From positions 1-64,000 of the forward strand of contig JAGBWK010000072.1 of the NCBI GenBank assembly GCA_017629835.1: 64,000 bases of DNA, written 5' to 3'. The notes beneath the pieces were generated by a model, which worked only from the letters and a program-made list of their open reading frames with translations, searched no databases and had not been told where the DNA came from. Origin of the DNA: Muribaculaceae bacterium. GTDB taxonomy: Bacteria > Bacteroidota > Bacteroidia > Bacteroidales > Muribaculaceae. Made by a program: the position numbers and the translations under genes. Position 1 is the first letter of the stretch, and each line of letters begins with the position of its first letter. Positions 1-64,000 of the stretch are shown piece after piece.

Positions 1-1
1 T

Positions 2-133
2 GGTATGGGGGTGACGATTGGGCAGGGGGCTGTGGTTGGCGCGCGCGCTTGTGTGTTTAAGGATGTTGAGCCTTGGACGGTGGTGGGTGGCAATCCTGCA
101 AAAGTGATTAAACAACGTGTAATTCGAAAATAA
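2..133 (+). CDS. hexapeptide-repeat acetyltransferase, C-terminal end (partial)
   Basis: Only the last 43 codons lie in the window; the gene begins before base 1. The visible residues show the left-handed beta-helix pattern of hexapeptide acyltransferases ([16 protein letters not shown]) followed by the family's usual ending ([16 protein letters not shown]). This ending is typical of WcaF/LpxA-like O-acetyltransferases that modify sugars in surface polysaccharide synthesis. The stop codon overlaps the next gene's ATG by one base (TAATG), which points to translational coupling with the glycosyltransferase downstream. The substrate cannot be told from this fragment. Confidence 0.8.
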
Positions 134-1029
134 TGCAAAGCTTAGATATTACAGCTATTATATTGACGAAGAATGAGCGTGTGCATATCGTCCGCTGCCT
201 TGAACGGCTCAAGGGTGTGGCTTCGCGTGTCGTGGTTGTTGATTCGTTATCAACTGATGGTACGCAGGAGCTGGCACGTGAACATGGCGCAGAGGTTGTG
301 GAGCATGCTTGGCCAGGCAATCAGGCTGCGCAGTTTAATTGGGCGTTGGATAATTTGCAGATTTCAACGGCGTGGATTTTGCGCCTTGATGCAGATGAGT
401 ATCTGACACCTGAACTAATTGAAGAATTGAGGGTTAAGCTTCCCGGAATGTCGGAAAGTGTCTCCTCTCTCTCTCTCTCTCGCGCGAGGTGCTTTATGGG
501 CCGACGATTGCGCCATGGTATCGTCAATTCGGTGGAAATCGTCAGAATGTTTCGCCCTGGCTGTGCTCGCTATGAGAACCGAATTATGGATGAACACCTC
601 GCTATTCTCAGTGGCTCAACTCTGCGCATGGAGCATCAGTTTGTTGATGACAATTTGATGCCCATAGGGGACTTTATAGTTAAGCATAATAATTATGCTA
701 CTCGTGAGGCTGCGTTGCTTTTGATTGATGAGATTGCCGGCACCGAGGCTGATAGTAAGCACGACAAAGCTGTTGAACGTAAGCGTCGACAGAAGTCGCG
801 TTATGCTCGGATGCCGCTGTTTTGGCGAGCTTTTGGGTATTTTAGCTATCGCTATATTTTCCGTCTTGGTTTTCTTGATGGCAAGGAGGGGTTTTTATGG
901 GACTTTATGCAGGGGTGGTGGTATAGGACGTTGGTTGATGCGAAGGTGTTGGAGCTGAAACGAGCTTCGGGTGGCGACGCCACAAAGCTCCGCGAAATCC
1001 TCGCCCGCGACTACGGCATATCCCTCTAA
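133..1029 (+). CDS. family 2 glycosyltransferase (WaaE/KdtX-like)
   Basis: This 298-residue protein has a GT-A fold glycosyltransferase domain. The nucleotide-sugar signature is VVVDSLSTDGT near residues 34-44 and a DAD metal-binding motif lies near 86-88. The middle part (FMGRRLRHG, then RMFRPGCARYENRIMDEH) is typical of the WaaE/KdtX-like branch, which adds sugars to lipopolysaccharide core or related glycans. It overlaps the preceding acetyltransferase stop by one base. A run of eight CT dinucleotides inside the frame encodes the SSLSLS stretch at residues 111-116. A change in its length would shift the frame, so expression may be switchable. Donor and acceptor are unknown. Confidence 0.85.
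   Translation: MQSLDITAIILTKNERVHIVRCLERLKGVASRVVVVDSLSTDGTQELAREHGAEVVEHAWPGNQAAQFNWALDNLQISTAWILRLDADEYLTPELIEELRVKLPGMSESVSSLSLSRARCFMGRRLRHGIVNSVEIVRMFRPGCARYENRIMDEHLAILSGSTLRMEHQFVDDNLMPIGDFIVKHNNYATREAALLLIDEIAGTEADSKHDKAVERKRRQKSRYARMPLFWRAFGYFSYRYIFRLGFLDGKEGFLWDFMQGWWYRTLVDAKVLELKRASGGDATKLREILARDYGISL
465..480 (+). repeat. (CT)8 dinucleotide tract inside a glycosyltransferase gene
   Basis: Eight uninterrupted CT units lie in frame within the glycosyltransferase gene at 133-1029. The tract encodes alternating Ser and Leu between two conserved segments. Tracts of this kind can gain or lose units by slipped-strand mispairing; a change of one unit would shift the reading frame. Confidence 0.9.
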
Positions 1030-1032
1030 ACT

Positions 1033-1064
1033 CTTAGGAGTCTTAAGACGCCTAAGTGACCTAT
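1033..1064. repeat. dispersed intergenic palindrome, copy 1
   Basis: Just after the stop of the preceding gene is a 24-base dyad: CTTAGG, one base, GTCTTAAGAC, one base, CCTAAG. Only the two single bases are unpaired. It is followed by TGACCTAT. The outer arms and the GACCTAT tail recur at 35913-35935, and a related dyad lies at 16639-16653. No T tract follows, so it is not a standard terminator. Confidence 0.6.
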
Positions 1065-1094
1065 TTGCTTTATAGTGAATGATTTTGATTTGAT

Positions 1095-1880
1095 ATGAAG
1101 GTTTCGATTATTACGGCGACGTATAATTCGGCGGCGACGGTGGCCGATACGATTGAGAGTGTGCTCGCGCAGTCGCATGGCGACTGGGAGCATCTGATTG
1201 TTGACGGCGGTTCGACTGACGGCACTCAGGCGTTGGTGGAGAGCTATCGCGAGCGCTACGGTGGCCGTATGCGTATGGTCAGCGAGCCCGACAATGGCAT
1301 CTACGATGCTATGAATAAGGGTATTGCTATGGCTACGGGCGACGTTGTCGGTATTCTCAATTCCGACGATTTCTACACTCGCGACTCGGTGCTTGAGCGT
1401 GTGGTCGAGGCTCTGTCGGCTGCTGCTGATGCCCCAGAGGCTGTGTATGGCGATATTATGTATGTCGACCCTGCCGACAAGACTCAAGTGAAGCGTTATT
1501 ATAGCTCCGAGGCGTTCCGTCGCTGGAAGATGAGATTCGGGTTTATGCCTGCTCATCCGTCGTTCTACTGTCGTCGCGAAGTGTATGAGCGTCATGGCGA
1601 TTTCGACCAGTCGTTTAAGGTGGCTGCAGATTTCGAGAATCTGCTTCGCATTATATTCGTGGGGCGCACTCGCACTCGCTATTTGCCGATGAATTTCGTG
1701 ACGATGCGTATGGGTGGTGCGTCAACGTCGGGCTTCGCGTCTCATCGTCGCATTATGTCGGACCATATTCGCGCGTATCGCAAGAATGGTGTGACTTCTG
1801 GTATTTTCCTCGACTTTTTGCGCTATCCCTATAAGGTGTTGGAATTGATTTCGTTCCGCTTACACATGCATCGCAACTAA
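1095..1880 (+). CDS. family 2 glycosyltransferase (WcaE/WfgS-like)
   Basis: This 261-residue GT-A glycosyltransferase starts with the usual beta strand (MKVSIITATYN). It has the DGGSTDGT signature near residues 37-44 and a metal-binding SDD near 90-92, preceded by NGIYDAMNKG, a motif of the WcaE/WfgS-like subgroup found in capsule and O-antigen clusters. It follows the previous glycosyltransferase by 65 bases, in which a palindromic repeat lies, and is probably part of the same glycan locus. A hairpin terminator follows. The sugar transferred is not known. Confidence 0.85.
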   Translation: MKVSIITATYNSAATVADTIESVLAQSHGDWEHLIVDGGSTDGTQALVESYRERYGGRMRMVSEPDNGIYDAMNKGIAMATGDVVGILNSDDFYTRDSVLERVVEALSAAADAPEAVYGDIMYVDPADKTQVKRYYSSEAFRRWKMRFGFMPAHPSFYCRREVYERHGDFDQSFKVAADFENLLRIIFVGRTRTRYLPMNFVTMRMGGASTSGFASHRRIMSDHIRAYRKNGVTSGIFLDFLRYPYKVLELISFRLHMHRN

Positions 1881-1909
1881 TTGCTGGCGAGAAACGCTAC
1901 AATAAATGT

Positions 1910-1940
1910 CGAGCGGCTATCCAATGAGGGTAGCCGCTCG
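1910..1940. terminator. bidirectional hairpin terminator
   Basis: Ten-base arms (CGAGCGGCTA and its complement) with an 11-base loop sit between two convergent genes, so the hairpin can serve both strands. Confidence 0.65.
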
Positions 1941-1963
1941 ATGTATTTGTATGGGTTTGGGGA

Positions 1964-3157
1964 TTAGTTGATGACGTTGAGGCGCTTGCCGACTTTGATG
2001 AAGGCGGCTATGGCGCGGTCGAGTTGCTCGGTGGTGTGACCAGCTGAGAGCTGTACACGGATGCGTGCTTGGCCTTTGGGTACGACGGGGTAGTAGAAGC
2101 CGGTGACGAAGATTCCCTCTTTTTGCATTTCGGCTGCAAATTCCTGCGAGAGTTTGGCATCGTAGAGCATCACGGCGCAAATGGCGCTCTGTGTGGGCTT
2201 GATGTCGAAGCCTGCTTCAATCATACGGTCGCGGAAATGGCCGACGTTGTGCATCAGTCGGTCGTGGAGCTCGTTGCTCTCGGCAAGCATTTTGAACATT
2301 TCGATGCTCGCGCCAACGATTGATGGTGCAACAGAGTTGGAAAAGAGGTAGGGGCGTGAGCGCTGGCGCAACATATCGATAATCTCCTTGCGTCCGGTGG
2401 TAAATCCGCCCATAGCTCCGCCGAAGGCTTTGCCAAGGGTGCCAGTGAAGATGTCGATACGTCCGTAGCAGTCGTATTTTTCAGCGACACCGTGACCTGT
2501 TGGGCCTACAACGCCTGCGGAGTGGCTTTCGTCGACCATTACAAGAGCGTCGTATTTCTCTGCCAATTCGCAAATTTTGTCCATTGGGGCGACGTTGCCG
2601 TCCATTGAGAATACACCGTCGGTTGCAATGATACGAAAGCGTTGCGCTTGTGCTTCCTGCAGGCAGCGTTCGAGGTCGGCCATGTCGGCATTGGCGTAGC
2701 GGTAGCGTTTTGCTTTGCAAAGGCGCACGCCGTCGATGATTGAGGCGTGGTTGAGCGCGTCGCTGATTATGGCATCTTCTTCCGACAGGAGTGGCTCAAA
2801 CAATCCACCGTTGGCGTCGAAGCATGCTGCGTAGAGTATTGTGTCTTCGGTTTTGAAATAGTCGGATATGGCGCGCTCGAGCTGCTTGTGGAGGTCTTGG
2901 GTTCCGCAGATGAATCTGACCGAACTCATACCAAAGCCGCGAGAGTCCATTGCGCGTTTGGCTGCTTCGGTGAGTCGCGAATTGTCGGACAGTCCTAAAT
3001 AGTTGTTAGCACAGAAGTTGAGCACTTCGGTAGGCGCTCCTTCGACGTTGATGCCTGCGCTTTGAGGCGACTGAATAATGCGTTCGTTTTTGTAGAGCCC
3101 AGCATCTTTAATGTCTTGGAGTTCTTTAGCCAGATGTTGCTGAAATTTGGTATACAT
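1964..3157 (-). CDS. kbl: glycine C-acetyltransferase (2-amino-3-ketobutyrate CoA ligase)
   Basis: This PLP-dependent enzyme cleaves 2-amino-3-oxobutyrate with CoA into glycine and acetyl-CoA, the second step of threonine breakdown. The 397-residue length matches Kbl. Family features are an N-terminal NFCANNYLGLSD, the PLP-ring Asp in VDESHS (near 209) and the Schiff-base Lys in TGTLGKAFGG (Lys243). It is divergent from the gene at 3250, whose product makes its substrate, which supports Kbl over the related oxononanoate synthase or serine palmitoyltransferase. Confidence 0.93.
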   Translation of the reverse strand: MYTKFQQHLAKELQDIKDAGLYKNERIIQSPQSAGINVEGAPTEVLNFCANNYLGLSDNSRLTEAAKRAMDSRGFGMSSVRFICGTQDLHKQLERAISDYFKTEDTILYAACFDANGGLFEPLLSEEDAIISDALNHASIIDGVRLCKAKRYRYANADMADLERCLQEAQAQRFRIIATDGVFSMDGNVAPMDKICELAEKYDALVMVDESHSAGVVGPTGHGVAEKYDCYGRIDIFTGTLGKAFGGAMGGFTTGRKEIIDMLRQRSRPYLFSNSVAPSIVGASIEMFKMLAESNELHDRLMHNVGHFRDRMIEAGFDIKPTQSAICAVMLYDAKLSQEFAAEMQKEGIFVTGFYYPVVPKGQARIRVQLSAGHTTEQLDRAIAAFIKVGKRLNVIN

Positions 3158-3208
3158 GGTATATGTGAAATTTTTGTCAAAAATACTAAATTTTATCGAG
3201 AAATTGGC

Positions 3209-3216
3209 TAATTTTG
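3209..3216 (+). promoter_or_regulatory. possible -7 element (TAATTTTG) for the threonine dehydrogenase gene
   Basis: TAATTTTG fits the Bacteroidetes TAnnTTTG element and lies 33 bases before the ATG at 3250. No TTTG is seen at the right distance upstream, so support is partial. Confidence 0.35.
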
Positions 3217-3249
3217 CATCGTTAATTCAATATTGAATTTTAACCATAA

Positions 3250-4215
3250 ATGAAAAATATACTTATTATCGGAGCAACTGGCCAAATCGGCTCAGAGTTG
3301 ACACTTAAATTGAGGGAACATTATCCTCACGGCAACGTCGTAGCAGGATACATCTGCGGCGCTAATCATTTTGGTCCACCGCTGGATAGCGGCCCCGCCG
3401 AAGAGGTCGATATCACTAATGCTCAGCAGATTGCTGACGCTGTCGACAAATATAAGATTGATACTATCTACAATCTCGCAGCCATTCTTAGCGCTGTAGC
3501 TGAGACTAATCCTCAGTTGGCTTGGAATGTAGGCGTCGGAGGGCTTTATAACACCCTCGAGGTGGCTCGCGAAAAGGGCTGTGCTGTGTTTACCCCCAGT
3601 TCGATTGGTTCATTTGGCCCATCAACTCCCGCTGACGGCACTCCGCAAGACACCATTCAGCGCCCCGAAACTATTTATGGCGTTACCAAAGTTACAGGCG
3701 AACTCCTGTCGGACTACTATGCACGCCGCTATGGTGTCGACACTCGCTCAGTGCGTTTCCCCGGTTTGATTTCATACAAGACCCTTCCTGGCGGTGGTAC
3801 AACCGACTATGCTGTAGATATTTATTATTCAGCAGTGCGTGGCGAGACGTTCAAGTGCCCACTCAAACCAGGCACATTTATGGATATGATGTATATGCCC
3901 GACGCGCTTCGTGCGGCAATTGAAATTATGGAAGCCGACCCATCGCGCCTCGTGCATCGCAACTCGTTCAACATCGCCGCAATGAGTTTCGACCCCGAAA
4001 TCATCTACAAGAAAATCTGCGAGTACGTGCCCGGCTTCAAAATGGAATATGAACTCGACCCATTGCGCCAAAAGATTGCAGATTCATGGCCAAATTCGCT
4101 CGATGACACTTGCGCGCGCGAAGAATGGGGCTGGAAGCCAGAATTCGACCTTGATGCAATGACTCGCGACATGCTTCACCACTTGCGCAAGAAGCTCGGT
4201 GTAGCAAACGATTGA
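3250..4215 (+). CDS. tdh: NAD-dependent L-threonine 3-dehydrogenase (epimerase-type)
   Basis: This is a 321-residue extended short-chain dehydrogenase. It has the Rossmann motif GATGQIGSE at residues 8-16 and the catalytic YGVTK (Tyr143, Lys147). Its substrate-region motifs (VRFPGLIS, then GGGTTDYAVDIYY) are characteristic of the epimerase-like threonine dehydrogenases that oxidise threonine to 2-amino-3-ketobutyrate in the cytoplasm. The divergent kbl supplies the next step. It is a different family from the zinc-dependent Tdh of E. coli. Annotation pipelines often call it only NAD-dependent epimerase. Confidence 0.88.
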   Translation: MKNILIIGATGQIGSELTLKLREHYPHGNVVAGYICGANHFGPPLDSGPAEEVDITNAQQIADAVDKYKIDTIYNLAAILSAVAETNPQLAWNVGVGGLYNTLEVAREKGCAVFTPSSIGSFGPSTPADGTPQDTIQRPETIYGVTKVTGELLSDYYARRYGVDTRSVRFPGLISYKTLPGGGTTDYAVDIYYSAVRGETFKCPLKPGTFMDMMYMPDALRAAIEIMEADPSRLVHRNSFNIAAMSFDPEIIYKKICEYVPGFKMEYELDPLRQKIADSWPNSLDDTCAREEWGWKPEFDLDAMTRDMLHHLRKKLGVAND

Positions 4216-4244
4216 TAACCCCTCCACTACAGAGACGATAACAT

Positions 4245-4280
4245 AACAAAGGCTGCTGAATCGGTTCGGCAGCCTTTGTT
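4245..4280. terminator. bidirectional hairpin terminator
   Basis: AACAAAGGCTGC pairs with GCAGCCTTTGTT, and the stem extends inward through TGAA/TTCG. It lies between two convergent genes. Its arms closely match those of the terminator at 55194-55235. Confidence 0.75.
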
Positions 4281-4305
4281 GTACATTGATGATGTTGGAG
4301 GGGCG

Positions 4306-6516
4306 TTAGAGGGCTTCGAGTCGGAGTACGCGTGATGCGTAGTCGTAGTGGAGGTGGTTGTCGGCGTCGTGTCCCAATGGAATTTCTAATCCATTCGACA
4401 TAAGGAATTGACCTGTGTATTCGCGTCCTTCGAATGAGAGTGGACGTCGGTCGATGCGGTTGAGCTCTGTTACGCGGTAGCGACGGTTGGGGTCAAGACC
4501 AGCCATTTTTACGCGTGGAACGTACTGATTTTGGAATGCTTCGAGTTTCCACCAGAAGAATACGGCCTCATCTTTTTCGGGGGTTACGTACATCAAAGAT
4601 GCGATGTCCTTGTGGTCGTAGGGAGAAACGAGGCGGTAGAGGTCGCCGAATTGAACAACGTCTCTCACAGCCTTGTAGTCGGCGATTGCTCTGCGCGACT
4701 GCTCTTTTTCTTGGTCAGACATATCTTTAGGCTGTATTTCCATGCCAAGTCGACCGCTCATAGCTACGTCGGTGCGGTATTTGAGTGGCACGAGGCGTCC
4801 AGTTTGGTGGTTGGGCGAAGCACTGATGTGCGAAGCCATTGCGATTGCAGGGAAGAAATGCGAGGTGCCCCATTGCATGTAGATGCGTTGCAAGGCGTCG
4901 GTGTTGTCGCTCACCCAGAATTCATCGAAATATGGGAGATAGCCATAGTTGGCGCGACCACCACCTGAAGCGCAGTCTTGAATAGTTACGTCGGGGAATT
5001 TTGCACGAATGCGTTCAAACACGCTGACCAATCCGCGATGATAGTCGATGAACAAGTGGCTTTGCTTGTCGGCAGTTTGATAGTGTGAGCCGTGGGTAGT
5101 GATTGCAGAGTTTGAGTCCCACTTGATGTAGTCGATTTCGGGGTAGTTGGTCAATAGAGTATCTACCATATTGACGATGAGGTCTTGCACTTTGGGGTTG
5201 CCAAGGTCGAGAACTGTTTGAGTGCCACCACGAGTGAATCGGGGATTGCGGTTTTCGGCGCAAACGATGTATTCGGGATGCTCTTCGTAGAGGATGCTTC
5301 GAGAGTTGACCATTTCGGGCTCAATCCAGATACCGAAAGAGATGCCTTCGTTTTTAGCAGCATCAATTAAGCCTTGTATGCCGTTGGGGAGTTTGTTGGT
5401 GTCGACAGTCCAGTCGCCGAGAGCGTTGCTGTCGGTAGTGCGAGGATATTTTGTGCCAAACCATCCGTCGTCCATTACGAAAAGTTCGCCACCCATTGAA
5501 GCGATGTCGTGCATCATTTGGTGCATTTCGTGCTCTTTGATGTCGAGGTAAACACCTTCCCAGCTGTTAAGCAGGATTTTGCGGGGTTTGTCGCCGTGGG
5601 CTAAGCGATGTTCGCGACCCCAGCGGTGGAAATTGCGGCTAACGCCACCTTTGCCCTCTTCGGAGTAGGTGAATGCCACAGGTGGGGTAACGAAAGTTTC
5701 CCCTTTGCGAAGGTTGTATTCTGAGTTGTCGGGGTTGATACCAGCGAGGAAATGGTGGTAGCCCGATTCGTCGGTGTCAACCTTTATCTCGTAATTGCCT
5801 GTATAGCAGAGTGCTGCGCCGATAGTGCGACCAATATCTTCGCGAGGCTGGCCATCGAGCGAGAGCATTATTTCGGCGTGAGAAGTGTGAGTGTTGCGAG
5901 CCCCGTCCTTATTTTTAATGGTGACCATACCGTGAGGCAGGGGAGCTTCTTCGAGTCGGGTTTCGTTGGCCCAAGAGCCGAAGAATTGCGACATCCATAC
6001 ATCACCTTTTTTCACTGGCATAGAAGCCGATGCAAATTGGCGCAAAAGCACAGTGCCTTTTTGGCGGTTGGTAGCTTCAGCCCAAGTTTCGATGATTTCA
6101 GAGTTGGGATAAGTGCGATACTTGACCACGATGTCGAAAGGATAGTGGCGGTCGGTGGTGTTGATAGCCACAATCGAAGCTCCGTCCTTGTCGGTGTAGC
6201 GTTCGATACCAGTGATTTTCATGTCGAGAGTCATGTTGCCGTCGGGGTGAGTGACACTCATAGCTGGTTCGCGCTGACATTCGACGCCGTAGACAGGGTA
6301 TGCCGGCAACCAACTTACGCCAGCTTCGGCAAGGTTGCCCAATTCGGAGTCGTCGAGGCGATTGCCGTAGTAAACAAACTTGATGTAGTCGTTGATGTTG
6401 GCATCAACTACCATCGAAGTTGTTGGGGTAGTGATGTGAACATACTCAGCATACACTGCGTTTGCACTGGCGAATGTAGCCACTGCAATCAGAATCAATT
6501 TTTTGAAATATGACAT
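4306..6516 (-). CDS. secreted GH36 alpha-galactosidase
   Basis: The 736-residue enzyme releases terminal alpha-galactose from oligosaccharides and plant galactans. The start at 6516 is preferred to an upstream in-frame ATG at 6606 because it begins a clear signal peptide (MSYFKKLILIAVATFASA, cut near VYA). An N-terminal beta-supersandwich is followed by the barrel with MDDGWFG (348-354), the nucleophile Asp in YIKWD (467) and the acid/base Asp in SDNTD (about 537-540). DCASGGGR, typical of GH36, lies between. No SusC/SusD pair is adjacent. It probably works in the periplasm or outside the cell on raffinose- or galactomannan-type substrates. Confidence 0.92.
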   Translation of the reverse strand: MSYFKKLILIAVATFASANAVYAEYVHITTPTTSMVVDANINDYIKFVYYGNRLDDSELGNLAEAGVSWLPAYPVYGVECQREPAMSVTHPDGNMTLDMKITGIERYTDKDGASIVAINTTDRHYPFDIVVKYRTYPNSEIIETWAEATNRQKGTVLLRQFASASMPVKKGDVWMSQFFGSWANETRLEEAPLPHGMVTIKNKDGARNTHTSHAEIMLSLDGQPREDIGRTIGAALCYTGNYEIKVDTDESGYHHFLAGINPDNSEYNLRKGETFVTPPVAFTYSEEGKGGVSRNFHRWGREHRLAHGDKPRKILLNSWEGVYLDIKEHEMHQMMHDIASMGGELFVMDDGWFGTKYPRTTDSNALGDWTVDTNKLPNGIQGLIDAAKNEGISFGIWIEPEMVNSRSILYEEHPEYIVCAENRNPRFTRGGTQTVLDLGNPKVQDLIVNMVDTLLTNYPEIDYIKWDSNSAITTHGSHYQTADKQSHLFIDYHRGLVSVFERIRAKFPDVTIQDCASGGGRANYGYLPYFDEFWVSDNTDALQRIYMQWGTSHFFPAIAMASHISASPNHQTGRLVPLKYRTDVAMSGRLGMEIQPKDMSDQEKEQSRRAIADYKAVRDVVQFGDLYRLVSPYDHKDIASLMYVTPEKDEAVFFWWKLEAFQNQYVPRVKMAGLDPNRRYRVTELNRIDRRPLSFEGREYTGQFLMSNGLEIPLGHDADNHLHYDYASRVLRLEAL

Positions 6517-6551
6517 GGTATTATATTGAGATGAATATTTTTCTGTCAGCA

Positions 6552-6559
6552 CAAAGTTA
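6552..6559 (-). promoter_or_regulatory. -7 element (TAACTTTG) for the alpha-galactosidase
   Basis: On the minus strand TAACTTTG lies 35 bases before the ATG at 6516, which gives a short leader and supports that start. It would place the transcript start inside the longer open frame, so the upstream ATG at 6606 would not be transcribed. No exact -33 TTTG is seen. Confidence 0.5.
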
Positions 6560-6696
6560 TATATAAAAAGCGATAGAAAAAAGCACGTTTGTTGCGGCTT
6601 TGGCAAAATTTGCGTATTTATATCAAAAAAAATCCGTAACTTTCGGAAACTTTTGCATCATTGAAGTGTAAAAAGTAATAGTTGCATTAATATCTA

Positions 6697-7923
6697 ATGA
6701 AAGATTTTGTCATAAATCAAGAAACTACTGAAAAGACTGTGCTCGTTGGTTTGGTAACATTGCGCCAAAACGAAGCAAAGGTCAATGAATATCTCGATGA
6801 ACTCGAATTTCTCGCCGACACAGCGGGAGCCGTTGTTCATGCGCGTTTTGTGCAGAAGCTCGAATACCCCAATCCTCGTACATTTGTAGGCAAAGGAAAA
6901 CTCGAGGAGATTAAGCAATATGTTGAAGAAAATGAGATTGGATTGGTGATTTTCGATGATGACCTCACAGTGAAGCAGGTTGCTAACATCGAAAAGGAAC
7001 TGCAGGTGAAAATCCTCGACCGCACATCGCTCATCCTCGACATCTTTGCGAAGCGTGCACAAACCGCTAATGCCAAAACCCAAGTGGAACTCGCTCAATA
7101 TCAATATCTTTTGCCTCGACTAACTCGCTTGTGGACTCACCTCGAGCGTCAGCGTGGTGGTATCGGTATGCGTGGCCCTGGTGAAACGCAGATTGAAACT
7201 GACCGCCGAATAATCCTCGATAAGATTTCTCGACTGAAAGCCGAACTTGAGGCTATCGACAAGCAGAAATCAATCCAGCGTAAGAATCGCGGCAAACTCA
7301 CTCGCGTGGCGCTCGTAGGATATACCAACGTAGGCAAGTCCACCCTTATGAATCTCTTGGCTAAGAGCGAAGTGTTTGCCGAAAATAAGCTCTTTGCTAC
7401 GCTCGACACCACTGTGCGCAAGGTGGTTATCGACAACTTGCCATTCTTGCTGACCGATACCGTTGGGTTTATACGCAAATTGCCTACCCATTTGGTCGAC
7501 TCATTTAAGTCGACGCTCGATGAGGTGCGTGACGCTGATATTCTTGTTCATGTGGTTGATATCTCTCACCCTGGTTTTGAGGAGCAAATTGAGGTTGTCA
7601 ACAAAACTCTGCAAGAGGTCTGCGACGCCAAGGATAAACCTATGATAATGGTGTTCAATAAGATAGATGCTTTCACATATGTACCTAAGGATGAGGACGA
7701 CCTCACTCCACGCACACGCGAAAACATCTCGCTCGACGAGCTAAAAGAAACGTGGATGAGCCGTATGCACGACAACTGCATTTTCATTTCAGCGAAGAAA
7801 ATCACCAACATCGACGAACTCAAAGAGCGCCTCTATCAAATGGCTAAGGAGATACATCTCCAGCGTTTCCCTTACAACGATTTCCTCTATCAGAAATACG
7901 ACGAGGATCTATCGGAATCATAA
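6697..7923 (+). CDS. hflX: ribosome-associated GTPase HflX
   Basis: The 408-residue protein has the HflX N-terminal domain (NPRTFVGKGKLEEIK near 54-68), a coiled linker and a conserved GxGE-type motif (RGGIGMRGPGETQIE). The GTPase domain has G1 GYTNVGKST (about 208-216) and G3 DTVGFI followed by RKLPTHLVDSFKSTL, both HflX-specific. HflX splits stalled or hibernating ribosomes in other bacteria. The spacing of 65 bases to dgt leaves open whether the two are cotranscribed. Confidence 0.95.
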   Translation: MKDFVINQETTEKTVLVGLVTLRQNEAKVNEYLDELEFLADTAGAVVHARFVQKLEYPNPRTFVGKGKLEEIKQYVEENEIGLVIFDDDLTVKQVANIEKELQVKILDRTSLILDIFAKRAQTANAKTQVELAQYQYLLPRLTRLWTHLERQRGGIGMRGPGETQIETDRRIILDKISRLKAELEAIDKQKSIQRKNRGKLTRVALVGYTNVGKSTLMNLLAKSEVFAENKLFATLDTTVRKVVIDNLPFLLTDTVGFIRKLPTHLVDSFKSTLDEVRDADILVHVVDISHPGFEEQIEVVNKTLQEVCDAKDKPMIMVFNKIDAFTYVPKDEDDLTPRTRENISLDELKETWMSRMHDNCIFISAKKITNIDELKERLYQMAKEIHLQRFPYNDFLYQKYDEDLSES

Positions 7924-7988
7924 CGTAAACAACTCAGATTGCAGCTACTAAGTGTTTTAATAAATCAGTCATTTTCAATCGATTGCCA

Positions 7989-9332
7989 ATGAATTCAATG
8001 AAATGGGAGCAGCTTATATGCGATGCTCGCCTCGGACTTGAAGATTACCACGACCCACGTCGCAGCCAGCGCTCCGACTTTCAGCGCGACTACGACCGTT
8101 TGGTGTTCTCTTCGCCATTTCGACGCCTTCAGAATAAGACTCAGGTGTTTCCGCTCCCAGGTAGCATCTTTGTCCACAACAGATTGACCCACTCAATGGA
8201 GGTGGCGTGCGTTGGTCGCTCATTGGCAACTGATGTAGCCACGGTGTTGCGTCGCAAATATGCCGCCGAGCCTTGGGTTGAACAGCTTGATTCTATTGGC
8301 GAAATTGTTTCGGCCGCTTGTTTGGCCCATGATTTGGGCAACCCACCGTTTGGCCATTCGGGCGAAAAGGCAATCTCCACATTTTTCTCCGAAGGAATAG
8401 GGCGCGACCTTGAAAATGAACTGACCCCAGAGCAATGGAACGACCTTATCCATTTCGAGGGGAATGCGAACTCATTTCGTGTGCTGACCCACCAATTCAA
8501 TGGGCGTCGTCCAGGTGGATTTGCTATGACATACGCCACTTTGGCCTCTATCGTCAAATATCCCTACGAGTCGTCGCTCGCTGGTGGAAAAAATAAATTC
8601 GGATTTTTCACATCTGAGCGCGAAAGATTCACCAAAATAGCTGACCGCTTAGGGCTTCTGCCTATGCCAGCCCCCGACGGAAGGATTAGCTACGCTCGTC
8701 ATCCGTTGGTTTATCTCGTTGAAGCAGCCGACGATATTTGCTACGAAATAATGGACCTTGAGGATTCGCATAAGTTGAAGATTCTTGGCACTCAAGAGGT
8801 TATCGACCTTATGCTTGGCTATTTCGTCGGTGAACGTCGTGCTCATATCGAAGAACAAATGAGCCGTGTGGCCGACCCGAACGAAAAGATAGCCTATCTG
8901 CGTTCATGTGCAGTTGGAGCGCTTGTGTCGAAATGCACTGCCATATTCTTGGAGCATGAGGAGGAAATCCTTGCAGGCGAGTTTACAGGCTCGTTATTAA
9001 GCCATATCTCCGAACCCGAAGGCTCAGCCTATCGCCGTTGCTCAGAAGTGTCGTGGAATAAGATTTATTGTGCACCTGATGTAGTAGACATTGAACTTGC
9101 GGGTAATCAGATTGTTACATTCTTGTTGGAGAAACTTATCACAGCAGTGCGACATCCAGAGCTAAACTATTCGCAGTTGCTCCTCTCGAAAGTGCCACAG
9201 CAATATGATGTCAATGCTCCGACGCTATTCGGCAAGATTCAAGCCGTTCTCGACCATGTTTCAGCTATGACCGACGTCTATGCCCTTGATCTCTATCGCA
9301 AGCTCAACGGCATGTCGCTCCCTGCGGTGTAA
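7989..9332 (+). CDS. dgt: deoxyguanosinetriphosphate triphosphohydrolase
   Basis: This HD-superfamily enzyme hydrolyses dGTP (or other dNTPs) to the nucleoside and triphosphate. Metal-binding residues are seen in HSMEVA (about 68) and AHDLGNPPFGHSGE (about 114-127), with the family motif SPFRRLQNKTQVFPL near the N-terminus. The 447-residue length and the FEGNANSFRVLT segment fit Dgt. An in-frame TTG six bases upstream (7983) is open, but ATG at 7989 is the natural start. Confidence 0.93.
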   Translation: MNSMKWEQLICDARLGLEDYHDPRRSQRSDFQRDYDRLVFSSPFRRLQNKTQVFPLPGSIFVHNRLTHSMEVACVGRSLATDVATVLRRKYAAEPWVEQLDSIGEIVSAACLAHDLGNPPFGHSGEKAISTFFSEGIGRDLENELTPEQWNDLIHFEGNANSFRVLTHQFNGRRPGGFAMTYATLASIVKYPYESSLAGGKNKFGFFTSERERFTKIADRLGLLPMPAPDGRISYARHPLVYLVEAADDICYEIMDLEDSHKLKILGTQEVIDLMLGYFVGERRAHIEEQMSRVADPNEKIAYLRSCAVGALVSKCTAIFLEHEEEILAGEFTGSLLSHISEPEGSAYRRCSEVSWNKIYCAPDVVDIELAGNQIVTFLLEKLITAVRHPELNYSQLLLSKVPQQYDVNAPTLFGKIQAVLDHVSAMTDVYALDLYRKLNGMSLPAV

Positions 9333-9360
9333 TGCGTGAGAGGGGTGCTCGTGGTGAGGA

Positions 9361-10572
9361 TTAGTGGCCGGAGGTCCAGGAGAAGTTGCGGGAGCGGTTG
9401 GTGATAGAGCGCAGACGGTAGGCAAAGTTGGAGAATGGGCGTCGGAATATCTGTATTGGGAGTCGCCATGCGCTGATTTTCATCCCCAATGCGCGAGCTG
9501 CATTGCGCCATGATACGGCGACGGCTGCAATCCATACGATGCCTAAAACAATAGAGCCGACCGCTGGGATAAAATGCGACAAGTCAATAGATTTGAAGTC
9601 GAATGGAGCAAGCGCTATTGCAATCAAACCGACTGTGACAGCAACCCATATCCACATAGTGAGCGACCCAAAGCCGAAAAATCTGCGAGCACTTTGGCTT
9701 GTTATTTTCCCAGTGAAATTATGTTGTATCTTATCGGCAAGGTGTTGTGAGCGAAGGTCGTAGCAACGGAATGTTGGAATGGCATCAGGTTGAATCTCGA
9801 CGGCACAATTTTCGGGCGAAGCAATCTTGCTTACGAAAATGTCGTCGATGCCATGGAGTAGGTGGGTTGAGTCGGCAAATCCTTTTTTCTCAAAAAATAG
9901 TGAGCGAGAGAACGCTAAATTTTTGTCGGTAGCGCGATAAGTACGTTTGCCAATAGCCGATGTTAGCCAAGTTGTAGTGTCAGCCAAAGTGTTGAATGCT
10001 GCAAATGGACGTTCGTTAGCCCCCTCTGAATCAACCATTCGGCATGCTCCAATCACCACGTGCTTGCCAGCAGCAAAGTGGCGTGCCATTAAAGCCAACC
10101 AACGATTTGAGTTGGGTGCAACGTTGACGTCGGTCAGCAGAATATTTTCGTACGAAGCCCCTTTCACACCGAGAGTTACTGCCAACTTTTTGCGCGACAG
10201 TGCGTGAGAATCGTCGGGCACATAGGTCATACGCAGATTGCGATGTTGGAACGATAGGCGAGTGACTACATCCTCAACGTCGCTACAACGGCCATCGGAC
10301 AATACTATCACCTCAAACTTGCCCGGATATTCTTGCGAAAATAGCTCGGGGAGGAGTCGTTCGAGCGCATCGGCATCCTCTTTGGTGTAAACAATCACGC
10401 TCAATCCTGGGAGTTGCGCTGGGATTTCGGCCGATTCGGTGGCGCGGGCATAGCGGCGAATGCGCGAAATGCGGCGGCGATAAGCTGTAGTGAGTATAAT
10501 GCAGCAAAGCACTGAAACGCTCAAAAGCGTGATAATCAGAGGTGAAGTCAGAAATCCTATATCGAAAGTCAT
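9361..10572 (-). CDS. membrane family 2 glycosyltransferase
   Basis: The 403-residue protein has one N-terminal membrane helix (about 8-29) and a GT-A domain with SVIVYTKEDAD near 58 and a DDIF motif in HGIDDIFVSK. Two or three C-terminal helices follow, with an IWVAVTVGLIAIALAPF segment near 310-330. This layout is that of membrane-bound GT2 enzymes, which often use lipid-linked or polymer acceptors. In the first motif the usual Asp-rich signature is weak (LSDGRCSD). It is convergent with dgt and unlinked to other glycan genes. The product is unknown. Confidence 0.78.
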   Translation of the reverse strand: MTFDIGFLTSPLIITLLSVSVLCCIILTTAYRRRISRIRRYARATESAEIPAQLPGLSVIVYTKEDADALERLLPELFSQEYPGKFEVIVLSDGRCSDVEDVVTRLSFQHRNLRMTYVPDDSHALSRKKLAVTLGVKGASYENILLTDVNVAPNSNRWLALMARHFAAGKHVVIGACRMVDSEGANERPFAAFNTLADTTTWLTSAIGKRTYRATDKNLAFSRSLFFEKKGFADSTHLLHGIDDIFVSKIASPENCAVEIQPDAIPTFRCYDLRSQHLADKIQHNFTGKITSQSARRFFGFGSLTMWIWVAVTVGLIAIALAPFDFKSIDLSHFIPAVGSIVLGIVWIAAVAVSWRNAARALGMKISAWRLPIQIFRRPFSNFAYRLRSITNRSRNFSWTSGH

Positions 10573-10604
10573 ATCGTGTTGGGGGTGTATACTTTATTGT
10601 TTTG

Positions 10605-10612
10605 CAAAATTA
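10605..10612 (-). promoter_or_regulatory. -7 element (TAATTTTG) for the membrane glycosyltransferase
   Basis: TAATTTTG on the minus strand lies 33 bases before the ATG at 10572. No clear -33 TTTG is present. Confidence 0.4.
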
Positions 10613-10689
10613 CGAATATCCGTCGAATTAGTGCGCCTAAATCGGGGCAAATTTCATTTTTTTATGTTTTATGATTGCGGCATTTTTCT

Positions 10690-10697
10690 TAACTTTG
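10690..10697 (+). promoter_or_regulatory. -7 element (TAACTTTG) for the six-hairpin glycosidase
   Basis: TAACTTTG lies about 97 bases before the ATG at 10794. A T-rich TTTTATG stands where -33 is expected. The leader contains a 13-base dyad, TGCTTC-T-GAAGCA, at 10748-10760. Confidence 0.45.
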
Positions 10698-10793
10698 CTG
10701 ATAATTAAATAATTCACATACCATTAGTAAAAACATGGCCTCTACGATGCTTCTGAAGCAGTCATAGTGGCACGATTTTAAGGATTAAACCTT

Positions 10794-13070
10794 ATGAAAA
10801 AAACTTTTGCAATCATACTTACATTTGCTGTTGCAATCGGCACAGCCTTTGCGTCGACTATTGTCGAAACACCCGCTTATCGCTGGAGTGGCGATGCTAT
10901 TATTCAAGGTGAATACATGGCATTTGCACCTAACGACACAACCATAGTTTCGACCTATTCAGCTCGTCCACACTATTTTATGCCAATTGAGAAGAAGTGG
11001 ACGCTCAAAAACGACATATCAAGCTATCCACGTCTTAGCTCGTCGAATCGTCTCCACAATGCTATCTACAATATGGGTCTCGACGAAATGGTGAACGCCG
11101 TTGAGCCTGATACAACCTTGCGCACTGGCAAGGAGTGGGCTGGAGTGTGGACACGCGACGTGAGCTATTCAATCATCCTTTCGATGTCGTATCTTCAGCC
11201 TGTGGCTTCGAAGATTTCGCTCATGAAGAAGGTGAATCGCAACGGACGCATCATTCAGGACACTGGCTCGGGTGGCGCATGGCCTGTCAGCACCGACCGT
11301 ATGATTTGGGCTACTGCCGCTTACGAACTCTATAAAGTGACAGGCGAACGCGATTGGCTCGAATACATCTACCCAGTTATCAAAAACTCGCTCGAGGATG
11401 ACTTTGAGGTGGTCTATAAAAATGGCATCGTCAATGGCGAAACCTCGTTCATCGACTGGCGTGAACAAAGCTATCCACGTTGGATGCAGACTGCCAACAT
11501 TTATGAATCGCAGTCGCAGAACACTGGCGCTGTACATGTTCAAGCGTTGCGCGTGCTATCTTCAATCGCTGCCGAATTAGGCAAAAAGAATGAGTCGGCA
11601 CACTATGCTGCGCTTGCCGACCAGCTCAATACAGCTATGCAAAAGCGCTTCTGGATGCCCGAAAAAGGATATATGGCTATGTACACTTACGGTAGCGACT
11701 TCCCAATTCTCAATCCTCGCAGCGAAACTCTCGGTCAGTCGTTTGCTATACTTTTCGATCAACTCCCTGCCGAACGTGCCGCGTCGATTACCGAAAATGT
11801 GCCTGTAACTCCTTTTGGTCCAGCAATTTTCTTCCCGCAAATTGCCGACATGCCGTCGTATCACAACAACGGTCTTTGGCCTTTTGTAGCGTCGTATTGG
11901 ACTCTCGCCAATGCTCACGTTGGCAACGAGCAGGGCACACTCCAAGGCTTTGGCTCAGTGTTCCGTCCTGCGGCACTGTTTGCCACCAACAAAGAGAATC
12001 TCAACCTCGACAATGGCGATATATTCACCGAACTCAATTCGTCCAACATGCTTTGGTCTCTGTCGGGAAATCTTGCATTGACTCACCGCATTCTTTTTGG
12101 TTTACAGTTTGAGGAGAATGGGTTGAATTTCCGCCCATTCGTACCTAAGGCGCTTGCTGACACTCGTCGCCTTGACGGTTTCCGCTATCGCAATGCTATA
12201 CTCAACATCACCGTGAAGGGATATGGCTCTGAAATAAAAAAATTTACTATCAATGGCGAATTCCAAACCGAGCCATTTATCGCAGGCGATGCTGAAGGCA
12301 CGATAGATATTGTCATCACTATGGCTGATAATGAAATTCCAGCAATGAAAGTGAATGAATGTGCCAATGTGAAGGCTCCGCTCACTCCGATTGCAACCAT
12401 TAGCAATGATCCGGAGCTGAATGGCGAAGGTGTGCCTGTCAACAACTTGCTCGAATGGCAGCCCATTGAATATATTGCTGGTTACATAGTGCTTCGCGAC
12501 GGCAAGCCAGTGGCTCATACGCGTGAAACTCGCTTTGCAGCCACCATTCCCGGTGAATATCAAGTGATTGGCGTATCAAGCGACGGCGTTGAGTCATTCG
12601 CTTCACGCCCATTGAACAATCGCCCCAACATCACTTTCAAACCTAAAGCCCTTAGCCGCACCCTTCGTTCTGCCGAGGTTTCTTATCAACCCGAGCAGCC
12701 TATCGTAGGCTATACAGGCGAAGGTTTTTGCGAAACCGACCACAAACGTCAGGTGGCTTTCTCTATCGAGGTTCCCGAAGCAGGCGAATATTCAATGCAA
12801 CTCCGCTATGCAAATGGCAATGGCCCCGTTAATACCGAAAACAAGTGCTGCATCCGCAGCGTAGTGCTCGACGGCAAGAAAATAGGCACAGTTGTAATGC
12901 CTCAACGTGGCGTAGGTAACTGGAACGACTGGGGAATGAGCAATGTGGTTCGTGCCGAACTGCCCGCCGGCCGTCACACTATCAAACTCGAACTTCGCTC
13001 ACACGACGAAAATATGAACATCGACACCAACCATGCCGCAGTCGATGCACTGATTATGCATAAATTATAA
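10794..13070 (+). CDS. secreted six-hairpin glycosidase with C-terminal carbohydrate-binding module
   Basis: The 758-residue protein starts with a signal peptide (MKKTFAIILTFAVAIGTAFA). Residues about 60-470 look like an (alpha/alpha)6 barrel, with WAGVWTRDVSYS, a DTGSGGAWPVSTDRMIW segment and YHNNGLWPFV. These recall glycogen-debranching/GH63-like or rhamnosidase-like six-hairpin enzymes. The acidic residues in TRD and FIDWRE are catalytic candidates. A fibronectin-like segment follows (about 520-600), then a CBM6/35-like beta-sandwich (about 635-758) with GNWNDWG and AGRHTIKLEL. The exact GH family is not clear. The gene ends 23 bases before the peptidase gene and may share its transcript. 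Confidence 0.7.
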   Translation: MKKTFAIILTFAVAIGTAFASTIVETPAYRWSGDAIIQGEYMAFAPNDTTIVSTYSARPHYFMPIEKKWTLKNDISSYPRLSSSNRLHNAIYNMGLDEMVNAVEPDTTLRTGKEWAGVWTRDVSYSIILSMSYLQPVASKISLMKKVNRNGRIIQDTGSGGAWPVSTDRMIWATAAYELYKVTGERDWLEYIYPVIKNSLEDDFEVVYKNGIVNGETSFIDWREQSYPRWMQTANIYESQSQNTGAVHVQALRVLSSIAAELGKKNESAHYAALADQLNTAMQKRFWMPEKGYMAMYTYGSDFPILNPRSETLGQSFAILFDQLPAERAASITENVPVTPFGPAIFFPQIADMPSYHNNGLWPFVASYWTLANAHVGNEQGTLQGFGSVFRPAALFATNKENLNLDNGDIFTELNSSNMLWSLSGNLALTHRILFGLQFEENGLNFRPFVPKALADTRRLDGFRYRNAILNITVKGYGSEIKKFTINGEFQTEPFIAGDAEGTIDIVITMADNEIPAMKVNECANVKAPLTPIATISNDPELNGEGVPVNNLLEWQPIEYIAGYIVLRDGKPVAHTRETRFAATIPGEYQVIGVSSDGVESFASRPLNNRPNITFKPKALSRTLRSAEVSYQPEQPIVGYTGEGFCETDHKRQVAFSIEVPEAGEYSMQLRYANGNGPVNTENKCCIRSVVLDGKKIGTVVMPQRGVGNWNDWGMSNVVRAELPAGRHTIKLELRSHDENMNIDTNHAAVDALIMHKL

Positions 13071-13093
13071 ACCAATAAATATCAATAACTAAG

Positions 13094-15211
13094 ATGTCAG
13101 GAAAATTGTTAACCATTGCAGCCAGCGCGCTGCTGACAGTTGCTGTCACAACATCATGCAATATGCAGAAGAAAGAAAATCCGTTCTTGAACGAGTACAC
13201 TACTGAGTTCGACATCCCTCCGTTCGACCAGATTGAAGCTGAGCACTACTTGCCCGCTTTTGAGGCTGGTATCGCACAGGCTAAAGCCGATATTGACTCA
13301 ATCGTAGCCAATCCCGAAGCTCCAACTTTTGAAAATACTATTCTCGCACTCGACAATTCGGGCGCAATCCTCGACCGCGTTGCAAACGTGTTCTACTCTA
13401 TAATTGAGGCCGACAACTCCGAAGAGCTCAACGCTATCGACGAAAAGGTTAGCCCTATGGTGTCGAAACATCAGAGCGAATTCACTATGAACGACGGTCT
13501 TTTCCAGCGTGTTAAGTATCTCTACGACAATGCCGACAGTCTTGGCTATGATGTGCCACAAAAACGTGCTATCGAAAGCTATTACAAGAGCTTCGTTCGC
13601 AACGGCGCATTGCTCGACGCTGAAAACAAGGCTCGTCTTGCCGAAATCAACCTCAAGCTGACCGACCTTTACCTTCAGTTCAACAAAAACTTGCTCAAAG
13701 CTAACAACGAATTCGTTATCATCGTTGAGGACTCTGCTCGCCTTGCTGGCATCCCTGCTACAGTTGTAGCCAACGCTTACGAAGAAGCTAAGGCTCGTGG
13801 CGAAGAGGGTAAATGGGCATTCACTCTCCACGCTCCTTGCCGCCTTCCAGTGCTCCAGTATGCTGCCGACCGCGACCTTCGCCGCGAAATGTACAATGGC
13901 TATGCATCACAGGCTTCTTCAGGCGAAAACAACAATATCCCTGTTATCAACGAAATCCTCAAAACTCGTATCGAGAAAGCACAAGTGCTCGGTTTCCCCA
14001 ACTATGCAGCTTACATGACTGAGAACGTAATGGCAAAAACTCCCGAAAATGCTATCAACCTGTTGTTGCAACTTTGGAAACCTACAGTGCAGCGCGTCAA
14101 CGAAGAGGTAGTTGAAATGCAAGCTATCGTCGATGCTGAAGGTGGCAATTTCAAAATCGAACCTTGGGACTACTATTACTATGCCGACAAAGTGCGCATC
14201 AAAAAGTACGACCTCGACGAAAGTGCTATCGCACCCTATTTCGCAGTTGATTCAGTGCGTAAAGGCATCTTCTCAATGGCTGAACGCCTTTATGGTGTTA
14301 CATTCCGCGAGCTTCCCGATGCGCCCAAATATCACCCCGACGTGAATGTTTATGAAGTGCTCGACACAGCCGGCAACCATGTTGCAGTGTTTATGACCGA
14401 CTATTTCACTCGCGCTTCAAAGCGTCAAGGTGCGTGGATGAACAACATCAAGATGTCGTATTTCAATGCTGACGGCACTGAGGAACGTCCTATCGTCTAC
14501 AACGTGTGCAACTTTGCTAAGCCCAACGGCGACACTCCCTCATTGTTGAGCCTCGATGACGTTGCTACAATGTTCCACGAATTTGGCCATGGCCTTCACG
14601 GCATGCTCTCACGTGCACCTTATAAGTCAATTTCTTGCACTGCAGTCGACCGCGACTTCGTTGAGCTTCCCTCTCAAATCACCGAGCATTGGGCTATGCA
14701 ACCCTCACTCCTTCGCGAGTATGCTCGCCACTATCAGACAGGCGAAGTAATCCCCGACGACCTTATCGAAAAGATTGCTGCTGCTTCGGCTCACAATGCT
14801 GGTTTCAACCTCGCTGAACGCCTCGCAGCTTCTTATCTCGACCTCAAATATGGTCTTATCGAAAAAATGGACGGCGACCTCGATGTAGCTGCATTCGAAC
14901 AGCAGATTGTCGACGAACTCGGCATGCCTAAAGAAGTGCAATACCGCTACCACAGCCCCTACTTCAAGCATATTTTCGGTAGCGACGGCTACGCTTCAGG
15001 CTACTATACCTACACTTGGGCTGAAGTGCTCGATAAAGACGGCTTTGAACTCTTCAAGGAACGTGGCATTTTCGACCCTGCAACAGCTCAATCGTTCAAA
15101 GAAAACATTCTCGAAGCTGGCAACACTGAAGACCCAATGACACTCTATGTTCGTTTCCGCGGACATGAGCCTTCAGCCGACGCAGTGCTTCGCCACTACG
15201 GTCTAAAATAA
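13094..15211 (+). CDS. dcp: M3 family metallopeptidase, Dcp-like peptidyl-dipeptidase (lipoprotein)
   Basis: This 705-residue zinc peptidase has the thermolysin-like motif FHEFGHGLHGML (His at about 495 and 499), followed by the family segment VELPSQITEHWA. Dcp removes dipeptides from the C-terminus of peptides. The N-terminus has a lipobox (TTSC, then NMQKKE), so it is probably a periplasmic lipoprotein rather than the cytosolic form known from E. coli. The residues after Cys are not acidic, so surface export is not suggested. mtaB begins 14 bases after its stop. Confidence 0.92.
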   Translation: MSGKLLTIAASALLTVAVTTSCNMQKKENPFLNEYTTEFDIPPFDQIEAEHYLPAFEAGIAQAKADIDSIVANPEAPTFENTILALDNSGAILDRVANVFYSIIEADNSEELNAIDEKVSPMVSKHQSEFTMNDGLFQRVKYLYDNADSLGYDVPQKRAIESYYKSFVRNGALLDAENKARLAEINLKLTDLYLQFNKNLLKANNEFVIIVEDSARLAGIPATVVANAYEEAKARGEEGKWAFTLHAPCRLPVLQYAADRDLRREMYNGYASQASSGENNNIPVINEILKTRIEKAQVLGFPNYAAYMTENVMAKTPENAINLLLQLWKPTVQRVNEEVVEMQAIVDAEGGNFKIEPWDYYYYADKVRIKKYDLDESAIAPYFAVDSVRKGIFSMAERLYGVTFRELPDAPKYHPDVNVYEVLDTAGNHVAVFMTDYFTRASKRQGAWMNNIKMSYFNADGTEERPIVYNVCNFAKPNGDTPSLLSLDDVATMFHEFGHGLHGMLSRAPYKSISCTAVDRDFVELPSQITEHWAMQPSLLREYARHYQTGEVIPDDLIEKIAAASAHNAGFNLAERLAASYLDLKYGLIEKMDGDLDVAAFEQQIVDELGMPKEVQYRYHSPYFKHIFGSDGYASGYYTYTWAEVLDKDGFELFKERGIFDPATAQSFKENILEAGNTEDPMTLYVRFRGHEPSADAVLRHYGLK

Positions 15212-15225
15212 TCATTGTCAACGAC

Positions 15226-16638
15226 TTGATTGCAAAATACCACACCTTCGGGTGTAAACTCAATTTTGCCGAAACCTCGACAATTGCCGAGATGATGGCC
15301 GACAAAGGTATTCGCCGTGCAAACCATGGCGAATACCCTGATTTTGTCGTAGTCAATTCATGTAGCGTCACTGCCGAGGCCGACAAAAAATGCCGTCAAT
15401 GGATTCGCAGCTGCCACCGCCGCTATCCCGATGCGCGCATCATCGTCACTGGCTGCTATGCCCAGCTAAAACCCGACGAGGTAGCACAGCTCCCCGGCGT
15501 GGCAATCGTGGCAGGCACCGACCGCAAAAACCTTATTGCTGAATATGTTGAGCACCAACTTGCGGCAGCAGGCAAGGCTCCATGTCATCAATACATAACT
15601 CCGCTTCAGCAACTCCGCACATTCTCGCCGTCATGCTCGCGAGGTGACCGCACGCGCTATTTCCTCAAGGTTCAAGACGGGTGCGACTACTGGTGTAGCT
15701 ATTGCACGATACCACGTGCACGTGGACGTAGCCGATCAGGCACAGTTGCCGAAATGGTGGCGCAAGCCCGCGAGGTAGCAGCCCAAGGAGGACGTGAAAT
15801 AGTAATCACAGGCGTAAATATTGGCGACTTTGGGAAAGGTACTGAAGAAACATTTTTCGACCTCGTCAAAGCACTCGATCAAGTCGAAGGAATTGAACGT
15901 TATCGCATTTCGTCGATTGAGCCTAACTTATTGACCGACGAAATTATCAATTTCGTGGCCAATTCGCGTCGCTTTATGCCCCATTTCCATATACCATTGC
16001 AATCAGGCAGCGACACCGTTTTGTCGCTCATGCGACGCCACTACGACACCGCGCTATTCCGACATAAAATCGAAGCCGTGCGCCGCGCAATGCCCGACGC
16101 ATTTATAGGCGTCGACCTAATTGTCGGTGCAAGAGGGGAGACCGACGAAGAATTCCGCCGCTCAGCCGAATTTGTCGAGAGTCTCGACATCTCGCGCCTG
16201 CACGTGTTCCCATACTCCGAACGCCCCGACACACGCGCGTTGGAAATCCCTTACGTTGTAAGTCAGGAGGAAAAACATCGCCGTGCAGCCCACATGATAG
16301 CAATTTCCGACCGAAAATTGCGCGAATTCTCATCCCGGTTTGTCGGCACCGAGCGCCCAGTGCTTGTCGAGCACTCGCCCCGCCCTGGCATCCTCGTTGG
16401 CTTCACCGACAACTACCTCCGCGTCAACATCCCCGTTACCGACACTCCAACCCCTTCAGAGCTTGCGCCTACTGCAGCCTCCACAGCTGATGCTCAAAGT
16501 GAGTCAGTTTCTGTCTCGACCGAAACTGACTGCTCACGCTGTAGCCTTGATGCATATACCAACCGCATCCTCCCAGTCCGCATCGACTCCCTAACCCCCG
16601 ACCCCGAACTCCTCCTCGCCACCTTTATACCATATTAA
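15226..16638 (+). CDS. mtaB: tRNA t6A37 methylthiotransferase MtaB
   Basis: This radical-SAM enzyme converts t6A37 of tRNA to ms2t6A. It has an N-terminal MTTase domain starting FGCKLNFAETS, with cluster cysteines at about 10, in VNSCSV and in TGCYA. The radical-SAM motif is CDYWCSYC (about 154-161), followed by a TRAM-like end. No ATG is available; TTG at 15226 gives the usual N-terminus, 14 bases after the dcp stop. Near the C-terminus a Ser/Thr/Pro/Ala-rich stretch (residues about 405-440) interrupts the TRAM region. Whether it matters is unknown. Confidence 0.93.
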   Translation: MIAKYHTFGCKLNFAETSTIAEMMADKGIRRANHGEYPDFVVVNSCSVTAEADKKCRQWIRSCHRRYPDARIIVTGCYAQLKPDEVAQLPGVAIVAGTDRKNLIAEYVEHQLAAAGKAPCHQYITPLQQLRTFSPSCSRGDRTRYFLKVQDGCDYWCSYCTIPRARGRSRSGTVAEMVAQAREVAAQGGREIVITGVNIGDFGKGTEETFFDLVKALDQVEGIERYRISSIEPNLLTDEIINFVANSRRFMPHFHIPLQSGSDTVLSLMRRHYDTALFRHKIEAVRRAMPDAFIGVDLIVGARGETDEEFRRSAEFVESLDISRLHVFPYSERPDTRALEIPYVVSQEEKHRRAAHMIAISDRKLREFSSRFVGTERPVLVEHSPRPGILVGFTDNYLRVNIPVTDTPTPSELAPTAASTADAQSESVSVSTETDCSRCSLDAYTNRILPVRIDSLTPDPELLLATFIPY

Positions 16639-16653
16639 CATAGGTCGCCTATG
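16639..16653. repeat. dispersed intergenic palindrome, related copy
   Basis: CATAGG-TCG-CCTATG begins right after the mtaB stop codon. It shares the CNTAGG...CCTANG design of the copies at 1033 and 35913, and on the minus strand reads through GACCTATG like them. Confidence 0.45.
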
Positions 16654-16869
16654 CGTCCTAAACAGCTTACGCCCCAAAAATAGTGCGGCAAATTGCGACT
16701 CCCTCCGATAATGTATAGGGAAAATCCATTTTTCGGAGTCGTTCGAGGGAGAAAATTGAAAGTGTGGTGATTTTGTTGTAAATGGCTTGATGTTAGGGTG
16801 TTGGATGTTGGTGTGGTGGGGATTTTTGAGGTTGAGGAAAATATTTTTCAAAAAAAATAGGGCGAAAAG
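16654..16869. other. non-coding stretch between mtaB and tRNA-Val
   Basis: No gene is seen in this stretch. GACTCC/GGAGTC, CTCCGA/TCGGAG and CTCCCTC/GAGGGAG pairs between about 16697 and 16753 could form alternative hairpins. The rest is low-complexity G/T-rich DNA before the tRNA promoter. Confidence 0.4.
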
Positions 16870-16900
16870 TTTGGAGAATAAAAAAAATGTCGTAACTTTG
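16870..16900 (+). promoter_or_regulatory. Bacteroidetes-type promoter for tRNA-Val(UAC)
   Basis: TTTG at 16870-16873 and TAACTTTG at 16893-16900 are separated by 19 bases, a perfect -33/-7 match. The surrounding 40 bases agree at 36 positions with the promoter before the Fur-type regulator gene at 57237-57267. Confidence 0.78.
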
Positions 16901-16954
16901 CAACGCAATTCCGAAACAAGGGCTGCAAAGGTAGCCGAAATCTAACGGAAAATC

Positions 16955-17029
16955 GGGCGTTTAGCTCAGCTGGTTCAGAGCATCTGCCTTACAAGCAGAG
17001 GGTCGGCGGTTCGAATCCGTCAACGCCCA
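16955..17029 (+). tRNA. tRNA-Val (UAC)
   Basis: A cloverleaf can be drawn. The acceptor stem is GGGCGTT/AACGCCC, the anticodon loop is CTTACAA with anticodon TAC, and the T-loop is TTCGAAT. The discriminator base is A, and CCA is not encoded. It has its own promoter and terminator. Confidence 0.95.
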
Positions 17030-17033
17030 CTCC

Positions 17034-17061
17034 AAAGGATGACGAAAGGTCATCCTTTTTT
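17034..17061 (+). terminator. intrinsic terminator after tRNA-Val(UAC)
   Basis: Ten-base arms (AAAGGATGAC and its complement) surround a GAAAG loop and are followed by a T run. Confidence 0.85.
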
Positions 17062-17171
17062 CATTTCCCCACTCCCCAAAATTGCGTGTAAGCGGACATA
17101 AGAGTGCCAGTGGACAGAGTGTCAGCGGATAGGGTGGGTTGGTAATATTTGCCACAAAAAAGTGAAATGAT

Positions 17172-17202
17172 TTTGCAGTTAGGCGAATTATTTATACTTT
17201 TG
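17172..17202 (+). promoter_or_regulatory. Bacteroidetes-type promoter for the secreted protein gene at 17276
   Basis: TTTG at 17172-17175 and TACTTTTG at 17195-17202 are separated by 19 bases. The predicted leader is about 65 bases. Confidence 0.75.
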
Positions 17203-17275
17203 CAGTGAAAGCAATGCTTTATTGTGATACGCGTTAATTATTCATACTTATTATATTTACTTTTAATCAATTTTT

Positions 17276-18700
17276 ATGAGAAAAATTTTACTCTCACTTG
17301 TTGCTATCTTCGCAGCTTTGTCGATGACAGCACAATCGGCATTGTATGCCACTGGCGACTTTGCTCAATCGACATGGGATCCAGCATACCCTGCTCAGTT
17401 TACTTACGATGCTGGCACTGACCTTTACACTCTCAATGTTACTTGCTCTCAGCTTAAAATCTCTACAGCTAAGGGTGACTGGGGCACGTTTGACGGCGCA
17501 GCACTCCAAGCATCAGGCACTATTAAGCCAGGCTCGGAGTACTCTCTTTCAAAGGGTACATCAAACATTTTGTTTGGTTGGCAAGGTGATTGGACTATCA
17601 CTGTTAGCCTCTCAAAGATGAAAATCTCTGCTACTACAACTACTCCTCCCCCTGCAGGCTCGGAATACCCCAAGGTGTATCTTCGTGGCGATATGAATGG
17701 TTGGGGAACTGACGCAGCGTGGGAATTTAGCACTACAGATGGTGTTGTTTACAATCTTGAAAACGTATCAATCCAAAGTACTCAGAAATTCAAGATTGCT
17801 GACGGCAGCTGGGGCGCTATTAACTATGGCGGTCAATCGGGGATGAAACCAGACACAGAATATACTCTTACTCACAATTCAACCGATTGTTCACTTGCAG
17901 CAAACTTTTCCGGCTCGGTTACATTCAATGTAAATTCAAAGAAGGTCATCTTCAAAAGTGGTGGATCGCCAGCGGTTGACCCATTCATTTTCTTCGACAA
18001 CACTGAAACTCAGTGGGAGATGGTTTACATCATGTTGACCGACAAGGATGGCAACGTTTATTCAGATTTCCCTGGCGAAGAAATGGAATTTGTTGAGGAT
18101 AGCGACAATCTTTGGTGCTTCCAAGCTTCGGCTGATTATCCATACGCTCAATTCAATGACGGTGGCGACAATACAACCGCTGTATGCACATTGAAGGACA
18201 ACTATGTTTACTCAATGAGCAATCCTGCTGGCGAAGAATACAGAGAGCCTATCGACTATTCTGGCTGGTATGTAAATGTGCCCGGCGACCACAACCAGTG
18301 GGGTGACAATGGAGTAGCTTGCAGTTCAGATGGCGTAGCTGTATTAAACCTCACAGGTGCTAAAGGCGGTTTCAAAATCAAGATTTGGAATGGCTCAGAG
18401 GATGCATGGTATAGCAATGGTCAGACAATCGCTTTGGATTCTCCCGTAGTTCTCAATTCTAATTCAGACACTAACATGACCTTCCCTGCAACTGCCGACG
18501 GTCTTGGTAATCTTACAGTGACATTCGACTGCTCAAGAATGACTCTTACCATAACATTAACTGCCGGTGTTGACGAAATTGAACTTGGCGACGTTCCCGC
18601 TGAATATTTCAACCTCCAAGGTGTACGCGTAGCAGAGCCAACAACAGGCCTCTACATCGTGCGTCGCGGCAACAACATCACAAAAGAAATCGTGCGCTAA
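17276..18700 (+). CDS. secreted SusE/SusF-like starch-binding protein with sorting-type C-terminus
   Basis: The 474-residue protein begins with a signal peptide (MRKILLSLVAIFAALSMTAQ) and has no lipobox. Three or four beta-sandwich modules of about 100 residues follow. One has YLRGDMNGWGTDAAW (about 138-152), like the carbohydrate-binding modules of SusE/SusF, and another has a shorter echo, VPGDHNQWGDNG (about 340). The last 32 residues (EYFNLQGVRV...GLYIVRRG...KEIVR) have the form of short type A sorting domains of Bacteroidales secretion systems. It probably binds glucans at the surface or outside the cell. It stands alone between two tRNA genes, with its own promoter and terminator and no hydrolase beside it. 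Confidence 0.65.
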   Translation: MRKILLSLVAIFAALSMTAQSALYATGDFAQSTWDPAYPAQFTYDAGTDLYTLNVTCSQLKISTAKGDWGTFDGAALQASGTIKPGSEYSLSKGTSNILFGWQGDWTITVSLSKMKISATTTTPPPAGSEYPKVYLRGDMNGWGTDAAWEFSTTDGVVYNLENVSIQSTQKFKIADGSWGAINYGGQSGMKPDTEYTLTHNSTDCSLAANFSGSVTFNVNSKKVIFKSGGSPAVDPFIFFDNTETQWEMVYIMLTDKDGNVYSDFPGEEMEFVEDSDNLWCFQASADYPYAQFNDGGDNTTAVCTLKDNYVYSMSNPAGEEYREPIDYSGWYVNVPGDHNQWGDNGVACSSDGVAVLNLTGAKGGFKIKIWNGSEDAWYSNGQTIALDSPVVLNSNSDTNMTFPATADGLGNLTVTFDCSRMTLTITLTAGVDEIELGDVPAEYFNLQGVRVAEPTTGLYIVRRGNNITKEIVR

Positions 18701-18723
18701 GCATAGTTGACGCATAGACATAG

Positions 18724-18773
18724 AACTGCACTTCGAAAGCGCGAAACAGAGCTTTGGAGTGCAGTTTCTTTTT
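18724..18773 (+). terminator. intrinsic terminator after the secreted protein gene
   Basis: AACTGCACT pairs with AGTGCAGTT around an inner GAAAGC/GCTTT stem, followed by TTCTTTTT. Confidence 0.75.
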
Positions 18774-18799
18774 GATTCCAGCGCGTGAGTGCTGCATAA

Positions 18800-18831
18800 T
18801 TTGGATAATTCGCAAAGAATCCATAAATTTG
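18800..18831 (+). promoter_or_regulatory. Bacteroidetes-type promoter for tRNA-Val(GAC)
   Basis: TTTG at 18800-18803 and TAAATTTG at 18824-18831 are separated by 20 bases. Confidence 0.7.
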
Positions 18832-18845
18832 CGACATCAAAACGA

Positions 18846-18920
18846 GATTTGTTAGCTCAGCTGGTTTAGAGCGCCTCCTTGACAGGGAGGAGGTCACTGG
18901 TTCGAATCCAGTACAGATCA
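18846..18920 (+). tRNA. tRNA-Val (GAC)
   Basis: The acceptor stem is GATTTGT/ACAGATC with one G-U pair, the anticodon loop is TTGACAG with anticodon GAC, and the T-loop is TTCGAAT. The discriminator is A and CCA is not encoded. Confidence 0.95.
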
Positions 18921-18928
18921 CAGCGAAG

Positions 18929-18966
18929 GAGAAGGCATCAGCGAAATCTGACGCCTTCTCTGCTTT
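18929..18966 (+). terminator. intrinsic terminator after tRNA-Val(GAC)
   Basis: GAGAAGGC pairs with GCCTTCTC, with TCAG/CTGA continuing the stem past one mismatch. A short T run follows. Confidence 0.75.
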
Positions 18967-19115
18967 TGTAAGGCTGAATGCGCTATTGTAGTCGATGCGA
19001 AGCGGCGGATGTAATCGTCGGCAAAATAGACATTGGCGGTGTCGTGGTAGGGGTAGAACGGCATTGTCAGAGGATGAATATGTGCTAATATGCTGAATAT
19101 ATGAAACTTTTTTCG

Positions 19116-19123
19116 TAATTTTG
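19116..19123 (+). promoter_or_regulatory. -7 element (TAATTTTG) upstream of the glycan cluster
   Basis: TAATTTTG lies 21 bases before the ATG at 19144. The -33 element is not clear. About 150 bases between the tRNA terminator and this site hold nothing else recognisable. Confidence 0.4.
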
Positions 19124-19143
19124 CACTTCCTTACGAAAGGTTT

Positions 19144-20415
19144 ATGGGAAAGTTCCGTCGAGTTAAGAATAAAATCCGCGATTTTTACAGATTCCGTATC
19201 TATGCTTCCTCTATCAGGAGGAAACAGCGTCGGTATGCTCGTTCGCTCCGCGACAAGGATGAGATTCGAGTAGTGCTGTTTGCTATGTCGGTGTCGATGT
19301 GGAAATATGGTCCTCTCTATCAGCTAATAAAAGAGCATCCCCGTTTCCGTCCATTCGTCGTTATAGCTCCGTCGCCTACCTACTCAAAGGAAGAGCAGAA
19401 AAAAGAGGTCGAAGCTCTGCGTAGCTATTTCGGTACTCAAGGCATTGAATACTACGACTTTGATGTTGACTCGGCTACGGGCGTTGACGTGCGTACGGAG
19501 TTGAATCCCGATGTGCTTTTCTATCCTCAGCCATATCTGACGATTATGCCGCCAGAATATCGCTTCAGAATGTTCTACGACCGACTGTTGTGCTATAGTC
19601 CCTATGCATTTTGGGTTATAAATACCGAATGGTCGTACAACACATTCTTCCACAACATTGCTTGGCGACTTTATTATGCCTCCGACATACATAAGCAGGA
19701 AGCATCGCGTATAGCGGTGAATAAAGCGAAAAACTCCCGCGTGGTCGGACACTTAATTTCGAGCGAATTCCTGAAATCAAGCTATACCGACATATGGAAG
19801 CCACAAACGATGCGAAAGAAGCGATTGATTTGGTCGCCACATTTTTCAATCAATGAAAAGGGGTGTTTGGTGCATTGCTCAAATTTCCTGTGGATGGCTG
19901 ACTTTATGGTAGAGTTGTCGAAGCGTTATGCCGATGAAATCCAGTTCACGTTCAAGCCTCATCCCCGATTGTTGTCGGAACTATATAAACATCCCGATTG
20001 GGGCGAAGAGCGAGCAAATAGCTACTACGAGTATTGGCGCAACGCCGAGCATTCGCAATTGGAGAATGGCGAATATCAGGACCTCTTTATGACGTCCGAC
20101 GCGATGATTCACGATTGCGGCTCATTCATAGTTGAATACTTGTATTCTCAAAATCCGTCGATGTATATTGTGCAGTCGGTCGAAGAACGATTGGCTGAGT
20201 ACAATCGATTAGGTCAGGATGCTATCAAGTCGCATTATATTGGCAAGTGCGAGGAGGATGTGGAGCGCTTTGTACGCGAAATCGTGCTTGACGGAAAGGA
20301 CACAATGCAAGGCGTTAGGGCTCAATTCTATGACACCTATTTGGGTGCTCAGAAGGATGCTTCTGTCGCTGAAAGCATAGTCGATAATCTATTGAAATCA
20401 ATTGAACAAGCCTAA
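19144..20415 (+). CDS. CDP-glycerol/CDP-ribitol phosphotransferase family protein (TagB/TagF-like)
   Basis: The 423-residue protein has no signal peptide and a basic N-terminus. The C-terminal half has the GT-B-like layout of the glycerophosphotransferase superfamily. LIWSPHFSI (about 228-236) takes the place of the APTFR-type motif, then comes FTFKPHPRL (about 269-277) and SDAMIHDCGSFIVEYLYSQNPS (about 320-341) in place of TDYSS. These enzymes transfer polyol-phosphate units from CDP-glycerol or CDP-ribitol. A CDP-ribitol synthase lies two genes downstream, so ribitol phosphate is the likely unit. The match is weaker than for the gene at 27759, and a polysaccharide pyruvyl- or glycosyltransferase of the same fold is possible. 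Confidence 0.65.
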   Translation: MGKFRRVKNKIRDFYRFRIYASSIRRKQRRYARSLRDKDEIRVVLFAMSVSMWKYGPLYQLIKEHPRFRPFVVIAPSPTYSKEEQKKEVEALRSYFGTQGIEYYDFDVDSATGVDVRTELNPDVLFYPQPYLTIMPPEYRFRMFYDRLLCYSPYAFWVINTEWSYNTFFHNIAWRLYYASDIHKQEASRIAVNKAKNSRVVGHLISSEFLKSSYTDIWKPQTMRKKRLIWSPHFSINEKGCLVHCSNFLWMADFMVELSKRYADEIQFTFKPHPRLLSELYKHPDWGEERANSYYEYWRNAEHSQLENGEYQDLFMTSDAMIHDCGSFIVEYLYSQNPSMYIVQSVEERLAEYNRLGQDAIKSHYIGKCEEDVERFVREIVLDGKDTMQGVRAQFYDTYLGAQKDASVAESIVDNLLKSIEQA

Positions 20416-20425
20416 GTCAAATGTT

Positions 20426-21421
20426 ATGACAGTTGACCAGACTACTCCCAAAATATCGATAATCGTTGCGGTGTACAATGCTTCGCTCTACTTACGTCGT
20501 TGCATCGATAGCATCAAAGCACAGACATTTACCGACTTTGAGGTGCTGTTGCTCGACGATGAAAGCAAGGATAATTCGTTGCAAATATGCCAAGAGACAG
20601 CCAAAAACGATTCGAGATTCAAGGTCTATCACAACGAAAACCGCGGAGTAGGGAGTATTCGACACAAAGGCATTAAGCGCGCCACTGGGGTATATACGAT
20701 ACATGTTGACCCCGACGATTGGATTGAGCCAAACTATTTAGGAGACCTTTACAACAAGGCCATTGAACAAAACGCCGACATGGTGATAAGCGATTACTAT
20801 ACGGAGCGCAAGAATGAACAAACCTACATAGCCCAGCGCCCAACTTCGTTGGATAATCATGAAATAATCAACGACCTGTTGAGAAACGACCTCCATGGTA
20901 GCACGTGGAATAAACTCATCAAGCGCAGTTGCTATCTCGATAATCAAATCAATTTTATTGAAGGGCTGAATTATGGCGAGGATATGGTGACAGTGGTGAG
21001 AATCTTGCAGACTGGCTGCAAGGTTGCATACTTGCCACAAGCCTATTATCACTATGACTTGTATATGAACGATGTGTCGTATACTCGCGTCATGAACAAA
21101 CTGAGGATAAAGGAGCGTGTGAAATATATTTCCTATCTTCAACACTATGTAAAGGATAAAGCGCAACAAAAGTTAGTGACACAAAAATTGGTTCAATTGG
21201 CCTATTGGGCAATCAAATTGGATGTCTATAAGCGTGATGAATATTACAAAATCTTCAAGCCACTGAAACGTGAGCGAATAATGAAAGTGCCAGGGAGTAG
21301 TTTGCAGCGCCGTTTGTGGGTTTGGTCATCGTTTCATATCGGTTATCGTTTTGCTCATGTAAAATATTCAGCCGATCAGCTTGGCGGAAAGATGAAACGA
21401 TTGAAGGGAAAGAAGAAATAA
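20426..21421 (+). CDS. family 2 glycosyltransferase
   Basis: The 331-residue GT-A enzyme has ISIIVAVYNASLYLRRCIDS at its N-terminus, LLDDESKDNS near 42-51 and a DPDDW metal motif near 101-105. This is the common capsule/O-antigen GT2 layout (EpsJ/WcaA-like). ATG at 20426 is chosen. A TTG at 20402 in the same frame would overlap the preceding gene and adds residues not expected in the family. It lies 10 bases after the phosphotransferase gene and is surely cotranscribed. The sugar is unknown. Confidence 0.88.
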   Translation: MTVDQTTPKISIIVAVYNASLYLRRCIDSIKAQTFTDFEVLLLDDESKDNSLQICQETAKNDSRFKVYHNENRGVGSIRHKGIKRATGVYTIHVDPDDWIEPNYLGDLYNKAIEQNADMVISDYYTERKNEQTYIAQRPTSLDNHEIINDLLRNDLHGSTWNKLIKRSCYLDNQINFIEGLNYGEDMVTVVRILQTGCKVAYLPQAYYHYDLYMNDVSYTRVMNKLRIKERVKYISYLQHYVKDKAQQKLVTQKLVQLAYWAIKLDVYKRDEYYKIFKPLKRERIMKVPGSSLQRRLWVWSSFHIGYRFAHVKYSADQLGGKMKRLKGKKK

Positions 21422-21449
21422 TAGCAGAAATTTTGTAAATTTGTGCTAT
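21421..21449. promoter_or_regulatory. 29-base near-perfect dyad covering the -7 element of the CDP-ribitol synthase gene
   Basis: The sequence reads ATAGCA-n-AAATTT-nnn-AAATTT-n-TGCTAT, symmetric except for the single flanking bases and the central three. It starts on the last base of the preceding stop codon. TAAATTTG at 21436-21443, a -7 type element, lies inside it. The position suits a repressor operator. As RNA it would lack a T tract and is unlikely to be a terminator. Confidence 0.5.
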
Positions 21450-21473
21450 CAACACTGAATAGTAACGAATAAT

Positions 21474-22838
21474 ATGAGAAATATAGGAGTCATCTTAGCT
21501 GGCGGCACTGGAAATCGATTTCAGCAATCGGTGCCAAAGCAATTCTTTAAAGTGGCGGGAAAAACCGTCATTGAGCACACCATTGATGCATTCCAGAAGA
21601 ACAGTCTAATCGATGAAATCGCTATCGTCACCAACGTGATGTGCGAGCGAGAAATCGAAGCAATGGTTCTTGCCAACAAATGGTCGAAGGTGAAAAAGAT
21701 ACTCTTAGGAGGTAAGGAACGTTACCACTCAAGCCTTTCGGCAATTGAAGCTTACAGCGACGAGGAGTGCAATCTGATATTCCACGATGCCGTTCGTCCG
21801 CTCGTCAGTCAGCAGATTATCAATGATGTAATTAAGGCTTTGGACACTCATAATGCAATTGACGTTGCAGTTCCAGCTACCGATACTATTATTCAGGTTG
21901 ACAACGAAGGCGCATTCATTGAGGATATACCCAATCGCAAAATGCTCCGACGCGGACAGACTCCACAAGCATTTAAGCTCTCGGTTATCAAGCGTGCTTA
22001 CGAAATAGCTCTCAAAGATCCAAATTTCGTTTCGTCGGACGACTGTGGCACAGTTGTAAAGTATCTCCCACAAGAGAAAGTATATGTAGTGCCGGGCGAG
22101 GAAATGAATGTGAAACTCACTTATAAAGAGGACTCATTCCTAATCGACAAGCTCTTTCAGTTGCGTTCACACTCAGTATCGGGCGCTGAGGACCTCTCTG
22201 CGCTGCAGGGTAAAGTAATAGTTGTCTTCGGTGGCAATTCTGGCATCGGCGAAGAGATTGCCAAAATGGCACAAGCCAACGGTGCAAAGGTCTATTCATT
22301 CTCACGCAGCACCACTGGGACCGATGTCGGCAACCGTGATAGCGTGCGACAGGCGTTGCGAAGCGTCGTCGACCAAGAGAAGCGTATCGATTATGTGATT
22401 AATTCCGCAGCAATACTCATCAAGGAGCCACTCGCTACAATGGAGCCCGCAACAATCGAAACGATGATAAATACCAACTACAACGGTATGGTGTGGGTTG
22501 CAATCGAAAGCTATCCCTATTTGCAGGAGACAAAGGGTGGATTATTGCTGTTTACCTCAAGCTCATATACGCGTGGTCGCGCATTCTACAGCATATATTC
22601 GTCGACCAAGGCGGCTGTGGTCAATTTCGCACAAGCCATTGCGCAAGAGTGGGAAGCTGATGGCATATCAGTGAATGTAATCAACCCCGAGCGCACAAAC
22701 ACACCGATGCGAAAAAAGAACTTTGGCAACGAGCCTGAAGGAACGTTGCTTGACCCAGTGGTGGTGGCTAAATGCTCACTGAATACATTGCTTATGGCCG
22801 ACACGACTGGTCAAGTATTCGATGTAAAGCGCAGCTAA
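21474..22838 (+). CDS. bcs1: bifunctional CDP-ribitol synthase (ribitol-5-phosphate cytidylyltransferase / ribulose-5-phosphate reductase)
   Basis: The 454-residue protein fuses two domains. Residues 1-235 are an IspD-like cytidylyltransferase (GVILAGGTGNRF at 4-15, PKQFF, HDAVRPLVS near 103-111, RRGQTPQAF). Residues about 243-454 are a short-chain reductase (VVFGGNSGIGEEIAK, NSAAIL, catalytic YSSTK near 373-377). This fusion and length match Bcs1/Acs1 of Haemophilus influenzae, which reduces ribulose 5-phosphate with NADPH and activates the ribitol 5-phosphate with CTP. An isoprenoid IspD would lack the reductase. Phosphotransferase-like genes at 19144 and 27759 are the likely users of the CDP-ribitol. 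The gene symbol is by analogy. Confidence 0.88.
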   Translation: MRNIGVILAGGTGNRFQQSVPKQFFKVAGKTVIEHTIDAFQKNSLIDEIAIVTNVMCEREIEAMVLANKWSKVKKILLGGKERYHSSLSAIEAYSDEECNLIFHDAVRPLVSQQIINDVIKALDTHNAIDVAVPATDTIIQVDNEGAFIEDIPNRKMLRRGQTPQAFKLSVIKRAYEIALKDPNFVSSDDCGTVVKYLPQEKVYVVPGEEMNVKLTYKEDSFLIDKLFQLRSHSVSGAEDLSALQGKVIVVFGGNSGIGEEIAKMAQANGAKVYSFSRSTTGTDVGNRDSVRQALRSVVDQEKRIDYVINSAAILIKEPLATMEPATIETMINTNYNGMVWVAIESYPYLQETKGGLLLFTSSSYTRGRAFYSIYSSTKAAVVNFAQAIAQEWEADGISVNVINPERTNTPMRKKNFGNEPEGTLLDPVVVAKCSLNTLLMADTTGQVFDVKRS

Positions 22839-22882
22839 TCAACCCCCTCCCGCCGCTGTAAGGTGCGCATTTGAATATACAG

Positions 22883-22922
22883 ACGCCTATATCTGTGCTG
22901 GCATTCAGCGAGATATAGGCGT
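22883..22922. terminator. bidirectional hairpin terminator
   Basis: ACGCCTATATCT pairs perfectly with AGATATAGGCGT around a 16-base loop. It lies between convergent genes. Confidence 0.75.
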
Positions 22923-22952
22923 TTGCTATGCGGTAGAATTGGAGCGGTGGAG

Positions 22953-24788
22953 TTATAGCGACTGCATGTCGTTGAGCTTTTTGTAGTAGCCGTTGGTGTT
23001 GATGAGCTCTTCGTGGGTGCCACGTTCTACGATTTCGCCTTCGTAAAGCACGCAGATTTCGTCGGCATTCTTAATCGTAGAGAGTCGGTGAGCAATTGCA
23101 ATGGTGGTGCGCGATTTCATCAAATGCTCCAATGCTTCCTGAACTAAGCGTTCCGATTCGGTGTCGAGAGCAGAAGTGGCTTCGTCGAGAATCAAAATAG
23201 GTGGATTTTTCAGTATGGCGCGGGCTATGCTTATGCGTTGACGCTGACCACCCGACAGTAGGCATCCGCGGTCGCCGATGTAGGTGTCGTATCCATTTTC
23301 GCTGTTGATGATGAATTCGTGGGCATTGGCAATCTTCGCTGCTTCAATCACTTGCTCCATTGTGGCTGACTCTACGCCAAATGTAATGTTGTTGAAGAAT
23401 GTATCGTTGAAGAGGATTGCTTCCTGATTGACGTTGCCGATTAGAGCGCGCAGATCGTGAATTGAGAGGTCACGGATGTCGACACCGTCGATGCTGATGC
23501 TCCCTTTTTCGATGTCGTGGAAGCGTGGAAGCAGGTCGACCATTGTAGATTTCCCTGAGCCTGACTGCCCGACCAATGCGATTGTCTGACCCTTTTTGAT
23601 TGTGAGGTTGATGTTTTTGAGCACCTCTCTTTCGCTGTTGGAGTAGGAGAAGCTGACGTTCTTGTAAGTTATATCGCGTTGCAACGAGTTGCAATGCACG
23701 GGATTTTCTTTCTCCTTAATTGGGTTTTCGGCTCCGAGGATTTTGTTGATTCGTTCCCAGCATCCCATACCGATAGGGATGTTGTAGTATGCTTTCGAGA
23801 GGTCTTTTATGGGATTGATAATGTTGTAGAGCATCACAAGGTAGAAAATGAACGAACTGGCATCCAATCCTGAGTCGTTTTGCAGGATAAGATAGCCACC
23901 AGCCCAAAGTACAATCACGATGATGCAAGTGCCCATGAACTCACTGACGGGATGCGCGCTTGCCTGTCGTGTTTGCATTCGATTAAGTGCCTTGCGATAG
24001 GTGTTGATAGTGTTGGTGAATCGACCCGCCATTTTCTTTTCGGCAAGGAACGCTTTAATGATGCGGAGTCCGCTTAGAGTCTCTTCTAACTGCGACAGCA
24101 CGATGCCCCAACGAGTTTGCACATCCTTTGACCCCTTTTTAAGCTGACGGCTAATGGAGCCCATTACCCAAATCAGCAGAGGAATTACCAAAAGGATGAA
24201 TATGGTGAGTTTCCAGTTGATGAATAGGAGCACGCCCAAGGTAATGAAAATGGAGATAGGGTTTTTCAACAGCATTTCCATTGAGTTTGTGAGGGCGTTT
24301 TCGAAGCCGCCAACGTCGGATGTAGTGCGGGCAATGATGTCGCCTTTACGGTTTTCGGAGAAGAAACTTAATGGCAAGTCGATAATCTTATGATATAGCA
24401 ACACTCTGACATCGCGAATAATGCCACTTCGCAGTGGTATAAGGCATGCAGCCGAAGCGAAGTAGCACGACGTCTTAAACAGCGTCATTACCATAAGGAT
24501 AAGTCCCGATATCATAAGTACCCACAATTCGCCCTTATCGAGGATGAGGGTATTCATATAATAATAGAAGTTGTTTTTAATTACATCAGCCACATTGCCG
24601 TCCGACCAGCTCATCAGCTGATAAGTGTGCGAGTCAACGTTGAAAAGTATCTGGAGAATTGGAATTAAGAGGGAGAAAGAGAATACGTTGAGCAACTGAG
24701 CTAAAATATTGAGCGAAATGTTCCCTGCAAGAGCCTTCTTGTAGGGTGGAACAAAACGTCGTATGAGTTGAAAAAATTCTTTCAGCAT
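22953..24788 (-). CDS. MsbA-like ABC exporter (permease-ATPase fusion)
   Basis: The 611-residue half-transporter has six membrane helices in residues about 15-340 and an ATPase domain after about 365. Walker A is GQSGSGKST (about 404-412), the signature is LSGGQRQR, and Walker B is ILILDEATSALD. The domain order and HRLSTIKNADEI H-loop are those of MsbA and related lipid flippases. It follows the acyltransferase gene by 58 bases on the same strand, a pairing that suggests export of lipid A-core or another acylated glycolipid. A multidrug role cannot be excluded. Confidence 0.88.
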   Translation of the reverse strand: MLKEFFQLIRRFVPPYKKALAGNISLNILAQLLNVFSFSLLIPILQILFNVDSHTYQLMSWSDGNVADVIKNNFYYYMNTLILDKGELWVLMISGLILMVMTLFKTSCYFASAACLIPLRSGIIRDVRVLLYHKIIDLPLSFFSENRKGDIIARTTSDVGGFENALTNSMEMLLKNPISIFITLGVLLFINWKLTIFILLVIPLLIWVMGSISRQLKKGSKDVQTRWGIVLSQLEETLSGLRIIKAFLAEKKMAGRFTNTINTYRKALNRMQTRQASAHPVSEFMGTCIIVIVLWAGGYLILQNDSGLDASSFIFYLVMLYNIINPIKDLSKAYYNIPIGMGCWERINKILGAENPIKEKENPVHCNSLQRDITYKNVSFSYSNSEREVLKNINLTIKKGQTIALVGQSGSGKSTMVDLLPRFHDIEKGSISIDGVDIRDLSIHDLRALIGNVNQEAILFNDTFFNNITFGVESATMEQVIEAAKIANAHEFIINSENGYDTYIGDRGCLLSGGQRQRISIARAILKNPPILILDEATSALDTESERLVQEALEHLMKSRTTIAIAHRLSTIKNADEICVLYEGEIVERGTHEELINTNGYYKKLNDMQSL

Positions 24789-24846
24789 AGTGGTGCAATG
24801 TGGATGTTCTTATCGTATGTTATCCGAAGATGGGCTTAGTTAGTGG

Positions 24847-25758
24847 TTATCCAATAGGGAATGTTTCGTTAGGGTGGAGGTCGGCAAACTTAAATAGCCA
24901 GCGTTTGTGAGTCCAGAGCCAAAGGTGCGGTTGGGCTTGAATATCCTTTTCCAATTGACGCATATATTGCTTTGAGTAGGAACATTCTTCCCCTTCAATC
25001 GGCTCAATTGGCTTCAAAGTTATCTCGTAATATCCTCGCTTTGGCTGGGTCATTTGCCCGTAAATAAAATGAGCATTTAGCCTAACGCCCAATGTTTCGC
25101 CGCCAACAATTATGGGGGTTTGTTGATTCAAAAACGTCATCCAATGGTTTGACAATTTTTTTGTATCGGGGCGCTGATCAGAAATGAGACCTAATAGAGG
25201 CTGTTTCCCCTCGTTTATCATATTGAGGATTACGCGCAACGTTTGTTTCTGTGGGATGCTGATAGTGTTGAAACGTGAACGCAAACGGAGGAAGAATTTA
25301 TCCATTGTTTTGTTCGAGAGCGGGTGGTAAATCTGGCACCCCTGCAAGCCCGGTTTGCACCATAGCGCAATTGATGTGACATATTCCCAGTTGCCTTGAT
25401 GTGCAAGGTAGATGAAGAACGGGCGTCCGTCGCCTCGACGCTTCTCAATCTCCTCGATGTTGGTGAAGCGAAGGCGGCTCTGCATCTGTTTGTCGGAAAT
25501 ATGCAGCAATTTTATTGTTTCAAAAACGTAGTCGCAAAAATGGCGGTAGAACTTCTTTTCGATTTTCACAATCTCTTTCAAGTCCAATTCGGGGAACGAC
25601 TTGGTGAGATTAGTCCTAACCACCTTCCTTCGGTATCCCACGACGTAGTATATCAGCGGATACACCATATCGCTAAATATATAGAGCACCCTAAATGGCA
25701 GAATGGCAACCATTTTAAGCAGGATAGTAAGCGTAGTTAATGCGATTTTCTCCCACAT
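24847..25758 (-). CDS. lysophospholipid/lipid A acyltransferase family protein (LpxL/HtrB-like)
   Basis: The 303-residue protein has an N-terminal membrane anchor (about 8-40) and the catalytic HQGNWE motif (HX4E, about 120-125). Further family blocks are LISDQRPD and a C-terminal QPHLWLWTHKRW. Members add secondary acyl chains to Kdo-lipid A. It is followed on the same strand by an MsbA-like exporter. This two-gene unit lies reversed inside a glycosyl- and polyol-phosphotransferase cluster, which suggests all act on a lipid A-linked glycan. Confidence 0.88.
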   Translation of the reverse strand: MWEKIALTTLTILLKMVAILPFRVLYIFSDMVYPLIYYVVGYRRKVVRTNLTKSFPELDLKEIVKIEKKFYRHFCDYVFETIKLLHISDKQMQSRLRFTNIEEIEKRRGDGRPFFIYLAHQGNWEYVTSIALWCKPGLQGCQIYHPLSNKTMDKFFLRLRSRFNTISIPQKQTLRVILNMINEGKQPLLGLISDQRPDTKKLSNHWMTFLNQQTPIIVGGETLGVRLNAHFIYGQMTQPKRGYYEITLKPIEPIEGEECSYSKQYMRQLEKDIQAQPHLWLWTHKRWLFKFADLHPNETFPIG

Positions 25759-25829
25759 AGTCTTACCGTGTGAAATGTTTGATATAGTGCATTTGCGATG
25801 TGGATGCCACTGGTTTTAGTATTAATCCA

Positions 25830-25837
25830 CAAAGGTA
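25830..25837 (-). promoter_or_regulatory. -7 element (TACCTTTG) for the acyltransferase-exporter unit
   Basis: TACCTTTG on the minus strand lies 71 bases before the ATG at 25758. No TTTG lies at the normal -33 distance. Confidence 0.4.
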
Positions 25838-25961
25838 GACAAATTTTATTAAGATACAGTTCAAAATTATCTTAAAATATATTATGCACCCCACTGTTGG
25901 GTTCCGAAACCCCTCTTTCAGCCATCACAAAATGCGTTCGGCGATATAATTGGGGTAAATG

Positions 25962-25993
25962 TTTGGTTTTACGTGCGAAAAGTTTTAACTTTG
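25962..25993 (+). promoter_or_regulatory. Bacteroidetes-type promoter for the glycosyltransferase operon at 26016
   Basis: TTTG at 25962-25965 and TAACTTTG at 25986-25993 are separated by 20 bases. The predicted start is only about 15-20 bases before the ATG. Confidence 0.7.
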
Positions 25994-26015
25994 ACAATCC
26001 AATCAGATATATGGC

Positions 26016-26852
26016 ATGATGCGTATCGCAGCAGTTACCATGGTTAGAAACGATGAGTTCTATCTCAAGAAATGGGTCGAATACTACGGCTCTCAGCTTG
26101 GGAAAGAGAATCTCTATATATATTTCGATGGTGAGGATCAGCTGATTCCGAGTTTCTGCGAGGGTGCTCATGCTGAAATTAAGCCTCGTATGCTTGGGCA
26201 AGTGGTCAAGACTGAGAAGTTGCGACTGCAATTCCTCTCGGAGCGTGCTGCCGAACTGATGCGGCAGGGCTACGATTGGGTTATTGGCTCCGATGCCGAC
26301 GAGTATCTCATCGTTGATCCCAAAACTGGAATGGGATTGCGTGAGTATATCAGCCAAATGAAGAAACGCGCTGTTGTGTCGGGCTTTGGCGTTGATGTAG
26401 GCCAACACTTAAAGAAAGAGGGTGTTATAACTGCTGACAAGCCGTTCCTCGCTCAGCGCAAATATGCCTACCTCTGCTCACGTTACACAAAGACGTCGCT
26501 CATCAGCCAGCCAGTGCGCTGGGGCTCAGGCTTTCATCGCGTAAAGGGACACGACTACCATATCGACCCAAATCTTTATCTGTTCCATTTCGGCAGCATA
26601 GACTTGAAGATGATTGAACGCCGAATGACAAACAATGATTTAATCTCCACAGGACGATTGCGCCACATCAAGAAGCGTGCACGCACCATATTCGTGATTT
26701 CAAGCGCGAGAATACTCCGTTGGGATAGGGTAGTTCCATTTGTGCGCTTCATTCAGTCGTTTGTGCGCCCAATTTATGCTTTGAACAAGCCGTGGAACAC
26801 ATTATATAAATATGTGGTGGAAATTCCCGACCGATTTTCGACTATCGTATAA
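26016..26852 (+). CDS. glycosyltransferase family 2-like protein (Glyco_tranf_2_4 type)
   Basis: The 278-residue protein begins IAAVTMVRNDEFYLKKWVEYY, the usual N-terminus of this family, in which an MVxNE/D segment replaces the normal GT2 start. A metal-binding SDADEYL follows near 91-97. Such enzymes are common in Bacteroidetes and proteobacterial lipopolysaccharide clusters; their sugars are mostly unknown. Two ATGs open the frame (26016 and 26019). It begins an operon of three with short gaps of 12 and 3 bases. Confidence 0.82.
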   Translation: MMRIAAVTMVRNDEFYLKKWVEYYGSQLGKENLYIYFDGEDQLIPSFCEGAHAEIKPRMLGQVVKTEKLRLQFLSERAAELMRQGYDWVIGSDADEYLIVDPKTGMGLREYISQMKKRAVVSGFGVDVGQHLKKEGVITADKPFLAQRKYAYLCSRYTKTSLISQPVRWGSGFHRVKGHDYHIDPNLYLFHFGSIDLKMIERRMTNNDLISTGRLRHIKKRARTIFVISSARILRWDRVVPFVRFIQSFVRPIYALNKPWNTLYKYVVEIPDRFSTIV

Positions 26853-26864
26853 TACAACGCGATT

Positions 26865-27755
26865 ATGATTAAGCACGCCTACTTAATTCTTGCCCATAAT
26901 CAGATTGACTTGTTGAAAACGCTTGTTTCATTGCTTGACGATGAACGCAACGACATATACATCCACTTAGACAAGAAATATCGCAACGAGGCGAAGATTG
27001 AAGAGTTGCATCACGTGTGCAAGCATTCAGCGCTTACGCTGTTGCCCGACCGACTCTCGGTCCACTGGGGAGGTAAGAGTATCATTGACGCCGAAATGCG
27101 GCTGCTCAACGCGAGCATCAAAGGCAATTATGCCTACTACCACCTACTCTCAGGCGTTGACTTGCCACTGAAGGACCAAGACACGATTCATCGCTTCTTC
27201 CAGCAGAACAGCGGCAAAGAGTTTCTCGATATATGGCAACTGAAATCGTCGACCCATACACGTTTCAATTACTATACGGTGTTTCCCGAAGGGGAAGGCA
27301 ACCTGTTGCCACGCTACGTCAACTACCTCGTAAAGGGAATTCTGATGTTGCTCAAGGTCAGAATCAACAAAGATGTAGATTTTCGCTACGGTAGCCAATG
27401 GTTTAGCATCACCCACGACTTTGCATCCTACATAGTCGCGCAGCAGCAATGGGTCGACAAGGTATTTGCTCACACGAGCACTTGCGATGAGGTCTTTATC
27501 CCGACGCTGCTCTATCGTTCACCCTATGCCGAAAACCTCTATTCGCAGCAGGATGACGCTGGCTATCGCATTGGTAATATGCGCTTTATCGACTGGAGCC
27601 GAGGCACGAGTGTACGCCACCCCTACACTTTCACAATTGAGGATTTTCCACTGCTATGTCAGGTGCCACACATGTTCGCACGCAAATTCAATATCGAACA
27701 ACATGGCGATTTGGTGGCTAAACTCGCTGAATATGTATCAGCAAAAAAGCATTAA
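26865..27755 (+). CDS. beta-1,6-N-acetylglucosaminyltransferase family protein (core-2/I-branching type, GT14)
   Basis: The 296-residue protein matches the Branch family. It starts AYLILAHNQIDLL, then has IYIHLDKK (about 31-38), YYHLLSGVDLPLK (about 86-98), GSQWFSIT (about 171-178) and the acidic TCDEVFIPT (about 204-212). In animals this family adds branching GlcNAc. The bacterial members occur in capsule and lipopolysaccharide clusters with undefined acceptors. It ends 3 bases before the polyol-phosphotransferase gene. Confidence 0.85.
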   Translation: MIKHAYLILAHNQIDLLKTLVSLLDDERNDIYIHLDKKYRNEAKIEELHHVCKHSALTLLPDRLSVHWGGKSIIDAEMRLLNASIKGNYAYYHLLSGVDLPLKDQDTIHRFFQQNSGKEFLDIWQLKSSTHTRFNYYTVFPEGEGNLLPRYVNYLVKGILMLLKVRINKDVDFRYGSQWFSITHDFASYIVAQQQWVDKVFAHTSTCDEVFIPTLLYRSPYAENLYSQQDDAGYRIGNMRFIDWSRGTSVRHPYTFTIEDFPLLCQVPHMFARKFNIEQHGDLVAKLAEYVSAKKH

Positions 27756-27758
27756 GCG

Positions 27759-28940
27759 ATGAAAGCATTCATGTCAAAACTCTATTGGGCGCTTTGCGTG
27801 GGGCTATACAAACTTGCCACAGGCAAGTGGGGCAAAACAGTTATCAATAATAATAAAGTTGTGGCATCGGCATTCGGTGGGCGCAAGTATGGCGACAATC
27901 CGATGTATATCTTAGATGCGCTGAAGGAGATTAAGCCTGATGTCGAAATCGTGTGGATTTCACACCCTAAAGAGCAGTTGAAAGTGCCCGACCACGTAAG
28001 AATTGTCAACAAGCACTCGCTACGCTATTTCTATGAGTATGCCACCGCTAAAGTGTGGATTGACAACGAATTGATTCACGCCTATATGCAGAAGAAAGAT
28101 GAACAAATGTTCATCGAAACGTGGCATGCAGGCTTGGGGTTCAAGCGCATATATTTCGACGTAGCAGGCTACGACGAGAGTAACCGCAGCTACGACCGCC
28201 TCAAGCGAACTACCGACTTGGCCAACTATTTCCTCTCGGACAGCGACTTCTTTACTCGCATTTGCCGAGAAGCATTCCGCTACAAAGGGGAAGTGCTCCA
28301 TTGGGGATTCCCTCGCAACGACATTATTGTCATCGACCGCGAAGGCCGATGTGCCAAAGAATTAAAACAGGAATTAGGTATTGACGACAGCTGCAAACTG
28401 ATGCTTTATGCGCCGACGTTCCGCGACGGCAACACCGACATCGAAGCACGCTACAATGTCGACTTTGCCCGACTGCATGCGGCATTGACCAAGCGTTTTG
28501 GCGGAGAGTGGAAAATCCTGCTCCGACTGCACCCATGGCTACAAAATGCCGACATGGGCAGTTTGCTCAGTTGCAACTACGTAGTCAACGTGACCAACTA
28601 CCCCGATGTACAGCGCCTTAATGCCGCCTGCGATGCGTGTATGACCGACTATTCGAGCACCGTTTTCGACGCCGTATTGCGCCGTATCCCATGTTTCATC
28701 TACGCCAACGACTTCGACAGCTACAAAAAATCGCGCGGCGTCTATATGGAAATCAACGAACTTCCATTCCCCTATGCCGACAGCAACGCACTGCTCGAAG
28801 AGCGTATTCTCACGTTCGACGATGAGAATTACCAGCGCGACTTAGCCCAATACTTCAACGACAAAAACGTCGTAGCCAACGGCGACGCCTCCCATCGCCT
28901 CGCCGCCCTCATCGCAGCGTTTATGACCCCTAACCACTGA
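27759..28940 (+). CDS. CDP-glycerol/CDP-ribitol glycero(ribitol)phosphotransferase family protein
   Basis: The 393-residue protein shows the conserved blocks of the TagB/TagF/TarL superfamily: ETWHAGLGFKR (about 120-130, with the catalytic-type His), WGFPRND, APTFRDG (about 217-223), RLHPW and the TDYSST nucleotide-binding motif (about 297-302). These enzymes move glycerol- or ribitol-phosphate from the CDP-polyol to a growing chain. The Bcs1-type gene at 21474 makes CDP-ribitol, so ribitol phosphate is the likely unit. The length fits a single catalytic domain without extra repeat modules, so it may be a primase or a polymerase. Confidence 0.85.
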   Translation: MKAFMSKLYWALCVGLYKLATGKWGKTVINNNKVVASAFGGRKYGDNPMYILDALKEIKPDVEIVWISHPKEQLKVPDHVRIVNKHSLRYFYEYATAKVWIDNELIHAYMQKKDEQMFIETWHAGLGFKRIYFDVAGYDESNRSYDRLKRTTDLANYFLSDSDFFTRICREAFRYKGEVLHWGFPRNDIIVIDREGRCAKELKQELGIDDSCKLMLYAPTFRDGNTDIEARYNVDFARLHAALTKRFGGEWKILLRLHPWLQNADMGSLLSCNYVVNVTNYPDVQRLNAACDACMTDYSSTVFDAVLRRIPCFIYANDFDSYKKSRGVYMEINELPFPYADSNALLEERILTFDDENYQRDLAQYFNDKNVVANGDASHRLAALIAAFMTPNH

Positions 28941-28961
28941 TTTCGATAATCTATGGTGTGG

Positions 28962-29438
28962 TTAGGAGTTGAGGTTTAAAGGTGAGGGGGTGGCGTGGTA
29001 GCCGGGGGTGTTACGGAATGAGGTTGTGGCTACGTGGGTGTCTGTTTCGTAGCGGATGTAGTAGCGTTGTGGGGCTAAGAAGTCGAGTGTGAATAATGCT
29101 TCGTTGGCAAAGGTGGTATTGCTGATGTCGTTGCCTGTGACGGTGCGTTCGAGGATTGTGATGCGGTCGCCCCGAACTTCGACTTTGGCGCTTACGGCGC
29201 CTGTGGTGAGTATGCCGACGAGTCCTCGGCGGGTGATGATGACGTTGCCGCTATTGTCGCAATGGACTTCGATTGAGGGTTCGTTTGGAGTGGCAGTGTG
29301 GTCGGTAGTAGATAATAGCTGCGAGCCGATGAGGAATTCTCTCACCGACTCGCTTGAGCGTGGTACTGCAATGAGTCCGACAACGAGAGCGGTGCCGAGA
29401 AAAAGCAGTACGTAAAATTCTACAGAGTTGAAAAACAA
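28962..29438 (-). CDS. small membrane-anchored hypothetical protein
   Basis: The 158-residue product is not recognised. It has one N-terminal hydrophobic helix (about 8-25) and then a predicted beta-rich soluble part. No ATG is found near the N-terminus; TTG at 29438 is the best start, giving FFNSVEFYVLLFLGTALVV. It lies 83 bases after the BAX-inhibitor gene on the same strand and may share its transcript. The open frame has no disabling stops, and its codon use resembles that of its neighbours. Confidence 0.5.
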   Translation of the reverse strand: MFFNSVEFYVLLFLGTALVVGLIAVPRSSESVREFLIGSQLLSTTDHTATPNEPSIEVHCDNSGNVIITRRGLVGILTTGAVSAKVEVRGDRITILERTVTGNDISNTTFANEALFTLDFLAPQRYYIRYETDTHVATTSFRNTPGYHATPSPLNLNS

Positions 29439-29521
29439 TCTCTTTAATTGACGTTTTATGGCGCGCTGCTGTGGCGCGCAGGTTGAGTTGAAATAGTGCC
29501 TAATCCTATGTCGGAGCCGTA

Positions 29522-30223
29522 TTAGTCGCGGTTGCCGAAGATACGGAGGAGATATAGGAAGAGGTTGATGAAGTCGAGGTAGAGCGAGAGTGCGCTGATA
29601 GTAGCGACTTTGCCGAGCATTTCGTCGGGAGCAGCCATAGCCATTCTCTTAGCTGACTGAGTGTCCCAAGCGGTCAAACCGAGGAATAGGAATACACCTA
29701 CGAGTGATATAATCCAGTCCAATTGGCTGCTTTTGAGGAAAATGTTGACCACGCTGGCGATGATAAGTCCGAAGAGGGCGAACATGAGGAATGAGCCAAA
29801 TTTGGTGAGGTCGGCTTTAGTTGTGAAGCCGTAAATGCTCATAGCGGCAAATGTGCCAGCGGTGATGAAGAATGCTTTGGCGATAGCAGCGGCTGCGTAG
29901 GCAAAGAATATTACTGAGAGTGTGAAGCCGTTGACTATGGCAAATAGGAAGAATAGGAGAGTAGCTGTAGTGCTGCTCATTTTATTGATGCCAGCTGAAA
30001 TCCAGATTACGAGACCGATTTCAACGATAGCGAGAATCCAATAGCTTGCACTACCACCAAGCACTAATTGAGCAATGGCGGGAGAGGAGGCGGTCCAGAG
30101 GGCAACTAAAGCTGTTGCGAGCAGACCGAGGAACATTTTAAGATAAACGCGTCGCATAACCCACGATACGCGTGAGTCGGATGTTTGGACTGTGCTGTAG
30201 TCCTGATAATTTTGGTAATCCAT
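29522..30223 (-). CDS. BAX inhibitor-1/YccA family membrane protein
   Basis: The 233-residue protein has seven hydrophobic segments and the family ending (AWDTQSAKR, then LSLYLDFINLFLYLLRIFG). An Asp/Tyr-rich N-terminus precedes the first helix. The bacterial homologue BsYetJ is a pH-sensitive calcium leak channel; YccA in E. coli modulates FtsH. Either role is possible here. Confidence 0.92.
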   Translation of the reverse strand: MDYQNYQDYSTVQTSDSRVSWVMRRVYLKMFLGLLATALVALWTASSPAIAQLVLGGSASYWILAIVEIGLVIWISAGINKMSSTTATLLFFLFAIVNGFTLSVIFFAYAAAAIAKAFFITAGTFAAMSIYGFTTKADLTKFGSFLMFALFGLIIASVVNIFLKSSQLDWIISLVGVFLFLGLTAWDTQSAKRMAMAAPDEMLGKVATISALSLYLDFINLFLYLLRIFGNRD

Positions 30224-30320
30224 AGTTGATGTTAATTATAATTGTTTCAAAAAAGAAACTACAAAAACGGTGCCAAAGTTCAGAGTTGGCAAATGTTAGA
30301 GTGGTTGTTTGGACGATAAA

Positions 30321-32108
30321 TTACATTCTTTCGGGAACGTTGATGCCGAGCAGTGACATGCCACTCTTGATGACTTTAGCAGTAGCTTCGCTGATAGTCA
30401 GTCGTAGAGAGCGCACTGCGGGGTCTTCTTCGCGCAGGATTGAATAGTCGTGGTAGAACTGGTTGTATTGTTTTACGAGATCGTAAACGTAGTTGGCAAT
30501 AAGAGCAGGAGAGTAGTTCGAGCCAGCCGCAGCAACTACAGAGGGGTAGTCGGCGATAGCTTGAATGAGTGCAATCTCCTTTTCGTTGGGGGTGACTGCC
30601 ATGTAGTCGCCTACAGCCATGCCTTGCTCGGTGGCTTTGCGGAGCACTGAGCGGATGCGGGCGTAGGTATATTGGATGAATGGGCCAGTATTGCCGTTGA
30701 AGTCGATTGATTCCTTGGGGTTGAAGGTCATATTCTTAGTTGGGTCAACCTTGAGGAGGAAATATTTCAATGCGCCAAGGCCGACGGTTTCGGCAATTTG
30801 AGCAGCTTCTTCGTTGCTGACGTTGTCGAGCTTGCCGAGTTCGCGAGATACCTCAGCAGCAGTGCTAACCATTTCTTCCATAAGGTCGTCGGCATCGACA
30901 ACGGTGCCTTCGCGGCTCTTCATTTTGCCTTCGGGAAGCTCAACCATACCGTAGGAGAAGTGTACGAGGTCTTTGCCCCATTTGAAGCCGAGTTTGTCGA
31001 GCAAGAGCGAGAGAACTTGGAAGTGGTAGTTCTGTTCATTGCCCACGACGTAAATCATCTTGTCGATAGGGTAGTCCTGGTAGCGTAGTTTGGCTGTGCC
31101 GATGTCCTGAGTCATATAGACTGAAGTGCCGTCGCTGCGGAGGAGGAGTTTGTGGTCGAGTCCGTCGGCAGTGAGGTCAGCCCAAACGGAGTCGTCCTCT
31201 TTGCGGTACATGATGCCTTTTTCAAGGCCTTCGAGCACTTTTTCTTTGCCTTCGAGGTAAGTGTCGCTTTCGTAGTAGATTTTGTCGAAATCGACGCCCA
31301 TACGGCGGTAAGTTTCGTCGAATCCGGCGTAAACCCAAGAGTTCATCATAGCCCAGAGCTGGCGCACTTCGGGGTCTTTAGCTTCCCAGCGGCGGAGCAT
31401 TTCGCGCGCTTCAGCCATAAGGGGAGATTGCTTTTCGGCCTCCTCTTTAGAGAGTCCTTTTTCGATGAGTTCGTTGACTTCGGCTTTGAAGTGTTTGTCG
31501 AAGAGGACGTAGAAATCGCCGATGAGGTGGTCGCCTTTTTTGCCAACAGATTCGGGAGTAGCGCCATTGCCCCATTTCTGCCAAGCTAACATAGATTTGC
31601 AGATGTGGATGCCTCGGTCGTTGACGATGTTGGTTTTGACAACGCGGTTGCCGCACGCTTTGAGGATTTCAGAAAGGCTGTAGCCGAGGAGGTTATTGCG
31701 CACGTGTCCGAGGTGGAGAGGCTTGTTGGTGTTGGGCGAAGAGTATTCGACCATTACGAGTGGCGACTCGTCGGTGGCAGCCGTGATTCCGAAATTGTCG
31801 GTTGTGGCGATGTCGGAAAGCACTGAGTTCCAGAACGAAGGTTCGATGACGATGTTGAGGAAGCCTTTAATCACGTTGAAACGGTTGACGGCAGGCTCAT
31901 TGGCAACGAGCCAATTGCCAATCTCTGTGCCAACGGCTTCTGGGGCTTTGCGAGCGGCCTTTACCCAAGGGAAAACAACGATAGTAAGGTTGCCCTCAAA
32001 CTCTTTTTTGGTGGTTTGGGGAACGATAGAATTTGAGTCGGCTTCGATGCCGTAGAGTTCTTTAATGGCACGAGCAACAGCTGTTGCCAGAATATTATCT
32101 ATTGACAT
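30321..32108 (-). CDS. argS: arginyl-tRNA synthetase
   Basis: This class I synthetase has 595 residues. The start is set at 32108 (MSIDNILATAV) rather than 32147 because the Add1 domain normally begins this way. The HIGH motif appears as HLGH in SSPNTNKPLHLGHVRN (about 121-136), with KMKSREGT (about 390) in place of KMSKS. The C-terminal domain ends LLGINVPERM, the usual DALR-domain end that contacts the anticodon arm. Confidence 0.96.
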   Translation of the reverse strand: MSIDNILATAVARAIKELYGIEADSNSIVPQTTKKEFEGNLTIVVFPWVKAARKAPEAVGTEIGNWLVANEPAVNRFNVIKGFLNIVIEPSFWNSVLSDIATTDNFGITAATDESPLVMVEYSSPNTNKPLHLGHVRNNLLGYSLSEILKACGNRVVKTNIVNDRGIHICKSMLAWQKWGNGATPESVGKKGDHLIGDFYVLFDKHFKAEVNELIEKGLSKEEAEKQSPLMAEAREMLRRWEAKDPEVRQLWAMMNSWVYAGFDETYRRMGVDFDKIYYESDTYLEGKEKVLEGLEKGIMYRKEDDSVWADLTADGLDHKLLLRSDGTSVYMTQDIGTAKLRYQDYPIDKMIYVVGNEQNYHFQVLSLLLDKLGFKWGKDLVHFSYGMVELPEGKMKSREGTVVDADDLMEEMVSTAAEVSRELGKLDNVSNEEAAQIAETVGLGALKYFLLKVDPTKNMTFNPKESIDFNGNTGPFIQYTYARIRSVLRKATEQGMAVGDYMAVTPNEKEIALIQAIADYPSVVAAAGSNYSPALIANYVYDLVKQYNQFYHDYSILREEDPAVRSLRLTISEATAKVIKSGMSLLGINVPERM

Positions 32109-32196
32109 TGGATTGATGAAATTACTTAATGATTGAATGAAGCGCATTGCGAACGCGGGGAAATCACGCGAGTGGCAAGTGCGCCAATCTATTATG

Positions 32197-32204
32197 CAAA
32201 GTTA
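32197..32204 (-). promoter_or_regulatory. -7 element (TAACTTTG) for argS
   Basis: TAACTTTG on the minus strand lies 88 bases before the argS start. The nearest TTTG is too close to be a standard -33. Confidence 0.4.
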
Positions 32205-32268
32205 CAATAAATTTTTCAAACACTTGGAGAGATTGCGTTGAAGCAAATTGAAAAAAACTTAAAATGGA

Positions 32269-34344
32269 TTATTTAATCGATTGCGCCGACGCTTCTGGGG
32301 AGGTTTTGGCGTCGGGGTACGCAATGCGAGTGTGGTAGGTGGTGCGAAGCGAATCGATAAACGATTGCTTGATCGTAGTGATGTCCTGGAACGACAGAGG
32401 AGAGTCCTTGTGCATTCCAGCGTTGATTTGCTCATCGATAAGACGGTCGACTAACTCGCTGATACGTTGCTCGCTATGGTCGGTGAGCGAGCGCGAAGCG
32501 GCTTCGACGGCGTCGGCCATCATCAGCAAAGAAGCTTCCTTGGTTTGCGGATTAGGCCCGGGGTAGGAGAAAGGTTTTGGGTCGACAGCAATACCGGGAT
32601 TAGCGTTGCAATATGTGGTGTAGAAATATTTGGCGGTGCCAGTGCCATGATGCTGAGCAATCATGTCGCGAATCACTTTCGGTAGCTTCTCTTTTTCGGC
32701 GCGACGCAATCCGTCGGCAATGTGGCTGATGATGATTTGAGCGCTTTGCAGAGGCGACAGAGCGTCGTGTGGGTTAACGCCATGCTGGTTTTCGGTGAAG
32801 AATGCGGGGTTTTTGAGTTTGCCGATGTCGTGGTAGAGAGCACCTGCTCTGACGAGCTGCACGTTGGCGTTGACTTTATGAGCAGCACTGCTGACGAGAT
32901 TGGCAACGGCCAAAGAGTGTTGGAATGTGCCGGGACATTCGATAGAGAGTTCGCGCAGCACTGGGGTGTTGATGTCGGAGAGTTCGACGAGTGTTACAAC
33001 CGAAATGAAACCGAAAACTTTTTCGACAACAAAAATAAGGATGTAGGCAAAAGAGGTCAGCACCATATTTACGGCAAAATAGCCTATGAGCTTCCAAGAG
33101 AACGAGTTGAGGGTAGCAACTTGCATAAGTTCGACTGCGCAGTAGGCTACGACGTATGCGGCAAAAACGTAAGCCGATGTGCGAATGAGTTGACTTCGTT
33201 TAGATAGCTCTTTGGTGGAGTAAATAGCAGTCATACCCGCCATCATTTCGATGAAAATGAATTCCATCGGGAAAATGGCGAATGGGGCGCACATGAGGAT
33301 TTCGAGCAAAAGAGTGATTAGAGCCAGAGAGGTGTCGTAGAACACGACGACCATTAATGGCAGTATGGCGAATGGCACGATATAGAGCCCGGAGGAGAAT
33401 TGGTGGTGCATCGCCACGGCAAAGATGAAGAATACCACGAGGATTGACACGAGGCAGATGATGCGACGCATACTTTGCAATACCTTTGGACGGTAGAGAA
33501 AGAGGTAGACGTAGAGCGCAGCCATGATGACAAAGCTGAACAGGATTTGTCCGATTGCAGTGTTGCGGCGCGCTGCGCCAGTGTGGTCGGAGCGTTTTTG
33601 TAGTTCTTGCTCGTAGGTTTGGAGTATTTGGTAGAGTTGAGGCGTGACGATGTCGCCACGGTCGATGATTCGTTCGCCTTGTTGGATGATGCCGATGCCA
33701 GCTTCGATAGGTTGGAGCATCTCGTTGAGGAGTTGCTCAGATTCGTCGGAATTGACGATGATGTTTGGGGTAATGAAGTTGGAGATGCCGAGCTCACGCA
33801 GCGAAGCCATGAGCGTGGGGCTCTTGAGGTTGATAATGCTATCGAGTCGGACGTAGGCTCTGCGAGTGGAGTAAGTCCGCTTAGCTTGTACGTTTTTGTT
33901 GGTAGTAGCATCGTGGATTTTCAGTGTAGAGATTTTGCCGTTGGCGATGCGTTCGGCAGTTTGCTGGTCGACGACGCCAGAGTCATAGATGCGTTTAACT
34001 TCGCGGAATGCGAGGTCTTTGTCGGATTGAGCGAGGGCATCGGCCGACTGGATTGCAACACGAATTTTTTCAATTGGGGTGTTGTCGTACATGAAAATCG
34101 GCACAAAATTCTCCTTGATGCTGTCGATTTGCATGCGCTTTGTGTCGGCGTCGCGGTAGATTGGCACGTCGAAAGGAGCCAACAGCTGAGGATGGCTCCA
34201 AGGGCGGTTGACTTCGTAGTTTATGTTGATTTTGTCGGGTCGTGGCATAAATATGGCCACGAGAATAGCTCCGATAGCGAAGATAGAGACGCGGAGCAGT
34301 GTGGGTTTTGAAACGCGAGGGAGTTTCAGTTTCATTGTGTTCAT
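32269..34344 (-). CDS. 7TM-HD phosphohydrolase (PgpH-like c-di-AMP phosphodiesterase candidate)
   Basis: The 691-residue membrane protein has an N-terminal helix (about 15-32), an extracytoplasmic domain to about 265, seven helices between about 270 and 455, and a cytoplasmic HD domain. Metal ligands are in QHSLAVANL (about 472) and YHDIGK (about 500). This matches the 7TMR-HDED architecture of PgpH in Listeria, which cleaves c-di-AMP. Whether it does so here is inference. An internal ATG three codons in (34335) is an alternative start. Confidence 0.9.
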   Translation of the reverse strand: MNTMKLKLPRVSKPTLLRVSIFAIGAILVAIFMPRPDKININYEVNRPWSHPQLLAPFDVPIYRDADTKRMQIDSIKENFVPIFMYDNTPIEKIRVAIQSADALAQSDKDLAFREVKRIYDSGVVDQQTAERIANGKISTLKIHDATTNKNVQAKRTYSTRRAYVRLDSIINLKSPTLMASLRELGISNFITPNIIVNSDESEQLLNEMLQPIEAGIGIIQQGERIIDRGDIVTPQLYQILQTYEQELQKRSDHTGAARRNTAIGQILFSFVIMAALYVYLFLYRPKVLQSMRRIICLVSILVVFFIFAVAMHHQFSSGLYIVPFAILPLMVVVFYDTSLALITLLLEILMCAPFAIFPMEFIFIEMMAGMTAIYSTKELSKRSQLIRTSAYVFAAYVVAYCAVELMQVATLNSFSWKLIGYFAVNMVLTSFAYILIFVVEKVFGFISVVTLVELSDINTPVLRELSIECPGTFQHSLAVANLVSSAAHKVNANVQLVRAGALYHDIGKLKNPAFFTENQHGVNPHDALSPLQSAQIIISHIADGLRRAEKEKLPKVIRDMIAQHHGTGTAKYFYTTYCNANPGIAVDPKPFSYPGPNPQTKEASLLMMADAVEAASRSLTDHSEQRISELVDRLIDEQINAGMHKDSPLSFQDITTIKQSFIDSLRTTYHTRIAYPDAKTSPEASAQSIK

Positions 34345-34490
34345 TATTTAGATATTGCCAATTGTGGCGAGCTTCGGGGTGATGAAGCTTTATAAGCAGC
34401 GAATTTAGCTAAAAAATGGCTAATGGCAAAATGTAATTTGCTTGGGTTGAGTGAGTATGATTGAGCGACGCCTCGACGAGACTGTTATGG

Positions 34491-35231
34491 TTAGCGAGCG
34501 GTTATGTGGAAACAGGCTTGTCGGCGCTCGTATTTAACGTAGCAACGGTCGTTAGCACGTAGCTTGTAGAGCACTTCGCCGAGAAGGTTTTTGAGGTCTT
34601 CTTGAGTGCGGGGCAGGGAGTCGTGGTCGCAGATGAATTTGGAGTAGCTAATGTCGAAAGTAGTGCCATAAAGGTGAGTTGAACCTTCGATAGCGTTGGC
34701 GTTGATACGACGTAGGCGATTGATAGAGTTGTCGGTGCGGAGTACGCTTGTGGCCTTGATTCGGTAGGCTCCACCTCCGCGGCTATTGAGCGAATCGCGG
34801 AAATTACGGCCGATGTCGTTGAGGAGTTTAGCTGCTTTAGGCACTAGAAAGGGTTCAGAGTGGGTCAGTTCGTCGACGAATACATATTCGTTGCTTTCCA
34901 CTTTGACCAAGGGCACGGATGAGGTCCAAATGTCGGACACAGATTCGAATGGCACGATGCCGATTTTGGATGCAGCCCATTTGTGTTTGTAGTTGGAGTC
35001 GTTGAATACTTTGCCGAGAGTTGCGCCTAAGTAGTTAATTTTCATACTTTTCCCTTTTGGAGGCATTGAGTCGAGCGCAGTGTCGAACGGGTTGGGTCGC
35101 AACGCGTCGGGGCGAAGTATTTCGCTCAGCTGGGCGCGGTCGAGCAACTGGGCTTGTCGTTGCTGCTCGTCGTCGTCGGAACAGGCGGACCAGACTAACA
35201 GGCCGATGATTATGTAGATAAGATTCTTCAA
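34491..35231 (-). CDS. DUF5715-like lipoprotein with peptidase M15-type motif, probably surface exposed
   Basis: The 246-residue protein has a lipoprotein signal (MKNLIYIIIGLLVWSAC) and then SDDDEQQ. That acidic stretch right after the lipidated Cys is the kind of export signal that sends Bacteroidetes lipoproteins to the cell surface. The C-terminal half has SVLRT and GSTHLYGTTFDI, resembling the His/Asp zinc ligands of D-Ala-D-Ala carboxypeptidase-type M15 enzymes, with a later HITAR. Family assignment is from these motifs; activity is unproven. Confidence 0.7.
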   Translation of the reverse strand: MKNLIYIIIGLLVWSACSDDDEQQRQAQLLDRAQLSEILRPDALRPNPFDTALDSMPPKGKSMKINYLGATLGKVFNDSNYKHKWAASKIGIVPFESVSDIWTSSVPLVKVESNEYVFVDELTHSEPFLVPKAAKLLNDIGRNFRDSLNSRGGGAYRIKATSVLRTDNSINRLRRINANAIEGSTHLYGTTFDISYSKFICDHDSLPRTQEDLKNLLGEVLYKLRANDRCYVKYERRQACFHITAR

Positions 35232-35292
35232 TGCGAGGCTAAGGGGAGGAATAAATGAATTGGGAGTGGGTTAAACGGCTGTGTGGGAAGAC

Positions 35293-35793
35293 TTAATCGC
35301 TGTTTAATAGCTGGTTGGCGAGGTTGCGGCACCCGTTTTCGAGCAGGTCGAGCACGAGTTCGAAGCCTTCGGAGCCTTCGTAATATGGATCGGGAACTGC
35401 ATCGTAAAAGCCACCAGCAAGGTCGATGTATTCAGCCATTCGGTGGATTTTTGCTTCCGCTTCGACGGTGGGGGCAAGGCGTCGGAGATTGGCAATGTTG
35501 CTGTCGTCCATGCCGATGATTAAGTCGAATCGGTCGAAATCTAATTCGCTCACCTTGCGGCACTTGTGCTGCAGTTCGTAGCCGCGACGGCGGGCATGAA
35601 TGCGCATGCGGTGGTCGGGGTCGTCGCCAACGTGATAGCCGCCAGTGCCAGCAGAGTCGATGTAGAAGAGCGATGAGGCACCCAATTCGTCGACGATAGT
35701 CTTCATCACCCCTTCGGCGGCAGGAGAGCGGCAGATGTTGCCGAGGCAGACGAAAAGAATTTTATATTTAGAGTCTTTTGATTCGGGTTTCAT
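35293..35793 (-). CDS. low-molecular-weight protein-tyrosine phosphatase
   Basis: The 166-residue enzyme has the P-loop CLGNICRS (Cys16, Arg22, the CX5R signature) and the general acid in VPDPYYEG. The start at 35793 is chosen over an upstream ATG at 35838 because it gives the usual short N-terminus. Related phosphatases act with tyrosine kinases that control capsule export, but no kinase gene is in the window. Confidence 0.93.
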   Translation of the reverse strand: MKPESKDSKYKILFVCLGNICRSPAAEGVMKTIVDELGASSLFYIDSAGTGGYHVGDDPDHRMRIHARRRGYELQHKCRKVSELDFDRFDLIIGMDDSNIANLRRLAPTVEAEAKIHRMAEYIDLAGGFYDAVPDPYYEGSEGFELVLDLLENGCRNLANQLLNSD

Positions 35794-35912
35794 AACTGTT
35801 AGAGTAATTACTTTACAAAAGTACTCAAAAAATCGCAAAAATCGCGCATAAAGCGACTTTTAAAATGCCACGTTAAATTATATTCACAATCGAGAAAATA
35901 AGATATATGAGA

Positions 35913-35935
35913 CTTAGGCAGCCTAAGAGACCTAT
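35913..35935. repeat. dispersed intergenic palindrome, copy 2
   Basis: CTTAGG-CAG-CCTAAG, then AGACCTAT. Arms and tail are the same as in the copy at 1033-1064, but the middle is shorter. It lies between two divergent genes. Confidence 0.6.
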
Positions 35936-35993
35936 GACTAACGTGAAACTGAAGTCATTAGAACTCGTTATGGTGATGTGATGAGGGGGAGGT

Positions 35994-36024
35994 TTTGGTT
36001 TGTTGGGAAAATTTTGTAACTTCG
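35994..36024 (+). promoter_or_regulatory. Bacteroidetes-type promoter for pdxA
   Basis: TTTG at 35994-35997 and TAACTTCG at 36017-36024 are separated by 19 bases; the -7 has one mismatch to TAnnTTTG. It predicts a leader of about 145 bases that holds the tandem repeats at 36053. Confidence 0.6.
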
Positions 36025-36052
36025 CAACATGGCTTGGCGATATAGTCGAATG

Positions 36053-36146
36053 GCTAATTGATAATATGAATTAAATAGCTATTGATGGTATGATTAAATA
36101 GCGAGATGATGATATTATTGACCGCTAATTGATGATGTTGTTGAGC
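36053..36146 (+). repeat. four imperfect 23-base tandem repeats in the pdxA leader
   Basis: Units start at 36053 (25 bases), 36078, 36101 and 36124 (23 bases each). Each begins GC and holds a TTGATGrTrT-like or GATGATATT core. The last unit ends 28 bases before the pdxA ATG. No open frame of note is encoded. The remainder of the 381-base gap from 35794 holds the promoter and the palindrome at 35913. Confidence 0.6.
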
Positions 36147-36174
36147 GGAGAAGTTTATTGAATACGAAATTGTT

Positions 36175-37260
36175 ATGAAAGATTCTTTGATACGTGTGGG
36201 TATCACCCAGGGAGACATCAATGGCGTTGGCTATGAGGTCGTTCTTAAAGTGTTGGAAGATAGCCGCATCCTTGAATTATTTACGCCCATTGTTTACGGC
36301 TCGGCAAAGATAGCTTTGTTTTATCGCAAACAGCTTGGGCTACAGCCTATTCCATTTAACATTATTAGGAATGCTGACGATGCACGCGACGGTGTTGTAA
36401 ACATCGTCAATGTGGTTGGCGAAGAGGTGCAGGCGGTGCCGGGCGAAGCTACTGTGGAGGCTGGTCGCGCAGCGTATGCAGCACTACAAGCGGCTGTTGC
36501 CGACAATAATGATGAGAAAATCGATGTGATAGTCACTGCGCCAATCAATAAAAACACGATTCAAGGCGAAGGATTCCATTTTGCTGGTCATACTGAGTAT
36601 CTTGCAGCTGCATTCAAAGGTGAGCCGCTGATGATACTTGCAAGCGACAAAATGCGTGTGGCGCTTGTCACAACTCATTTGCCGGTGAAAGAGGTGTCGG
36701 GAAAAATCACTAAGGAGTCTATCGTCGAAAAATTGCAGATATTCAACGATTCGTTGATTCGCGACTATGGCATTGTCAAGCCACGCATAGCTGTTTTGGC
36801 GTTGAATCCGCATGCTGGCGATAATGGATTGCTCGGCACAGAGGAGCGCGACGTCATCGTTCCTGCTATTGAGCAAGCCTATGGCGAAAAGATTTCATGC
36901 TTCGGCCCATACGCTGCCGACGGATTTTTTGGCGCGTCGATGTATGAAAAATTCGACGGTGTTTTGGCTATGTATCACGACCAAGGTTTGGCTCCATTCA
37001 AGGCGTTGGCTATGGATTCAGGTGTGAATTTCACAGCTGGGCTGTCGGCTATTCGCACATCGCCCGACCATGGCACAGGCTACGACATTGCAGGCAAAGG
37101 CGAAGCATCGGAGGCATCGATGCGCGAGGCAATCTATGCTGCAATCGACATATTCCGCAATCGCGAAAGCCATGAGGAGCGCACTGCTAATCCGTTGCGT
37201 CGTCAATATTTCGACAAATCGAAGGACAACGTAGTGCTTGACTTCTCAAAGGATGACTAA
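36175..37260 (+). CDS. pdxA: 4-hydroxythreonine-4-phosphate dehydrogenase
   Basis: This enzyme oxidises 4-phosphohydroxy-L-threonine in the DXP-dependent route to pyridoxal phosphate. The 361-residue protein has the family's GDINGVGYEV (14-23), TAPINK, the zinc-ligand His in FAGHTEYLA and the MYHDQGLAPFKAL motif with two conserved residues of the active site. It heads a likely operon with the WYL regulator (50-base gap). Confidence 0.95.
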   Translation: MKDSLIRVGITQGDINGVGYEVVLKVLEDSRILELFTPIVYGSAKIALFYRKQLGLQPIPFNIIRNADDARDGVVNIVNVVGEEVQAVPGEATVEAGRAAYAALQAAVADNNDEKIDVIVTAPINKNTIQGEGFHFAGHTEYLAAAFKGEPLMILASDKMRVALVTTHLPVKEVSGKITKESIVEKLQIFNDSLIRDYGIVKPRIAVLALNPHAGDNGLLGTEERDVIVPAIEQAYGEKISCFGPYAADGFFGASMYEKFDGVLAMYHDQGLAPFKALAMDSGVNFTAGLSAIRTSPDHGTGYDIAGKGEASEASMREAIYAAIDIFRNRESHEERTANPLRRQYFDKSKDNVVLDFSKDD

Positions 37261-37310
37261 ATGGTCGTCAAACACCAGTGTTGAACATCTAACCTATATA
37301 GAATTAAATC

Positions 37311-38210
37311 GTGGCACGCGACCTATTTTCAAGATATGTATGGATTCTTGAGACGATAAAGCGCTACGGGCGTATATCGCGCGAAGAACTTGACAATTGT
37401 TGGCGTCGCTCTCAATTTTCGGAGGGTGACCCGCTGCCGCGCCGCACATTCTATAATTATCGTTTGGCGATAGAGGAGCTGTTTAAGATTACGATTGCTT
37501 ATAGTGTGTCGGAGAATGTGTATTATATTGAAGAGGAGGACCAACAGGACTCGGAATTGACCGAATGGTTGCTCAACTCAGCTTCGATGACCAACTTGCT
37601 GTCGGATTCGCGCGACGTGAGTAGCAAAATTGTGCTCGAAGAGGTGCCGTCGGCACGCCAATATTTGAACGAATTGGTCAATGCGTTGAAGGATAGTCAT
37701 CCAGTGACGTTTGATTATCAGCCATATACTCGCACTCAGCCCAATTGCGGAATCAATGTGGAGCCATATTTTCTCAAGATATTCCGCCAGCGGTGGTATC
37801 TGACGGGGCGAAATGTGCGCGACAATGTCATAAAGACCTATGCGCTCGACCGAATGAGCAATCTCACGCTATGCACGTCGACATACGCCATACCAGATGA
37901 TTTTGACCCGAAGGCATATTTTCGCGACAGTTTCGGCATTGTGTTCAATCAGGGCGAGGTGAAAAATATAGTGATTCGCGTTGAGCCTCGACAGGCTAAG
38001 TATTTCAGAGCGTTGCCGTTGCATCACTCACAGACGGAGACCGTCAGCGACAGCTGTTCATTCTTCCATTATCGACTGAAGATTTCCGATGACTTTGTGC
38101 AGGAACTATTGTCGTATGGCCCAAAAATCACTGTGGTCAATCCCCCCGAATTGCGCGCTATGATGCTCGCCAATCTCAGAGATTCACTCGCCAATTACGA
38201 GCAGAAATAA
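37311..38210 (+). CDS. WYL-domain transcriptional regulator
   Basis: The 299-residue protein starts at a GTG codon. The N-terminal 90 residues form a winged-helix DNA-binding part (WILETIKRYGRISREEL, then PRRTFYNYRLAIEELF). The WYL domain spans about 115-200, with VTFDYQPYT and the defining QRWYLTGRN segment. A C-terminal extension (WCX type) follows. WYL domains bind small or nucleic-acid ligands and control DNA-damage, defence or metabolic genes. Its target is not evident. It lies between pdxA and an acyltransferase gene. Confidence 0.85.
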   Translation: MARDLFSRYVWILETIKRYGRISREELDNCWRRSQFSEGDPLPRRTFYNYRLAIEELFKITIAYSVSENVYYIEEEDQQDSELTEWLLNSASMTNLLSDSRDVSSKIVLEEVPSARQYLNELVNALKDSHPVTFDYQPYTRTQPNCGINVEPYFLKIFRQRWYLTGRNVRDNVIKTYALDRMSNLTLCTSTYAIPDDFDPKAYFRDSFGIVFNQGEVKNIVIRVEPRQAKYFRALPLHHSQTETVSDSCSFFHYRLKISDDFVQELLSYGPKITVVNPPELRAMMLANLRDSLANYEQK

Positions 38211-38225
38211 CAGATATTATAAACG

Positions 38226-39305
38226 ATGACAACAACCGACATCACCACAGCAGAGCCTCGTTCAGTAGCAGCTGACCGTAAGAGAATTTTTGGATTCGAC
38301 TTGCTGCGTGCGCTCGCCATAATTATGGTGATGATAGATCACGGCACTGGCACGGAGCTTTCGTTCGAATGGCGTGAGGTGTCGAGGACTATCCTAAGCC
38401 CCGATGCGGTGTTGTTTATCATGTTGTCGGGGGCGTTGTTGCTGCCGGTTGAGGGTAGTTGGACAAAGTTTATTTGCCGCCGATTCAAGCGAATACTTCC
38501 GCCATTCCTGTTTTGGACCATACTGTGGATTTTCCTGATGTGGATTGAGGGGCGTACAACGACCTCGTGGGCTGTGCATATGCTCAAATGGAGTTGGCTG
38601 ACGCCATTCTATGGCAGCGCTTGGTTTATATTCATAATTCTTGGTTTGTATCTGTTTATGCCGTTTATGTCGGCATGGATACGACAATCTACTCGGCGTC
38701 AGCTTGAGTTTTTCCTGATTTTGTGGATGCTCGGAGGGCTATGCCGGTGGATGAATGTATGGATGTGGATGAATCTCGAGTGGAATTACTTTTCGATGTT
38801 TATCAACTATTTCGGCTATTGCGTAGCGGGTTATTATTTTGTGAGATATCCTCTTGGCGCTCCGCCTGAGCCGATGAATGGAAACGGATTTATTCATAAG
38901 GCGATTCATTTTGTTGATGTGCATCGTACGAAACTGATAGTGGGCGTGGGCTTGTTGTTTGGGCTTGCATTGCCTATCGCTGTGTGCTTTGGCAACTATA
39001 GTTTCGATATAGATACTCTTGTGAGCAACAACGAGTCGTTTACCACCTACCTGTGGGGTATACTTATCTTTGCGCTCGTCACTCAAGTCAGAACTCTTGG
39101 CAGCGTATTGGATAAAGTGGTCAGATTCATCTCCGACAATTCCTATGGCATATATTTGAACCATACGATACTAATGTATTGTGTATTCCAATATTTCACT
39201 CCCGAATTTGCATGCACGAGTTGGATGATTCCAGTGCTTCTTGTAGTGCCACTGCTATTGGCGGCCATTACGCGAAGGATTCCGATTATAGGTGCAAAAG
39301 GGTAA
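38226..39305 (+). CDS. acyltransferase 3 family membrane protein
   Basis: The 359-residue integral membrane protein has about ten helices and the N-terminal family motif FGFDLLRALAIIMVMIDH, where the Arg and His are thought catalytic. An SDNSYGIYLNHTI segment near residue 300 also fits. Members O-acylate surface sugars or peptidoglycan using cytoplasmic acyl donors. The gene begins 15 bases after the WYL regulator, so the two are probably cotranscribed. Confidence 0.85.
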   Translation: MTTTDITTAEPRSVAADRKRIFGFDLLRALAIIMVMIDHGTGTELSFEWREVSRTILSPDAVLFIMLSGALLLPVEGSWTKFICRRFKRILPPFLFWTILWIFLMWIEGRTTTSWAVHMLKWSWLTPFYGSAWFIFIILGLYLFMPFMSAWIRQSTRRQLEFFLILWMLGGLCRWMNVWMWMNLEWNYFSMFINYFGYCVAGYYFVRYPLGAPPEPMNGNGFIHKAIHFVDVHRTKLIVGVGLLFGLALPIAVCFGNYSFDIDTLVSNNESFTTYLWGILIFALVTQVRTLGSVLDKVVRFISDNSYGIYLNHTILMYCVFQYFTPEFACTSWMIPVLLVVPLLLAAITRRIPIIGAKG

Positions 39306-39475
39306 AATAGTGCAATAAATGGCGATTGGAGATGCAAATATGGCAAAATTGAAGTATTTTTATCAAAAAATGTTGATTGGGTAAAAATTGACGGAACGAG
39401 TAGTAAATTCAATCAAACAGATAAAAAATGCTAATATATAAAACGAAAATAATTCAAATAGCGACAGAATATATT

Positions 39476-39495
39476 TATATTTGTTCATTCAAATA
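39476..39495 (+). promoter_or_regulatory. xyl operon promoter -7 (TATATTTG) within a CAAATA/TATTTG repeat set
   Basis: TATATTTG at 39476-39483 is a -7 element 82 bases before the xylB ATG. TATTTG-TTCATT-CAAATA (39478-39495) is a perfect 6-6-6 dyad overlapping it, and ATTCAAATA recurs upstream at 39452-39460. These are candidate operator half-sites for a xylose regulator. A clear -33 is missing, as expected for an activated promoter. Confidence 0.45.
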
Positions 39496-39564
39496 AGATG
39501 CGCTGACAAAAGGCGTAGATATTTAGCAAAAACTAACGTAAACAACATCTTAAATCACTGAAAA

Positions 39565-41055
39565 ATGTATCTATTAGGTTATGATATTGGTAGCTCATCT
39601 GTTAAGGCGGCACTTGTAGAGGTTGCTACAGGTCGCACAGTGGCGTCAGATTTCTTTCCCAAAACCGAAGCCCCAATTAAGGCGCTCAAAGAGGGTTGGG
39701 CAGAGCAAAATCCCGAGAATTGGCTTGGCTATATGAAGCTCGCAACAGCTTCGATATTGTCGATGTCGAAAGTCGAACCGAAAGATATTAAGGCTATCGG
39801 TATCTCATACCAGATGCATGGGCTCGTGGCAATCGACCGCGAAGGCAACCTGTTGCGCGACGCAATCATTTGGTGCGACAGCCGCGGAGTGCCTTACGGC
39901 GAACGGGCTTTCAACGACCTCGGTGCAGACGTTTGCTTGCCTCGCTTGCTCAATCAGCCCGGCAACTTCACTGCTACCAAGCTTGCATGGGTCAAGGAGA
40001 ATGAGCCAGCTACATTCGACAAAATCTACAAAGTGATGCTCCCCGGCGACTATATTGCATATCGTTTGACCGGCGAAATATGTACAAACCCCGAAGGTTT
40101 GTCGGAATATATGCTATGGGACTTTAAGGAAAATGCGCCCGCAAAATTCCTTATGGACTACTTCGGCTATGACTATTCGATATTGCCAGAGGTGAAATCA
40201 ACATTCTGCGAGCAGGGCCGACTCACTAAAGAGGCTGCTGAAAAGCTTGGCTTGGCAGAGGGAACTCCAATCACTTATCGTGCTGGCGACCAACCAAACA
40301 ATGCGCTTAGCCTTAATGTGTTTGAGCCCGGCGATGTTGCTTCTACTGCTGGAACATCGGGCGTTGTTTATGGTATCAATGGCTCAGTTGACTACGATCC
40401 ACGTTCGAGAGTCAACAACTTTGCACACGTTAATCATACTGCCGACACTACTCGCATCGGCGTGATGACCTGCATTTCGGGTACAGGTATCCTAAATTCA
40501 TGGGTGAAACGCAATGTCGCACCACGCGAATTGTCGTATGCCGAAATGAACGACTTTGCTGCTGAGGTGCCTATCGGCTCAGAAGGGCTCGTAGTGCTGC
40601 CATTCGGCAATGGTGCAGAGCGAGTGCTCGAAAACCGTCAAGTAGGGTGCTCATTCAACGGCATCAACTTTAATATCCACCGTTGCAACCACATAGTGCG
40701 TGCGGCACAAGAGGGCATTGTGTTCTCCTTCATGTATGGAATGGAGATAATGCAGAAGATAGGAATGGAAATAAAGAGCATCAAGGCAGGCCATGCCAAC
40801 ATGTTCCTCAGCAAGATATTCCGCGACACGTTGGCAGGAGTTTCTGGTGCCACAATCACTTTGCTCGATACCGACGGCGCAGCTGGTGCAGCACGTGGCG
40901 CAGGTATTGGCGCAGGCATCTACCGCGACAACAACGAAGCCTTTGCATCGCTCAATGTAATCGACACAATAGCTCCAGCAGCTGACCGTACGCCCTACAT
41001 TGAAGCATACGCCCGTTGGAAAGCAACGCTTGAAAACATCCTTAATCGAGAATAA
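39565..41055 (+). CDS. xylB: xylulokinase
   Basis: This FGGY-family kinase phosphorylates D-xylulose to xylulose 5-phosphate. The 496-residue protein has the phosphate-binding GYDIGSSSVKAALV at 5-18, the substrate loop WCDSRG near 107-112 and the FGGY-type C-terminal signature region GHANMFLS. Its position before xylA and the xylose transporter gene makes the substrate assignment firm. Confidence 0.93.
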   Translation: MYLLGYDIGSSSVKAALVEVATGRTVASDFFPKTEAPIKALKEGWAEQNPENWLGYMKLATASILSMSKVEPKDIKAIGISYQMHGLVAIDREGNLLRDAIIWCDSRGVPYGERAFNDLGADVCLPRLLNQPGNFTATKLAWVKENEPATFDKIYKVMLPGDYIAYRLTGEICTNPEGLSEYMLWDFKENAPAKFLMDYFGYDYSILPEVKSTFCEQGRLTKEAAEKLGLAEGTPITYRAGDQPNNALSLNVFEPGDVASTAGTSGVVYGINGSVDYDPRSRVNNFAHVNHTADTTRIGVMTCISGTGILNSWVKRNVAPRELSYAEMNDFAAEVPIGSEGLVVLPFGNGAERVLENRQVGCSFNGINFNIHRCNHIVRAAQEGIVFSFMYGMEIMQKIGMEIKSIKAGHANMFLSKIFRDTLAGVSGATITLLDTDGAAGAARGAGIGAGIYRDNNEAFASLNVIDTIAPAADRTPYIEAYARWKATLENILNRE

Positions 41056-41107
41056 TAATTGACTAATAATCAATAGATAATAAATAACAAACTAACAACA
41101 ATAACTT

Positions 41108-42418
41108 ATGAAACAGTATTTTCCTAACGTAGACAAAATCAAATTCGAAGGAACTGAAAGCTACAATCCTATGGCATACCGCTACTACGACGCTGATCGC
41201 GTAGTGCTTGGCAAGCCCATGAAAGAATGGCTTAAATTTGCTATGGCATGGTGGCATACACTTTGCGCAGAAGGTGGCGACCAATTTGGTGGCGCTACAA
41301 AAACATTCCCTTGGAATGAATCAACTGATCCCGTACAACGTGCAAAAGACAAAGTTGACGCAGGCTTTGAATTCATGCAGAAAATGGGTATCGAATACTT
41401 CTGCTTCCACGATGTAGACCTCGTTGACGAAGGCAATTCCATCGAAGAATATGAAGCAAACCTCAAAGAAGTGGTTGCTTATCTTAAAGAAAAAATGGCT
41501 GCTACAGGCATCAAAAACCTTTGGGGTACTGCCAACGTATTCGGCCACAAGCGCTATATGAATGGTGCTGCAACAAACCCCGACTTCGACGTTGTGGCTC
41601 GCGCAGCTGTTCAAATCAAAAACGCCATCGACGCAACAATCGAACTTGGTGGTCAAAACTACGTGTTCTGGGGCGGTCGCGAAGGCTATATGAGCATCCT
41701 CAACACTGACCAAAAACGCGAAAAAGAGCACCTCGCACGTATGCTCACTATCGCTCGCGACTATGCTCGCGCTAAAGGTTTCACTGGCACATTCCTCATT
41801 GAGCCTAAACCAATGGAACCAACTAAACATCAGTACGACGTTGACACTGAAACAGTGATTGGCTTCCTCAAAGCTCATGGTCTTGACAAAGATTTCAAAG
41901 TTAACATCGAGGTTAACCACGCAACTCTCGCTGGTCACACATTCGAACATGAACTCGCTGTAGCTGTTGACAATGGCATGCTCGGTTCAATCGACGCTAA
42001 CCGTGGTGACTACCAGAATGGTTGGGATACTGACCAATTCCCTATCGACAACTTCGAACTTACTCAGGCTATGCTCCAAGTGATTCGTGGTGGTGGCTTC
42101 GGTAATGGTGGTACAAACTTCGACGCTAAAACTCGTCGCAACTCTACCGACCTCGAAGATATCTTCATCGCTCATATCGCTGGTATGGATGCTATGGCTC
42201 GCGCACTTCTCAGCGCAGCTGACATCATCGAAAAATCGCCCTACAAGCAAATGCTTGCCGACCGCTACGCTTCATTCGACGGCGGCGAAGGCAAAAAATT
42301 CGAAGAAGGCGCGATGACACTCGAAGACCTCGTTGCTTACGCTAAAGCTAATGGCGAGCCTAAACAGACTTCAGGCAAGCAAGAGCTCTACGAAGCTATC
42401 GTCAATATGTATTGCTAA
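41108..42418 (+). CDS. xylA: xylose isomerase
   Basis: This metal-dependent enzyme converts D-xylose to D-xylulose. The 436-residue protein belongs to the longer class II group. Catalytic FHDVD (His and Asp near 101-105), WGGREGY (about 190) and the Lys in FLIEPKP (about 235) are all present. It lies 52 bases after xylB and is followed by a strong hairpin before the transporter gene. Confidence 0.97.
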
Positions 42419-42432
42419 AAATAATTCTACCG

Positions 42433-42474
42433 AAAGAGGTCGGTATCGTCAATTCCGGCGCCGACCTCTTTTGG
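42433..42474 (+). terminator. hairpin terminator/attenuator between xylA and the xylose transporter gene
   Basis: AAAGAGGTCGG pairs perfectly with CCGACCTCTTT, followed by TT. As no separate promoter is seen before the transporter, it may lower rather than stop downstream transcription. Confidence 0.7.
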
Positions 42475-42496
42475 CTATTTAATAAACCAATTCGTT

Positions 42497-43990
42497 ATGA
42501 ATCAAAATAATCCACAAACTGGCTCAAAGACCTATCTCGTATCGATAGTGTTGGTAGCCGTGTTGGGCGGTTTGCTTTTTGGCTACGATACAGCAGTGAT
42601 TTCAGGTGCTGAAAAGGGCTTGCAGGCATTCTTTATGGGTGCAGAGGACTTTGTTTACACCGACTTTTGGCATGGCTTTACAAGTTCAAGCGCATTGATA
42701 GGCTGTATTATCGGTTCGGCTATTTCGGGCCTTTTGGCTTCAAACTGGGGACGTAAAAAGTCGCTCATCTTTGCTGGCGTCATGTTCTTCATCTCGGCAT
42801 GGGGGTCAATGTGTCCAGAATCAATGGTATTAGCAAAGGGTGAGCCAAGCCTCAATCTTCTTATTGTGTTCAACATCTACCGTGTAATAGGTGGCGTTGG
42901 TGTCGGTCTGGCTTCAGCTATATGTCCGATGTATATTGGCGAAATTGCACCGAGCAACATTCGTGGTATGCTCGTTTCATGGAACCAGTTCGCAATCATC
43001 TTTGGTCAGTTGGTAGTGTATTTCGTCAACTACTTTATCCTTGGCGACCACATTGCACCGCTTATCCAAAGCGTAGGCGAAGGTGTGAACGAAATTCTCA
43101 ACCTCGAACAAGCTACATGGAGCATCGAAACAGGTTGGCGCTATATGTTTGGTTCGGAAATGATTCCTGCAGGACTTTTTGCTATCCTCATCTGCTTTGT
43201 TCCTGAAACTCCTCGCTACCTTGCTTCAATTGGTGGCGATGCTAAGGCTGAGGCTATTTTGGCTAAAATCAATGGCGCAGCAAAGGCTAAAACTATCTTG
43301 AAAGAGATTAAGGAAACAATGGTCGTTAAGACTGAGCCTATCTTCTCTTATGGTTACCTTTGCGTGTTTGTTGGCATTATGCTTTCAGTGTTCCAGCAGG
43401 CAGTAGGTATCAATGCAGTGCTATATTTTGCTCCTCGTATCTATGAAGCAATGGGCTTTGACAATCCAATGGTACTCACAGTGTTCAATGGTATTGTCAA
43501 CCTCGGTTTCACTTGCGTGGCAATCTTCACTGTTGAGAAATTTGGCCGCAAGCCATTGCTTATCATTGGCTCGCTCGGAATGGCGATTGGTGCTATCGGC
43601 GTAGCTTGCACGTTTGGTAACGCATCGCTTCAGTTGCTCTGCATGATTTCAATCATGGTTTATTCGGCTTCATTTATGTTCTCTTGGGGTCCGATTTGCT
43701 GGGTTCTCATCGCAGAAATCTTCCCGAATACAATTCGTGGTGGTGCAATTGCAATCGCAGTTGCATTCCAATGGATTTTCAACTGGATTGTTTCGACATC
43801 GTTTGTGCCAATGGCAAACAGCTTAGGCTATTGGTTTGCTTACGGTCTCTATGGTGTGATTTGCGTTATCGCAGCAATCTTCGTTTGGAAGCTTGTGCCC
43901 GAAACTAAGGGTAAGACACTCGAAGATATGACAGCCCTTTGGCGCAACCGCAGCAAAAAAAAGGTAGATATTATCAGAATATCTCAATAA
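42497..43990 (+). CDS. xylE: D-xylose:proton symporter (MFS sugar porter)
   Basis: The 497-residue protein has twelve membrane helices and the sugar-porter signatures: GGLLFGYDTAVISG (20-33), an NWGRKKSL-type loop, an extended central loop and PETKGKTLED at the C-terminus. The conserved QQAVGINAVLYF lies in helix 7. It imports xylose with protons. Cotranscription with xylBA is likely, moderated by the hairpin at 42433. Confidence 0.95.
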   Translation: MNQNNPQTGSKTYLVSIVLVAVLGGLLFGYDTAVISGAEKGLQAFFMGAEDFVYTDFWHGFTSSSALIGCIIGSAISGLLASNWGRKKSLIFAGVMFFISAWGSMCPESMVLAKGEPSLNLLIVFNIYRVIGGVGVGLASAICPMYIGEIAPSNIRGMLVSWNQFAIIFGQLVVYFVNYFILGDHIAPLIQSVGEGVNEILNLEQATWSIETGWRYMFGSEMIPAGLFAILICFVPETPRYLASIGGDAKAEAILAKINGAAKAKTILKEIKETMVVKTEPIFSYGYLCVFVGIMLSVFQQAVGINAVLYFAPRIYEAMGFDNPMVLTVFNGIVNLGFTCVAIFTVEKFGRKPLLIIGSLGMAIGAIGVACTFGNASLQLLCMISIMVYSASFMFSWGPICWVLIAEIFPNTIRGGAIAIAVAFQWIFNWIVSTSFVPMANSLGYWFAYGLYGVICVIAAIFVWKLVPETKGKTLEDMTALWRNRSKKKVDIIRISQ

Positions 43991-44001
43991 TAAAATCATA
44001 G

Positions 44002-44045
44002 CAAGGCGGCTCGGTCAAATTTCTGATTCGAGCCGCTATGCTTTA
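44002..44045 (+). terminator. intrinsic terminator after the xylose operon
   Basis: GCGGCTCG pairs with CGAGCCGC, with outer GCA/TGC pairs, followed by TTTATTTT. Confidence 0.75.
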
Positions 44046-44046
44046 T

Positions 44047-44077
44047 TTTGATGTTAGCAGAGCTTTGCGTATCTTTG
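44047..44077 (+). promoter_or_regulatory. Bacteroidetes-type promoter for the HD hydrolase gene
   Basis: TTTG at 44047-44050 and TATCTTTG at 44070-44077 are separated by 19 bases. The leader to the ATG at 44124 is about 40 bases. Confidence 0.72.
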
Positions 44078-44123
44078 CGAAGGTGATAGCCAATGGTTGG
44101 CGTTTCACGTTATAGTATCGATT

Positions 44124-44789
44124 ATGGAAAAGGAGATCAGATTCAACGACATTAAGAATTCCGACGAAATACGTCAGTATATCGAACGAGCCGACTTGAC
44201 CCTTAAGGCTTGCGGATACACGGAGCATAGTTTTGCTCACGCAGGAATAGTGGCAAAGGTGGCAGGTGACTTGCTCCACGACCTTGGTTACCCTGATTCT
44301 ACGGTTGAACTGGCACGTATCGCAGGCTATATGCACGACATAGGCAATGTAATCAATCGCGACGACCACGCCCAAAGTGGTGCGGTAATGGCGTTCCGCA
44401 TACTTGAGAAAATGGGGATGTCGACCGAAAATATCGCTCGCATCATATCAGCCATAGGCAATCACGATGAGAACACAGCTGTGCCTGTGGATGAAATCGC
44501 AGCTGCACTGATTCTTGCCGACAAAACCGACGTGCGCCGCAGCAGAGTGCGATGCAAACACTCCGAATTCGACATTCACGACCGCGTGAATTATGCCGTT
44601 GTCGACAATCGCACTATCCTCGATGTTGATAGCAAGACGTTTACGCAACGAATCACAATCGACACGGATATAGCATCGGCAATGAATTATTTCGAAATCT
44701 ATATGCAACGAGTGCTATTGTCGCGTCGCGCCGCCGAATTCTTGGGGCTCCAGTTTAAGCTGACAGTCAACGGCTCAACCATTTTCTAA
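44124..44789 (+). CDS. HD-domain hydrolase
   Basis: The 221-residue protein has the HD signature: HSFAHAGIV (about 43-51), YMHDIGN (about 76-82) and NHDEN (about 114-118) provide metal ligands. After that it has a LADKTDVRRSRVR segment common to small HD phosphohydrolases of unknown substrate. ATG at 44124 is chosen over the in-frame TTG at 44097. It has its own promoter. Confidence 0.85.
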   Translation: MEKEIRFNDIKNSDEIRQYIERADLTLKACGYTEHSFAHAGIVAKVAGDLLHDLGYPDSTVELARIAGYMHDIGNVINRDDHAQSGAVMAFRILEKMGMSTENIARIISAIGNHDENTAVPVDEIAAALILADKTDVRRSRVRCKHSEFDIHDRVNYAVVDNRTILDVDSKTFTQRITIDTDIASAMNYFEIYMQRVLLSRRAAEFLGLQFKLTVNGSTIF

Positions 44790-44804
44790 AAATTAGGCAA
44801 ACGC

Positions 44805-44835
44805 TTGCATAAAACGAAAAAAAACTATACCTTTG
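44805..44835 (+). promoter_or_regulatory. Bacteroidetes-type promoter for tRNA-Ala
   Basis: TTG at 44805-44807 and TACCTTTG at 44828-44835 are separated by 20 bases. Confidence 0.65.
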
Positions 44836-44850
44836 TCGCTGCAAACCAAC

Positions 44851-44924
44851 GGGGTATTAGCTCATCTGGCTAGAGCGCGACACTGGCAGTGTCGAGGTGA
44901 GCGGTTCGAGTCCGCTATACTCCA
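44851..44924 (+). tRNA. tRNA-Ala (GGC)
   Basis: The acceptor stem is GGGGTAT/ATACTCC with one G-U pair, the anticodon loop is CTGGCAG with anticodon GGC, and the T-loop is TTCGAGT. The discriminator is A and CCA is not encoded. Confidence 0.94.
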
Positions 44925-44937
44925 CCGTCAACATATC

Positions 44938-44972
44938 AACTGCTCGCAAACATCGCTTTGCGGGCAGTTTTT
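44938..44972 (+). terminator. intrinsic terminator after tRNA-Ala
   Basis: AACTGCTCGCAAA pairs with TTTGCGGGCAGTT with one mismatch, followed by a T run. Confidence 0.85.
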
Positions 44973-45026
44973 CATTTATTTTGGGGTGGAATTGGGGGAG
45001 GATGTGAATTATTTGTAAATTTTTTT

Positions 45027-45034
45027 TATCTTTG
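45027..45034 (+). promoter_or_regulatory. -7 element (TATCTTTG) for the polyphosphate polymerase operon
   Basis: TATCTTTG overlaps the TTG at 45032, so that codon cannot be in the transcript from this promoter. ATG 45044 would be almost leaderless and ATG 45056 would have about 15 leader bases. Confidence 0.45.
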
Positions 45035-45055
45035 CCATTGGATATGCCATTGGCC

Positions 45056-45820
45056 ATGAAAGATGTTTTAGGAACATACGATAGAATCTCTTTGGAGGAG
45101 ATGAAGGATGTACGGTTGATGAATCGTATAGACACTAAGTATGTGACTACCGTTCCGGTGCTTATTGAAATCCTAAAGCGCGCTAAACCAAACTATTACG
45201 CGCAATTTATCGACGGCGAATGTATGATGCCGTACTATACGCTCTACTACGATACGGAAGATACGGATATGTATATTCAGCATTTGCGAGGGCGAAAGCG
45301 GCGTCAGAAGATTCGCATACGAAAGTATGAGGCGACCAACATTTCGTTTCTTGAGGTTAAGAATAAGAACAATAAGGGGCGAACAAAGAAGAAGAGAACA
45401 GAATATTTGACGCCTAACGAGGACGTATTTACGGCATTCATCACGGAGCATGGGAATTATCCCGTAGATGCGCTGTCGCAGATGATAGAAAATCGATTTA
45501 CAAGGCTAACGTTGGTCAATAAAAATAAGACTGAGCGCCTGACAATAGATACAAACCTTAGATTTCACAATTTAGTTACCCAGCAGACGTGTCGTTTAGA
45601 TGATTTAGTAATCATTGAGCTTAAACGCGACGGCAATACTCATTCTCCTATATTGGAAGTGTTGCGCGAATTGCGAGTTCAGCCTGCAAAGTTTAGCAAG
45701 TATTGCATGGGTATGGCAATAACAAATCCAAAGCTAAAGAATAATAGATTCAAGCCTCGACTGCGATATGTTGAGAAATTGTGTAATATAAATCGAAATA
45801 TAAAATTTAATACAGAATAA
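45056..45820 (+). CDS. VTC-domain polyphosphate polymerase-like protein
   Basis: The 254-residue protein has the triphosphate-tunnel fold of the yeast VTC4 catalytic domain. Visible blocks are NRIDTKYV (about 22-29), the strand YTLYYDTEDTDMY, the basic RGRKRRQKIRIRKY (about 82-95), FLEVKNKN with the metal-binding Glu, RLTIDTNLRF and IELKRDG. The basic and acidic residues would line the tunnel that makes polyphosphate from nucleotide. It is chosen to start at 45056; 45044 is possible. The gene heads a four-gene operon with gaps of 3, 3 and 11 bases. The product in bacteria is not proven. Confidence 0.85.
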   Translation: MKDVLGTYDRISLEEMKDVRLMNRIDTKYVTTVPVLIEILKRAKPNYYAQFIDGECMMPYYTLYYDTEDTDMYIQHLRGRKRRQKIRIRKYEATNISFLEVKNKNNKGRTKKKRTEYLTPNEDVFTAFITEHGNYPVDALSQMIENRFTRLTLVNKNKTERLTIDTNLRFHNLVTQQTCRLDDLVIIELKRDGNTHSPILEVLRELRVQPAKFSKYCMGMAITNPKLKNNRFKPRLRYVEKLCNINRNIKFNTE

Positions 45821-45823
45821 ATC

Positions 45824-46486
45824 ATGGACGAATTGGAACTTTTAGACACTCCGTTGGTGCATACTGGTGATATGTGGCAGTTGCTACTTCGCTTTGCATT
45901 TAATGCGTTCTTTGTGTGGGTAATAATCCATAAGATGTATTATCCAAAGAGTTTGCGTAAGGACTACTACTTCACATTTGCAATGATAAGTGTGAGTATC
46001 TTTTTCCTTATATTCTTATTGGGAAGTGTGAAGATTAAGGTAGGGTTTGCGCTCGGTTTGTTTGCAATTTTCGGCATCATAAGGTATCGAACAGAGTCGA
46101 TGTCGGTGCGCGAGATGACCTATCTGTTTGTTATCATCGCTGTTTCAGTAATCAATGCGCTTGCAGTGACATTGAGTTATGCCGAATTGCTGCTTACTAA
46201 TGTCATATTTTTGCTGTGCATCCGTTTCAGCGAAAACTTGCCATGGCTGAAGCACACTTCAGAAAAGTTGGTGATGTATGACAAAATTGATCTCATTGCG
46301 CCAGAGCGTTACGATGAATTGGTGGAGGATTTGAAGAAGCGCCTCGGACTTCCTATTACTAAGGTTGAAGTGGGCGCAGTTGATTTCCTTCGCGACGTAG
46401 TGATGCTTAAGGTGTATTACGAAGATAATGATGGTAAAGGTAATAGTGTGAATGGAATGTTGAAGTTTCCCAAAGCAAATAGTTAA
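45824..46486 (+). CDS. DUF4956 membrane protein
   Basis: The 220-residue protein has four membrane helices in the first 130 residues (for instance FAFNAFFVWVIIHKMYY and SIFFLIFLLGSVKIKVG), the conserved ALGLFAIFGIIRYRTESM loop and a soluble C-terminal domain. DUF4956 proteins are commonly encoded next to VTC-domain polymerases, as here (3-base gap), so it is a likely membrane partner or channel. No activity is known. Confidence 0.85.
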   Translation: MDELELLDTPLVHTGDMWQLLLRFAFNAFFVWVIIHKMYYPKSLRKDYYFTFAMISVSIFFLIFLLGSVKIKVGFALGLFAIFGIIRYRTESMSVREMTYLFVIIAVSVINALAVTLSYAELLLTNVIFLLCIRFSENLPWLKHTSEKLVMYDKIDLIAPERYDELVEDLKKRLGLPITKVEVGAVDFLRDVVMLKVYYEDNDGKGNSVNGMLKFPKANS

Positions 46487-46489
46487 ACA

Positions 46490-47218
46490 ATGAAAACAAG
46501 AATATTTCTCATAGCTTTAGCGGCCATAGTGTCGTGTCAGGTGATGCAAGCTCAAAGCATTTGGGCATCGGCCGAAGCGAGCGCAAAAATCACAAAAGCG
46601 TTTGGCGTATATGTTGAGGCAGAGTATCGTACTCACGATAAAGTTTCGAGCACTGAGCGTTGGGCTGGAACTCTTGGTTTGGAATACAAGGCGTTGCCAT
46701 ACTTAAAATTGAGTGGCGGATACGCTTACATTCATCAGCATACATTGAAAGAGGTGACCAAAAAGGGGAATATCATACCTCCATATTGGCAGCCCAGACA
46801 TCGCGCATTCTTTGCATTGACAGGTAGCATCGACTGGAATAGATTTTCGTTCTCACTGCGCGAACGCTATCAGTACACCTATCGTACGAGCCAATCAGTG
46901 CCTAAGTTCGACAGCGACGGTGTGACGCCTAAGGCTCCCGAAGAGATAGTAGGCAAGGGCAAGCATATCCTTCGCTCTCGTCTTGAGGTTGAGTATAAAA
47001 TCAAGAAAAGTAAGTTTACTCCGTATATTTCCTATGAGATATACAATTCGCTCACTGACGGTTTTGCTGTCGACAAATCGCGCTACACGATAGGGTCGTC
47101 GTACAAAATCAACAAGAAGCATTCTGTCAGTCTTTACTATCGCTATCAGGATTCTGCCGACGAGGATGATGAAGACTCAGGACATATCATTGGCGTTGGA
47201 TATAAGTTCAAACTATAA
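46490..47218 (+). CDS. DUF2490 outer-membrane beta-barrel protein
   Basis: The 242-residue protein has a signal peptide (MKTRIFLIALAAIVSCQVMQAQ) and alternating amphipathic strands such as FGVYVEAEYRTHDK, FSFSLRERYQYTYR, LEVEYKIKK and YTIGSSYKINKKHSVSLYYRYQ. It ends with aromatic and hydrophobic residues (IGVGYKFKL) as in outer-membrane barrels. It is the third gene of the VTC operon and could connect the system to the outer membrane. Confidence 0.8.
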   Translation: MKTRIFLIALAAIVSCQVMQAQSIWASAEASAKITKAFGVYVEAEYRTHDKVSSTERWAGTLGLEYKALPYLKLSGGYAYIHQHTLKEVTKKGNIIPPYWQPRHRAFFALTGSIDWNRFSFSLRERYQYTYRTSQSVPKFDSDGVTPKAPEEIVGKGKHILRSRLEVEYKIKKSKFTPYISYEIYNSLTDGFAVDKSRYTIGSSYKINKKHSVSLYYRYQDSADEDDEDSGHIIGVGYKFKL

Positions 47219-47229
47219 AGAGAAGAAAT

Positions 47230-49116
47230 ATGAAATTCGGTAAATTATATAAATGTTTGCTGCTCGCTGGGCTGTTGGTAGGTGTCACTGCATGTACACC
47301 GCCGAGTGATGAGCCAGGTGGCGACGATACTCCCGAACAGCCGTCGACTGGTGGCGACGATTCGACCGGTAACGATGGCACAGTCGATGACGGCGATGCA
47401 CCCTCATTCGACACAACCATCGCCGACTGGAATGGCGAAATGGCCGATGATGCCGACAAAGATGTTGTTGGCTCTGACTCAGACATATATTATGAGCGCA
47501 ACAGCTTTACGTCGCTTGTGACAGTAACGTACAATGGCTCAACCGCGCAGGTTGAATCGAGCAACAGCAAGATACGCTGTCACACCTCAGGCGCATACGT
47601 AACGATTGATATGCAAACCAATGCGGTTTCAAAAGTTGAGGTCGTAGTCAGAGGCGAAAGCGACAATGGCGGCTTGAAAATCTATGGCGAAAAGAAATTC
47701 AAACTCACACTCGACGGCGTGAATCTGACCTCGCAGAAGGGCTCTGCTATCAATGTGCAGTGCAAAAAGAATATATTCGTTCATTTGCCCGAAGGCACGA
47801 CCAACTATCTGACTGATGCTGTGACATATAGTGACGATGATTACTATTTGGATTCTTCAATCGTAGAGGACCGAAAGGGTTGTTTCTTCGCTGAAGGCGA
47901 CTTTGTGTTTAGTGGCAAAGGAGTGTTGCTCGTAGCAGGTAAAAATAAGCACGGCGTGGTCAACGACGGCTATTTCTGGATGCGTCCAGGTGTTACGCTT
48001 GTGGTGACTGAGACGGCTAAAAATGCTATCCATGTGAAGGGTAGCGCCAACGATGAAATCGGCGTTTATATTGCTGGCGGTTTGATTTACGCCAACGTGG
48101 CATCACCAGCCGGAAAAGCAATAAAATGCGATATGGATGTAGAGATTGAAGGTGGTAAGCTGATGCTCAACACTTCGGGCGACGCTATCTATGAAGCAGA
48201 GCAATTCGACACATCTTCTGCTGCTGGTATTAAGGCCGACGGTTCAATCTACATTTCGGGCGGCACGCACACGATGAAGAGCACTGGCTTGGGTGGCAAG
48301 GGTATGAATGCTGAGTCGGAAATTAAGATATCAGGTGGCGAAACAACTATCACAACCACTGGTGACAAATATGTTTATTCAGCCAACCTAACCTCTTCGT
48401 CGAAGGGTGTTAAATCGACAGGCAATATCACGATGTCGAATGGCAAACTCAACATCGCTGTGTCGGGCAAAAGCGACGGTTCTGAAGGCTTGGAAAGCGA
48501 CGGCTCGGTGAATGTCAGAGGTGGCGAAATGTATGTTTACGCTTACGATAATGGCATCAATGTTGACATTTCGCTGAGTGTCAGCGGCGGCAAGGTGTAT
48601 GCTTATTCAAGCAATAGCGACGGCATCGACTCTAACGGACAGCTTGTTGTGTCGGGTGGCGTTGTAGTAGCATCAGGCAGCGGCGGCTCAGAGGGCGGTA
48701 TTGATGTCGACAACGGCAACAATTTCAAAATCAATGGCGGAACGGTAGTTGCGTGCGGAGGCTCGTTGCAGTCGGCACCGTCGTCGAGCAGTGCTCAACG
48801 CTCTGTGGCTTACTATGGCATTTCGTATGCTAAGAATCAGCAAGTTGCAGTGTTGGATGAATCGGCTAACCCGGTGTTGGCATTTGAATTCCCTCGCACG
48901 ATACAGAACGGTACACTCTTCTTCAGCAGCCCCGCAATTGCGGCAGACGGCACATACACCATTGAAACAGGTGGCACGTTGACCGATTATACTGATAGTT
49001 GGAATGGCTGGTATGGTGGCGGCACATGGAGCGGTGGCGAACAGATTGCGTTGTTCCAGCCTACGGATGTAGTCACCACGATTGGAGAGCCAAGTATGAG
49101 TGCACCAGTTTGGTAA
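47230..49116 (+). CDS. beta-helical carbohydrate-binding-domain lipoprotein (DUF4353 type)
   Basis: The 628-residue lipoprotein has a lipobox (LVGVTAC) followed by an acidic, Ser/Thr/Gly-rich linker to about residue 60, consistent with surface display. From about 85 to 520 it is built of about 20-25-residue turns with an xISGG-type core (for example ISGGTHTMKSTG, VRGGEMYVYAYDNGI, VSGGKVYAYSSNSDGID), as in right-handed beta-helix carbohydrate-binding domains. It closes the VTC-DUF4956-DUF2490 operon. In relatives a CotH-type kinase often accompanies this set; none is here. Confidence 0.82.
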   Translation: MKFGKLYKCLLLAGLLVGVTACTPPSDEPGGDDTPEQPSTGGDDSTGNDGTVDDGDAPSFDTTIADWNGEMADDADKDVVGSDSDIYYERNSFTSLVTVTYNGSTAQVESSNSKIRCHTSGAYVTIDMQTNAVSKVEVVVRGESDNGGLKIYGEKKFKLTLDGVNLTSQKGSAINVQCKKNIFVHLPEGTTNYLTDAVTYSDDDYYLDSSIVEDRKGCFFAEGDFVFSGKGVLLVAGKNKHGVVNDGYFWMRPGVTLVVTETAKNAIHVKGSANDEIGVYIAGGLIYANVASPAGKAIKCDMDVEIEGGKLMLNTSGDAIYEAEQFDTSSAAGIKADGSIYISGGTHTMKSTGLGGKGMNAESEIKISGGETTITTTGDKYVYSANLTSSSKGVKSTGNITMSNGKLNIAVSGKSDGSEGLESDGSVNVRGGEMYVYAYDNGINVDISLSVSGGKVYAYSSNSDGIDSNGQLVVSGGVVVASGSGGSEGGIDVDNGNNFKINGGTVVACGGSLQSAPSSSSAQRSVAYYGISYAKNQQVAVLDESANPVLAFEFPRTIQNGTLFFSSPAIAADGTYTIETGGTLTDYTDSWNGWYGGGTWSGGEQIALFQPTDVVTTIGEPSMSAPVW

Positions 49117-49124
49117 TCAAAGGT

Positions 49125-50036
49125 TTATTCTATGGTCGTAATGGCCTCACGATAACGGTCGAGAGTGGAAGCTTTGCGAATTGCTTTCAAGCAACGGTGG
49201 CCAATTTCCTCTTCGAGGTAATCCCAAAATGGCTTGATATGTTGCAGAATCTGCGTTTGTCCGCATAGTGTTTGCTCATACTCCGAGAGGAGTCGGTCGT
49301 GAAACTCAAGTAGAGTGGCGATGCGCATGGCGTGTTGCCACTCTTCGTTGTTGCGCCATTCGGTTGCAAGCGACGGACGAGCCAAGAGTCCGCGTCCTAT
49401 CATAATGGCAGCCGCGTTGGTGTGCGCCGACAGGTCGCCGATGTTGCGGATTTCGCCATTCCATACAATAGGGTTGGATGATTGCGATTCGAGTGAGCGA
49501 AACTCATCTATATATAAATCGCCAGAGTACATTTGACGGGCAATGCGAGGATGAATGGCTATGTGGTTAAGTTTTACGCTGCTCAGTAGTGGCAAAAGTG
49601 AGCGCCATTCATCGGGGTTATCCTTGCCAAGTCGCATCTTTACGGAGTAGGATGTGCTGCAGTCGGAGTCGATTTGTTTGACGATTTGCTCCATTGTGGC
49701 GATGTCGGAAATCATCGCTGCGCCTCGCCCTCGATTGGTCTGCATAGGATAGGGGCAGCCGAGATTGAGGTCGATACGATTGAATCCAAGTGTTTTTACT
49801 ACTTCTGTCAAAATGCGGAATTCTTCGAGCGAAGCGAAGATGATTTGAGGCACTAATGGAGTGCCGTCGCCGACAGAGGCTTTCAATCGTGCGATGTCTT
49901 GGCGGCGTGGCTCACCCTTTTCGATGCGTATAAAGGGGGTGTAATAACAATCCACTCCGCCGTAGATTTGGGAGTGGAGTCGTCGATATGCGTTGTCGAC
50001 ATATCCTTGCAAAGGAGCGAAATGAATCTCTTGCAT
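49125..50036 (-). CDS. tRNA-dihydrouridine synthase family protein
   Basis: This FMN enzyme reduces uridine in tRNA D-loops. The 303-residue protein has APLQGYVDNAYRRL at the N-terminus, the catalytic Cys in NLGCPYP (about 92-98), RGRGAAM, the FMN-binding Lys in YSVKMRLG and IAIHPR. It resembles the single Bacteroidetes Dus-like group more than DusA. Convergent with the beta-helix gene with 8 bases between them and probably cotranscribed with ruvB. Confidence 0.9.
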   Translation of the reverse strand: MQEIHFAPLQGYVDNAYRRLHSQIYGGVDCYYTPFIRIEKGEPRRQDIARLKASVGDGTPLVPQIIFASLEEFRILTEVVKTLGFNRIDLNLGCPYPMQTNRGRGAAMISDIATMEQIVKQIDSDCSTSYSVKMRLGKDNPDEWRSLLPLLSSVKLNHIAIHPRIARQMYSGDLYIDEFRSLESQSSNPIVWNGEIRNIGDLSAHTNAAAIMIGRGLLARPSLATEWRNNEEWQHAMRIATLLEFHDRLLSEYEQTLCGQTQILQHIKPFWDYLEEEIGHRCLKAIRKASTLDRYREAITTIE

Positions 50037-50065
50037 CGATTATCGCTTAAAATTCCTGAGAGGAT

Positions 50066-51094
50066 TTATTGCTCAAAAAGTCCAGGCAGCGACGACGCTG
50101 GCAGCTTGTGGCCGAGGTGGTTGTAAGCCTTTTCGGTGACTTCACGGCCGCGGGGAGTGCGTTTGATGAAGCCTTCTTTTATAAGGTATGGCTCATAAAC
50201 TTCCTCGATTGTGCCAGAGTCCTCGCCCAAAGCAGTGGCGATAGTGGTAAGCCCAACTGGTCCACCCTTGAATTTTGTGATAATGGTGGTGAGGAGCTTG
50301 TTGTCAATTTCATCGAGGCCGTATCGGTCGATGTTGAGGGCTTCGAGAGCATATTGGGCTATTTCGAGGTCGATTGTGCCAGTGCCTTTCACTTGGGCAA
50401 AGTCGCGCACGCGTCGCAGTAGGGCGTTGGCGATACGGGGAGTGCCACGGCTGCGCAATGCGATTTCTTGAGCTGCAGCCGAGGTGCATTTTATGTTGAG
50501 CAGCCCTGCCGAGCGCATTATGATGCGTTGCAGCACGGTGTGGTCGTAGTATTCCAAATGGCAGTTGATGCCGAAACGTGCACGAAGTGGTGCCGTAAGC
50601 AGGCCGCTGCGGGTGGTTGCTCCGATGAGTGTGAATGGGGCAAGGGTAAGCTGCACGCTACGTGCACCAGGACCCTTATCAATCATTATATCAATGCGAT
50701 AGTCCTCCATTGCGGAGTAGAGATACTCTTCAACTACGGGGCTAAGTCGGTGGATTTCATCGATGAAAAGCACGTCGTTTTCTTCGAGCGAGGTGAGTAT
50801 GCCGGCAAGGTCGCCCGGTTTGTCGAGCACGGGCCCAGAGGTAACTTTAAATCCGACGCCGAGCTCGTTTGCTATAATCGATGATAGTGTAGTCTTTCCA
50901 AGTCCCGGAGGTCCAAACAGTAGAAGGTGGTCGAGAGCCTCGCCGCGCATTTTTGCGGCAGCTACAAACACTTTGAGGTTTTCGACAATCTTTTCTTGTC
51001 CGTTGAAAGCGTCGAAATGTGATGGTCGCAGAGCGCGCTCGAAATCGCCGTCGCGCTCATTTCCCTGTCTGCGTATGTCGAATGAGTCTGCCAC
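50066..51094 (-). CDS. ruvB: Holliday junction branch-migration ATPase RuvB
   Basis: The 342-residue AAA+ motor works with RuvA. Walker A is GPPGLGKTT (61-69), Walker B is LFIDEIHRL and the arginine-finger region is [19 protein letters not shown]-terminal winged helix ends with the [16 protein letters not shown] motif. It lies 35 bases after the guanylyltransferase gene on the same strand. Confidence 0.97.
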
Positions 51095-51129
51095 TCTGTT
51101 TGTCTGGCTTAAAGGGGAGTGTTAGTTGA

Positions 51130-52212
51130 TTATAAGTATTTGTCGCCAAACGAAATTTTAGCGTCGTTGACCATGTTTTTGATGCGTTGCTCTTCGGCTT
51201 TGGGGCATATGAGAAGCACATCGCCAGCATCGGCTACGATGTAGTCTTTCAATCCGTCGACTACTACGAGTTTGTCGCCATTGACAGCGAATATGTTGCC
51301 TTGAGAGTTGTAGGCCAGGACGTTGCAATTCTGGGTTACGTTGGCGTCGCGGTTTTTAGGCGAGTTGTCGTATAGTGCGCTCCAAGTGCCGAGGTCGTTC
51401 CACCCGAAGTCGACACATTCAACAAACACGTTTGATGCCTTTTCCATTACAGCAAAGTCGATAGAAATGCCCACGCATCCGGGGAAATTTTGTGCTATAA
51501 ATTCTTTTTCGGCGGGGGTGTTGTATTTGCCTGAGCCATTTTCGAAAATGGTGGCGATGTCGGCAGCATGCTCGGTCATAGCCTTCTTGATAGCCGCTGC
51601 GCTCCAGAGGAAAATGCCTGAATTCCAGAAGAATTCGCCCGATTCAACAAACACTTTTGCCAGCTCAAGGTTGGGCTTTTCGGTGAATGTTTTCACTTTG
51701 AGGATGCCCTCTTCCACCTCTTTGCCAACTTGAATGTAGCCGTAGCCAGTTTCGGGGCGAGTGGGGTTGATGCCGAGAGTGAGTAGAGCGTCGTTCTTTT
51801 CAACGAAATCGAAGCCGTGAAGGATGCTTTGCTCGAAATCGCGTTCGCGTGTGATAAGGTGGTCGCTGGGGGTAACAATCATCGATGCTTCGGGGTCGAT
51901 TTCAGCAATGTGCCAAGCGGCCCAAGCGATGCAGGGCGCGGTGTTGCGGCGAGCAGGTTCGAGAAGTATTTGGCTGTCGCTCAATTCGGGTAATTGCTCT
52001 TTGACCAACGGTGCGTATTGAGCGTTGGTGACAACGATTACATTCTTTGGGTCGACTATTGGGGTGATTCGGTCGTAGCTCATCTGAAGCAGAGAGCGGC
52101 CTGTGCCGAAGAAATCAATGAACTGTTTTGGACGGTCAGCGCGGCTGTAGGGCCAGAAACGGCTTCCGATGCCGCCACACATTATGACACAATAGCGATG
52201 TGGGTTAATCAT
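51130..52212 (-). CDS. manC: mannose-1-phosphate guanylyltransferase
   Basis: This enzyme makes GDP-mannose from GTP and mannose 1-phosphate. The 360-residue, single-domain protein starts at 52212 (MINPHRYCVIMCGG); an upstream ATG at 52323 would add an unrelated leader and lies beyond the predicted promoter. It has CGGIGSRFWPYSRADRPKQF (12-31), TPSDH, and FTEKPNLE. The isomerase domain of bifunctional ManC is absent. GDP-mannose feeds mannose, fucose or rhamnose units of surface glycans. Confidence 0.92.
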   Translation of the reverse strand: MINPHRYCVIMCGGIGSRFWPYSRADRPKQFIDFFGTGRSLLQMSYDRITPIVDPKNVIVVTNAQYAPLVKEQLPELSDSQILLEPARRNTAPCIAWAAWHIAEIDPEASMIVTPSDHLITRERDFEQSILHGFDFVEKNDALLTLGINPTRPETGYGYIQVGKEVEEGILKVKTFTEKPNLELAKVFVESGEFFWNSGIFLWSAAAIKKAMTEHAADIATIFENGSGKYNTPAEKEFIAQNFPGCVGISIDFAVMEKASNVFVECVDFGWNDLGTWSALYDNSPKNRDANVTQNCNVLAYNSQGNIFAVNGDKLVVVDGLKDYIVADAGDVLLICPKAEEQRIKNMVNDAKISFGDKYL

Positions 52213-52292
52213 AACTGATAGTTCTACAGAATTTATAGTTAACGATGTTGTCGGGGATGAACTGGTATTAGACGAGCATTGATCCCTCGATG

Positions 52293-52324
52293 CGAAGTTA
52301 CTAAAATAATCCGAACAAACCAAA
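52293..52324 (-). promoter_or_regulatory. Bacteroidetes-type promoter for the guanylyltransferase-ruvB-dus operon
   Basis: On the minus strand TTTG (52321-52324) and TAACTTCG (52293-52300) are 20 bases apart; the -7 has one mismatch. It lies about 80 bases before the start at 52212. Confidence 0.55.
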
Positions 52325-52531
52325 TCCCCTTCGTGATACTGTTCAAATGTGCTGGTTGGAGTATAGGAGGTGGAATTTTAGTACAGCGAATGTGCTATTT
52401 CCTGAGGAGGAAAAATGCAACGTGTGTTGAATTTTTTATGTGCAATGCAATTTAATAGTATAATTTTGATAAAAATTACCCTATTGTGATTCTCTATTAA
52501 TGTAATTTTGAACAAAAATTTATAATCAACC
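52325..52531. other. non-coding stretch before the GH3 gene, with two -7-like elements
   Basis: TAATTTTG occurs at 52461-52468 and 52503-52510; either could be the -7 of the downstream gene, though neither has a clean -33. A 24-codon open frame at 52415-52489 is preceded by GAGGAGG. Nothing else is recognisable. Confidence 0.4.
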
Positions 52532-55108
52532 ATGAAGAAGTTTTTTTGTTCATTTGCTATAGTATGCGCATTTAGTGCTATGGGGCAGCAATCCGCTGAT
52601 GCTCAGTTGTTGCCTTATCAGAATGTTGAGCTTTCAGCTCGCGAACGAGCTGCCGATTTATGCTCGCGATTGACTATCGAAGAGAAATCGAAGTTGATGA
52701 TAAATGGCTCGCCAGCCATTGAGCGTCTCGGCATTCCCGCTTTCGAGTGGTGGAGCGAGGCTCTGCATGGTGTGGGTCGCAATGGCATCGCCACTGTGTT
52801 CCCCTCATGTATCGGTATGGCTGCATCGTTCGACGATGATTTAATCGAAGAGGTGTTTACTGCTGTCAGCGACGAGGCTCGTGCAAAGAATACGCTTACA
52901 CGCAATGAAGGACAAATGGCAAGATATAGAGGCTTGTCGTTCTGGACTCCGAATATCAACGTGTTCCGCGACCCACGCTGGGGACGAGGACAGGAAACCT
53001 ATGGCGAAGACCCCTATATGAATGGCCGTATGGGTTCGCGCGTTGTGCGAGGCTTGCAGGGCGACCCAACAAGCCGTTATTTGAAGCTCGCTGCATGCGC
53101 CAAGCATTATGCCGTGCATAGTGGTCCTGAAAAAACTCGTCATCATTTCAATATTGAAGACCTCCCAGCTCGCGACCTTTGGGAAACATATCTTCCAGCG
53201 TTCAAAATGCTTGTTGATAATGGCGTGCGTGAGGTAATGTGTGCCTATCAGCGCTTCGAAGGCGAAGCTTGCTGTGGCTCCGACCGCTTGCTTCAGTCGA
53301 TTTTGCGCAACGAATGGGGCTTTGATGGAATAGTAGTCAGCGACTGTGGCGCAATTGCCGACTTTTTGCCTGGGCGTCATGGTGTTTCTGCCGACGACGA
53401 GGCTGCTTCGGCACTTGGCGTGCGTTCTGGTACCGACGTAGAGTGTGGCAGCGTCTATAAGCGTTTGCCTTCGGCTGTTGAGCGTGGCGACATCTCGGAA
53501 GAAGAGGTAGATATCTGCGTTCGCCGACTCCTCGAAGAGCGTTTCCGTCTGGGTGATTTCGACCCTGATTCGTTGGTTGAATGGACTTCAATCACTCCCG
53601 ACGTGATTTCATGCGAAAAGCATATCAATTTGGCTCGTAAAATGGGACGTGAGCAGATGGTGCTCTTAAAGAATAATGGTATTCTTCCTTTGAATTCTAC
53701 TGAGTCGGAGCGCATTTTGGTTATGGGACCCAATGCGGCTGACTCTACTATGCTTTGGGGTATCTACTACGGCCAGCCTGCACATAGCGTCACTTTCATC
53801 GATGGTATTCGCCGACGCACTGGTGCCGACGTGGCTTACACTAAGGCGTGCGATTTCACCACAATGTCGGTGCAGCAAAGCATTTTTGACCGCTTCGTTG
53901 CTCCCGACGGACGCCCCGGTATGACTGCTGAATATTGGAATAACACAGAAATGGAAGGTGCTCCTGCTGCTACTGCCCTCTATACGTCGCCACTCAATCT
54001 CGACAATGGTGGCAACACTGCATTTGCTGCCGGGGTTGAGTTGACTAATTTTACAGCTCGTATGAAGACATCATTTGTGGCTGACCGCGACGAAACTTTG
54101 AAAATTAATTTCACCAACGACGATGGTTTGCGACTTATCATCAATGGTGATACTGTACATAACCGTTGGAAACAGGATGTGCTCAACTACCGCACACGCG
54201 AACTGAAAGTCAAGGCTGGCAAGCGCTACGATATTGAGGTGAATTATAAGCAGTTGGACGGCGGCGCAACACTCAATTTCGACGTTGTGCACGACCGTAT
54301 GACTTCAATCGACGAGGTTTTAGCTGAAGCTAAGGATTATTCTACTATTATATTCTGCGGTGGTATTACCCCAGCTTTGGAACGCGAGGAAGCGAGCGTC
54401 AACGCTGTTGGTTTCGACCGCGGCGACCGCACTTCGATTGAACTGCCTGAAGTGCAACGTCAATTGCTTCGTGCACTCCATAATGCAGGCAAGCGGATTG
54501 TTTTGGTCAACTGCAGCGGTAGCGCAATGGGCTTAACACCCGAAAACGGCTTTTGTGATGCTATTTTGCAAGCGTGGTATCCTGGCCAAGAGGGTGGTAA
54601 CGCATTGGCCGACGTGCTGTTTGGCGACTATAACCCATGTGGTAAGCTCCCGGTCACATTCTATACCGAAGACTCTCAGCTCCCCGAATTTGACGACTAT
54701 CGTATGGCTGGGCGCACATATCGCTACTTGCTCAACGAGCCGCTTTATCCATTCGGTTATGGCTTGAGCTACACTACTTTCAAATATGGCAAACCACGCT
54801 ATGCTGACGGAAAAGTGACTGTTGATGTCAAGAATACTGGTCGCCGCGAAGGCACCGAGATTGTGCAAGTCTACATCCGTCGCGTGGCTGATGTGGCTGG
54901 TCCTCACAAGAGTTTGCGCGGATATGCTCGAGTTGATTTGCAACCGGGCGAACGTCAGCGTGTTAGCATCGACTTGCCTCGTGAGTTGTTTGAATGTTGG
55001 GACGAAGCATCGCAGCGCATGGCTGTGTTGCCAGGCGAATACGAGGTAATGGTAGGCTCGTCGTCAGATGACAGCGACCTTCGCAAAATCCGCGTCACCC
55101 TGAAATAA
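52532..55108 (+). CDS. secreted GH3 glycosidase with PA14 insert (beta-xylosidase/glucosidase)
   Basis: The 858-residue enzyme has a signal peptide (to about residue 24). The N-terminal barrel has WWSEALHGVGR, GRGQETYGEDPY and KHYAVHSGPE; the nucleophile Asp is in GIVVSDCGAI (about 270). A PA14 carbohydrate-binding domain (about 455-590, NFTNDDGLRLIINGD) is inserted in the second catalytic domain. A fibronectin-type III domain with YPFGYGLSYTTF closes the protein. The ALHGVGR and SDCGAI motifs are common in the beta-xylosidase-like subgroup, which fits the xylose operon elsewhere in the window, but specificity is not certain. Confidence 0.9.
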   Translation: MKKFFCSFAIVCAFSAMGQQSADAQLLPYQNVELSARERAADLCSRLTIEEKSKLMINGSPAIERLGIPAFEWWSEALHGVGRNGIATVFPSCIGMAASFDDDLIEEVFTAVSDEARAKNTLTRNEGQMARYRGLSFWTPNINVFRDPRWGRGQETYGEDPYMNGRMGSRVVRGLQGDPTSRYLKLAACAKHYAVHSGPEKTRHHFNIEDLPARDLWETYLPAFKMLVDNGVREVMCAYQRFEGEACCGSDRLLQSILRNEWGFDGIVVSDCGAIADFLPGRHGVSADDEAASALGVRSGTDVECGSVYKRLPSAVERGDISEEEVDICVRRLLEERFRLGDFDPDSLVEWTSITPDVISCEKHINLARKMGREQMVLLKNNGILPLNSTESERILVMGPNAADSTMLWGIYYGQPAHSVTFIDGIRRRTGADVAYTKACDFTTMSVQQSIFDRFVAPDGRPGMTAEYWNNTEMEGAPAATALYTSPLNLDNGGNTAFAAGVELTNFTARMKTSFVADRDETLKINFTNDDGLRLIINGDTVHNRWKQDVLNYRTRELKVKAGKRYDIEVNYKQLDGGATLNFDVVHDRMTSIDEVLAEAKDYSTIIFCGGITPALEREEASVNAVGFDRGDRTSIELPEVQRQLLRALHNAGKRIVLVNCSGSAMGLTPENGFCDAILQAWYPGQEGGNALADVLFGDYNPCGKLPVTFYTEDSQLPEFDDYRMAGRTYRYLLNEPLYPFGYGLSYTTFKYGKPRYADGKVTVDVKNTGRREGTEIVQVYIRRVADVAGPHKSLRGYARVDLQPGERQRVSIDLPRELFECWDEASQRMAVLPGEYEVMVGSSSDDSDLRKIRVTLK

Positions 55109-55193
55109 CCTCCCAACGCTTCGCATCGCCCGCAGAGCTATTACACGAATTCTAATAGGTGTATATATATTTTGTGCCGTTGGCGCAAACATC

Positions 55194-55235
55194 AAAGGCT
55201 GCTTAACCGCAATGAGTTAGGCAGCCTTTGCTATT
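55194..55235. terminator. bidirectional hairpin terminator
   Basis: AAAGGCTGCTTAAC pairs with GTTAGGCAGCCTTT with one G-T pair. It lies between convergent genes and resembles the terminator at 4245-4280. Confidence 0.75.
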
Positions 55236-55274
55236 TGATGACTGACCGACGATGCGCGTCGGAGTAGTCGAATG

Positions 55275-56975
55275 TTATTTGTGTGATTCGGTGTGAGTGC
55301 GAAGGAATTCAGCGCACGCTTCGAATGTGGGGAATGTGTGGTCTTCGGTGACAACTTCGGGGATTAAATGCAATGACTTCATCATGTAGAGGGGTTGAGG
55401 CTGAATGATAGTCATCAACACTGTTGTGCCACGAGCTTGCAGGTCGGTGATAGCTGTGCGCATAGCGTAGAGTCCCGATTGGTCCATAAAGTCGACGCGG
55501 CGCATACGAATGATTACGTAGCGAACGCCGTCGGGTATCTCATCCATCAATTGTTGGAAGCGTGTGATTGAGCCGAAGAAGAGCGGGCCGTCGAGACGTT
55601 GGATGTACACTTTGTGTTGCATATCTTCGGGGATGCCTTGTTCGTCGTGCCATGGTGTTTCTTTGTCGAAAGTGGTCATTTCCTGTGCGCTGTAGTGGCC
55701 TTCGACGAGGTCGCCCATTCGTTTCATGAACAAAACGCAAGCCACGACCATACCTATGCCTACGGCAGTGAGCAGGTCGACAAACACTGTGGTGAAGAAC
55801 ACCAACAGCAGTACGAATGCGTCAGCCTTGGGGATTACCCTCAAGTCGCGGAACCCTTTGAAGTCGATGATGCCCCAGCCTACGGTGATAAGAATACCAG
55901 CAAGCACCGACAGCGGAACATATTTCATGATTGGACCGAGCACGAACAGCACTGCAAGTAGGAACAGCGAGTGGATCATACCGCTCAGTTTGGTGCGGCC
56001 GCCCGACTTGACGTTGACTACTGTACGCATTGTAGCGCCAGCGCCTGAAAGGCCACAGAATAAGCCTGCAATGGCGTTGCCTGTGCCTTGTCCGATGAGT
56101 TCTTTGTTGGAGTTGTGGTGGGTTTTGGTGATGTTGTCGGCTACAACGCTTGTGAGCAGAGTGTCGATAGAGCCGAGTCCAGCGAGCGTAAGTCCGGGGA
56201 TGACGGCTGCTTCGAGAGCAGTAATCCAATCGACCGAGCCTAAACCTTCGCGTAAGAATATGGGCAGAGGTGCACCTGAAGGTATTTCGCCAATGCAGAG
56301 CGAGTTGTCAAGATTGAAGAAAAGCGATGCAAGGCTCATAACAATCAGAGCTACGAGCGTTGCGGGAATCTTCTTAGTCAGACGTGGCAAGAGCCAGATG
56401 ATAGCAATAGTGCCGAGCCCGAGCAGTAGAGCGATGAGCGATACCCCGTCGGCAATGCGAGAGGGGAATTGCGATATCATATCCACTACGAGCACTGGTG
56501 ACTTTTGGCCGATAAGAGGGTAGATCTGCTGCAAAATGATGATGACGCCAATACCGCTCATAAAGCCTGAGAGCACAGGGTAGGGGATGTAGCGCACATA
56601 CTTGCCAATGCGAATCACTCCAAATAGGATTTGGAACAATCCGCAGCAGATGCCTGCGAGCGACAATGCCACGAGCACAGTGGCAAAATTGCCCGACGAT
56701 GAAGCCCATGCAGCCGAAACGATACCAGCAGTGATTACTGTCATCGGTCCAGTTGGTCCGCTAATCTGCGAACTTGTGCCGCCGAAAAGTGATGCGAAAA
56801 AGCCGAGGAGCGTAGCGCCCACAAGGCCAGCGAGAGCACCCATGCTACCAGCAGCGGGGTCGTTAATGCCGCCAAACGCCTGAATACCAAAGGCGAGGGC
56901 GAGAGGGAGGGCAACAACGCCGGCAGTGATGCCGCCAAAAATGTCACCCTTGATTTTACTCATTTCAAATTTCAT
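55275..56975 (-). CDS. SulP family anion transporter with STAS domain
   Basis: The 566-residue protein has about twelve to fourteen membrane segments (7+7 inverted repeat). Family motifs are GIVALPLALAFGI near 17-29 and an SQISGPTGPMTV block near 68-79. The C-terminal STAS domain (about 455-560) holds the MDQSGLYAM motif. Bacterial members carry sulfate, bicarbonate or C4-dicarboxylates; substrate cannot be told here. The leader is about 145 bases, with AT-rich runs. Confidence 0.92.
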   Translation of the reverse strand: MKFEMSKIKGDIFGGITAGVVALPLALAFGIQAFGGINDPAAGSMGALAGLVGATLLGFFASLFGGTSSQISGPTGPMTVITAGIVSAAWASSSGNFATVLVALSLAGICCGLFQILFGVIRIGKYVRYIPYPVLSGFMSGIGVIIILQQIYPLIGQKSPVLVVDMISQFPSRIADGVSLIALLLGLGTIAIIWLLPRLTKKIPATLVALIVMSLASLFFNLDNSLCIGEIPSGAPLPIFLREGLGSVDWITALEAAVIPGLTLAGLGSIDTLLTSVVADNITKTHHNSNKELIGQGTGNAIAGLFCGLSGAGATMRTVVNVKSGGRTKLSGMIHSLFLLAVLFVLGPIMKYVPLSVLAGILITVGWGIIDFKGFRDLRVIPKADAFVLLLVFFTTVFVDLLTAVGIGMVVACVLFMKRMGDLVEGHYSAQEMTTFDKETPWHDEQGIPEDMQHKVYIQRLDGPLFFGSITRFQQLMDEIPDGVRYVIIRMRRVDFMDQSGLYAMRTAITDLQARGTTVLMTIIQPQPLYMMKSLHLIPEVVTEDHTFPTFEACAEFLRTHTESHK

Positions 56976-57123
56976 AATGAGATTTTTACCTTTAGAATAT
57001 GATTGGATTAAAATTGTACCTGCAATGCAGAGTCTACCTATATATATAATATGTGTATCGACGAATTTAATGCATCACACTAATCGCTCTACATATATAT
57101 TATAGACCTTATTAAAAACGCCG

Positions 57124-57154
57124 CAAAGTTACATCAAATTTCCCACATAGCCAA
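57124..57154 (-). promoter_or_regulatory. promoter for the SulP transporter
   Basis: On the minus strand TAACTTTG at 57124-57131 and TTG at 57152-57154 are 20 bases apart. The 419-base gap from 56976 to 57394 also holds the divergent promoter at 57237; its remaining sequence is AT-rich without other clear features. Confidence 0.5.
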
Positions 57155-57236
57155 CAGTTTTTAACAATTCAACGCCACTTTGGCGCTCAAGAATATTATT
57201 GCGAAAAATTTTTTTTGAAAAATTTTTGCGAAAAAA

Positions 57237-57267
57237 TTTGGAGATTAAAAAAAATGTCGTAAATTTG
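57237..57267 (+). promoter_or_regulatory. Bacteroidetes-type promoter for the Fur-type regulator and rubrerythrin
   Basis: TTTG at 57237-57240 and TAAATTTG at 57260-57267 are separated by 19 bases. The region is nearly identical to the tRNA-Val(UAC) promoter at 16870. Confidence 0.78.
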
Positions 57268-57282
57268 CATCGAATACAAAAA

Positions 57283-57295
57283 TGTAATGATTACA
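57283..57295. promoter_or_regulatory. PerR/Fur-box-like operator
   Basis: TGTAAT-G-ATTACA is a perfect 6-1-6 dyad, close to the PerR box core (TAATnATTA). It lies about 15 bases past the -7, where binding would block transcription. A shorter match, TAAT-A-ATTA, is at 57889-57897 just before the rubrerythrin gene. Confidence 0.5.
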
Positions 57296-57394
57296 ATAAA
57301 GAGATATTAAAACACTGAACAATAAAGATTAAATAAATAATTTAATAAAACAAATAAAATAAATACAAGAGATATTTATTAAAAACTACAGAGT

Positions 57395-57844
57395 ATGACG
57401 AAGAAAAGAAACATAACAACGGTTGAAGTGAGGGCTATCTTAGCGGAAGCAGGGTTGCGCCCCTCGCCACAGCGCGTTGCTGTTTTGACCTACGTTGCGT
57501 CGCACCCTATACATCCTACTGCCGAAGAGATTCATTCGGCATTGGTTGATGAATACCCAACGCTTTCTAAAACAACTGTCTATAATATACTTCACCTCTT
57601 CGCTGAAACGGGCATAATCGAGGAGTTGCAATTCGATGCTGCGCAAGCCCATTTTGATTACGCTCCAGTGCCGCACGCTCATTTCCAGTGCCGCCATTGC
57701 GGATGTATCATCGACATCGAGCAAATGCTGCCCGAACCAGCAACAACCGAAGGAATGCATATAGCCAACGTGATGCTCTGCTACAAAGGTTTGTGCGAAA
57801 AGTGTTATAAAGAACAGTGTGCAGAACTTTCAAAGGAGAACTAA
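57395..57844 (+). CDS. Fur family regulator, PerR type
   Basis: The 149-residue metal-dependent repressor has a winged-helix domain (LRPSPQRVAVLTYV, KTTVYNILHLF as recognition helix) and a dimerisation domain with HFQCRHCGCI and GLCEKCYKE, the two CxxC zinc sites. Its immediate neighbour, 58 bases downstream, encodes rubrerythrin, a peroxide scavenger. That favours PerR over Fur or Zur. A matching dyad in its own leader suggests self-repression. Confidence 0.9.
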   Translation: MTKKRNITTVEVRAILAEAGLRPSPQRVAVLTYVASHPIHPTAEEIHSALVDEYPTLSKTTVYNILHLFAETGIIEELQFDAAQAHFDYAPVPHAHFQCRHCGCIIDIEQMLPEPATTEGMHIANVMLCYKGLCEKCYKEQCAELSKEN

Positions 57845-57902
57845 ACAAAGATAAATAACTAAAAATTAATCAGATAATAATAACAATTTAATAATTACGA
57901 AT

Positions 57903-58445
57903 ATGGAAAATATCAAAGGAACTCAGACCGAAAAAAATCTTCTCGAAGCGTTTGCAGGCGAATCAATGGCTCGCAACAAGTATTCTTACTACGCATCAAA
58001 AGCCAAAAAAGATGGCTATGTGCAAATGGCTAAGATTTTCGAAGAAACAGCTAACAACGAAAAAGAACACGCTAAAATTTGGTTCAAACTGCTTCATGGC
58101 GGCTCAGTGCCCAGCACTATGGACAACCTCCTCGATGCTGCACAAGGTGAAAACTACGAATGGACCGATATGTATGCTAAATTTGCAGAAGATGCTCGCG
58201 CAGAGGGCTTCGACCGCATTGCAGAACTTTTCGAAGGTGTAGCTAAGATTGAAAAAGAACACGAAGCGCGCTACCGCCGACTTCTTGCCAACATCGAAGA
58301 GGGCATCGTATTCTCTCGCGACGGCGACATGGTGTGGGTTTGCTCAAACTGCGGTCACGTACATTTCGGCCAAAAAGCACCCGAAGTATGCCCCGTTTGC
58401 GATCATCCACAAGCATACTTCGAACTCCGCCCCGAAAACTACTAA
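57903..58445 (+). CDS. rbr: rubrerythrin
   Basis: This cytoplasmic peroxidase reduces hydrogen peroxide in anaerobes. The 180-residue protein has a four-helix diiron domain with [22 protein letters not shown] and [10 protein letters not shown], then a C-terminal rubredoxin-like domain with CSNCGHVH and CPVCDHPQ. It shares a transcript with the PerR-type regulator. Confidence 0.97.
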
Positions 58446-58474
58446 TCCGACAACCATTCTCCCCAAACATAACC

Positions 58475-58516
58475 AAAGCCGAGGGCTGGCCATCACGCCA
58501 CCCTCGGCTTTACTTT
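58475..58516. terminator. terminator after rubrerythrin (convergent with prfB)
   Basis: AAAGCCGAGGG pairs perfectly with CCCTCGGCTTT, followed by ACTTTT. Confidence 0.85.
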
Positions 58517-58557
58517 TCTCTACCACCACTTATGGCACTTCAGCTACTTCTGTGAGG

Positions 58558-59677
58558 TTATTGTTGGTCTTGGCCGGCGAATTCCATGAGGAAGGCTTTG
58601 ACGAAGCCTTCGAGGTCGCCGTCCATGACGCCGTTGACGTCGGAGGTTTGGTAGTTTGTGCGGTGGTCTTTCACACGGCGGTCGTCGAACACGTAGCTGC
58701 GGATTTGTGAGCCCCACTCGATTTTCATTTTGCCTGCTTCGATTTTTGCCTGCTCTTCGAGTCGGTGGTTCATCTCCTTTTCGTAAAGGATTGAGCGAAG
58801 GTGGCGCAATGCGTTCTCTTTGTTTTTGGGCTGGTCGCGTGTTTCGGTGTTTTCGATGAGGATTTCCTCTTTTTCGCCAGTGTAGGGGTCGGTGTACTGA
58901 TAGCGTAGGCGCACGCCTGATTCAACTTTGTTGACGTTCTGACCACCTGCACCTCCCGAACGGAATGTGTCCCAAGAGATGAGGGCTGTTTCGACTTTCA
59001 CTTCGATTGTGTCGTCGACAAGTGGTGTGACGAATACTGATGCAAACGATGTCATACGCTTGCCTTGAGCGTTGTAGGGAGAAACGCGCACGAGGCGGTG
59101 CACGCCGTTTTCGCTCTTGAGGTAGCCGTAGGCAAAGTCGCCTTCTACGTTGATAGTGCACGACTTGATGCCTGCTTCATCGCCTTCGAGAAGGTTGGCG
59201 ATTGACACTTTGTAGCCCATACGTTCGCAGTAGCGCAGATACATACGCATAAGCATCGAAGCCCAGTCCTGGCTCTCTGTGCCGCCAGCACCAGAGTTGA
59301 TTTTGAGCACTACGCCGAGTTTGTCCTCTTCGCGGCGCAGCATGTTGCGCAGTTCAAGGTCCTCGATGAGTTTGATAGTCTGTGCATATTGCTGGTCGAC
59401 CTCTTCCTCTGTGACGAGCTCCTCTTTGAAGAAATCAAAGCTAAGCTGGAGTTCGTCGCAAGCGGTTTCAATCTGCTCGTAGCCTTCAATCCAAGCCTTG
59501 ATATCCTTGATTTTTTTCATTTGTATTTGAGCTTCCTTGGGGTGTTCCCAGAAGTCGGGCACATGGGTGCGAAGCTCTTCTTCTTCGACTTCTATACGCT
59601 TCGAGTCGATGTCAAAGATACCTCCTCAACGCGAGCTTGCGTTCAAAAGTCTCTTTTAATTGTTCTTGAGTAATCAT
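58558..59677 (-). CDS. prfB: peptide chain release factor 2, with programmed +1 frameshift
   Basis: The gene is read in two parts. Codons from ATG 59677 give 21 residues (MITQEQLKETFERKLALRRYL) up to an in-frame TGA at 59614-59612. A +1 shift at CTT-TGA-C continues with GAC at 59613 through 351 more residues. An AGGAGG lies just before the CTT, at the spacing known to stimulate this shift in other bacteria. The product, 372 residues, has the GGQ catalytic motif (about 242) and SPY at about 196, where SPF recognises UGA and UAA in E. coli RF2. The shift makes RF2 synthesis depend on RF2 level. Confidence 0.95.
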
Positions 59678-59736
59678 GACAATGGTTAATATTTGATTTG
59701 TATTATTTGTTTTTAAGTGGAAAGCGCTTGTTCAGC

Positions 59737-61350
59737 TTAGGGGTTAAGCAGCTGATTGAAGCGCACGGGGTCGTTAATCAGATGCAATGCTGCCTGATAG
59801 GTTGGGTTAAGCGCAGGAAGCGCAATGCGGTAGTAAGTTTCCTGTTCGAAGAGGTCGCGGCCGATGAGAGCTTTGACTATCACTTGCATCATTTGTCGGC
59901 TGCGCTGATATTGCTCATCGTTCTTTTCAACGCCCTCTTTTACGCCTCGGTCGAGAATTCCGTTCATAATTTCGGGTGTTACCGCAAAGTTGTCGATGAA
60001 CGATTGTTCGTCGGGGTACTGCGCGTGGAGTTGTGTGCGATTATTGTCGACGTATGTGATGCAGAAACTGTTGAGCACACCTTTAGCTACAAGGTCGCGG
60101 TAGTAGTCGGAGTAGGCGGTTGTGTCGACAGGTACGAACAGGTCGGGCATAATGCCGCCACCGCCATAGACTGTGCGCTTGTTTTTGAGCGTAGTGTATT
60201 TGAGCGAATCGGGAAATGAGATGTTTTCTGCGCTGGTGAATTCGCCGTTTTCGTAGCGAGTGAGCATATCCTTGCGGTAGTCGTCGGCGTGGCCAGCTTC
60301 ATATGGTTTCTGAATTGAGCGACCCGAGGGTGTGTGATAGCGCGAAACGGTCAGTTTAATCATCGAGCCGTCGGGGAATGGGAACGGACGTTGCACAAGT
60401 CCTTTGCCGAAGGTGCGTCGTCCGACGATAAGTCCTCGGTCGTTGTCCTGCACGGCTCCAGAGAGGATTTCGCTTGCCGAAGCAGAGTATTGGTTGACCA
60501 TAATTACCACAGGTATGTTGGTCATATCGCCATTGCGTTCGAGTCGGTATTCCTGTTGCCCAAGTTTAGGCGATTCGGTGTAAGTGACAAGGTCGCCTTT
60601 GCTCAAAAGGTGGCTCGATACCTCAACGGCTGAGCCGAGATAGCCGCCGCCATTATCCTCGAGGTCGATGATAAGCTGCTTCATCCCTTGCGCCTTGAGT
60701 TTCTTCACAGCATCGGCAAATTCTTTTTCGGTGCTTTCGGCAAATCGTGAGAGCTTGATGAAGCCAGTGGTTTGGTCAGCCATAAAGGCAGCATCGAGCG
60801 AATTGATTGGAATGTCGTCGCGGTTAAGGCGGAAACTGATAGGCTCAGCAACGCCGCGTCGCAACACTTCGAGGTTTACCTCAGTGCCCTTTGGACCGCG
60901 AAGGGTTTTGATAACGTCGCTATTGGCTTTCTTCACGCCAGAAAGCTGAATGCCGTTGGCGCTGATTATTTTGTCGCCGGCAAGTATGCCCACTTTTTCG
61001 GAAGGTCCGCCTGCTGTGGTTTGGATAACGAACAGAGTGTCGTTGAGCATATTAAACTGTATGCCTATGCCGCTGAAATTGCCGTCGAGAGGCTGCGTCA
61101 TCTCCTTTGTTTCCTCGGGGTCGGAGTAGGTTGAATGTGGATCAAGTGTCAGCAACATTGCTTTGATAGCCTCCTCAGCCAAAGTGTCGCCGTCAACGTC
61201 GTCGAGATAGTACGATTCGATAATGCGTTCGGCATAAGCAATCTTCTGATGAGCTGGGAACGAGTTAGTCGTCACAGCTTCGCGCTGTTGAGCCTCCGCC
61301 ATAAAGGCAGCGAAGAGGGTGAATATGGTTGTTAGTTTAATGCTTTTCAT
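59737..61350 (-). CDS. S41 family C-terminal processing peptidase
   Basis: The 537-residue periplasmic protease has a signal peptide (to about residue 22), an N-terminal helical region, a PDZ domain (about 85-165, with GIGIQFNM and IISANGIQL) and the S41 core. The Ser nucleophile is in QYSASASE (about 290) and the Lys base in FGKGLVQ (about 314). Such proteases trim or degrade periplasmic proteins at their C-termini. It lies 27 bases after the GH3 gene and 59 before prfB on the same strand. Confidence 0.92.
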   Translation of the reverse strand: MKSIKLTTIFTLFAAFMAEAQQREAVTTNSFPAHQKIAYAERIIESYYLDDVDGDTLAEEAIKAMLLTLDPHSTYSDPEETKEMTQPLDGNFSGIGIQFNMLNDTLFVIQTTAGGPSEKVGILAGDKIISANGIQLSGVKKANSDVIKTLRGPKGTEVNLEVLRRGVAEPISFRLNRDDIPINSLDAAFMADQTTGFIKLSRFAESTEKEFADAVKKLKAQGMKQLIIDLEDNGGGYLGSAVEVSSHLLSKGDLVTYTESPKLGQQEYRLERNGDMTNIPVVIMVNQYSASASEILSGAVQDNDRGLIVGRRTFGKGLVQRPFPFPDGSMIKLTVSRYHTPSGRSIQKPYEAGHADDYRKDMLTRYENGEFTSAENISFPDSLKYTTLKNKRTVYGGGGIMPDLFVPVDTTAYSDYYRDLVAKGVLNSFCITYVDNNRTQLHAQYPDEQSFIDNFAVTPEIMNGILDRGVKEGVEKNDEQYQRSRQMMQVIVKALIGRDLFEQETYYRIALPALNPTYQAALHLINDPVRFNQLLNP

Positions 61351-61377
61351 AAAACTGTTACCTATTGTGGCTCTAAT

Positions 61378-64000
61378 TTACTTTTTAATATATTTGACAC
61401 CGTTGAGAACGTAGATGCCGGGCGACAGAGTGTCGAATTCTGAAGCGCAACAAACGTATGCGCCCATCACGTTGTAGATATGGTCGGTAGCGTTCAGCTC
61501 GGCCGATGACTTAATCTGCTCAACATCAACGGAGCCCATTGATAGGTATGTTTCTTTAGCCACACCAGAGGCTGCATTGATATCTTTCGTAAGGCGGATA
61601 TCCTCCGACGACGCTGCTAATTCAAGTGTTATATCGCCGCCAGCTACTTGATAGTTGTGAGCCGCCTCGTCGTAGTATGAAAGTTGCTCGTAGTCGAGGG
61701 GGATTTCAATTTGAACGGTTTCGCCAGCTTTGAGCTCAATTCTCTTGAAGCCAACGAGTTTGCGGCGCATATTGCCATTCTTGCCATACTTGGCATTTCC
61801 ATTAAAGTTGGCGTAAAGCTGAACGATTTCAGCACCGTCGCGGTTGCCCGTATTGGTAATGTCGGCTATAGCCACAATCTTGCCACCTTTCTCGATGTTA
61901 CTATTTGAAAGCGTCAAGTTGTTGTATTCAAATGTGGTGTACGACAAGCCGTAGCCAAAAGGATACATAGGCTTCTCGGCTTGACAAGGATTCTTAGCGC
62001 CCTTGCCATAATACATATAAGTGTAGCCCCAATCGTCGATGTTATACTCCATCATACCTTTTCGGCCGAACGAAGAGTAGTTTTTCGCTGAGCTATTTTC
62101 TGATGGGAGCTCTTCGATGTTGTTGTACCATGTCGTAGTGAGCTTACCAGAGGGGTTTATGTCGCCAAACAGAGCATCGCAGATAGCTTGACCCTGTGCT
62201 TGGCCGCCGTACCATGCCTGCATAATTGCTGGCACATTGTCTTTTGCCCACGAAATATCGAGCGACGAGTTGCTTTCAAGCACTAACACTAAGTTTTGAT
62301 TTGCTTCGTAAAGAGCCTTCAGCACTTGCTCTTGGTTGCCTGGTAGGGTAAGTTGCCAACGGTCGTGGCTTTCAGTGCCAGTGGCGTGGTCGCTTGACTT
62401 GCTGAAGTCAGTACCACCGATAAAAATCACTACATCGGCTTTCTTGGCGACATTGACAGCGCGCTCAATCATATCGTCGGTAGCGATTTCGTTGACCGCA
62501 TTCGATGTTTGGCACATATAGAGTGGGCCTTGAGTTTCGGTGACTGGTATCTGTTGAACATCTGGATTTGTGAAGTTGAAATACAGATAGTTGCCAACAT
62601 ACTTGTTTTTGCCGCCAAATTTCACATACAGGTCGTGTTTGCCTTTGACTATCGAAGGGTCGAGTTCGGCAGTGACGCTCTTCCACGATGTCCAACCGCC
62701 AGTGTCTAAGTTGTTTACCGTAAGGAAAGGCGTTGCATTTTTCGAATCGAGCATAAAGCTGACAGTGCCTAAGCCAGAGCTTTTGGCTCCACACGACATC
62801 TCAAATTTAGTGCAACCTTGTTCGCCAAAGTCAACATTTCTATAAAGGAAAATGTCGCCGGGATAGGTGTTTTCGAGATTTCCCCCACCTGTGTCGTTCT
62901 TTGTTGCGCCATAGTGCGACACTATTGCCTCGTCGAATGGAACAGCGGGGATGTTGCCAGTTCGCTCGTTAGCTGGAGTGAAATTGAGTTTCGTAGCAAA
63001 CGCTTCGTAGGGCGTAATAGTGTGAGTTGGTGAGCCAGAATAGTCGCCCAACATGATGTTGTCGACATAAGGACCAACGATTGCTACCTTCATAGCAGTT
63101 GAGATTGGCAGCAGATTGTTGTCGTTTTTCAACAATGTAATCGACTGTTGCGCAGCCTTCAGTGCCAACGCTTGATTGGCTGCACTTTCGAGAGTGTTTT
63201 CAACGGGATAAGTGAATCCGTCGAATTCTCCCAATGCGAAGCGAGTTTCTAAGACTCGGACAACGGCTGTGTCGATGTCTGCTTCAGTGAGGTCGACATA
63301 TCTACGTCCGTTGGGACACGCTTTCTCGCCGTCTTGAAATTCTTCGTTGGTTGCATTGACAGCAGCTCGCTGCATAACAGATGAGCGATTCTTAAACTCG
63401 CAGTTGGTGTCGCAGCCCGATTTGATAGCTAATGCAGCCGAACGAGCTTCCATATATTGTTCGTCGAGGGTGGCGTTAGCATAGGGCGCGTGAATGTCGG
63501 AAAATGCTGTGCCAGTGTTTATAGTACCCTCTTTGTAGTCGCCAAAATAGAGGTGTTTAGTATTGCGGTGAATTACCGACAAGCCAGCGCAGTCGGATGT
63601 CACATAGCCTGTGAATCCCCATTCTGTGCGCAGAATGTCGGTGAGCAGCATGCGATTGGCAGCGCAAGGCAAGCCCCCATGGGCATAATTGTAGCCTCGA
63701 TTGTTGGCATCGGTTTCGCTTAAGTTGGTGGAAAGTGCATTGTAAGCTGCCATGATGCTCTTCACGTCGGCTTGGCGCACGCACATTTCAAATGCAGGCA
63801 GGTAGTATTCGCGCATATTCTTTTCCGACACAAACGAGGTTGTCGATTGGCGGCCTTGCTCGTAATTGTTTGCTGCAAAGTGTTTTGCGCAAGCCACAAG
63901 TTTATAGTATGGCATCGACGGGGTAATTTCGCCTTGAAAACCTTTCACAAACTGCACTGCGAGAGTCCCAGCAAGGAATGGGTCTTCGCCATAATTCTCC
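61378..64000 (-). CDS. GH3 beta-glucosidase family enzyme with CBM6-like insert (5' end beyond window)
   Basis: The frame stays open to base 64000; the visible part is 873 residues and starts inside the barrel at ENYGEDPFLAG. The first visible ATG-like codon is internal. Nucleophile Asp is in GYVTSDCAGL. Between the two catalytic domains lies a beta-sandwich of about 130 residues (FEMSCGAKSSG, DTGGWTSWKSV, KHDLYVKFGG) resembling CBM6. A fibronectin III domain follows with YPFGYGLSYTTFEY. The last 35 residues (IYNVMGAYV...LSPGIYVLNGVKYIKK) resemble the C-terminal sorting motif of the protein at 17276. It is probably secreted. Confidence 0.88.
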   Translation of the reverse strand, partial: ENYGEDPFLAGTLAVQFVKGFQGEITPSMPYYKLVACAKHFAANNYEQGRQSTTSFVSEKNMREYYLPAFEMCVRQADVKSIMAAYNALSTNLSETDANNRGYNYAHGGLPCAANRMLLTDILRTEWGFTGYVTSDCAGLSVIHRNTKHLYFGDYKEGTINTGTAFSDIHAPYANATLDEQYMEARSAALAIKSGCDTNCEFKNRSSVMQRAAVNATNEEFQDGEKACPNGRRYVDLTEADIDTAVVRVLETRFALGEFDGFTYPVENTLESAANQALALKAAQQSITLLKNDNNLLPISTAMKVAIVGPYVDNIMLGDYSGSPTHTITPYEAFATKLNFTPANERTGNIPAVPFDEAIVSHYGATKNDTGGGNLENTYPGDIFLYRNVDFGEQGCTKFEMSCGAKSSGLGTVSFMLDSKNATPFLTVNNLDTGGWTSWKSVTAELDPSIVKGKHDLYVKFGGKNKYVGNYLYFNFTNPDVQQIPVTETQGPLYMCQTSNAVNEIATDDMIERAVNVAKKADVVIFIGGTDFSKSSDHATGTESHDRWQLTLPGNQEQVLKALYEANQNLVLVLESNSSLDISWAKDNVPAIMQAWYGGQAQGQAICDALFGDINPSGKLTTTWYNNIEELPSENSSAKNYSSFGRKGMMEYNIDDWGYTYMYYGKGAKNPCQAEKPMYPFGYGLSYTTFEYNNLTLSNSNIEKGGKIVAIADITNTGNRDGAEIVQLYANFNGNAKYGKNGNMRRKLVGFKRIELKAGETVQIEIPLDYEQLSYYDEAAHNYQVAGGDITLELAASSEDIRLTKDINAASGVAKETYLSMGSVDVEQIKSSAELNATDHIYNVMGAYVCCASEFDTLSPGIYVLNGVKYIKK

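Follow-up and report, generated by a model that had tools for sequence, protein, structure and literature searches.

Work on bacterial polyphosphate has mostly dealt with stores inside the cell that PPK enzymes produce. A compact four-gene locus of a Muribaculaceae bacterium raises the question of whether gut Bacteroidales could synthesize polyphosphate by a VTC-type enzyme and place it outside the cell. The locus lies in a stretch of 64,000 nucleotides (hereafter the window; positions 1 to 64,000 of contig JAGBWK010000072.1) from a 74%-complete assembly, and no functional study of bacterial VTC-DUF4956 was found in the literature searched. A previous reading of the letters only (the sequence-only reading) had proposed a unit from cytoplasm to cell surface that could make and export or anchor polyphosphate or a phosphate-containing matrix. 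The operon structure, the gene identities and the idea of such a unit acting on polyphosphate are supported here, while making and export of polyphosphate are what we infer.

Gene organization of the operon

Four intact ORFs are arranged on the + strand with intergenic gaps of 3, 3 and 11 nt, so that the coordinates and the compactness given in the sequence-only reading were confirmed. Its gene identities also held: VTC, DUF4956, DUF2490 and Cthe_2159 were all matched in Pfam, far above the cut-offs. The features are as follows.

45027..45034, + strand: putative -7 promoter element TATCTTTG, Bacteroidetes TAnnTTTG type, read directly (tentative)
45056..45820, + strand: VTC-type (triphosphate tunnel) polyphosphate polymerase domain protein, 254 aa (PF09359, 97.6 bits)
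45824..46486, + strand: DUF4956 membrane protein, 220 aa (PF16316, 186 bits)
46490..47218, + strand: DUF2490 outer-membrane beta-barrel (predicted), 242 aa (PF10677, 121 bits)
47230..49116, + strand: Cthe_2159-family beta-helix lipoprotein, 628 aa (PF14262, 165.5 bits, five stretches)

The -7 element is tentative because no convincing -33 element was found upstream of it at the standard spacing. The mechanical ORF list starts the VTC gene at TTG 45032, and we prefer ATG 45056 because the -7 element overlaps this TTG. The operon is a self-contained unit, set between a tRNA-Ala gene (44851-44926) upstream, which has its own hairpin terminator, and a Dus gene downstream that is convergent and ends at 49125.

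Linkage and distribution across genomes

In an order-level sample of 149 genomes, VTC was found in 74 and DUF4956 over the cut-off in 78, and their co-occurrence in genomes was highly significant (Fisher p=3e-35, not corrected for shared ancestry). At the 80 VTC loci of this sample, DUF4956 adjoins VTC at 79, DUF2490 at 33, with both genes reading in one direction in every case, and Cthe_2159 at 7, these and the following linkage counts being likewise uncorrected for shared ancestry. In the window's family, DUF2490 accompanies VTC-DUF4956 at 25 of the 26 readable loci and Cthe_2159 does so at 12, and the typical arrangement is VTC-DUF4956-DUF2490, to which Cthe_2159 may or may not be added. 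Among the 80 nearest DUF4956 loci from named genomes, VTC was present at 77, DUF2490 at 64, Cthe_2159 at 29 and all four genes at 28. It is evident that the association of VTC and DUF4956 is far beyond chance and that the operon is real, conserved and recurrent. A lack of co-occurrence of the four families would have spoken against the sequence-only reading; the families do co-occur. All four genes are also present in Bacteroides salyersiae DSM 18765, and for B. thetaiotaomicron DUF4956 and DUF2490 are listed as BT3498-99.

Among named genomes, the operon has its nearest relatives in Bacteroidales MAGs, many of which are Muribaculaceae and Bacteroidaceae from animal guts. The operon is patchy, being present in 28 of 119 family genomes and, among eight genomes of the genus, in the window's genome alone. 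The patchiness fits horizontal transfer at the adjacent tRNA-Ala gene but is no proof of it, and this possibility was set aside. In an empty-site comparison within the genus, the flanking Dus gene had no close counterpart in most members.

VTC domain protein

The VTC protein matched PF09359 over profile positions 1-234 of 235, and a profile built from 25 VTC relatives matched yeast Vtc4 with the whole domain covered (E=2.4e-13). Residues K28, R87, R89, K102, R150, R161, E188, K190 and K215, counted from ATG 45056, are invariant in the 25 sequences and align in the same order to K200, R264, R266, K281, R361, R373, E426, K428 and K458 of Vtc4 (numbering of chain 8i6v_E), the last of which is the named catalytic lysine (PMC4641920). 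Loss of the tunnel Lys/Arg and Glu residues would have spoken against the sequence-only reading; every compared residue is intact. Tunnel phosphatases have Glu in place of four basic Vtc4 residues, and an E-x-E acidic patch was reported in them (PMC4641920). The window VTC protein has a Vtc4-like E-x-K pair at the position of this patch. The product would be polyphosphate, and our confidence in the polymerase step is higher than that in the whole pathway discussed below.

The likeness to the yeast VTC complex lies in the tunnel enzyme family with its aligned catalytic residues and in the tight pairing with a membrane protein. On the other hand, the yeast complex carries an SPX domain and a Vtc1-type transmembrane domain, neither of which was found in the four proteins by hmmscan to E=1. 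Moreover, the membrane partner in the window is an unrelated five-helix protein, and the gene set extends to the outer membrane and the surface.

DUF4956 membrane protein

DUF4956 had been counted as a four-helix protein, whereas its AlphaFold2 model (pLDDT 83) gives five helices (14-43, 47-66, 70-89, 95-116 and 119-137) and a ferredoxin-like (alpha/beta) C-terminal domain. Basic loops are located at 43-47 and 87-95, and an RxRT motif at R87/R89 of this protein is invariant. The basic loops suggest a topology with the N-terminus outside and the C-terminus inside, which would therefore place R87/R89 at the cytoplasmic mouth. In yeast VTC, the tunnel enzyme is coupled to a Lys/Arg-lined membrane channel that draws the chain in (PMC9911596). 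DUF4956 is a candidate for the inner-membrane translocation module of the operon.

There is a second, divergent class of DUF4956, which gave a full-length profile match to MgtC (hhalign 97.9%, E=6.5e-13). The Pfam MgtC model also matched one member of the divergent class (E=1e-4), a match that does not reach the curated cut-off of that family. The window class matched the divergent class (94%, E=1.3e-7) but gave only 3%, no confident match, against MgtC directly. Thus, the window DUF4956 is best called a remote relative of MgtC, linked by profile comparison in two steps through the divergent class, and the full-length likeness to MgtC/SapB belongs to the latter. Unlike MgtC/SapB, DUF4956 is almost always beside VTC. 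Searches of the DUF4956 model against the PDB by Foldseek and VIA yielded nothing confident or informative, with E 0.17 for the best Foldseek match and MscS-type and GPCR-type VIA rows at Z 5-6, and nothing significant was found in the PDB by sequence.

DUF2490 barrel and Cthe_2159 lipoprotein

The DUF2490 protein matched PF10677 over profile positions 2-182 of 186 (120.9 bits). Its AlphaFold2 model is a confident barrel (pLDDT 94.7), in agreement with the outer-membrane barrel that the sequence-only reading had called, and consists of 11 main strands plus a hairpin by DSSP. In VIA, porins (VhGalP, Z 15.9; KdgM, 15.3; NanC, 14.4) were tied with autotransporter barrels (15.0-15.5) as the best matches, so that the 12-stranded fold of KdgM/NanC is a candidate for DUF2490. 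When lumen-facing residues were assigned by strand alternation, the window protein had 20 basic and 8 acidic residues in the lumen, and no basic and 4 acidic residues on the lipid face. Of 43 relatives, 42 likewise have a net basic lumen, and R47, R57, R105, R124, R162, R164 and R198 are each shared by 95-100%. Such a predicted basic lumen suits a polyanion, though neither which polyanion nor the direction follows from it, and DUF2490 is a candidate outer-membrane conduit on the basis of the model.

VhGalP is a porin for oligogalacturonate, and KdgM, NanC and VhGalP, as porins for anionic oligosaccharides, have basic lumens. DUF2490 may resemble these porins in barrel size and fold (Z 14-16), and its predicted lumen is basic as well. 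It differs from them in that no KdgM family match was found in Pfam to E=1, in that its structure is tied with autotransporter barrels as well, and in that synthesis genes adjoin it, suggesting export.

The lipoprotein has a clear lipobox (LLVGVTAC) and is acidic (pI 4.4; 77 D+E versus 39 K+R), so any holding of polyphosphate would need cations. It shares the Pfam family PF14262 with the founding Cthe_2159 beta-helix protein, which binds polygalacturonate and is described as carbohydrate-binding in Pfam; the window member differs from it in being a lipoprotein encoded behind a polyphosphate-type operon.

Alternative envelope partners

Of 84 loci, 11 have an HlyD/MacA-type periplasmic adaptor gene immediately upstream of VTC, at a distance of no more than about 20 nt in 10 of them, and all 11 carry the divergent class of DUF4956. 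The adaptor profile matched MacA with E=1e-8, and a TolC-type gene is also present at two of the adaptor loci. DUF2490 was found at none of the 11 adaptor loci versus 55 of the 73 others (p=2e-6; the classes are related lineages, so that loci do not count as independent evidence). The natural reading is that DUF2490 and the HlyD-type adaptor are two envelope exits for one product. At 18 of the 84 VTC-DUF4956 loci neither DUF2490 nor the adaptor was recognised; therefore, the outer-membrane step seems not to be obligatory, and the pair without an exit partner may work alone.

CotH and PPK1

No CotH gene is beside the window operon, from which the sequence-only reading had taken it for a minimal version. 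This did not hold: linked CotH, counted from Pfam matches only, is a minority arrangement (at least 12 of the 80 order loci), and three unlinked CotH genes are present elsewhere in the window's genome. The minimal form is the bare VTC-DUF4956 pair, and the window operon is an elaborated one. A custom CotH profile was discarded, as T9SS tails contaminated it and 154-aa tail proteins were labelled CotH.

CotH occurs in 63 of the 74 genomes with VTC and in 30 of the 75 without it, an odds ratio of 8.6 (Fisher p=1e-8, ignoring shared ancestry). Six of ten CotH proteins scanned carry T9SS tails, others start with lipoprotein or signal sequences, and one T9SS-tailed CotH is encoded in the window's genome. 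In pel clusters of Gram-positive bacteria, accessory genes for CotH, a polyphosphate polymerase (VTC), DUF4956 and DUF4832 occur together (PMC7112168). The window operon shares the VTC-DUF4956 core with these clusters (PMC7112168), but it lacks pel genes, DUF4832 and a linked CotH, and adds DUF2490 and Cthe_2159.

The survey of polyphosphate kinases covered PPK1, which was found in 11 of 119 family genomes. The 28 VTC genomes among the 119 all lack it (hypergeometric p=0.045, without phylogenetic correction); therefore, VTC may be the sole polymerase for long chains in these 28 genomes. In the order as a whole (149 genomes), VTC and PPK1 were independent (p=0.5).

Proposed pathway and alternative explanations

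We tentatively favour a trans-envelope unit for synthesis and export of polyphosphate, although the chance that the whole chain is correct falls somewhat short of even. Cytoplasmic VTC would polymerize the gamma-phosphate of ATP into polyphosphate inside its basic tunnel and pass the growing chain to DUF4956 in the inner membrane, with the RxRT motif at the mouth predicted to face the cytoplasm. Exit of the chain would be via the basic lumen of DUF2490, a 12-stranded-type barrel of the outer membrane, and the surface beta-helix lipoprotein would hold or organize the polyanion, probably through cation bridges. The polymerase residues, the linkage and the conserved charges are observed or predicted as described above, whereas the coupling of synthesis to translocation and the outward direction are proposed; the role and ligand of the lipoprotein are the weakest step of the model.

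The occurrence of VTC-DUF4956 without DUF2490 or Cthe_2159, the resemblance of the DUF2490 fold to oligogalacturonate porins and the carbohydrate-binding description of the founding Cthe_2159 protein could all be accommodated if polyphosphate went to the periplasm only, as a store like that of the yeast vacuole, and DUF2490 and the lipoprotein were merely co-transcribed and took up or bound an acidic glycan, for instance fragments of pectin. We regard this as rather unlikely: the latter two genes repeatedly trail VTC-DUF4956 at small gaps (all four at 28/80), DUF2490 and the HlyD-type adaptor exclude each other, both of which point to one pathway, and no pectin genes adjoin the operon among the neighbouring genes checked. 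The tunnel fold includes enzymes of many activities (PMC4641920), and with the remote relationship of DUF4956 to MgtC it could be imagined that VTC, instead of making polymer, acts as a triphosphatase or senses nucleotides, with DUF4956 as an MgtC-like regulatory membrane protein. Against it stands the retention of polymerase-type residues, among them the counterpart of the catalytic Vtc4 K458 and the E-x-K pair where tunnel phosphatases have E-x-E, and we find it the most improbable of these explanations.

Outside the cell, kinases have no ATP. Exported polyphosphate could be the phosphoryl donor for secreted CotH kinases, so that surface phosphorylation, not the polymer, would be the purpose. 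The co-occurrence of CotH and VTC (63/74 versus 30/75), the export signals on several CotH proteins, including the T9SS-tailed one of the window's genome, and the gathering of CotH, VTC and DUF4956 in Gram-positive pel clusters (PMC7112168) are in line with this idea. However, 11 VTC genomes have no CotH match, 30 genomes have CotH and no VTC, and the Fisher test ignores shared ancestry. Moreover, we know of no CotH that uses polyphosphate, and the idea seems to us improbable. A broader form, in which an MgtC-related translocase and VTC make up an unrecognised polyphosphate secretion system with two interchangeable exits, either the basic DUF2490 barrel or an HlyD/TolC-type route, whose surface polyphosphate also feeds secreted CotH kinases, is speculative and only slightly less improbable.

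If the export pathway is correct, it would explain how gut Bacteroidales could place polyphosphate outside the cell, by a second, VTC-type route built for export, in a family where PPK1 is mostly absent. It would also offer roles for two domains of unknown function, DUF4956 and DUF2490, link the MgtC family to polyphosphate, and provide a possible energy source for kinases working outside the cell. The operon differs from known VTC-type synthesis by another membrane module and by outer-membrane parts. New here are the predicted five-helix, MgtC-related nature of DUF4956, the modelled DUF2490 barrel with a basic lumen, its replacement by HlyD-type adaptors in the divergent class, the genome-wide co-occurrence of VTC and CotH, and the absence of PPK1 from all VTC genomes of the family sample.

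Neighbourhoods outside the phylum

Single examples were read on plasmids outside the phylum. In Pseudoalteromonas, a gene for Porin_O_P, the phosphate-selective porin family, starts 1 nt after DUF4956, and no VTC gene was seen in the stretch read. In Deinococcus, VTC-DUF4956 is near a phn-type transporter and an acid phosphatase, and in Aminobacter DUF4956-VTC is followed by a phytase-like gene. These neighbourhoods all point to phosphate.

Distribution of PPK1 and VTC

In a sample of 119 Muribaculaceae genomes, the polyphosphate kinase PPK1 was found in 11 and the predicted polyphosphate polymerase gene VTC in 28, with both together in none (p=0.045, ancestry ignored). One relative (L148, G229:C134:12427-13074) has a single in-frame TAG in its VTC reading frame and may carry a pseudogene.

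Gene neighborhoods

In the window, the operon is preceded by a tRNA gene with its own terminator:

44851-44974, tRNA-Ala followed by its hairpin terminator, just 5' of the operon

At loci with the divergent DUF4956 class (within L072-L085), the DUF2490 position is taken by a HlyD/MacA-type adaptor gene lying immediately 5' of VTC (e.g., L082:7358-8431), and L078 and L084 also have a TolC-type gene. Phosphate-type neighbors were found on three plasmids:

L255:5279-7657, Pseudoalteromonas, Lamin-tail lipoprotein, DUF4956 and phosphate-selective-type porin, in that order
L257:5992-8304, Aminobacter, DUF4956-VTC, then a phytase-like gene
L256:5184-11216, Deinococcus, acid phosphatase and phn-type phosphonate/phosphate transporter near VTC-DUF4956

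On the first, DUF4956 and the porin gene are separated by 1 nt, and no VTC was seen in the stretch read.

Several close relatives have, between DUF2490 and Cthe_2159, a gene for a ~150-aa secreted protein with a T9SS-tail-like C-terminus (L155:8536-9006; also L156, L158, L162, L188, L202 and L210), which is absent from the window. At 23 order-level loci, two types of small secreted proteins recur 5' of VTC (e.g., L043:3021-3506 and L089:4521-5219), one of ~140 aa with zero Pfam matches and the other carboxypeptidase-regulatory/SdrD-like.
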